Shown here one piece after another: positions 1 to 22,657 of a stretch of 22,657 bases of DNA. The translations under genes and the position numbers were made by a program. The stretch comes from a virus: positions 1-22,657 of IMG/VR virus record IMGVR_UViG_3300044638_001602; one strand, given 5' to 3'. Position 1 is the first letter of the stretch, and each line of letters begins with the position of its first letter. The notes under the pieces are model-generated. The model searched no databases and had not been told where the DNA came from. It saw nothing but the letters and a program-made list of their open reading frames with translations.

Positions 1-612
1 TCCCTGCACCGCACCAACAGCAGCGTCAAATTTAAAGGTGTCCGATGCAAGCACCCTCACCCTTTCTCTGGTATCTCCGATCTGGTCCTCAAGCTTTGCA
101 GCCTGCAAGGTCAATTGTTCAAACTGCTCAGTGTTATCTTTGCCCTCCTGCTCAAGCAATGACAGCTCCTGCTTCAAGGCTCGGAGCTGACCAGTTAGGC
201 TCTTTTGTTTTTGATCACTTTGACCGTATGCATCATTGAGTTGCCTCTGCTGATTTGCAACCTCAGCAATCTGGCTTTTTAATTGTGCCTGTGCGGCCAC
301 ATTATCTTTAAAGGCCTTGCTTGCCTTATTGCCTGATCCAATCAACAGCACATACTCCTCTTGCAGCTTGCTCAGGCTTGAGGTCAATTGCTTGGACTCA
401 GAATTTAATTGATCCAGTGCATTCTTTACTTGAGTGCTACCAAAGGCAGCAGCAGCAGCGGAGCCAACCTTCTTGAAATCATCTGCCACCTTTTTAGTGG
501 CCTCCTCTGTACTCTTTACAATAGCATTATTGCTGTCTGTGATCTTACTGACAGAAGCTTCAAGCCCCTGCACATTGGACTTGTAAATGATCTCAATTTC
601 TGCTGTTGCCAT
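1..612 (-). CDS. Tail tape measure protein, N-terminal part (runs off left edge)
   Basis: The first 204 codons are open from an ATG at 612 to the window edge, with no stop inside. The sequence begins MATAEIEIIYKSN and then becomes Gln/Glu/Lys/Leu-rich with long heptad-like helices (residues about 70-190), plus a short Ala run near residue 50. This is the usual N-terminus of tape measure proteins, which set tail length and occupy the tail lumen during assembly. It lies directly downstream of the tail-chaperone pair and overlaps the end of that reading frame by 20 bases, the classical place for a tape measure gene. Other coiled-coil tail proteins cannot be excluded because the C-terminal part is missing, but the position makes this the best call. 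Confidence 0.85.
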   Translation of the reverse strand, partial: MATAEIEIIYKSNVQGLEASVSKITDSNNAIVKSTEEATKKVADDFKKVGSAAAAAFGSTQVKNALDQLNSESKQLTSSLSKLQEEYVLLIGSGNKASKAFKDNVAAQAQLKSQIAEVANQQRQLNDAYGQSDQKQKSLTGQLRALKQELSLLEQEGKDNTEQFEQLTLQAAKLEDQIGDTRERVRVLASDTFKFDAAVGAVQG

Positions 613-829
613 TTTTCTGCTGTTGTTTTATGAACAGCTCAAATTTAAGCAAATAAGTTGAGACATCGGAGGCCATGAGTTCTTTAAACTCAATGATGTT
701 ACCGCCGCAAAGATTCATGACTTGAGTCCTTAAGCTTTCTGTGGCTTTCTTTGCCCTTTGTCCAGGTGAGAATCCAGATGGGAGATTGCCTGCATCAGGT
801 TCCTTTGGGCCTCCACGTTGTACTCCCAT
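593..829 (-). CDS. Tail assembly chaperone, second frame (probable -1 frameshift extension)
   Basis: This frame is open from 829 to a stop at 593 and lies -1 relative to the preceding chaperone gene, overlapping its last 100 bases. The upstream half (Gly/Pro-rich) looks like a shadow. The last about 45 codons look real, with motifs GGNIIEFKELMA and YLLKFELFIKQQQ. Two readings fit. The ribosome may slip back one base near the end of the 213-residue protein (candidate A-AAG at 748-745) and make a longer fusion, as with lambda gpG/gpGT. Alternatively, the ATG at 718 may start a separate 41-residue protein. Many long-tailed phages make such a fusion immediately before the tape measure gene, which is exactly the arrangement here. 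No canonical XXXYYYZ heptamer is present in the right phase, so frameshifting is inferred. Confidence 0.5.
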   Translation of the reverse strand: MGVQRGGPKEPDAGNLPSGFSPGQRAKKATESLRTQVMNLCGGNIIEFKELMASDVSTYLLKFELFIKQQQKNGNSRN

Positions 830-1371
830 AATATCTGAAAGTCTTGTGGAGACATAGTTAGCAAGGGCATTAGAGGATCTATATCCAAGCGTGTAAAAAA
901 ATCATGGGAAGCCTCCTTGCACATCCCTTCAAATAGATCAAGCTTCTGCTTATGGATATCAGGATCAATTGAGCCAGGATCCTCATCACCACGCACCACC
1001 CATGTGGCTGCAAGGTTGAGCAGGATATCTCTGTGGATCACATTGTTTTGCCTCTCCCTTAGCACATGGATGTACGCTGCCACCACCGCTGCATTCTTTG
1101 GATTGGACAGCCCGGCACTGAGTGCCTTCTCCATTCCGTTTAATATCTTGTCCATCTCGCCACCACTGATGCCTGAGCTAATACGTTCCATCAGGCCCAT
1201 CGACATACTAAACCTTTCAAGTGGCAGATTGAGTTCTTTCGGGAATCGGTAGTAAGTATGGCCCTCATGCTTGAACAGCTCCACCATGGGCCGCAGTGGT
1301 TTGGGCTCCTTCTTAATTGACCAGCCAATTGATGGCAGTAGCTTTCCTAAGTTTGTTAATAATTTCATCAA
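730..1371 (-). CDS. Putative tail assembly chaperone (gpG-like)
   Basis: Predicted cytoplasmic protein of 213 residues, largely helical after residue 40, ending in a basic tail (KGQRKPQKA). It is not recognised by a sharp motif; the role is inferred from position directly before the tape measure gene and from the -1 overlapping frame at its 3' end. Such chaperones coat the tape measure protein and recruit tail-tube subunits. The start is uncertain. The ATG at 1371 overlaps the upstream gene by 59 bases. An ATG at 1287 (MVELFKHEGHTYYRFP) follows the upstream stop by 25 bases and begins where the protein looks conserved, giving 185 residues. Gene order, overlap and size fit a tail chaperone, but a minor tail protein remains possible. 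Confidence 0.6.
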   Translation of the reverse strand: MMKLLTNLGKLLPSIGWSIKKEPKPLRPMVELFKHEGHTYYRFPKELNLPLERFSMSMGLMERISSGISGGEMDKILNGMEKALSAGLSNPKNAAVVAAYIHVLRERQNNVIHRDILLNLAATWVVRGDEDPGSIDPDIHKQKLDLFEGMCKEASHDFFTRLDIDPLMPLLTMSPQDFQILWEYNVEAQRNLMQAISHLDSHLDKGQRKPQKA

Positions 1372-1564
1372 GTGTGTCTTTTACTTTTAGCTCTGTGTTA
1401 TTCATTAGCACGATTGTGCTGTACTCTTCATCCTCTGCTTGGTAGGCGTGGCTGATGTCATCCGTATTAATCAGGAAGTCAATCTGCTCTGGCTTCATGT
1501 TTAGTGCCTCATTGATCTCATCATCGAATCTCAATGCAATCACCAGTATGAAGCCATGCAGCAT
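1313..1564 (-). CDS. Hypothetical small protein upstream of tail chaperone
   Basis: Protein of 83 residues with the chosen start. The ATG at 1564 follows the previous stop by one base (TGATATG), which suggests translational coupling; the longer form from 1594 would overlap the previous gene by 29 bases. The N-terminus is hydrophobic (MLHGFILVIALRF). The C-terminal half has the pattern IVLMNNTELKVKDTLDEII, a beta hairpin with an Asn-Asn turn followed by a helix, reminiscent of small FlbD/LytTR-like beta units, though this is only a visual resemblance. It is part of the closely packed terminase-to-tail gene run. Function unknown. Confidence 0.6.
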   Translation of the reverse strand: MLHGFILVIALRFDDEINEALNMKPEQIDFLINTDDISHAYQAEDEEYSTIVLMNNTELKVKDTLDEIINKLRKATAINWLVN

Positions 1565-1565
1565 A

Positions 1566-1775
1566 TCACCAGATATCAATCGGGCATGACTCATCAGGCA
1601 CCCTGGTTTTGGCCGGTAAGAAGCAGCCGCACTCCTTGCAGGTATTTGTCACTCTGATCCTGTTCGGGCACAGCTTGCACAATGGCATCCGGGTCTCCAT
1701 CAGGTCTCTGCTCTTCTGGGTGTCCATGGCCCACAGCCACCATCCCTTATAAATTGATGCAATCTTCTTTAACAT
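1566..1775 (-). CDS. Small Cys-rich, probably zinc-binding protein
   Basis: Sixty-nine residues from the ATG at 1775, whose sequence overlaps the stop of the previous gene (ATGTTAA); an ATG at 1784 is an alternative. The C-terminal half carries CKLCP, then CKECGCFLP, then a Lys-Thr and a final SCP followed by Trp. This Cys-x2-CP ... Cys-x2-CGC ... CP-x3-W layout matches a recurrent family of small phage and prophage proteins with a zinc-ribbon-like fold. The N-terminal part is rich in Trp and basic residues (KGWWLWA). A structural zinc site is inferred from the Cys spacing. It lies between a Cys-rich virion-type protein and a small tail-proximal gene, so a role in tail or connector assembly is possible but unproved. 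Confidence 0.65.
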   Translation of the reverse strand: MLKKIASIYKGWWLWAMDTQKSRDLMETRMPLCKLCPNRIRVTNTCKECGCFLPAKTRVPDESCPIDIW

Positions 1776-2116
1776 GGTGCACATTCTAATAAGTCAATAA
1801 CTCCATGATCTGATGGATCAGCAGTCGAGTTCACCACACTGAATGTTATGCAGGTGTACTCCTGCTCACAAATGGTGAATGTGGCACAATCTCTCAAGGT
1901 TATGGTGTAGCCCTGTAAAGGGTCCACCTTGACATCTGACAATGTGATCACGCCATCCCCATCTGATTCAACAGGGAAGGTTTGAATCTTCTTGGTGGCA
2001 TTGTGCTGTATGTCCACCACATAGTTTGTCTCTGGTGTCACATAGCCGAATGATATCCCTGCATTGCAGTAATCCAAGCTGATGCCGGAATCATAACAGG
2101 TTGAACATACGCTCAT
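1769..2116 (-). CDS. Cys-rich beta-structured protein, putative connector or tail component
   Basis: The ATG at 2116 overlaps the terminase stop as ATGA, so this start (115 residues) is preferred over the in-frame ATG at 2158. The protein contains eight cysteines: CSTC at residues 4-7, C17, three spread over 77-89, and a terminal CAPC at 112-115. The middle looks like alternating beta strands (YVVDIQ, VITLSDVKV, YTITLRD, CITFSVV). The two CxxC pairs at the extreme ends could bind a metal or form disulfides. No family is recognised. Its place immediately after the large terminase and before tail genes suggests a small head-tail or tail protein, but this is inference only. Confidence 0.65.
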   Translation of the reverse strand: MSVCSTCYDSGISLDYCNAGISFGYVTPETNYVVDIQHNATKKIQTFPVESDGDGVITLSDVKVDPLQGYTITLRDCATFTICEQEYTCITFSVVNSTADPSDHGVIDLLECAPC

Positions 2117-3390
2117 AAGTATCGCTTTAGTATTGCGTTTACAAAGTAACGAAAACAATCTAAAAAGTCAGCACGTTCTGTCAAGTTTTTACGATTGCTC
2201 TTGATGATGCTACCATTGGCATCACACTGCACCTGCTTGGCATCGAACACAAAACCCTTGCACCGCTTGCTGTTCACCTTGATATCCAACCTCCTTAATG
2301 CAGCATTGCAATCAATGCGGCTGTTGTAATGCGTGGGATTGGCAGGTATCAGGAATTGGCTGTCCGATAATGACAGCCTCCGCTTGATCATGGTATAGGC
2401 ACTACTGTTATCACGCTGCTGCACTGTGCCACCTTTGCCCATTGCATCCCCTGTGATCCTGATCAGCCCCATTGGAATACCAAGTGCAAGTACTGCATCA
2501 CAAAACGCCTCAATGCTGCCCTTCTCAATCTTAATCTCATCCACCACCACCGCACCCCTTCCAAGGTGCTGAATGACCAGAGCACACAATGGGTTAATGT
2601 TGAAGTCCACAGATACGTACACTGGCATGTTGCTGTTGAGCTGCACACTGTCATCGATGTGCTTCTCATCGGCCCATTCATACAGGAACGGATTGGCCAC
2701 ATCATCCATGACATCCCAATCACCCTCCACGAATCGGGCATACTGCACCGGTGGCAGCTCCTTCAAGCTCTCAAGATACTCAGCAGGGATGTGTGGATTA
2801 TCAGTGATCTTGGATGGGATAAAGGTCCACTTTGATGGCAGGGTGCCCTCCTTGTATCGCTCGTAAATTATTGTCTTCACCCAATTGTTTGCAGGGTTAC
2901 AGGTAGCCATACACACAATCGGTGGCCTGCCCTCGGCCTTGTTCCAGGAACCAATCCTTTCTTGAACCTTGTAGAATGTTTGCTCCTGCAGCTCATTCAC
3001 CTCATCCAATCCGGCACCGTTCACCTCAAGCCCTTTAAACCTGTTTAGATCCTTGTCCTCATCGTAGCTCTCTGCCATAAACATCAGCTCACTGCCATTG
3101 ATAAACTGCACCACCTGAGTGTCCCTGTTCCATGACAACACATAGTCAGATATGCCATCGGATAGGATTGAAGCAAAGGATGGGAAGGTAGTGCGCTTAA
3201 GATCGGGCAAGCTCTTTCGAATGATCACCCATCTTGATCTGGGATATTCCAAGCACAATGATGTTAATGTTAGCAGTAGCCAATATGTTTTGCCACCTCG
3301 GATTGCCCCTCCAAATACTATCACTCTGAATTGTCCTGATGTGGCTGCATCAAATGCAGTGGACTGCCTTGCCGTTAATTCGTACTGCAT
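2113..3390 (-). CDS. Terminase large subunit (TerL)
   Basis: The 425-residue packaging motor and headful/cos nuclease. The N-terminal ATPase domain has Walker A GGAIRGGKT at residues 27-35, the hydrophobic-Asp-Glu Walker B at GAGLDE (D129, E130) and a coupling motif MATCNPANNW at 161-170. The C-terminal RNase H-like nuclease domain has the expected acidic residues at VSVDFNINP (D262), ITGDAMG (D315) and RADFLDCF (D411). Length and motif order fit the PBSX/Terminase_6 group. The ATG shares one base with the stop of a tiny membrane-protein gene upstream (TGATG), and the stop overlaps the next start (ATGA), so it is part of a tightly coupled run. It acts at the portal vertex of the prohead, whose gene lies outside this window. 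Confidence 0.95.
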   Translation of the reverse strand: MQYELTARQSTAFDAATSGQFRVIVFGGAIRGGKTYWLLLTLTSLCLEYPRSRWVIIRKSLPDLKRTTFPSFASILSDGISDYVLSWNRDTQVVQFINGSELMFMAESYDEDKDLNRFKGLEVNGAGLDEVNELQEQTFYKVQERIGSWNKAEGRPPIVCMATCNPANNWVKTIIYERYKEGTLPSKWTFIPSKITDNPHIPAEYLESLKELPPVQYARFVEGDWDVMDDVANPFLYEWADEKHIDDSVQLNSNMPVYVSVDFNINPLCALVIQHLGRGAVVVDEIKIEKGSIEAFCDAVLALGIPMGLIRITGDAMGKGGTVQQRDNSSAYTMIKRRLSLSDSQFLIPANPTHYNSRIDCNAALRRLDIKVNSKRCKGFVFDAKQVQCDANGSIIKSNRKNLTERADFLDCFRYFVNAILKRYL

Positions 3391-3515
3391 CAGTCCTCCT
3401 CATCATCATAATCAGGCATGCAGTCAATCAGGTACTTAAAAATCAAATACACCAAGATGGCAATGCACAGCAGTACAGCAGCAAACAGTACACTGATGGC
3501 AAACAGCTTAAGCAT
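3390..3515 (-). CDS. 41-residue single-span membrane protein between terminase genes
   Basis: A short gene. It begins MLKLFAISVLFAAVLL, with one hydrophobic helix of about 25 residues (about 4-28) containing no charges, and ends with an acidic tail (PDYDDEED). The start lies inside the last codons of the small terminase gene (8-base overlap) and its stop shares one base with the TerL start, so it precisely fills the gap between the two terminase genes in a third frame. Such packing with no slack argues for a real gene. Function is unknown; possibilities include a small membrane anchor or a holin-like peptide. The acidic tail would face one side of the membrane. There is no lipobox. Confidence 0.6.
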   Translation of the reverse strand: MLKLFAISVLFAAVLLCIAILVYLIFKYLIDCMPDYDDEED

Positions 3516-3819
3516 CTGGCTCCTTGGTTTTAATGATCACAAGCGGCTCGGTGGTCTTGAGGTTCTGATCCACAGTTTGCTTAGGCTTGCCATAGGCCCG
3601 GTCAAGCAGAAGCTCCGCTGCCCTGGTATCACCTTTCTTGGCCTTGGCATGGAGTGCGTTCAGTATCTCCTCAGCAGCAGTCAGGCCCTCCTTGCCCTCC
3701 TTGCCAAGCACATTGGCAAGCAGAACACTAAGCTCTGGCAGCTTTGGCGGCCTGCCGTTAGGATTACCGCTTTGGCCTTTCTTGAATTTATGTGGTATAA
3801 TATTCTCTGGCTTTGGCAT
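3508..3819 (-). CDS. Terminase small subunit candidate (DUF5681-type)
   Basis: 103 residues. The N-terminus has the hallmark FKKGQSGNPNGRPPK (residues about 12-26), the basic DUF5681 motif found in phage proteins next to large terminases. A helical middle follows (about 28-90; LLANVLGKEGKEGLTAAEEILNA region and a LLLDRAYGKPKQ helix). The DNA-recognition role is inferred from that motif and from the position two genes upstream of TerL. The usual role is binding the packaging site and regulating TerL ATPase and nuclease activity. The protein is shorter than many small subunits, so it may be only the DNA-binding part. Confidence 0.75.
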   Translation of the reverse strand: MPKPENIIPHKFKKGQSGNPNGRPPKLPELSVLLANVLGKEGKEGLTAAEEILNALHAKAKKGDTRAAELLLDRAYGKPKQTVDQNLKTTEPLVIIKTKEPDA

Positions 3820-3836
3820 CGCTGTTTTGTCGCTGT

Positions 3837-3977
3837 TTATTTTGCCCTTGATTTACGGTACTTGTCGGCCTCTGCATAAGCAATAGCAATGGCTTGTTCC
3901 TGCGAATATCCCTCATTGATGAGCTTTCGAATATTCATTTGAATGATCTGTTGGCTGTCTCCTTGGAATAGTGGCAT
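3837..3977 (-). CDS. Small conserved phage protein (46 residues)
   Basis: It reads MPLFQGDSQQIIQMN, then IRKLINEGYSQEQAIAIAYAEADKYR, a two-helix pattern (helix, GYSQEQ turn, helix) shared by many small phage and prophage proteins with the I+xLI-EGY-xxQAxAIA signature. The start follows the previous stop by one base (TGATATG), and it is separated from the next gene by 17 bases. Function is unknown; the helix-turn-helix-like size would suit a small adaptor or DNA-associated peptide. Confidence that it is a gene comes from the recognisable pattern and the spacing. Confidence 0.7.
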   Translation of the reverse strand: MPLFQGDSQQIIQMNIRKLINEGYSQEQAIAIAYAEADKYRKSRAK

Positions 3978-3978
3978 A

Positions 3979-4356
3979 TCACAAATTTAAAGATATTTTT
4001 TCAATTATGGCAGCCTCCTGCACTGAGTTCACCTCAAAGCCTTTCTTGATCAGTTCTTCATACTGACTCGCATAGATGGCAAGGTTTTTAAACTTATGAT
4101 CAATGTGCACCTTTACAGTGAATACATCATTATCCTGCGAATCCTCTTGTTGAAGCAATAAGCCAAACCTGTATAAGTCCTCATCAGGATCAATTAATAC
4201 TTTGTTCGTAGTGGTAAAGGTGTCAAGCTGATGTGCATCAAATGCAATGGCCACTTCGTACTCAAGCCCCGGATGGGTTAGGTAGCCAAAGTAATAATCT
4301 TGACCATGTATCTCGGCCAGTACCAATACGCCTGCTCTTAGTCGTTTAGTCATCAT
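3979..4356 (-). CDS. Hypothetical protein, alpha/beta
   Basis: 125 residues starting at the ATG that overlaps the previous stop (ATGATGA). The first part has alternating hydrophobic strands (GVLVLAEIHGQDYYFGYLTHPG), the centre is acidic (DPDEDLYRFG, QQEDSQDNDVF), and the C-terminus is a helix pair. There is no recognisable motif, signal or membrane segment. It belongs to the run of small genes between the putative origin and the terminase genes and is co-oriented and overlapping with both neighbours, so it is very probably translated. Function not assigned. Confidence 0.6.
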   Translation of the reverse strand: MMTKRLRAGVLVLAEIHGQDYYFGYLTHPGLEYEVAIAFDAHQLDTFTTTNKVLIDPDEDLYRFGLLLQQEDSQDNDVFTVKVHIDHKFKNLAIYASQYEELIKKGFEVNSVQEAAIIEKISLNL

Positions 4357-4577
4357 GATTCGTACGTGCTTAAATAGTATTCAATTGATGGATCAGTAAA
4401 GTCCTTTGATGGCATCTTGTTCAATGATTCATACACCATGCCATCTGAAAAAGCAGTGGTGATCATTTGTTGCTCCATCTTCTGAATCTCAAGCATGAGA
4501 TCGATGTTAAATTTTCGGCCGGATATTATCTGCGAATAGATAAAATCACTGACTCTTTGGGGTGTGTTAGCAGCCAT
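4353..4577 (-). CDS. Small helical protein, ME-x-x-QI family member 1
   Basis: 74 residues. The C-terminal part has the pattern LEIQKMEQQMITTAFSDGM ... IEYYLSTY. The same pattern (E/K-ME/IE-xx-Q-I/M, then A, then G, then YY-x3-Y) recurs in two other genes of this window at 9325-9531 and 9719-10057, so the three appear to be distant relatives. Such small proteins are common in Bacteroidota phages and have no established role that I know of. It overlaps the upstream gene by 11 bases and the downstream gene by 4. Its place in the block next to the putative origin is noted, but no function is inferred. Confidence 0.6.
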   Translation of the reverse strand: MAANTPQRVSDFIYSQIISGRKFNIDLMLEIQKMEQQMITTAFSDGMVYESLNKMPSKDFTDPSIEYYLSTYES

Positions 4578-4785
4578 AGTGTTCTTGTATGTGTGTTTTT
4601 TTTGTTTCGAATACTAATGAGGCAAGATAGTCACTGACCATCTTATAAATTAAATCCTTGTGTGATACGGGCACCCTCAAAGTGATATTGATGGTGGGCT
4701 CACCATACTTGGCCTTTCGCCCTGCCCCGATTCGAGCACCTCCTCTTGTAGGTTTAACCTGTTCCATTTTGGCAAAATTAATCAT
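4567..4785 (-). CDS. Small ribbon-helix-helix-like DNA-binding candidate
   Basis: 72 residues. The N-terminal half reads TRGGARIGAGRKAKYGEPT, followed by a beta strand INITLRVP and two helices (SHKDLIYKMVSDYLASLV). The GAGRK-x-KYGE-T then RVP sequence is typical of small phage proteins with an Arc/CopG-type ribbon-helix-helix, in which the strand contacts DNA as a dimer. The start shares one base with the previous stop (TAATG), indicating coupling. As a possible DNA-binding protein encoded a few hundred bases from the repeat array at 5153-5437, it could be a regulator or repeat-binding factor, but this is speculation from proximity. Confidence 0.6.
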   Translation of the reverse strand: MINFAKMEQVKPTRGGARIGAGRKAKYGEPTINITLRVPVSHKDLIYKMVSDYLASLVFETKKTHIQEHYGC

Positions 4786-5021
4786 TATTTGATTGTGTTA
4801 TGCAATTTGATGTTGTTTTTTTTTAATAACCTGATCCAATCCAAGCACCTGAGCAGGTAGAAGTATTCAGTTGATGAGCCTGACCTGGCATAATTGAGCT
4901 GCTCTTTGTAGCTGTCATGAGTCCTGGTGGTGCTGTGGTAGGTAGTGCAGCCATCTGTGATCTTGGCCTCATCAGGTACCAAATCATTCATGGCCAATCT
5001 TATTTTTTGTTCGGTTGTCAT
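4785..5021 (-). CDS. Hypothetical small protein
   Basis: 78 residues from the ATG at 5021 (MTTEQKIRLAMNDLVP). This start is chosen because it lies one base after the stop of the tiny ORF at 5023-5106; an in-frame ATG at 5042 would add seven residues and overlap that ORF. The protein is mixed polar and helical with an aromatic/leucine-rich stretch near the end (YFYLLRCLDWIRLLKK) and a Thr/Ser/His-rich middle. No family is recognised. It is the first substantial gene downstream of the non-coding repeat region. Confidence 0.5.
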   Translation of the reverse strand: MTTEQKIRLAMNDLVPDEAKITDGCTTYHSTTRTHDSYKEQLNYARSGSSTEYFYLLRCLDWIRLLKKNNIKLHNTIK

Positions 5022-5022
5022 G

Positions 5023-5106
5023 TTACCTTCCATCCTTATCATTGTGATGTTTATCTATTATGTACACCCAAATAAGGGCTGTAAGTATTGTCATTACTGC
5101 AATCAT
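5023..5106 (-). CDS. 27-residue membrane micropeptide, tentative
   Basis: A very short ORF, MIAVMTILTALIWVYIIDK followed by a polar His/Asp/Lys tail, with one predicted membrane span (residues about 2-17). Its stop precedes the next ATG by one base, the same coupling geometry seen elsewhere in this genome (TGATATG type), and this supports it. At 27 codons it could be a chance ORF, so confidence is limited. If real it would be the first gene after the repeat region. Confidence 0.35.
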   Translation of the reverse strand: MIAVMTILTALIWVYIIDKHHNDKDGR

Positions 5107-5152
5107 GGTGAATATTTGTGGTGTCATTTAGATGAACAATTACTAAAATTTC

Positions 5153-5437
5153 TGGACAGCTTGTGGACAGCCTGTCCATTTCAAAAATGCTAAAAATCGG
5201 CTGCATACTTAGAGCATCAAGGTTTTCAGAGGATTGGACAGCTTGGGCCAAAAAAACACTCCAAATATATAATGTGTGTGTGTGTGTGTGTGCATGTGTG
5301 TGTGTGTGTATTATATTGGTATTAATAGATTTTTTTTAATGAAGCTGTCCAAATCTCCTGTAAGGCTTGAATAATATGGGCGTTCGAATGGACAGCTTTG
5401 TTTTTTTAAAGCTGTCCAAGGCTGTCCAAGCTGTCCA
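5153..5437. repeat. Iteron-like 8-mer TGGACAGC / GCTGTCCA, eight copies
   Basis: TGGACAGC occurs at 5153, 5164, 5235 and 5389, and its complement GCTGTCCA at 5344, 5411, 5421 and 5430. A near copy, CCTGTCCA, at 5171-5178 completes a perfect 15-base palindrome with the copy at 5164 (TGGACAG-C-CTGTCCA). The last three copies are tandem with starts 10 and 9 bases apart, about one helical turn. I found only three other copies in the remaining 22 kb (1105, 13436, 15270), all inside coding sequence. The array ends one base before the stop codon of the primase-helicase gene. Confidence 0.8.
5273..5310. repeat. (TG)10-CA-(TG)7-TA alternating tract
   Basis: A dinucleotide microsatellite that stays strictly pyrimidine-purine for 38 bases, including the CA interruption. 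Such tracts can adopt left-handed Z-DNA under negative supercoiling and are uncommon in compact phage genomes. It sits in the middle of the repeat region. Confidence 0.9.
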
Positions 5438-5438
5438 A

Positions 5439-7559
5439 TTAAGTGAGATTCTTGCCCACATAATACATCATTACCTTTGAATCCCCTCTTACTCTACGCT
5501 GTTTTTCAAATCCTAAGGCTGTCAATATTGATCCAATACGTTGAAGGTTTAAGTGATTAAATTTAGTCTCAATCATAAGGTATTGCTGAATATCTGTGAG
5601 CGACATCCACTCACCATAATTGGCAGAGCTTCCAGTTGAGAGCTTCTTGTGGATCAGGTCCTCCTCTGGTGTGGAGTGCTTGAATGAAATAGTTGATTCA
5701 TTGAGCTCGGATATCTCATCCTGCAATATGCTGTAATCAAACCCACTGATGTACATGGCATACAGCTCACGCCACAGATCGGCCTTATTGCACTTATTGT
5801 AAAACTCTTTGTTAATATCAATTATGTGGATGGGTATCTGCCTCCTGTTCCCGGTTGGATCATTAAGTATCTGAGTTTCATTCGATGTGCCACAAAATAC
5901 AGCCAATCTTCTTAAGTCCACACTCACCCTGCCATAGGGCTCACGCACATTGATAAACTCTTTAGATGTCAATTCCTTGAGCCTCTTCTCCTCTTTCTTT
6001 GATTTACCGCCGTACTCATCATCAAGAATAATCAGCTTCTTGCACATGAGTATCTCATCATCTTTGCCTGCATCCATCTTTGACTCTGCGAATAAGTACC
6101 TGAGCTGCTTGGGTAACAGGTATCTAAACCAATGTGTTTTACCAGTGCCCTGTTTCTCACCTGAGAATATCAGCACCAAGGGTGAGTGATGGCCGTATGC
6201 TGATGCCACCACCGATACAAGCCACTTGAGCACCCATTTATCTGCATTAGGTGTATCAGTGTGAATGCTGCTTAATAGATATCTCACATTGGGAGCATCC
6301 TCACCTGTGTAAATATCCGACTCAAAGAAGTCATGAAGGGGATTGTAACTCTCGATCCTATTGGAGAAAATTATGGAAGTGATGAGGTCTTTTGTGGCCT
6401 CTTTAAAGATGGCCTTGCAGTCCAAAAAAATGGAGTTTAAATCGCTGTCATCAATGGGCCTGCCATCAAGTTCTACATTGCGAGTTATTAAGTTTTTGCT
6501 GAGGTTGTAAGTCTTTATAAATGCAGCAATATCAGCCGATACATTCTCACTTTTATACTTGATATCCTTTGATACTATCTCATTGACTACTATCTCAGAT
6601 TGATCGGTGCTCACTCCTGCAGCCTCAAGTGACTTAATGATGTCATTCGGCTCCATCCCTGCTGCCCTTTTAGACGAGGCGGCCCTTAAGAGCTCCTTGG
6701 TTTGCTCCGAATATACTTGGATGCCGTTTGCCTTGGCTAAATAATAAAGTGAGCCAATAGAGGACTTTTTTGATTTAGACTCAGAATGGTTATTTAAACA
6801 TGCAGTATACTGCTTATCGCAGTCGATTGAGTTATACTTGGAGGAGTGAGCTGATAAGGTGTGGAAGTAATCTCTTCCACTCTCACCAAATTCGGATACC
6901 AAGGCATAGGCTATCTGGAGCCAATCTGCATAATCTTCACATAGATTCAATCCTTTGCGGTCCATGGCCTCAATCATGGCATCGAAGTCCGTCTTAATCA
7001 CTGCCACCTTAGGCTGCTTGAGTTCCTTCTTTTTAGGTAGGTACTTCTTGAATAAGGCTGCCTTGGTATTGATAAACATCCAAGGATCATAAGATATGAA
7101 TCGGGCCCTGGACACATTCTTGCCGGACTGGTCCACTATAAGCTGATACTCATTGTACAGATAGGAGGCAATGCCGTTGAAAGCATCAAGGTGCCTGGTG
7201 CCATCAATACGCATGATCAGGCACAGCCCTTGGCCACTAATGGAGGTGAATGCAGCATAGATGTACGGATCCTCTTTGATGAGTTTCTTTGCCTCTTCTG
7301 GATTCTCGATGTCATCAATGTCGATGGCTATAAATCCAGAGTGTGCCCTGAGTGCCTCATCCTTACGATCCGAAAAAGAGCCACTCACTGTCACCAGTGG
7401 TGCTGATCTCTTCTTTTTATCTTTGATCTCTTTGGTGGCTGATGCCCGGACATCCAGAACAATGTCCTGCCACTTGCCCGATCTGACCCCTTCCAGAAAG
7501 GAGGTGAGTTCAATATCGGTGTCTTGCTTGTCGTAAATGTTGCTGTATTGTGATATCAT
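5439..7559 (-). CDS. Primase-helicase, BT4734-like N-terminus plus VirE/VapE-type ATPase
   Basis: 706 residues, the largest early protein. Residues about 20-170 resemble the BT4734-like/VirE N-terminal primase domain: GFIAIDIDD (D80, D82) supplies metal-binding aspartates and SISGQGL and SRARFISYDP are later conserved motifs. Residues about 190-285 look like a PriCT-2-type linker (YADWLQIAYAL, SIGSLYYLAKANG). The helicase-like ATPase has Walker A GEKQGTGKT (467-475), Walker B LIILDDE (509-515) and the VirE motif GTSNETQILND with NRRQIPIHI (about 557-579). It probably makes primers and unwinds DNA at the adjacent repeat region. It lies 14 bases after a VRR-NUC nuclease gene. No DNA polymerase is encoded nearby, so host polymerase recruitment is inferred. 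Confidence 0.9.
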   Translation of the reverse strand: MISQYSNIYDKQDTDIELTSFLEGVRSGKWQDIVLDVRASATKEIKDKKKRSAPLVTVSGSFSDRKDEALRAHSGFIAIDIDDIENPEEAKKLIKEDPYIYAAFTSISGQGLCLIMRIDGTRHLDAFNGIASYLYNEYQLIVDQSGKNVSRARFISYDPWMFINTKAALFKKYLPKKKELKQPKVAVIKTDFDAMIEAMDRKGLNLCEDYADWLQIAYALVSEFGESGRDYFHTLSAHSSKYNSIDCDKQYTACLNNHSESKSKKSSIGSLYYLAKANGIQVYSEQTKELLRAASSKRAAGMEPNDIIKSLEAAGVSTDQSEIVVNEIVSKDIKYKSENVSADIAAFIKTYNLSKNLITRNVELDGRPIDDSDLNSIFLDCKAIFKEATKDLITSIIFSNRIESYNPLHDFFESDIYTGEDAPNVRYLLSSIHTDTPNADKWVLKWLVSVVASAYGHHSPLVLIFSGEKQGTGKTHWFRYLLPKQLRYLFAESKMDAGKDDEILMCKKLIILDDEYGGKSKKEEKRLKELTSKEFINVREPYGRVSVDLRRLAVFCGTSNETQILNDPTGNRRQIPIHIIDINKEFYNKCNKADLWRELYAMYISGFDYSILQDEISELNESTISFKHSTPEEDLIHKKLSTGSSANYGEWMSLTDIQQYLMIETKFNHLNLQRIGSILTALGFEKQRRVRGDSKVMMYYVGKNLT

Positions 7560-7573
7560 GTGTCAAAAATAAA

Positions 7574-7972
7574 CTATTGGCCGCTCATGTAGGTGTCAAT
7601 TATTTCAATGCACTGATCGAGGCCAATGCCAAATGTGGCCCGATATCCGCACCGGTGCAGGCTGATCAACATATCATTCTGCCGCTGTAAGTGCTCATCA
7701 CTTTTGATGGTTCCATTTTTTTTGAATACTGCCACACCTTTCTTTTTGATCTCGATAAACAGGCCACAGAATTTGCCGTTAGGATAGCAGATAAACAAAT
7801 CAGGATATCCGGACCATGGATTCATGTACTTGTGCTGCTTGGCCTGGTACATGGACATCTTCATTCCGGCTGCAAAGTCAAAACGGTAAACCACATCCGG
7901 GTACTTGATCATCATGTAGTTTGAGATGGCCTCATAAATGTCGGACTCTCTGGCCCCTAAGATTTTTTTCAT
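7574..7972 (-). CDS. VRR-NUC domain nuclease
   Basis: 132 residues, the length of a stand-alone VRR-NUC (PD-(D/E)XK superfamily) protein. The active-site pattern is visible: GYPDLFIC supplies D58, LFIEIKKKG supplies E74 and K76, and a Gln-rich helix follows (HLQRQNDML, residues 94-102), with an N-terminal Glu at about 14. Phage members are thought to act as structure-specific or Holliday-junction-type nucleases in replication or repair. Its ATG overlaps the preceding stop (ATGA) and it precedes the primase-helicase gene, consistent with a joint replication/recombination role. The substrate is not determinable from sequence. Confidence 0.88.
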   Translation of the reverse strand: MKKILGARESDIYEAISNYMMIKYPDVVYRFDFAAGMKMSMYQAKQHKYMNPWSGYPDLFICYPNGKFCGLFIEIKKKGVAVFKKNGTIKSDEHLQRQNDMLISLHRCGYRATFGIGLDQCIEIIDTYMSGQ

Positions 7973-8181
7973 GATTCAATTCTTTTATCCATTGGTATAA
8001 AGTCCGATCCATTGCCATGTACTGTCTTAATGAAGTCAACCTCCACCTTAGCTGAGTTGATGATGGTCTGTGCCACATCAGTGATTGCCTTTGCTTTTTC
8101 GATCTCCATATCACCATCTTTGAGCATTTCGATAACTTCAAAAAGGTGATCTCTTAAGTGTTCAATTTTGTTCCTTGCCAT
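7969..8181 (-). CDS. Small helical phage protein
   Basis: 70 residues beginning MARNKIEHLRDHLFEVIEML. Two amphipathic helices are separated by KDGDM, followed by a third (AKAITDVAQTIINSAKVEVDFIK). This is the pattern of a small protein widely found in phage replication modules of Bacteroidota and other hosts, whose function is not established. The gene overlaps the HNH gene by 20 bases and the nuclease gene by 4. The overlapping frame at 7932-8141 lacks this pattern and was rejected. Confidence 0.72.
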   Translation of the reverse strand: MARNKIEHLRDHLFEVIEMLKDGDMEIEKAKAITDVAQTIINSAKVEVDFIKTVHGNGSDFIPMDKRIES

Positions 8182-8767
8182 GATTCTTGATTATTTTTTT
8201 GAGTTTACTTATTGTCTTAATTGCTGCCACCACAATCTTTGGATATCGGTGCAGGGTGTTATTTAGCATGTGCTGCTTACGGTCAATCAGATCCAGATTG
8301 TCAATGTCAAAGTTTGATTTATTGCCATCCTTGAATGTCACAATCTTGCCCTTTGGAATTTTGCCATGCTCCTCTTCATAGATTAGTACATGCAGCATCT
8401 TCCATGTTTTAGGCTCTGCCACCTTCATATAAGTGTACCCATCTGTGTCCACTCTGGTCCATCCCACCGGCTTGTGATTGTGGGGGAATTGCCCCTTTTG
8501 AAATTTAGTGTGGTTAGGGATTTTGGTGCCATCCATTTTCTTGCCCTTGTTCCAGGGTGCTTGGCCTTTCTTAAATCGATTGGGAGCACCTGCCTCTTTG
8601 ATAAAGGTACCATGTACCTGCTTCATGTACTCCTTTGACTTCTTTAGTCCAAGCTTAGTGGCTATCCTGTAAACCTTACCCACACTTATTCCAAGGTGTG
8701 CTGCAATGTCGGATGTTTTGGTGTTGGCATAGTGTTGCCTGATGTAATCATTTTGAGAAGTCTCCAT
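8162..8767 (-). CDS. HNH homing-type endonuclease with N-terminal HTH
   Basis: 201 residues. An N-terminal helix-turn-helix (about 8-42: TSDIAAHLGISVGKVYRIA) precedes a NUMOD3-like basic stretch (FKKGQAPWNKGKK at about 64-76, with a second similar unit FQKGQFPHNHKPVGW). The HNH_3-type core follows: LHVLIYEEEHGKIPKG, then FKDGNKSNFDIDNL. The order HTH, NUMOD-type motif, HNH is that of free-standing homing endonucleases, which cut specific DNA and promote their own spread. It overlaps both neighbours by exactly 20 bases. No intron or split gene is evident, so it appears free-standing. The tail is basic (KLKKIIKNHGK). Confidence 0.88.
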   Translation of the reverse strand: METSQNDYIRQHYANTKTSDIAAHLGISVGKVYRIATKLGLKKSKEYMKQVHGTFIKEAGAPNRFKKGQAPWNKGKKMDGTKIPNHTKFQKGQFPHNHKPVGWTRVDTDGYTYMKVAEPKTWKMLHVLIYEEEHGKIPKGKIVTFKDGNKSNFDIDNLDLIDRKQHMLNNTLHRYPKIVVAAIKTISKLKKIIKNHGKEQN

Positions 8768-9338
8768 CGAATTGATTTATAAATTTAGTGATTAGTCCAT
8801 AGGCGTGTTCAATCTCTTCTGCATTGTGCCGGTACAGGTAAAGGTCTTTCAGCTTGCCAGACCGCTTCACCTTTGGAGGCACCCCGATATAGTAAAAGTT
8901 CGCAGGGTCAAAGCCCATTATCATGCTGTACCACACTGCTTGCACATGATTAACGTGCTTGATCATATCTGCTGCAAAGGCCTCCACATTCTTGGCTGAG
9001 GTGGTCTTGACATCGGCAATGATCTGCATATCCTTCCAACAGATATCCATCATGCCCTTTGCCAGTACCTTCTTATCTGCAAAGGTGATCTCCGATACAA
9101 CAATCAATTCTTTGTCAGACTCATCAAAGAGCATGGATAGTAAAGGATGCTCATGAATGGCCTCATAGACCCTTTGTGAATCCTTTGTCATGTCATTGTA
9201 TGGTGTCTCCAAAAGTTGATAATGGAAGGAGGCCCCGGCATCCAGGGCACCCCTTGCATGGCTAATGTCACCGGTGTAGTGCCGCTTGATACGGCTTGCC
9301 GATATTGCCGGGTAGTTGATATACTCATCTCTGGTCAT
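8748..9338 (-). CDS. PD-(D/E)XK exonuclease (RecE/Exo VIII C-terminal type)
   Basis: 196 residues from the ATG at 9338 (MTRDEYINYPAISASRIKR), preferred over an ATG at 9362 because conserved sequence begins there. Visible motifs are GASFHYQLLETP (the Gly-x3-His-x3-Leu-Glu-x-Pro signature of the RecE-type nuclease), E83, KGMMDI with D98, and IIADVKTTS with D109 and K111, the core of PD-(D/E)XK. A Gln/Tyr helix follows (HVQAVWYSMIMG). These nucleases resect double-stranded ends to give single strands for annealing, normally beside an annealing protein; here the ssDNA-binding protein at 11116-11850 is in the same operon but no clear RecT/Erf gene is seen. Confidence 0.85.
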   Translation of the reverse strand: MTRDEYINYPAISASRIKRHYTGDISHARGALDAGASFHYQLLETPYNDMTKDSQRVYEAIHEHPLLSMLFDESDKELIVVSEITFADKKVLAKGMMDICWKDMQIIADVKTTSAKNVEAFAADMIKHVNHVQAVWYSMIMGFDPANFYYIGVPPKVKRSGKLKDLYLYRHNAEEIEHAYGLITKFINQFDGDFSK

Positions 9339-9531
9339 AAACAAATTTATAATATTGTTCACCTAACTGTAAGCCATCCAGTGCACCCTCATTAAAGGCC
9401 TGCACAATCTGCTCCTTCTCCATCTTTTTGGCCACTTCAAATAGGCCTTTTAATGGTGTCAATTCATTGCCAAATAAGAAGCTCAATTTCTGCTCCATCC
9501 ATTCCACTGCTGTATCTTTATTCTCCATCAT
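9325..9531 (-). CDS. Small helical protein, ME-x-x-QI family member 2
   Basis: 68 residues with the central pattern VAKKMEKEQIVQAFNEGALDG and LGEQYYKFVY at the end. This is the clearest of three related genes in the window; the Glu-Gln-Tyr-Tyr motif and the MEK-x-QI helix are typical of small Bacteroidota-phage proteins of unknown role. The ATG overlaps the preceding stop and its end overlaps the exonuclease gene start by 14 bases. No DNA-binding or catalytic motif is evident. Confidence 0.72.
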   Translation of the reverse strand: MMENKDTAVEWMEQKLSFLFGNELTPLKGLFEVAKKMEKEQIVQAFNEGALDGLQLGEQYYKFVYDQR

Positions 9532-9722
9532 AACAATTCCGGTTTAATTGCGACTTGCATTTTTTGCTCTTCTAAAAAATCGGCTAATGATTCATTTAAT
9601 GGCAGCCACTTAAGCCACTTATCGTTATTATCATAGATGCCTACTCTGGTAATCTTGATATGCTTGCCAAATTTATCAGGCTCAAGGCTGATTGTTTTTA
9701 TTTTGATATATCCTTCTATCAT
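9528..9722 (-). CDS. Hypothetical small beta-rich protein
   Basis: 64 residues with N-terminal strands (YIKIKTISL, IKITRVGIYD) and a C-terminal helix (SLADFLEEQKMQVAI). A NDKWLKWLPLNES stretch is Trp-rich. No family is recognised. Its start overlaps the previous stop by 4 bases and its stop overlaps the next ATG by 4, so it fits an operon of tightly coupled small genes between the HTH gene and the exonuclease gene. Confidence 0.6.
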   Translation of the reverse strand: MIEGYIKIKTISLEPDKFGKHIKITRVGIYDNNDKWLKWLPLNESLADFLEEQKMQVAIKPELL

Positions 9723-10057
9723 AATTCAAATAATTTTTTTTTATGATACATTTCATTATAATAATGATTATCATCATTAAAATGATTAAAATTATCAATA
9801 CCTCCTTGATAATTACAGGCACCAGCGTCATGAGCACTCATTATCTGATTTCTTTCTATTTCCAGATATTTATAAAAATTATTTACGAATTTCCGGCCTT
9901 TTTCAGTGTAAACATCAAATAATAATGGATCAAATTCTTTTAGATCAGTCATTAACCGCATCACTGCTGTCATATTTTCCCTCTCATTTTCTGCCGCCTC
10001 AATGGCAGCCTTGGCCGATTCAAGAATAGCCTTGATTGATACTGTACGTGTTTTCAT
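9719..10057 (-). CDS. Hypothetical helical protein, ME-x-x-QI family member 3
   Basis: 112 residues from the ATG at 10057 (MKTRTVSIKAILESAKAA). The upstream extension to 10162 overlaps the HTH gene by 74 bases and has poor composition, so it is rejected. The first half is helical and charged (AAIEAAENERENMTAVMRLM). The second half contains LEIERNQIMSAHDAGA and then NHYYNEMY, matching the pattern in the genes at 4353-4577 and 9325-9531. The 3' end is very rich in AT and in His/Asn/Asp codons. Function unknown. Confidence 0.65.
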   Translation of the reverse strand: MKTRTVSIKAILESAKAAIEAAENERENMTAVMRLMTDLKEFDPLLFDVYTEKGRKFVNNFYKYLEIERNQIMSAHDAGACNYQGGIDNFNHFNDDNHYYNEMYHKKKLFEL

Positions 10058-10088
10058 ATTTCTTACAAAGTGTTTGATGGTTATGGTA

Positions 10089-10382
10089 TTATAATATGAT
10101 TTGATTAGGATTTGATAAGGCTTCCATGACCTCAACACGTTTAAAGTAGATGCGCTTCCCAACCTTGTATGGTTTCAGGATGTCGGACTTACACCATTCG
10201 TGAATGGTCACCAGTGATATATCAAATAATTTTGCAACTTCCTTCCTTGTCATTAAATCCTTCGTGGGTTCGGATGGAGGTTCAACCTGACGATTTAACG
10301 TCTTTAATTCTTGCCTTACGGCTTGTGCAATTAGATTAGCCAATTCCGTTGGCGTAGTCTGAATGAAATTAATTGTTTCCAT
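10089..10382 (-). CDS. Excisionase-type HTH (MerR-like HTH_17) protein
   Basis: 97 residues. The C-terminal half has the classical helix-turn-helix of the excisionase/HTH_17 group: DLMTRKEVAKLFDISLVTIHEWCK followed by a wing LKPYKVGKRIYFKRVEVMEAL. The N-terminal half (about 1-40) is a helix with many Gln and Arg. Such proteins bind DNA as excisionases, repressors or plasmid/phage replication regulators; no integrase is present in the window, so an excision role is not supported and a regulator of the early operon is equally likely. The start lies one base after the previous stop. Confidence 0.82.
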   Translation of the reverse strand: METINFIQTTPTELANLIAQAVRQELKTLNRQVEPPSEPTKDLMTRKEVAKLFDISLVTIHEWCKSDILKPYKVGKRIYFKRVEVMEALSNPNQIIL

Positions 10383-10383
10383 G

Positions 10384-11043
10384 TCATCTTATTGATTGAG
10401 ATTTAACTTCGATTAATTCAATACCTGCAATGGCATCCACACCGCACACCTTCATGGCAGCAGGTAGGTTTTTTAAAAGGTCCTCTGGTGCTAATTTACC
10501 GGATTGAAACAGCACAGCCAAGACAGCACCCCACTGCACCTCACCATTGATCTGTGCCTTAATGGTGGTTCTGATATTGGCAGTCTTAGGGATGTCCACT
10601 GATGTGGCAAAGAGCTGATCTGTGAATGAGGCCATGATGTCTGACACTGATTGAGCCTGCTTAAGTGCGGCCTCTGCCTCGGCTTTTATTTTGGCCTCTG
10701 CTTCACGTTTGATACGTTCCTGCACATTGTGGTATTCAATCATCTTGGCCTTGGTGGTCTGGATAAATTGCAGCATGGGATCAATGGTCTCCTGCTCAAT
10801 TTTCATGACCTCTTTTTTATAGATGTCCAATGGAGCTGTGACCTGTTTGCGTGAAGATTCAATGTACTTGATCACATCATTCACAAGCTTGATGGTATAG
10901 GCCATCTGGTTGTATGTCTCCTGATTATAGACTGTCTCATCTTTATGGCTGTGAATTAGGGCCTGTGCATGGAGCACTTGTGGATCATTTATCGCTTGAT
11001 AGATTTTTTCTACCGGTATAGTGATTTTTGAAATTGCATTCAT
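10384..11043 (-). CDS. DUF1351-like coiled-coil recombination-module protein
   Basis: 219 residues. Residues about 45-125 form a long charged helical region (YIESSRKQVTAPLDIYKKEV ... IEYHNVQERIKREAEAKIK), with TAPLD near the front, then a strand-rich C-terminal domain ending EVKSQSIR. The helical N-terminal half with a Lys-x-x-Pro-Leu region resembles DUF1351 proteins that are usually encoded beside phage single-strand annealing or SSB genes, which matches the neighbour at 11116-11850. The exact function of the family is not established. It is preceded by a hairpin at 11073-11106. Confidence 0.65.
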   Translation of the reverse strand: MNAISKITIPVEKIYQAINDPQVLHAQALIHSHKDETVYNQETYNQMAYTIKLVNDVIKYIESSRKQVTAPLDIYKKEVMKIEQETIDPMLQFIQTTKAKMIEYHNVQERIKREAEAKIKAEAEAALKQAQSVSDIMASFTDQLFATSVDIPKTANIRTTIKAQINGEVQWGAVLAVLFQSGKLAPEDLLKNLPAAMKVCGVDAIAGIELIEVKSQSIR

Positions 11044-11072
11044 ATCTTTGAGAGTTGCTTTGTTTGTGATTT

Positions 11073-11106
11073 AAAAGGGAGGCTTTGTCATGGGCCTCCC
11101 TTTTTT
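11073..11106 (-). terminator. Hairpin terminator between the SSB-like and DUF1351-like genes
   Basis: AAAAGGGAGGC (11073-11083) pairs with GCCTCCCTTTT (11094-11104) around a 10-base loop, an 11-bp stem with a GC core and AT ends. On the minus strand the stem is followed by TTTTAAAT, a short U-run, so it would be a partial rather than strong terminator; on the plus strand six Ts follow. As the downstream gene is co-oriented, it may lower expression of distal genes. Confidence 0.65.
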
Positions 11107-11115
11107 ATTGGTTAA

Positions 11116-11850
11116 TTAGAAAGGTAAACCTGTTGAATCTGATGTGCCAAATAAATCATCCAGATCAGAGGCATCTTGGTTCAATGTGGATTTACTCACA
11201 TAAGGACTGCCCACCTTTGGCACCTCAGCAGGTACCACATTATTGGCAAGGCCAGTTCCAAAATGCTGTGCCGGTGTCACCTTAGTGGCTGCATTTAATC
11301 GGGCAGCCCACTCATCAGACTTGCAAATGTCCTCTTGAATGAATGATGGCAGCTTATTAAATACCTCCTCATCGTGTTCTGTGGTGTCATAACATAGTGC
11401 CTCATTAATCTGCTCGGGGCACTCCATGCCTTTGGGCAATGGTGATATGCTCATGATGTTTACAAAGGTGCGGCCATCGGCCAAGGTATTGTGTGATAGG
11501 TTTAGCATGGCAGGCTTGCTGATTAGCTTGAACAGGTCAAGATCGGAGGCCTGCTTGTCATTCATTTTTTTGCCAATCCATGCCTCAATAAATTTTCTCA
11601 TAATTGACTTGTCAGACATTGACAAATTCATTAAGGTCTTAGCAATGAATGGCTGCTCACCTTTTTCTTCTGAGAAAACGGTTAATTCATTGGGCAGCTC
11701 AAAAACGAATTGAACTTTTCTTTTCTTGTTCTGCCACTTCTCGTCAAAGGTGGTACCCTTGTCAATGATTTGGATGCAACGTGCTACGTGCGTTCCTTCT
11801 GGTGCGAGCTGTTTTGTACCGGTGCCACCGGTGCTGATTGGAGCTTTCAT
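11116..11850 (-). CDS. Single-stranded DNA-binding protein, phage DUF669-like
   Basis: 244 residues. The N-terminal half starts with LAPEGTHVARCIQIIDKGT, the pattern seen in phage DUF669-like ssDNA-binding proteins, and continues with strands QFVFELP, TLMNLSMS and a helix-rich insertion. The C-terminal tail (about 195-244) is disordered-looking, acidic and ends DLDDLFGTSDSTGLPF; an acidic tail tipped with Leu/Pro/Phe is how SSBs recruit partner proteins, although the bacterial end is DIPF. It would coat single strands made by the exonuclease and the primase-helicase in the same operon. I have not seen an OB-fold directly, so the call rests on the family pattern, tail and context. Confidence 0.75.
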   Translation of the reverse strand: MKAPISTGGTGTKQLAPEGTHVARCIQIIDKGTTFDEKWQNKKRKVQFVFELPNELTVFSEEKGEQPFIAKTLMNLSMSDKSIMRKFIEAWIGKKMNDKQASDLDLFKLISKPAMLNLSHNTLADGRTFVNIMSISPLPKGMECPEQINEALCYDTTEHDEEVFNKLPSFIQEDICKSDEWAARLNAATKVTPAQHFGTGLANNVVPAEVPKVGSPYVSKSTLNQDASDLDDLFGTSDSTGLPF

Positions 11851-11870
11851 AAATATAAAGGATTAAAAAG

Positions 11871-12164
11871 TTACGCTTGTAAGGCCTCAAGTACGCCTTG
11901 ATGTACAGCCTCCACTGCAAAGGTGTAGGCATGGTGAAACTCTTCTATTGTTGAAGGGTTAAAAATACGGATGTCGTAAGGCACCCCATGTTCTTGCTCT
12001 CTGTTGAACTGTCTTGCAAGCTGTGCCGATTTAGAATCGTACCGCACATGAATACCTTTGCGAGGGCCATCATTGATGATTATGGTCAATATACCTGCGA
12101 GGTGATCATAATGGAAAAACTCAGTGCCCTCCAAATTTTTGAATAATGTTACTGCTTTTGTCAT
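11871..12164 (-). CDS. Hypothetical first gene of the early operon
   Basis: 97 residues. The N-terminal half is a beta meander (TLFKNLEGTEFFHYDHL, GILTIIINDG, GIHVRYDS) and the second half is helical and His-rich (FHHAYTFAVEAVHQGVLEAL). No family recognised. It is the first gene downstream of the promoter at 12191-12222, so it is expected to be among the earliest and most strongly expressed; the 5' leader would be about 20 bases. Early-operon first genes often act on the host, but nothing here shows that. Confidence 0.65.
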   Translation of the reverse strand: MTKAVTLFKNLEGTEFFHYDHLAGILTIIINDGPRKGIHVRYDSKSAQLARQFNREQEHGVPYDIRIFNPSTIEEFHHAYTFAVEAVHQGVLEALQA

Positions 12165-12190
12165 GATTTTGTGTGTTTGAATTTGTTTGA

Positions 12191-12222
12191 CAAATGTATG
12201 GTATTCCTTTTGATTTTGTCAA
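12191..12222 (-). promoter_or_regulatory. Bacteroidota-type promoter for the early operon
   Basis: On the minus strand, TTG (12222-12220) is followed after 21 bases by TACATTTG (12198-12191), which matches the -7 consensus TAnnTTTG. The spacing from a TTTG/TTG -33 element is the reported 19-21 bases. The first gene starts 27 bases further on. It sits in the 112-base gap 12165-12276, which also separates the lysis block from the replication block. Confidence 0.7.
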
Positions 12223-12276
12223 GTAAAATCTATTAACAAAATGTAAACAATTAATAATCAGCACAATATTTTTGTT

Positions 12277-12966
12277 TTAAGGTGCGGCCACTGCCAATCC
12301 AAACCCAATCAGGGCCCCCACTCCAATCTTAAAGCCAGTCGTTTGGTGCCACTTTGGCGGCTTCCTTACCACAAAATTACTCATCGATGTGATCTGCACA
12401 TTGGGATTGTCAACCTTTATCCTTACCACCGGATCGGACACTTTAAATAATTTGTTTATTAGCCCCTTTCTTATCGTATCTCCAATGGCTACGGTGTAAG
12501 ATGTCGGAATAATTAAAGAGTCAATCTGGAGCCTCCCTAAACGGGTAATCTCGCCCCCCATTGTGAAGTGTTTATCCTTCTTATAAAAGGGCCTTGGTAG
12601 TTTAAGGTGAGGAAAGGAGTCGATGTACACCGGTTCGGCCAGTTGAATCTCAGTCTTTACCACTGTTTTAGTTCGGTACTTTACCACCTCAGTTGGTTTG
12701 TACATCTCCATGTCTTTGATCTCTTTAGTCAGGGCAGCCTCAAGCCTATCAGATTGCACAATCTTTACAGCTTGGCTCACCAGTGTGGCAGAGTCCTTGG
12801 CAATTCGGCTCACCAATTTATCTTTATACTCAATCATGGTGCTAAGATCGGACAGGGCAGCCTGCTCATCTCGGCAAGATTTGAAGTTTATCAGCAGTAA
12901 AATCAGAATTACCACACCATAGATGGCATGGTGCTTTAAAGAGTCAAATTGATAGGTCTTGGACAT
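12277..12966 (-). CDS. Membrane-anchored coiled-coil protein, spanin-like candidate
   Basis: 229 residues. A single N-terminal membrane helix (about 14-28, AIYGVVILILLLINF) is followed by a charged helical stretch (about 33-95) with heptad-like spacing (AALSDLSTMIEYKDKLVSRIA), a Thr/Val/Lys-rich segment (EVVKYRTKTVVKTEIQL), and a hydrophobic Gly-rich C-terminus (about 211-229). An inner-membrane anchor with a long periplasmic coiled coil is the layout of an i-spanin, and the gene lies in the lysis/membrane block after endolysin and holin. Other phage membrane proteins have the same shape, so this is a tentative call. A perfect hairpin lies just upstream of the start. Confidence 0.6.
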   Translation of the reverse strand: MSKTYQFDSLKHHAIYGVVILILLLINFKSCRDEQAALSDLSTMIEYKDKLVSRIAKDSATLVSQAVKIVQSDRLEAALTKEIKDMEMYKPTEVVKYRTKTVVKTEIQLAEPVYIDSFPHLKLPRPFYKKDKHFTMGGEITRLGRLQIDSLIIPTSYTVAIGDTIRKGLINKLFKVSDPVVRIKVDNPNVQITSMSNFVVRKPPKWHQTTGFKIGVGALIGFGLAVAAP

Positions 12967-13147
12967 GGCTCATAATTTGATTAAATCTAATCAAATAAGA
13001 TGATTTATCCCTTAAATTATCCATAAGAATTTGACTCACCACATTTAGTGGCATACCCTTTTCAATCACGTACCCAATCAGCACCCTAATTAATCTCTCA
13101 TCACATTCCTGGTCATTAGTTGGCAAATGATGTGTTGGCTCATTCAT
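12944..13147 (-). CDS. Hypothetical small protein downstream of the PAS-kinase fragment
   Basis: 67 residues: an acidic N-terminus (MNEPTHHLPTNDQE) followed by helices (RLIRVLIGYVIEKGMPLNVVSQIL and SYLIRFNQIMSHV). No membrane span is certain. It begins 12 bases after the stop of the PAS/dimerisation protein and overlaps the next gene by 23 bases, so it is probably co-translated with both. It contains no sequence resembling a kinase ATPase domain, which matters for interpreting its neighbour. Function unknown. Confidence 0.55.
   Translation of the reverse strand: MNEPTHHLPTNDQECDERLIRVLIGYVIEKGMPLNVVSQILMDNLRDKSSYLIRFNQIMSHVQDLSI
12976..12995. repeat. Perfect inverted repeat TTTGATTA-AATC-TAATCAAA
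   Basis: Two 8-base arms around a 4-base loop, lying in the last codons of the 12944-13147 gene and 9 bases upstream of the ATG of the spanin-like gene. In RNA it would form a short AT-rich hairpin at the initiation region. It could equally be a protein-binding palindrome or a chance result of the coding sequence. Confidence 0.7.
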
Positions 13148-13159
13148 GCCTCAAAGATA

Positions 13160-13726
13160 TTAAATTTGTCGGGTTGCTTTCTTAACCAACAATTTTACTA
13201 CCTCATCAAGCCTATCCACTGAGTTTGCAATCATAATCATGATGCCACTCTTCTCTTGCTCGGTGGCTTCTGGGTGATCAAGCAGCATCCTAACCAATCC
13301 ACCGATTGAAGTCAATGGCTGCCTTAGCTCATGGCTTAACATGAATCGGAACTCCTCCAATAATACCTTTTGACGCTCGTGCTCATGAGAAGATATTGAA
13401 GTGACATCCACAAGCTGAATCCCGATAAAGTGCAGGCTGTCCATGATGGAATAAACATTCCACATATTGTACCTCTCTGAGCCAATCTTTTGCTTTGTTT
13501 TGGCATACACCCGAACCGGATCGGGTGAGTTCTTTGTGGCCTTCTTGATGGACCGTATCAGCTCATCTTTGTCGCTGTCATCGGCTGCAATGTCCAAAAA
13601 ATTGGCAGGCTTAATGTGGCTGCTGTACTCTTTGAATAAGTCATTAGATGCCACTATTCTGCCATCAGCATCAGTGATCACATAAAACAGGTCAATTGAT
13701 GAGTCCAGGATGTGCAGGCTTGCCAT
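13160..13726 (-). CDS. PAS domain plus histidine-kinase dimerisation (HisKA) protein without ATPase domain
   Basis: 188 residues. Residues about 8-110 look like a PAS sensor (LFYVITDADGRIVASNDLF at the front, WNVYSIMDSLHFIGIQLVDV at the end). A short linker (HEHERQKVLLEE) leads to a clear H-box, FRFMLSHELRQPLTSIGG, with the phospho-accepting His at 132, and a second helix (EKSGIMIMIANSVDRLDEVV), so the HisKA/DHp domain is complete. The protein then stops: no N, G1 or G2 boxes follow in any frame before the next gene. It would be cytoplasmic. It could dimerise with host kinases, act as a phosphoacceptor, or interfere with a host phosphorelay. It sits between lysis-block membrane genes, which is unexpected. 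Host-gene capture is likely; the role is inference. Confidence 0.85.
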   Translation of the reverse strand: MASLHILDSSIDLFYVITDADGRIVASNDLFKEYSSHIKPANFLDIAADDSDKDELIRSIKKATKNSPDPVRVYAKTKQKIGSERYNMWNVYSIMDSLHFIGIQLVDVTSISSHEHERQKVLLEEFRFMLSHELRQPLTSIGGLVRMLLDHPEATEQEKSGIMIMIANSVDRLDEVVKLLVKKATRQI

Positions 13727-13756
13727 ATCACAAAGATAATTAAGCCCTTTGAACTT

Positions 13757-14158
13757 TTAGGATAATTCTTGCTTAAGCTCTCTAAATAATGAGGCCCAAC
13801 ATGGCCCACAAGTGAGCACATATTTGGCACTCAAAACCAGCATAAAGCTGAACAAAAGAGAGTTTATAAGTAAATCAAAGTTCATAGGCTGCTTAATTTC
13901 TGGCTGATTTCTTACTTGGTGAATAATTACCGGGCTGTACGTTGATTTACTTATTAAAGATACATCAGCAGGCCTAATTGTGTCAATAGGTGTATTTACT
14001 ACCTTATTAACAACAGGATTCACAATATCCACAATCTCCATTTTTTCTTTTACCACATTCACACTATCGGCAATAATTGGCATATCAGCAATTGGTGGCA
14101 GTGGATGGTTCTTGCAGTGTCCGGGATTGGTGCAATGTATGGTGTCAGATGGTGTCAT
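13757..14158 (-). CDS. Membrane protein of the lysis block (spanin or antiholin-like)
   Basis: 133 residues from the ATG at 14158 (MTPSDTIHCTNPGHCKNHP), which overlaps the end of the holin-like gene by 14 bases. The middle is Val/Ile/Asn-rich and polar, and the C-terminal part has one membrane span (about 95-115, LINSLLFSFMLVLSAKYVL), then CGPCW and a short basic/acidic tail. An alternative start at 14230 would add a Trp/Leu-rich hydrophobic N-terminus within the holin overlap, making a two-span protein. Function unknown; its position between holin and kinase fragment suggests a lysis or membrane role. Confidence 0.55.
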   Translation of the reverse strand: MTPSDTIHCTNPGHCKNHPLPPIADMPIIADSVNVVKEKMEIVDIVNPVVNKVVNTPIDTIRPADVSLISKSTYSPVIIHQVRNQPEIKQPMNFDLLINSLLFSFMLVLSAKYVLTCGPCWASLFRELKQELS

Positions 14159-14348
14159 TGTCTTTTGCTTTAGGTAAATAGCCTGCTGCCAATAAAGCCC
14201 CCACAATAGCAGCCAAAGTTTCCACTTCAATCTTCTTTAGTATTAGCAAGAATACAGATGCCAGTATCACTAAGCTGCCAACAGTAGCCTTCCAATGCTT
14301 CAAGATAATATTATAAATTCTCCTGCCTTTATTAGTTCGCCTGGTCAT
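14145..14348 (-). CDS. Small holin-like membrane protein
   Basis: 67 residues with a basic N-terminus (MTRRTNKGRRIYNIILKH) and two hydrophobic segments: about 23-37 (VGSLVILASVFLLIL) and about 43-58 (TLAAIVGALLAAGYL), separated by a short charged turn. A small two-span protein with a charged N-terminus beside an endolysin gene fits a class II holin, which forms the membrane holes that release a cytoplasmic endolysin. The ATG lies inside an inverted repeat (14342-14376), suggesting control of translation. A tail or membrane-regulator role is an alternative. Confidence 0.65.
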   Translation of the reverse strand: MTRRTNKGRRIYNIILKHWKATVGSLVILASVFLLILKKIEVETLAAIVGALLAAGYLPKAKDNDTI

Positions 14349-14376
14349 GTTCCAATTTACGCAAATTGAATGACCA
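14342..14376 (-). promoter_or_regulatory. Inverted repeat enclosing the holin-like start codon
   Basis: TGGTCAT (14342-14348) pairs with ATGACCA (14370-14376), and CAATTT (14353-14358) pairs with AAATTG (14363-14368) around a 4-base loop ACGC. Unpaired bases are four on one side (14349-14352) and one on the other (14369). In the minus-strand mRNA the ATG of the holin-like gene is in the 3' outer arm, so folding could block initiation. It lies between the endolysin stop and the holin start. Confidence 0.65.
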
Positions 14377-14397
14377 TGTTAATATAAATAATGGCAA

Positions 14398-14853
14398 TTA
14401 TTTACAAAGTGAGAAGTAGAGCTTGGCCTCTTCTCTTCTCCTGGTCACAAGTCCAGGCAGGACCTTGCCACCACCTCTCACCCACTTATTAAACTCATCC
14501 ACAATGGATGGATCAGCAGGATTGGCCTTGGCCTTTTTTAAAAGTGTCGATTTAATAAAGGCCCCTGTGCCTACATTGTAGCAGAATGATACTAAGGCAT
14601 CAAACTGACACTGATTAATATTGGGCAGATGCCTGTTTACCGCATCCTCAAAGGATTTCATGGCAGCCAATAAAAGTGATGTGGCCTCTTGCTCATTGTC
14701 CAATTTGTCTCCCATCTTTACCTTGCTCCCATCAGGATATCGGGTGTTCCCGTAGCCAATTGTTACCACAGAAGCAGGGCAGAGGTAGGCATTAAGCCTT
14801 AGCCCTTCATGCTTCTTTATGATATCAAGTCCTGACTTGGATGTGGATCTCAT
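14398..14853 (-). CDS. Endolysin, GH24 lysozyme (muramidase)
   Basis: 151 residues, the normal length of T4/P22-type lysozymes that cut the MurNAc-GlcNAc bond in peptidoglycan. The active site is at KKHEGLRLNAYLCPASVVTIGYG: E16, then eight residues, C25, then five residues, T31, the E-8-D/C-5-T triad of GH24, here with Cys in place of Asp. Later family features are FDALVSFCYNVG (about 84-95) and a C-terminal TRRREEAKLY. There is no signal peptide or hydrophobic N-terminus, so release should depend on the neighbouring holin-like protein. The ATG shares a base with the previous stop (TAATG). Confidence 0.93.
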   Translation of the reverse strand: MRSTSKSGLDIIKKHEGLRLNAYLCPASVVTIGYGNTRYPDGSKVKMGDKLDNEQEATSLLLAAMKSFEDAVNRHLPNINQCQFDALVSFCYNVGTGAFIKSTLLKKAKANPADPSIVDEFNKWVRGGGKVLPGLVTRRREEAKLYFSLCK

Positions 14854-15347
14854 TATATTACCAAGTATTGTGCTACGATATAAATGTATTGGTATCCGTA
14901 TGCAGTTGATGTGCTCTCTAAATTAACCGAGCACTTATTGTTTACCGTATCGGCACTAAGATCCCAAGACACTAACTCAGTAGGATCAGCATTGTGTGAT
15001 ACAATCCCAAATAAATCTTTTGCATTGGCAAAGTCAGATGCAACAGGTAGTGATAAATTGAATGATCCTGTTGTTTCACCAGTGTCGAGCTGTGCCTCTA
15101 AATAATAAGAGCAATTCACCACATCATTCACTCTTTGGTAATATGCAGCCAATGGTGTCACAATAATATCTGTCTCATCTGAGACAGTAGGTGTGAAGCT
15201 GCCACTTTCGAACTGTGGCAGGCCTGTAAATATATTTTGCACCTCAATCTTTTTGGATTGGTTCGATGAGCTGTCCACGATGTACATCACATCATCTGAT
15301 GCTGCTGATGCTAATGCTGTTAAGTCAGTTACTTTTACGCCTGCCAT
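14853..15347 (-). CDS. Small tail/head-fibre-like beta protein
   Basis: 164 residues. The N-terminus (VKVTDLTALASAASDDVMYIVD) matches the anchoring segment seen in many phage fibre and baseplate-associated proteins; the rest is beta-rich with many Ser/Thr/Asn (SFTPTVSDETDIIV, GSFNLSLPVASDF, YGYQYIYIVAQYL). It is probably a virion appendage, perhaps stacked with the larger fibre encoded upstream. It is separated from the 75-residue gene by 20 bases and is translationally coupled to the endolysin. A capsid decoration role is possible. Confidence 0.6.
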   Translation of the reverse strand: MAGVKVTDLTALASAASDDVMYIVDSSSNQSKKIEVQNIFTGLPQFESGSFTPTVSDETDIIVTPLAAYYQRVNDVVNCSYYLEAQLDTGETTGSFNLSLPVASDFANAKDLFGIVSHNADPTELVSWDLSADTVNNKCSVNLESTSTAYGYQYIYIVAQYLVI

Positions 15348-15367
15348 GATATTTGATTTTTACAAAT

Positions 15368-15595
15368 TTACAAAGAATTGAGATAGGTAATGGCATCATC
15401 CACACTTGAATAAGTTGTGCCATTAAATGAATAGTCTGCAATGGTGATACAGTAAATACCTTGATCCGTATTTAGGGCAAAAGAATTGTCATCATTCTTT
15501 GTCCACTTTGGATCATAAAGCTCCGCTGTGATTTCACCATTGGAAACGGTGCTGTAAAATATAGCGACTTCAGAGGTTACGTTAATGTTTATCAT
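15368..15595 (-). CDS. Hypothetical small protein next to the fibre gene
   Basis: 75 residues, polar, with beta-like stretches (INVTSEVAIFYSTV, GIYCITIADYSF) and a final short helix (SVDDAITYLNSL). The start overlaps the stop of the fibre gene as ATGA, so it is coupled to it. Small genes after large fibre genes often encode fibre chaperones or accessory caps, but no motif supports that here. Confidence 0.55.
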   Translation of the reverse strand: MININVTSEVAIFYSTVSNGEITAELYDPKWTKNDDNSFALNTDQGIYCITIADYSFNGTTYSSVDDAITYLNSL

Positions 15596-18183
15596 ATTTT
15601 CTCGATTAAATAAAATGAAGTACGTGCCACATCTGCTGAGGCTGAACTAAGCTGAACCATGAATATTAAATATTGATTTGCAGTCCAGTCAATATTGGCA
15701 GCAGTGAATGATGTCAATGTATTAAAGTCTGTGAAGGTGTTACCTGCAGGAGCAGTGACTTGAGTATTATTGGAAGCCTTAATTGCCAAGTGTCTTTGAA
15801 ATCCATTACTATTCGAGTTGGTAAAGCCTGGTGTGATAATACCTAACTGAGTTGCACCCGATAAAGAAGCAGATGAGTTGGCATACAGCTTACAAGTTAA
15901 AGATGAGGCTGTGCCTGTTTTAGTGACCCTCCAAGTGACCCTTATAATATCTCCCACTGCAAAGGTATTGGCCGGGATCAATTGGCTTGCTGTAATCTGC
16001 TCACCTGCCACACCTGTTATTGCCGTTCCATCAGTGGTGCTCTTGTAAATAACAGGGCCTGAGCTTGTATTGCTAATGGTGAAGCTTGGATAAGTACCAC
16101 TCACTGCAATACCAGTTCCTGCTGTTAATGACACTGTTTGATCGGGTGCTGTATTGGTAAATGTTTGGTTTGGATAGCTGCCACTTATACTGATTCCTGT
16201 CCCTGCTGATGGATTGAATTGAGCCGGTATGGTAGGGAAGGTATTAAGCGAGCCATCTCCTCTGATGTACTCTGCTGTGGTGCCTGTTGGTGTATTGAAC
16301 TTGCCATTAAACGTGCTCCAGTCAGAGCTACTCAATGCACCTCTGTTGCTTGCGCTTGCAGTTGGTAGGTTGAATGTGTGGGTATCAGTTGCCGATGTAA
16401 TCCCGAAATCCGTTCCACTCGTGCCCGTTGCGAAGTTTTGCACTTGCGCGGTCAAGCCATTCAATGCGTTAAGTCCTGTGGTGAAAGTTGTGATTATTTG
16501 GCAGAGGTTATTGTCCTCGGTATGCAGCGTAATGTTTCGCCCCGATGTAGTTACGAAAATGCGTATTGCGAGCCTATCAGTTGCAGCCAATACAGTCGAA
16601 GGTACTGCAAGGGCACTTACATACAAATCGACCACCGTGCCGCCTGTAATCGCTTCTGGATTTGTTGCCCCTGAAGATATGAGCGTAAAGGTCGCACCAT
16701 CGTATTTGTAAAGCTCCATGTAAAAACTCGGATTGCCACCGCCACTCGATGCGTTAAAGTAGGTTTCAAAGTTCCAATTACCTGAAGGAATTGCCAAAAG
16801 ATTTGGGTCACCTGCATCGGTTATGAATTGCGCGATATAGCCATTGCCCTGTGCGTTTGTTCGTGTGAAGTTCGTGCCACCTCCGAGAACTGGCACGCGG
16901 CTCATTTGCAAGTAGGCATTTCCACCTATCGTTCCCTGACTTATTGAGCCGTTCAGATAATAGTTAACCGATGCGCCACCGCCACCACCCAATGGGAAGT
17001 TAGCTAAAGAACCATCACCTCGAACATACTGGCTTACAAGTCCGTTTGCCGTTATGTCAATGCTTGGCGTAGTGGTTGGGTTAGGTACCGCAACGCTAAA
17101 GGCTGGGTTTGTCGGGTTCGGCACAGTTGCCGCAACCGAAGTGACCGTACCATTTGTGAGCGTTGGGAATGGTGTAGGTGTTCCGGTGCCGTCAAGATAG
17201 TCCGAGCTTGTTCCTGTTGGCACATCAAACTTCCCGTCAAAGGTGTTCCAATCAGCCGAGCTAAGATATCCATCTGTGGTACCATCGGCCTGACTGATTG
17301 AGATATCAGGAGTAGCCCCACCGCTTGATGAAATTGGTGCTGTACCGGTCACTGATGTCACACCACCACCTCCACCACCACCGGGGACATTAACTTCCAC
17401 CACACCGGGCGAAGTAAGTGAGGCTGTCACCCCGGCCCCTGTAAAGTTCAATGTGGTGGTATTGGTGCTCACATTGGTGCCCTCTTCTTTCACTGTCAGT
17501 GGTGTGCCGCCTCCACCTCCAATGGCTGTCAATGGATCTGCCTCTGTACCGTTACCTGTGATGGTCACCCCATCCACAGCGACCTCAGTGAGGCATGGTG
17601 TGCAAGGCTCAAAATCCGGCAATGGAATGTCACCAGTGGCACAGGTATCATAGCAGCCATCTTCTGATGTGGTGCTCACATTTACATCAACATCAATGGC
17701 CACAGCAGCCCATTCATAATTGACAGGTAAATACCTGATCTCATTCACGTACCCACTTGGCACCACCTCATAGGCCACCACACCAATGGCAGTCTTAAAT
17801 TGTGGATCGGTGCCAGATATCAACCTCAGCACCCTTGAAGCAATCCAATCTTGAGCGTCAGCAGAGTCGCATGGGAGATGGCTCTTTCTCACCATGGCAT
17901 AGGCTGTCATGCTAAATCTGGTCTCATAGATTGACTTGCAACCGGCAAGCCGCAATGATTCATTCTTGGCCACTGTGATCTTGCCACGCTTGGCCCAAAA
18001 TAGTGTGCCTTGTTTAGCATCAAAGTTTGTCACAGGGATGGCCTGACCATTGCCAATGTAGTGCGCCCATGCTCTGTCATTACCCTCGCCCACAAGCTCA
18101 CTAAGTCCATAAATCTGATCAAAGATGTTGCCTGCTTCAATTCTCTGATTGAGCCTGTCAAGTATGGTAGATAATAGATTCAT
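15592..18183 (-). CDS. Modular fibre-like structural protein
   Basis: 863 residues. An N-terminal domain (about 1-200) with Cys pairs (CYDTC, CTPC near 177-197) may attach to the virion. The remainder is Gly/Thr/Ser-rich and repetitive, typical of trimeric beta-structured fibres, with Gly runs at about 222-226, 268-274 and 399-403. Two copies of an about 37-residue unit, G-x-LSS-x-DW-x-TF-x-GKF (residues 305-341 and 615-651), flank a 273-residue section with different base composition. The C-terminal domain (about 710-863) is a candidate receptor-binding tip. It is coupled to neighbours by ATGA overlaps at both ends. Receptor binding is inferred; it could also be a capsid fibre, since it is encoded next to neck genes. 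Confidence 0.75.
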   Translation of the reverse strand: MNLLSTILDRLNQRIEAGNIFDQIYGLSELVGEGNDRAWAHYIGNGQAIPVTNFDAKQGTLFWAKRGKITVAKNESLRLAGCKSIYETRFSMTAYAMVRKSHLPCDSADAQDWIASRVLRLISGTDPQFKTAIGVVAYEVVPSGYVNEIRYLPVNYEWAAVAIDVDVNVSTTSEDGCYDTCATGDIPLPDFEPCTPCLTEVAVDGVTITGNGTEADPLTAIGGGGGTPLTVKEEGTNVSTNTTTLNFTGAGVTASLTSPGVVEVNVPGGGGGGGVTSVTGTAPISSSGGATPDISISQADGTTDGYLSSADWNTFDGKFDVPTGTSSDYLDGTGTPTPFPTLTNGTVTSVAATVPNPTNPAFSVAVPNPTTTPSIDITANGLVSQYVRGDGSLANFPLGGGGGASVNYYLNGSISQGTIGGNAYLQMSRVPVLGGGTNFTRTNAQGNGYIAQFITDAGDPNLLAIPSGNWNFETYFNASSGGGNPSFYMELYKYDGATFTLISSGATNPEAITGGTVVDLYVSALAVPSTVLAATDRLAIRIFVTTSGRNITLHTEDNNLCQIITTFTTGLNALNGLTAQVQNFATGTSGTDFGITSATDTHTFNLPTASASNRGALSSSDWSTFNGKFNTPTGTTAEYIRGDGSLNTFPTIPAQFNPSAGTGISISGSYPNQTFTNTAPDQTVSLTAGTGIAVSGTYPSFTISNTSSGPVIYKSTTDGTAITGVAGEQITASQLIPANTFAVGDIIRVTWRVTKTGTASSLTCKLYANSSASLSGATQLGIITPGFTNSNSNGFQRHLAIKASNNTQVTAPAGNTFTDFNTLTSFTAANIDWTANQYLIFMVQLSSASADVARTSFYLIEKI
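16231..16341 (-). repeat. Fibre repeat unit, distal copy (residues 615-651)
   Basis: Encodes GALSSSDWSTFNGKF, then PTGT and a Tyr-x-x-Gly-x-Gly block ending FPT. It is related to the copy at 17161-17271 with conserved G, LSS, DW, TF, GKF, PTGT, Y, G, G and FPT positions. A shortened third copy of the YVRGDGSL part is near residues 386-397. Confidence 0.85.
16381..17220 (-). other. Segment of foreign composition inside the fibre gene
   Basis: By hand count, this 840-base section has about 58 CpG dinucleotides, against about 11 in the 780 bases at 15601-16380 of the same gene. It covers fibre residues about 322-600 and lies between the two copies of the repeat unit. This suggests a cassette acquired by recombination in a different host background. 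The reading frame is intact throughout. Confidence 0.8.
17161..17271 (-). repeat. Fibre repeat unit, proximal copy (residues 305-341)
   Basis: Encodes GYLSSADWNTFDGKF, PTGT and a YLDGTGTPT block ending FPT. It starts exactly 310 residues before the distal copy. Homologous DNA in the two copies would allow exchange or loss of the section between them. Confidence 0.85.
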
Positions 18184-18740
18184 CCTTTTTTCATTGCGTT
18201 TATAATCTGTTCAACAATCTGCTCTGCATGGTCCTGCAGCATCTCATCCTGTTCCTCTTTAGTGGGCAGAAAGATTGGGCCGTACTTTCTTTCAAGGCCC
18301 TCCTTTTTTTTCTGCTCGGATTCGGGCAGGGCAATGGCAGCAGTCAGTCCCTCAGTGATCACCTCCTCATTTAAGAAGCCACCTTTGAGCCTGCCTGTTA
18401 ATTCCAATGGCAGCTTTCTGGATGTGCCTGATTTGATCTCTGCATATCCACCAGGGAAGTAAAGCGACTCAATCGGCTCGCCTCTCTTGCCAATCTTATA
18501 TTTAGATGGAGCATTGGCCAATGATCTTGGACTCACATAAATTGGTTTGGTGCTATACGGCTCAGTTGGCAGCTTGCTCCCTGCTGTATTGGTACCGCCC
18601 TTGGAGCCTGTTCCAAATATCCTTTTAAACATTATCCGCTTGAGCTCCCTCACTGGCCCATATAAGGGAGTGAATTTAGATGCCCATCCCTCCAATAGGA
18701 TGTCAAGATTTTTCTTTACATCATCCGGACTTGCAGCCAT
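18180..18740 (-). CDS. HK97 gp10-like neck or tail completion protein
   Basis: 186 residues. The first part is basic and helical (VRELKRIMFKRIF), the middle has RGEPIESLYFPGGYAEIKSG with TSRKLPLELTGRLKGGFL, and the C-terminal part carries YGPIFLPTKEEQD followed by a helix (AEQIVEQIINAMK). The L-x-TG-x-L ... GPIF-x-P pattern is that of HK97-gp10/virion-morphogenesis-type tail completion proteins that bridge connector and tail. It is coupled at both ends (TAATG with the upstream gene, ATGA with the fibre gene). The call rests on pattern and position. Confidence 0.6.
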   Translation of the reverse strand: MAASPDDVKKNLDILLEGWASKFTPLYGPVRELKRIMFKRIFGTGSKGGTNTAGSKLPTEPYSTKPIYVSPRSLANAPSKYKIGKRGEPIESLYFPGGYAEIKSGTSRKLPLELTGRLKGGFLNEEVITEGLTAAIALPESEQKKKEGLERKYGPIFLPTKEEQDEMLQDHAEQIVEQIINAMKKG

Positions 18741-19786
18741 TATGGTAAAGCTGTTACATATTTAATATTCTTTCTGCAATCCCAGCAGTGAGCATCATCT
18801 GGAAGCCTCATGTTTTGCAACATGGCCCCAAGCTCCTCACCATATCTGGTGGCTGCAATATCTCTGGCTGCCACTATCCCTTCAAAGGCATCGGCTGTGG
18901 CAAAAGGTTTGCTGCCCCTATTCACCACCACAGCAGTATTTACTCTTTGATTCGGGCTAACTGTTAGTGCATAGTTGTAAATCTCCACAGCAGTGGCATA
19001 GGCCAATGGCAAGGCCATCAGCCCACCGATTGAGCACAGCCATCCTTGCCGGTCACAATTAACATTGTAGTTTACACTCATCCCTGCTGTGTATTTAGAG
19101 TTGGCAGATGTGAGCACATTGGTGCCATCGGTGGTGAGTTCAATACCAACAGCATCCACAAATGGGCAGATGTGTGATTCTCTTATGCCACCACCACAGC
19201 TCAAGCAAGATCCTTTTTTTGTGATAAACTTGGGTGCATTCATGGTCATCTCATAAACAATGGCAATGTCAAGCTTACGCCTGGCTGAGGCAAATGTTTT
19301 ACCAAGGTACTGATCAAGCCCACCAGTTAAATAAGTGATGGTGTCAATCAGTTTGCCTGTGGTCATGTCGAATATCACCACTGGCACATTGGTATTCGTG
19401 GACGCAATGGCCAGATTAATATCGGCTAAGTAAAAATTAAGGTAGGCTAAATTGTTCGGATCTATCTTTAATCTGATGCCTCCATAATTACCGGCACCAA
19501 GTGCAGTCTGTACATTGGAATAATTGGTGAGCACCATCCCCACTCTCTTGCCCTCAATCACTGTATCTGACTTCATCATTGGGCTGAGTCTGGTCAGCAC
19601 ATCAGATGACAGCTTACGCCAAGCAAACTCTCTCTTGGCCTCAAATAATTCAAGGCCCTGATCGTATTGATCAGTGATTAACTGGCCCAAGAATGTAGTG
19701 TTAATTCCAAGGTCATCAATGTATAATCCTGTGGATGGTTCGGCTGTGCCACAGCCTCTTAATCCAAGTAAAGATTCAATGCACAT
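18740..19786 (-). CDS. Cys-rich virion structural protein downstream of the capsid gene
   Basis: 348 residues from the ATG at 19786 (MCIESLLGLRGCG). The in-frame ATG at 19825 is rejected because it lies inside the terminator at 19811-19839. The N-terminus with GLYIDDLGIN is a pattern common in head-proximal proteins of Bacteroidota phages. CxxC-type groups occur at CLSCGGGIRESHIC (about 193-206) and HCWDC (near the end), with more single Cys (CDRQGWLC). Helical Ala-rich stretches alternate with strands (VPVVIFDMTTG). It probably forms part of the neck or a head-tail adaptor. The function is not established. Confidence 0.65.
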   Translation of the reverse strand: MCIESLLGLRGCGTAEPSTGLYIDDLGINTTFLGQLITDQYDQGLELFEAKREFAWRKLSSDVLTRLSPMMKSDTVIEGKRVGMVLTNYSNVQTALGAGNYGGIRLKIDPNNLAYLNFYLADINLAIASTNTNVPVVIFDMTTGKLIDTITYLTGGLDQYLGKTFASARRKLDIAIVYEMTMNAPKFITKKGSCLSCGGGIRESHICPFVDAVGIELTTDGTNVLTSANSKYTAGMSVNYNVNCDRQGWLCSIGGLMALPLAYATAVEIYNYALTVSPNQRVNTAVVVNRGSKPFATADAFEGIVAARDIAATRYGEELGAMLQNMRLPDDAHCWDCRKNIKYVTALP

Positions 19787-19810
19787 GTTGCTGTTTTTTA
19801 CAAAGATAAA

Positions 19811-19839
19811 TAAAAAAGGGAGCACATGGCTCCCCTTTT
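19811..19839 (-). terminator. Intrinsic terminator after the major capsid gene
   Basis: On the minus strand, GGGAGC (19834-19829 side) and GCTCCC (19823-19818 side) form a 6-bp GC stem around a 5-base loop, with one bulged G and four to five A-T pairs below, followed by TTTTTTATTTATC. It lies 24 bases after the capsid stop and would reduce read-through to the next gene, as expected after a highly expressed capsid gene. Confidence 0.8.
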
Positions 19840-19862
19840 AATTGGTAATCAAACCCACCCAA

Positions 19863-20906
19863 TTAAGGATTTACGATTGACACACAGTTCACATAGTTCA
19901 CACCTGCGAACTTATCAGCAGCCTCATAAATATCAGTTGGTAAAGTCACGATCTTGCCAGTAGTGGTAAGAACAATTGACAAGTTACCACAGTCATCCTT
20001 CATGGTCAAATCAACAGGTACTCCTGCAGGTGTAAACACCAATGTCTTAGAGTAGTTTGATCCGGCCACAGGAGTGATGCCTGTATTCCAATCTGCAAGG
20101 TTAAATGATAGCCACTGGATTGCTCCTGCTGTGGTCACCAAAGCCTTGGTTTGTGAACCTTGTGCAGCGGCTAAACGTGCATCATAAGCAAAGCCAAAGC
20201 CATTTTGCTGAGTGATTGCAAGAAGGTCAAGGCCGTACTGTGAGCAGCAGCCTGCAGCCATTGCATTGGCATAACGCTGCATAGCAGCTCCACCAAATGC
20301 AACAGGTGCACCTGGATAGTTAGCCATGCGAGTAGCCTGCTGAATGTCAGCAATTGCAAAAGGGTTTGGCTCAGTTTCACCATTCATGGTGGCAATTTGC
20401 AAACAGTCACTTGATACAGTGTAGAAATCTTCCACATCAGTACCCCATGCACCTGTCTCAGCAACGGCTTGAGTAGCAGCAGCAGAGGCCACTTTACGAT
20501 CAATCACATCCATTAAGCGCATAACTGATTCAAGAACGTAACGGCTATTTTCTTGGCAGTGACGTGCGATATCAGCAGCATTAATCAATTGTGATGCAGT
20601 GTAGGTGTCAGTTGTGTCCACAGTGTATGTGGTAGTGCTGTCACCATAGGTGTTGGTTGAAGTACAAGTAAGGATGTCTCCACCCTCTTCTACTTCTGTC
20701 TCAGGCAAACGCTGGATCCAACGAGCTTGAACGGTTTTTAATTTACCGCCTCCAGGACTAACCTCAGTGCGGATTAATTTTGAATTTTCTGGTGATAAAA
20801 GAAACTCCAAGAATGGGAGTTGCTCTCTTTGGCCCACTTCAATGAAGAGCTCAGATAATGACATCTGAACATTAGGGCATTCTGAAAGAATACGTGAAAT
20901 TGACAT
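19863..20906 (-). CDS. Major capsid protein candidate
   Basis: 347 residues. It is the only product in the window with the size and setting of a capsid subunit: preceded by a scaffold-like coiled-coil gene, transcribed from a leader with promoters, and followed by a terminator. Early region QLPFLEFLLSPENSK and GGKLKTVQARWIQRL, then a Thr/Tyr-rich strand region, long helices with Ala-rich segments (NAADIARHCQENSRYVLESV; AAATQAVAETGAWG), and a C-terminal strand domain (NYSKTLVFTPAGVPVDLTMK). No peptide motif is diagnostic of the HK97 fold, and there is no obvious N-terminal delta domain because a separate scaffold appears to be present. A different major virion protein is possible but less likely. 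Confidence 0.75.
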   Translation of the reverse strand: MSISRILSECPNVQMSLSELFIEVGQREQLPFLEFLLSPENSKLIRTEVSPGGGKLKTVQARWIQRLPETEVEEGGDILTCTSTNTYGDSTTTYTVDTTDTYTASQLINAADIARHCQENSRYVLESVMRLMDVIDRKVASAAATQAVAETGAWGTDVEDFYTVSSDCLQIATMNGETEPNPFAIADIQQATRMANYPGAPVAFGGAAMQRYANAMAAGCCSQYGLDLLAITQQNGFGFAYDARLAAAQGSQTKALVTTAGAIQWLSFNLADWNTGITPVAGSNYSKTLVFTPAGVPVDLTMKDDCGNLSIVLTTTGKIVTLPTDIYEAADKFAGVNYVNCVSIVNP

Positions 20907-21003
20907 AGTTAAAATGTAAATTGATTGCCGTTAATTATTAGGCTCAACGGTTCTGCCTACATTGCACATATCAGTGTGTGCTCACTACGTCATCACAGAA
21001 GCA

Positions 21004-21036
21004 CAAAGGTAATAAATAAATTAATTGAAAAAGCAA
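21004..21036 (-). promoter_or_regulatory. Promoter-like element proximal to the capsid gene
   Basis: TACCTTTG (minus, 21011-21004) matches TAnnTTTG; a TTG at 21036-21034 lies 22 bases upstream, one base beyond the usual spacing. It is the nearest such box to the capsid start. Confidence 0.5.
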
Positions 21037-21096
21037 GGGCCTGCATCACTGCAAGCCCTAATCCTAAACTATAAATCGAAACAGGTCAAAGGTAAT

Positions 21097-21127
21097 AAAA
21101 AAAGCCTGCAATTAAGCAGGCCTTTTT
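21097..21127 (-). terminator. Intrinsic terminator in the capsid leader
   Basis: GCCTGC (minus 21121-21116 side) pairs with GCAGGC (21109-21104 side) around a 6-base loop, followed on the minus strand by TTTTTTTATT. A good intrinsic terminator 38-68 bases after the stop of the 21165-21437 gene. It lies downstream of the promoter at 21157-21188, so transcripts from that promoter would meet it first. Confidence 0.8.
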
Positions 21128-21156
21128 AACACAAAAAGCAATGACTAAACACTGCA

Positions 21157-21188
21157 CAAAGATATTAAGGTAGGTCAATCTTTCCAAA
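21157..21188 (-). promoter_or_regulatory. Bacteroidota-type promoter upstream of the capsid leader terminator
   Basis: TTTG (21188-21185), 20 bases, then TATCTTTG (21164-21157) on the minus strand, the best match to TTTG-N19-21-TAnnTTTG in the window. The -33 element lies inside the end of the preceding gene and the -7 box starts right after its stop codon. Confidence 0.65.
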
Positions 21189-21437
21189 AAAAGGTTTGTC
21201 ACTTACAGACCGCCTGCCCTCACAGCTCCACAATTGGCGAGCCCACCAATTGGCAGAGCCCCTTGGTGAAGGGATGCCTGCACTTCTGGCACAATAAGAA
21301 TTGCCTGCATCGGTGCCTGGATTTATACGGTAGCCAGAGGCACCAAAGTGTATCTCATTGCCATCATCATCAACGGCCTTGTACTTCTTGCCCTCCCGAT
21401 CAGAGGCCGTTACATTGTACCCTTCATAAATTGGCAT
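21165..21437 (-). CDS. Conserved small phage protein (GYRI-x-PG-T domain)
   Basis: 90 residues with clear conserved features: GKKYKAVDDDGNEIHFGASGYRINPGT, then SYCARSAGIPS, then ANWWARQLWSC, and a SVSDKPFFGKI end. This layout (a beta meander, an HFGA-x-GYRI core and Cys-Ala-Arg-Ser) is familiar in small phage and giant-virus-like proteins of unknown role. It is encoded between scaffold and capsid genes, so a structural or assembly function is plausible. It overlaps the preceding 52-residue gene by 14 bases. Confidence 0.7.
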   Translation of the reverse strand: MPIYEGYNVTASDREGKKYKAVDDDGNEIHFGASGYRINPGTDAGNSYCARSAGIPSPRGSANWWARQLWSCEGRRSVSDKPFFGKIDLP

Positions 21438-21582
21438 GGCTGTTATTTATTTTATTATCCAAATATACCAATACAATCTCAAGTGCCCTGGTTAAATCAT
21501 TGGCAGGCACCTGCTCCCCAATCTTTCCGGCCCTCCATTCGGAGTGCTGCTTGAGGATTTTAAATGCTTGCCTGATTGTCAT
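21424..21582 (-). CDS. Small conserved phage protein (52 residues)
   Basis: It begins MTIRQAFKILKQHSEWR and has a second helix (NDLTRALEIVLVYLDNK). The F-K-I-L-K-x-H-x-x-W-R start, followed by an Asp/Leu-x3-Ala-x-E helix, is a pattern of small phage proteins often found near head genes. Its ATG overlaps the stop of the scaffold gene (ATGA), and its stop overlaps the next gene. The same frame and spacing features in its neighbours make it a real gene. Confidence 0.7.
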   Translation of the reverse strand: MTIRQAFKILKQHSEWRAGKIGEQVPANDLTRALEIVLVYLDNKINNSHANL

Positions 21583-22403
21583 TTGCTAAAGAATCTTGGA
21601 TTAATACCTCTGATCTTTTTATCTGTTTGCGGCTCAAGCTGTGGGATCACAGGGCTGCCAGGTCTGGCCACTCTTTGGCCTGCTGTTGGGTTCTTCATAA
21701 CAATCCCTGCTGCTGTGGCCTCTTGCAATAGCACATCTGAGAGATTCAAGAATGAGCCTGCTTTTTCTTTCGACTTTAAACGCTCTCCACTTTTACGGTC
21801 CTTCACATACACATTACCGTCCTCTTCCAGATCAATGGCATATTTCTCCCCAATGGTGGCCTTGAAGCCTTTAATGGTAAACTCATTAACTGATGGATCA
21901 AGCTTGATTGAGGATAGTTCTTTCTCAAATGTGTGGTTAATCTTGGATTGCTTCTGCTCCTCTGCAATCTTGATCTTGAATTGCTCAAATTGGGTGATTG
22001 CTTCTTGCCTCGCACCATCGACTTCATTCACCTTTTTTTCAAGGGACTTATATTTCTTCTCCCACTCCTTTACAAGTTCCTCGGAGCCTGACTTGTCAGC
22101 ACGCTGCTGCCACTCCTCTTGCATCTTCTCATAGTTGTCTCTTGCCTTTTCAGATGCCATCCGTAGTACATCCTGTGCCTTTTTATCTTTGAAGTCCTCC
22201 TCAGTTAGGCTCACTCCAAAAGGCTCAAATGCTCTCTTGGCCACATGGGCAATGGTGCCATTGATTTTGCCGATCTTGTCATTTAGCTCCTTACTGTTTA
22301 CCCAATTCTCCTGGAATTTCTCCTTTGCCTCTTCCAGATTTTCGACTTCGTTTAGGTTTAGGAAGTTCACCAGTTCCAGTGCTTCCTCCGGTTTGATTGC
22401 CAT
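21579..22403 (-). CDS. Scaffold protein candidate
   Basis: 274 residues, rich in Glu, Lys and Gln, with long coiled-coil stretches (about 25-165, for example EEWQQRADKSGSEELVKEWE and KKYKSLEKKVNEVDGARQEA). A more folded C-terminal region (about 170-230: FTIKGFKATIGEKYAIDLEEDG) and a basic tail (GINPRFFSK) follow. Highly charged coiled-coil proteins encoded between minor head protein and capsid genes are typically scaffolds that guide prohead assembly and leave the head afterwards. No protease motif is visible. Position and composition support the call. Confidence 0.75.
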   Translation of the reverse strand: MAIKPEEALELVNFLNLNEVENLEEAKEKFQENWVNSKELNDKIGKINGTIAHVAKRAFEPFGVSLTEEDFKDKKAQDVLRMASEKARDNYEKMQEEWQQRADKSGSEELVKEWEKKYKSLEKKVNEVDGARQEAITQFEQFKIKIAEEQKQSKINHTFEKELSSIKLDPSVNEFTIKGFKATIGEKYAIDLEEDGNVYVKDRKSGERLKSKEKAGSFLNLSDVLLQEATAAGIVMKNPTAGQRVARPGSPVIPQLEPQTDKKIRGINPRFFSK

Positions 22404-22524
22404 AAATTATAGGTGTGTTAATTGGTTGCAGTTTTAACTCCCTGGCCCCTTTCTTAAATAGTGATTGGGCCACCACATCGGAGGCCTTGATGATCTTGCC
22501 ATTTGATAGGATCAGGTATCTCAT
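22291..22524 (-). CDS. Hypothetical small protein upstream of the scaffold gene
   Basis: 77 residues. The first 40 look like a folded unit (MRYLILSNGKIIKASDVVA, then KKGARELKLQPINTP). The last 35 are Gly/Pro/Lys/Arg-rich and lie in the 113-base overlap with the scaffold gene, so the end could be disordered or the gene might be wrongly extended. The start at 22524 is 35 bases after the stop of the minor head gene. No function assigned. Confidence 0.5.
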   Translation of the reverse strand: MRYLILSNGKIIKASDVVAQSLFKKGARELKLQPINTPIIYGNQTGGSTGTGELPKPKRSRKSGRGKGEIPGELGKQ

Positions 22525-22559
22525 GCCACACAGATAATGTATTGTAAATTCAAAAGCAA

Positions 22560-22657
22560 TTAATCAATATACCCCTCAGCCCTTGCTCTTGCCTTTACCG
22601 TATCGGGCACCTTGTTATCTGGCACCGGCACAAGGTAGTGCCTGCAGTTCCATCCAC
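22560..22657 (-). CDS. C-terminal end of a MuF/gp7-like minor head protein (partial)
   Basis: The last 31 residues, ending in a stop at 22560; the gene continues beyond the right edge. It reads GWNCRHYLVPVPDN, then a basic helix (PDTVKARARAEGYID). The W-N-C-R-H-x-L-x-P motif is the usual end of the MuF/SPP1-gp7 minor head protein domain. Such proteins lie next to the portal, and the portal gene is expected further to the right. Its place before the scaffold and capsid genes fits. Confidence 0.7.
   Translation of the reverse strand, partial: GWNCRHYLVPVPDNKVPDTVKARARAEGYID

Follow-up and report, generated by a model that had tools for sequence, protein, structure and literature searches.

The window analysed here is a whole IMG/VR virus record of 22,657 bp, in which the minus strand is the coding strand for nearly all genes. 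On that strand, an open reading frame from 13726 to 13160 encodes a protein of 188 amino acids that joins a PAS sensor region to a DHp hairpin and is termed the half kinase below; the plus-strand frame over 13160-13726 is not open and is full of stops. The same gene order surrounds it in 23 relatives, apart from a few in which gene calls deviate: a phage lysozyme, a holin-like protein of 67 aa, a membrane protein bearing a C-terminal TM, the half kinase, a protein of 60-73 aa and a spanin-like membrane protein. The features of the window are listed in Table 1.

Table 1. Features of the half-kinase locus, with the basis of each assignment.
Feature	Coordinates	Strand	Basis
PAS-DHp half-kinase gene, 188 aa, without HATPase	13160..13726	-	ORF, Pfam, AlphaFold2, homologues
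PAS-like domain, residues about 13-108, DVT motif at its end	13403..13690	-	AlphaFold2, Foldseek, NCBIfam PAS-kinase models
DHp (HisKA) helical hairpin, residues 114-187	13166..13387	-	Pfam HisKA, model helices
Phospho-acceptor His132 codon	13331..13333	-	His in 162/162 distinct homologues, likewise Glu133
Phage lysozyme (endolysin)	14398..14853	-	Pfam 6e-40, PHROG endolysin 4e-53
Holin-like membrane protein (putative holin), 67 aa	14145..14348	-	Sequence, weak PF20712 match, synteny
Upstream membrane protein, C-terminal TM and short tail	13757..14230	-	True start probably ATG at 14158
Predicted partner gene, 67 aa, conserved D-x-R-L...MP core	12944..13147	-	Synteny, alignment
Spanin-like protein (putative spanin): N-terminal TM, long middle, C-terminal hydrophobic stretch	12277..12966	-	Sequence, alignment, synteny
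TATCTTTG, -7 promoter element of Bacteroidota type, 4 nt ahead of half-kinase ATG	13731..13738	-	Spacing from PMC6847099
Second TATCTTTG, 4 nt before ATG of 67-aa gene	13152..13159	-	Sequence

The Pfam HisKA model (PF00512) matches residues 129-177 of the window protein above its cut-off (E = 8.2e-8) and is significant in all 27 aligned family members. The match spans an H-box with the phospho-acceptor His132 in the sequence SHELRQP and coincides with a two-helix hairpin. The PAS region has diverged too far to be matched by Pfam in the window protein, where it stays under threshold, and PAS_9 is weakly matched in two of the 27 aligned members; NCBIfam models of PAS-containing kinases cover residues 16-180 (PnpS, 8e-10; PhoR, 6e-9). 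The AlphaFold2 model used was built on the alignment of 27 homologues and reaches a mean pLDDT of 77, compared with 57 for an earlier, shallower alignment. It shows PAS-type strands and helices followed by two helices at 114-150 and 156-187, and Foldseek matches it to LOV-histidine kinase and PAS domains with E-values down to 3e-7. A PAS fold thus precedes the DHp hairpin, and a DxT exit motif (DVT at residues 107-109) lies at its end.

The half kinase terminates where the second DHp helix ends. The HATPase_c domain with N, G1 and G2 boxes that would make it a complete sensor histidine kinase is absent from the protein, and no HATPase was found anywhere in the 22.7-kb record. The half kinase thus belongs to the HisKA domain family without being a histidine kinase, and its anatomy as a PAS sensor with a DHp hairpin is close to certain. 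The original prediction, which had described a full PAS-like region and H-box, His132 as phospho-acceptor and a stop after the second DHp helix, agrees with these results. It had also placed the next gene 12 nt past the stop and denied it any kinase boxes; the spacing is right, and HATPase is missing there as in the rest of the record.

Relatives of the window protein are encoded by 324 IMG/VR stretches detected by a pattern-plus-tblastn search, and further scans added more. Among the IMG/VR loci fetched, 162 distinct homologues are full-length (a few copies cut by contig ends are left out of this count) and fall into 18 clusters at 85% identity, with identities down to 48%, so that the architecture is indeed present in other phages, where the original prediction had proposed to look for it. 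All 162 are 186-189 aa long, and His132, Glu133, Arg135 and Pro137 are invariant, while Gln136 (His +4) is replaced in a single homologue, by His. In the PAS region, Tyr15, His37, Tyr74, Trp89 and Asn90 are invariant as well, and its pocket may bind a ligand. Among diverse pairs, pN/pS is 0.235 for the whole protein and 0.087 for the H-box segment 124-147, compared with 0.24 for the PAS region, 0.26 for DHp helix 2 and 0.48 for the inter-helix loop; column entropy is 0.43 in the H-box versus 1.06 and 1.14. The H-box is the most constrained part of the protein. One further copy (L144, 5000-5580) is frame-broken into two ORFs and could be either a sequencing error or a pseudogene.

Profile searches, for which 14 of 14 control genomes gave the expected match, detected no HATPase_c in 43 phage records carrying the half kinase (23 + 20) and no receiver domain (PF00072), and hence no response regulator of a phage two-component system, in 23 of these. 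A truncated or frameshifted complete kinase is ruled out by the constant length and the absence of HATPase_c from these records, and the original prediction had already argued against a frameshift; a kinase whose other half is encoded elsewhere in the phage is likewise ruled out as regards a recognisable HATPase_c. Two findings had been named as grounds for giving the prediction up, namely relatives that all carry an HATPase domain and relatives that have lost His132. Neither holds, because HATPase_c is absent from the homologues and none of the 162 lacks the histidine. A tyrosine integrase is absent from 27 records. Outside the family, matches in phage records are limited to weak H-box similarity with other kinases, and those in plasmids to cellular PAS kinases at 20-43% identity. 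Two scans of genome collections revealed no prophage or host homologue; they used short exact patterns, so this exclusion covers motif-bearing relatives only. The half kinase is a real, diverged family.

The linkage of this family to lysis genes was also seen from an independent start. At the 119 loci that were found from the spanin-like gene and have enough upstream sequence, a few of which share a contig, the half kinase is present in every case. In the L199 clade, the genes downstream of the spanin-like gene are all unrelated to those of the window and the lysis block with the half kinase is intact, indicating that the half kinase travels with the lysis module and not with the replication module. 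Membership in an early replication module is thereby ruled out. The half kinase is constantly linked to the endolysin gene and to the putative holin and spanin genes. This position is proof of linkage, not of a function in lysis. In five clusters (L273, L309, L269, L354 and L350), the half-kinase start falls within the 3' end of the membrane gene upstream. A gene of 60-73 aa follows on the 3' side wherever the sequence suffices, with an ATGA overlap in most clusters, which suggests that the membrane protein, the half kinase, the small protein and the spanin-like protein are encoded in one operon. The location in a lysis block, as originally predicted, is borne out by the gene order in relatives, whereas the claim that the gene sits between two membrane-protein genes is only approximately correct: the adjacent downstream 67-aa gene does not encode a membrane protein, and the next membrane protein lies one gene beyond.

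The 67-aa protein has no family match and is possibly a DHp-binding partner; a strict DERL pattern overlooked forms such as DDRL and DKRL, and these were identified by eye. The 67-aa holin-like protein has a weak, above-cut-off match to PF20712 (CyanoTRADDas_TM, 6.5e-6). The upstream membrane protein contains a CxNPGHCxNHP sequence near its N-terminus and a conserved tail after its C-terminal TM, and in the L199 clade (cluster c26) it is replaced by a protein unrelated by BLAST.

The Bacteroidota -7 element TAnnTTTG lies just upstream of the half-kinase start in 12 of the 18 clusters. The distance is exactly 4 nt in 11 of these, for all or part of their members, with one of the 11 also showing 5 nt, and it is 7 nt in the twelfth. 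The element is lacking in six clusters, among them the five with the overlapping membrane gene. The 4-nt spacing is found in 115/127 distinct upstream sequences of one set and 90/151 of a wider set, compared with a rate of 0.0003 in shuffled sequences and with 7/400 among other genes of half-kinase phage genomes. A conserved -33 promoter element was sought in these upstream regions and not found. In Flavobacterium johnsoniae, transcription starts 4-5 nt past the -7 element (PMC6847099), and since the element here stands 4 nt before the ATG, the half-kinase mRNA is predicted, by analogy, to be leaderless and to start at the ATG. The same prediction applies to the 67-aa gene and to the primase gene, which has a third TAnnTTTG exactly 4 nt before its ATG (7564-7571, minus strand). 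Leaderless mRNAs are uncommon in Bacteroidota (PMC7366714). The nearest relatives of the primase and terminase belong to Flavobacterium, Cellulophaga and Nonlabens phages (32-37% identity); together, the promoter type and these distant phage relatives point to a probable Bacteroidota host.

In its PAS region, DVT linker and HisKA H-box, the half kinase resembles PAS-HisKA sensor kinases (PhoR/PnpS-like; ThkA, FixL and LOV-HK folds). Among solved structures, ThkA (3a0r) gives the best sequence match, and LOV-HK ranks with the best fold matches. In contrast to these kinases, it lacks an HATPase_c domain, a transmembrane part and a cognate regulator, and ends at DHp helix 2. Spo0B and ChpT are cellular proteins that both keep a vestigial ATPase-like domain. 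The half kinase shares with them, and with CA-deficient pseudokinases such as ChrS with its CA frameshift (PMC9491836), a phospho-acceptor hairpin lacking an active ATPase domain, but unlike Spo0B and ChpT it has no ATPase-like domain at all and carries a PAS domain. Its conserved motif would be compatible with a putative Spo0B/ChpT-like phosphotransferase activity, in which role it may act. Among the weak structural matches are short proteins from uncultured phages that carry PAS or 'histidine kinase' labels.

Phage VP882 encodes VqmA, a PAS-domain regulator that ties lysis to the state of the host and is a DNA-binding transcription factor. The half kinase is likewise a phage-encoded PAS protein, whereas its PAS domain is joined to a DHp hairpin and it has no DNA-binding domain. 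The agr locus of the C. difficile phage phiCDHM1, described near the endolysin gene, also contains a sensor-kinase piece without a phage response regulator: its AgrC has an HATPase domain and no recognised receptor domain (PMC3901668). AgrC is thus a mirror image of the half kinase, encoded by a temperate phage with host-derived genes, whereas the half kinase is a diverged core gene without close cellular relatives in the collections searched. Phage-borne kinase pieces are therefore already known; for a conserved PAS-DHp core gene of a lysis cassette, no report was found in the open-licence literature.

The preferred reading, held tentatively and at somewhat less than even confidence, is that a host histidine kinase supplies phosphate to the half kinase, which in turn feeds into the signalling of the host at about the time of lysis. 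The cytosolic PAS sensor and DHp hairpin would be made within the lysis cassette, along with the coupled partner of 60-73 aa. As the half kinase has no recognisable domain for using ATP itself, any phosphate would have to come from a host kinase, whose ATPase domain would supply it either by heterodimerisation or with the half kinase as a substrate in trans. The half kinase would then hand the phosphate on to a host response regulator or withhold it from that regulator, a step gated by the PAS domain and perhaps also by the small partner, and the output would most likely adjust the infected cell around the time of lysis. If phospho-chemistry is used, both kinase and regulator must be those of the host, because HATPase_c is absent from the 43 phage records and the receiver domain from 23.

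The strictly conserved phospho-acceptor motif speaks for real phospho-chemistry rather than a purely dominant-negative dimer, without being proof of it; the conservation of the H-box could alternatively reflect a fixed protein-protein surface. FixL-type kinases naturally carry Gln at +4, so that this position is not decisive for phosphatase activity. Kinase chemistry in HisKA kinases requires the acidic residue at +1 and phosphatase activity requires Thr or Asn at +4, and the Asn-to-Gln exchange N375Q at +4 of CrdS abolished its phosphatase activity (PMC3510030). Because the half kinase keeps Glu at +1 and has Gln, or His in one homologue, in place of Thr or Asn at +4, phosphate acceptance is favoured over dephosphorylation of a response regulator. 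The Gln residue narrows the possible outputs, with dephosphorylation probably unlikely if CrdS N375Q is a guide.

The main rival to phosphate transfer is a lysis switch that works without phosphate and without any host two-component system, in which PAS-DHp serves only as a dimer under the control of a signal: by binding its coupled partner of 60-73 aa, the cassette's membrane proteins or both, this dimer would set the timing of lysis. The fixed position in the cassette with translational coupling to both neighbours, the lack of a phage receiver domain and the short conserved tail behind the C-terminal TM of the neighbouring membrane protein all speak for such a switch, but it leaves the invariant phospho-acceptor His and catalytic Glu of 162 proteins unexplained, and we regard it as possible though unlikely. 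A dominant-negative partner, which would poison a host sensor kinase by forming inactive heterodimers, is less plausible still. Kinases dimerise through the DHp domain, HATPase is absent, and loss of a working CA domain with heterodimerisation has a precedent in ChrS, a pseudokinase with a non-working CA domain that pairs with HrrS and alters signalling (PMC9491836). ChrS, however, boosts output, and a pure poison needs neither an intact His-Glu pair nor a PAS domain under purifying selection.

Isolated DHp domains are able to bind response regulators. Together with the retained His-Glu motif, this would allow the half kinase to act as a phosphatase or phosphate sink that drains a host response regulator and silences a host stress response, a reading that is improbable given the Gln found at +4 in all homologues but one and its effect in CrdS, with the reservation noted for FixL. 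A functionless, decaying fragment of a captured host kinase would account for the missing catalytic domain, but is already refuted for practical purposes because the half kinase is conserved: length, frame and motifs are kept in 18 clusters under the low pN/pS given above, and the gene is never missing beside the spanin-like gene at the 119 loci.

In strictly lytic phages, the timing of lysis is usually attributed to holin accumulation alone. A phosphate-accepting half kinase would extend to a split-kinase strategy, which remains speculative: an apparently virulent lineage of Bacteroidota phages would supply the sensor and phospho-acceptor half together with a small partner, the host would supply the ATPase half, and the hybrid relay would signal the moment of lysis to the phage or the cell. 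This group of uncultured viruses, with hosts of Bacteroidota type, may thus read or borrow host signalling when timing or preparing their release. If this is true, a core lysis gene with a sensor and a phospho-acceptor, and no engine of its own, would connect lysis directly with host signalling at the molecular level, and would do so in a phage lineage often found in metagenomes. It also provides a testable case of a viral protein that depends on a host kinase to work, unless it acts as a repurposed kinase dimer.

Two further observations concern the phage genomes themselves. At the major-capsid position of the window, 19863-20906 encodes a 347-aa protein without a Pfam, PHROG or phage-record match. 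On a single 36-kb contig (L370/L390), the spanin-like gene is matched at both ends, which suggests terminal redundancy or a circular map.
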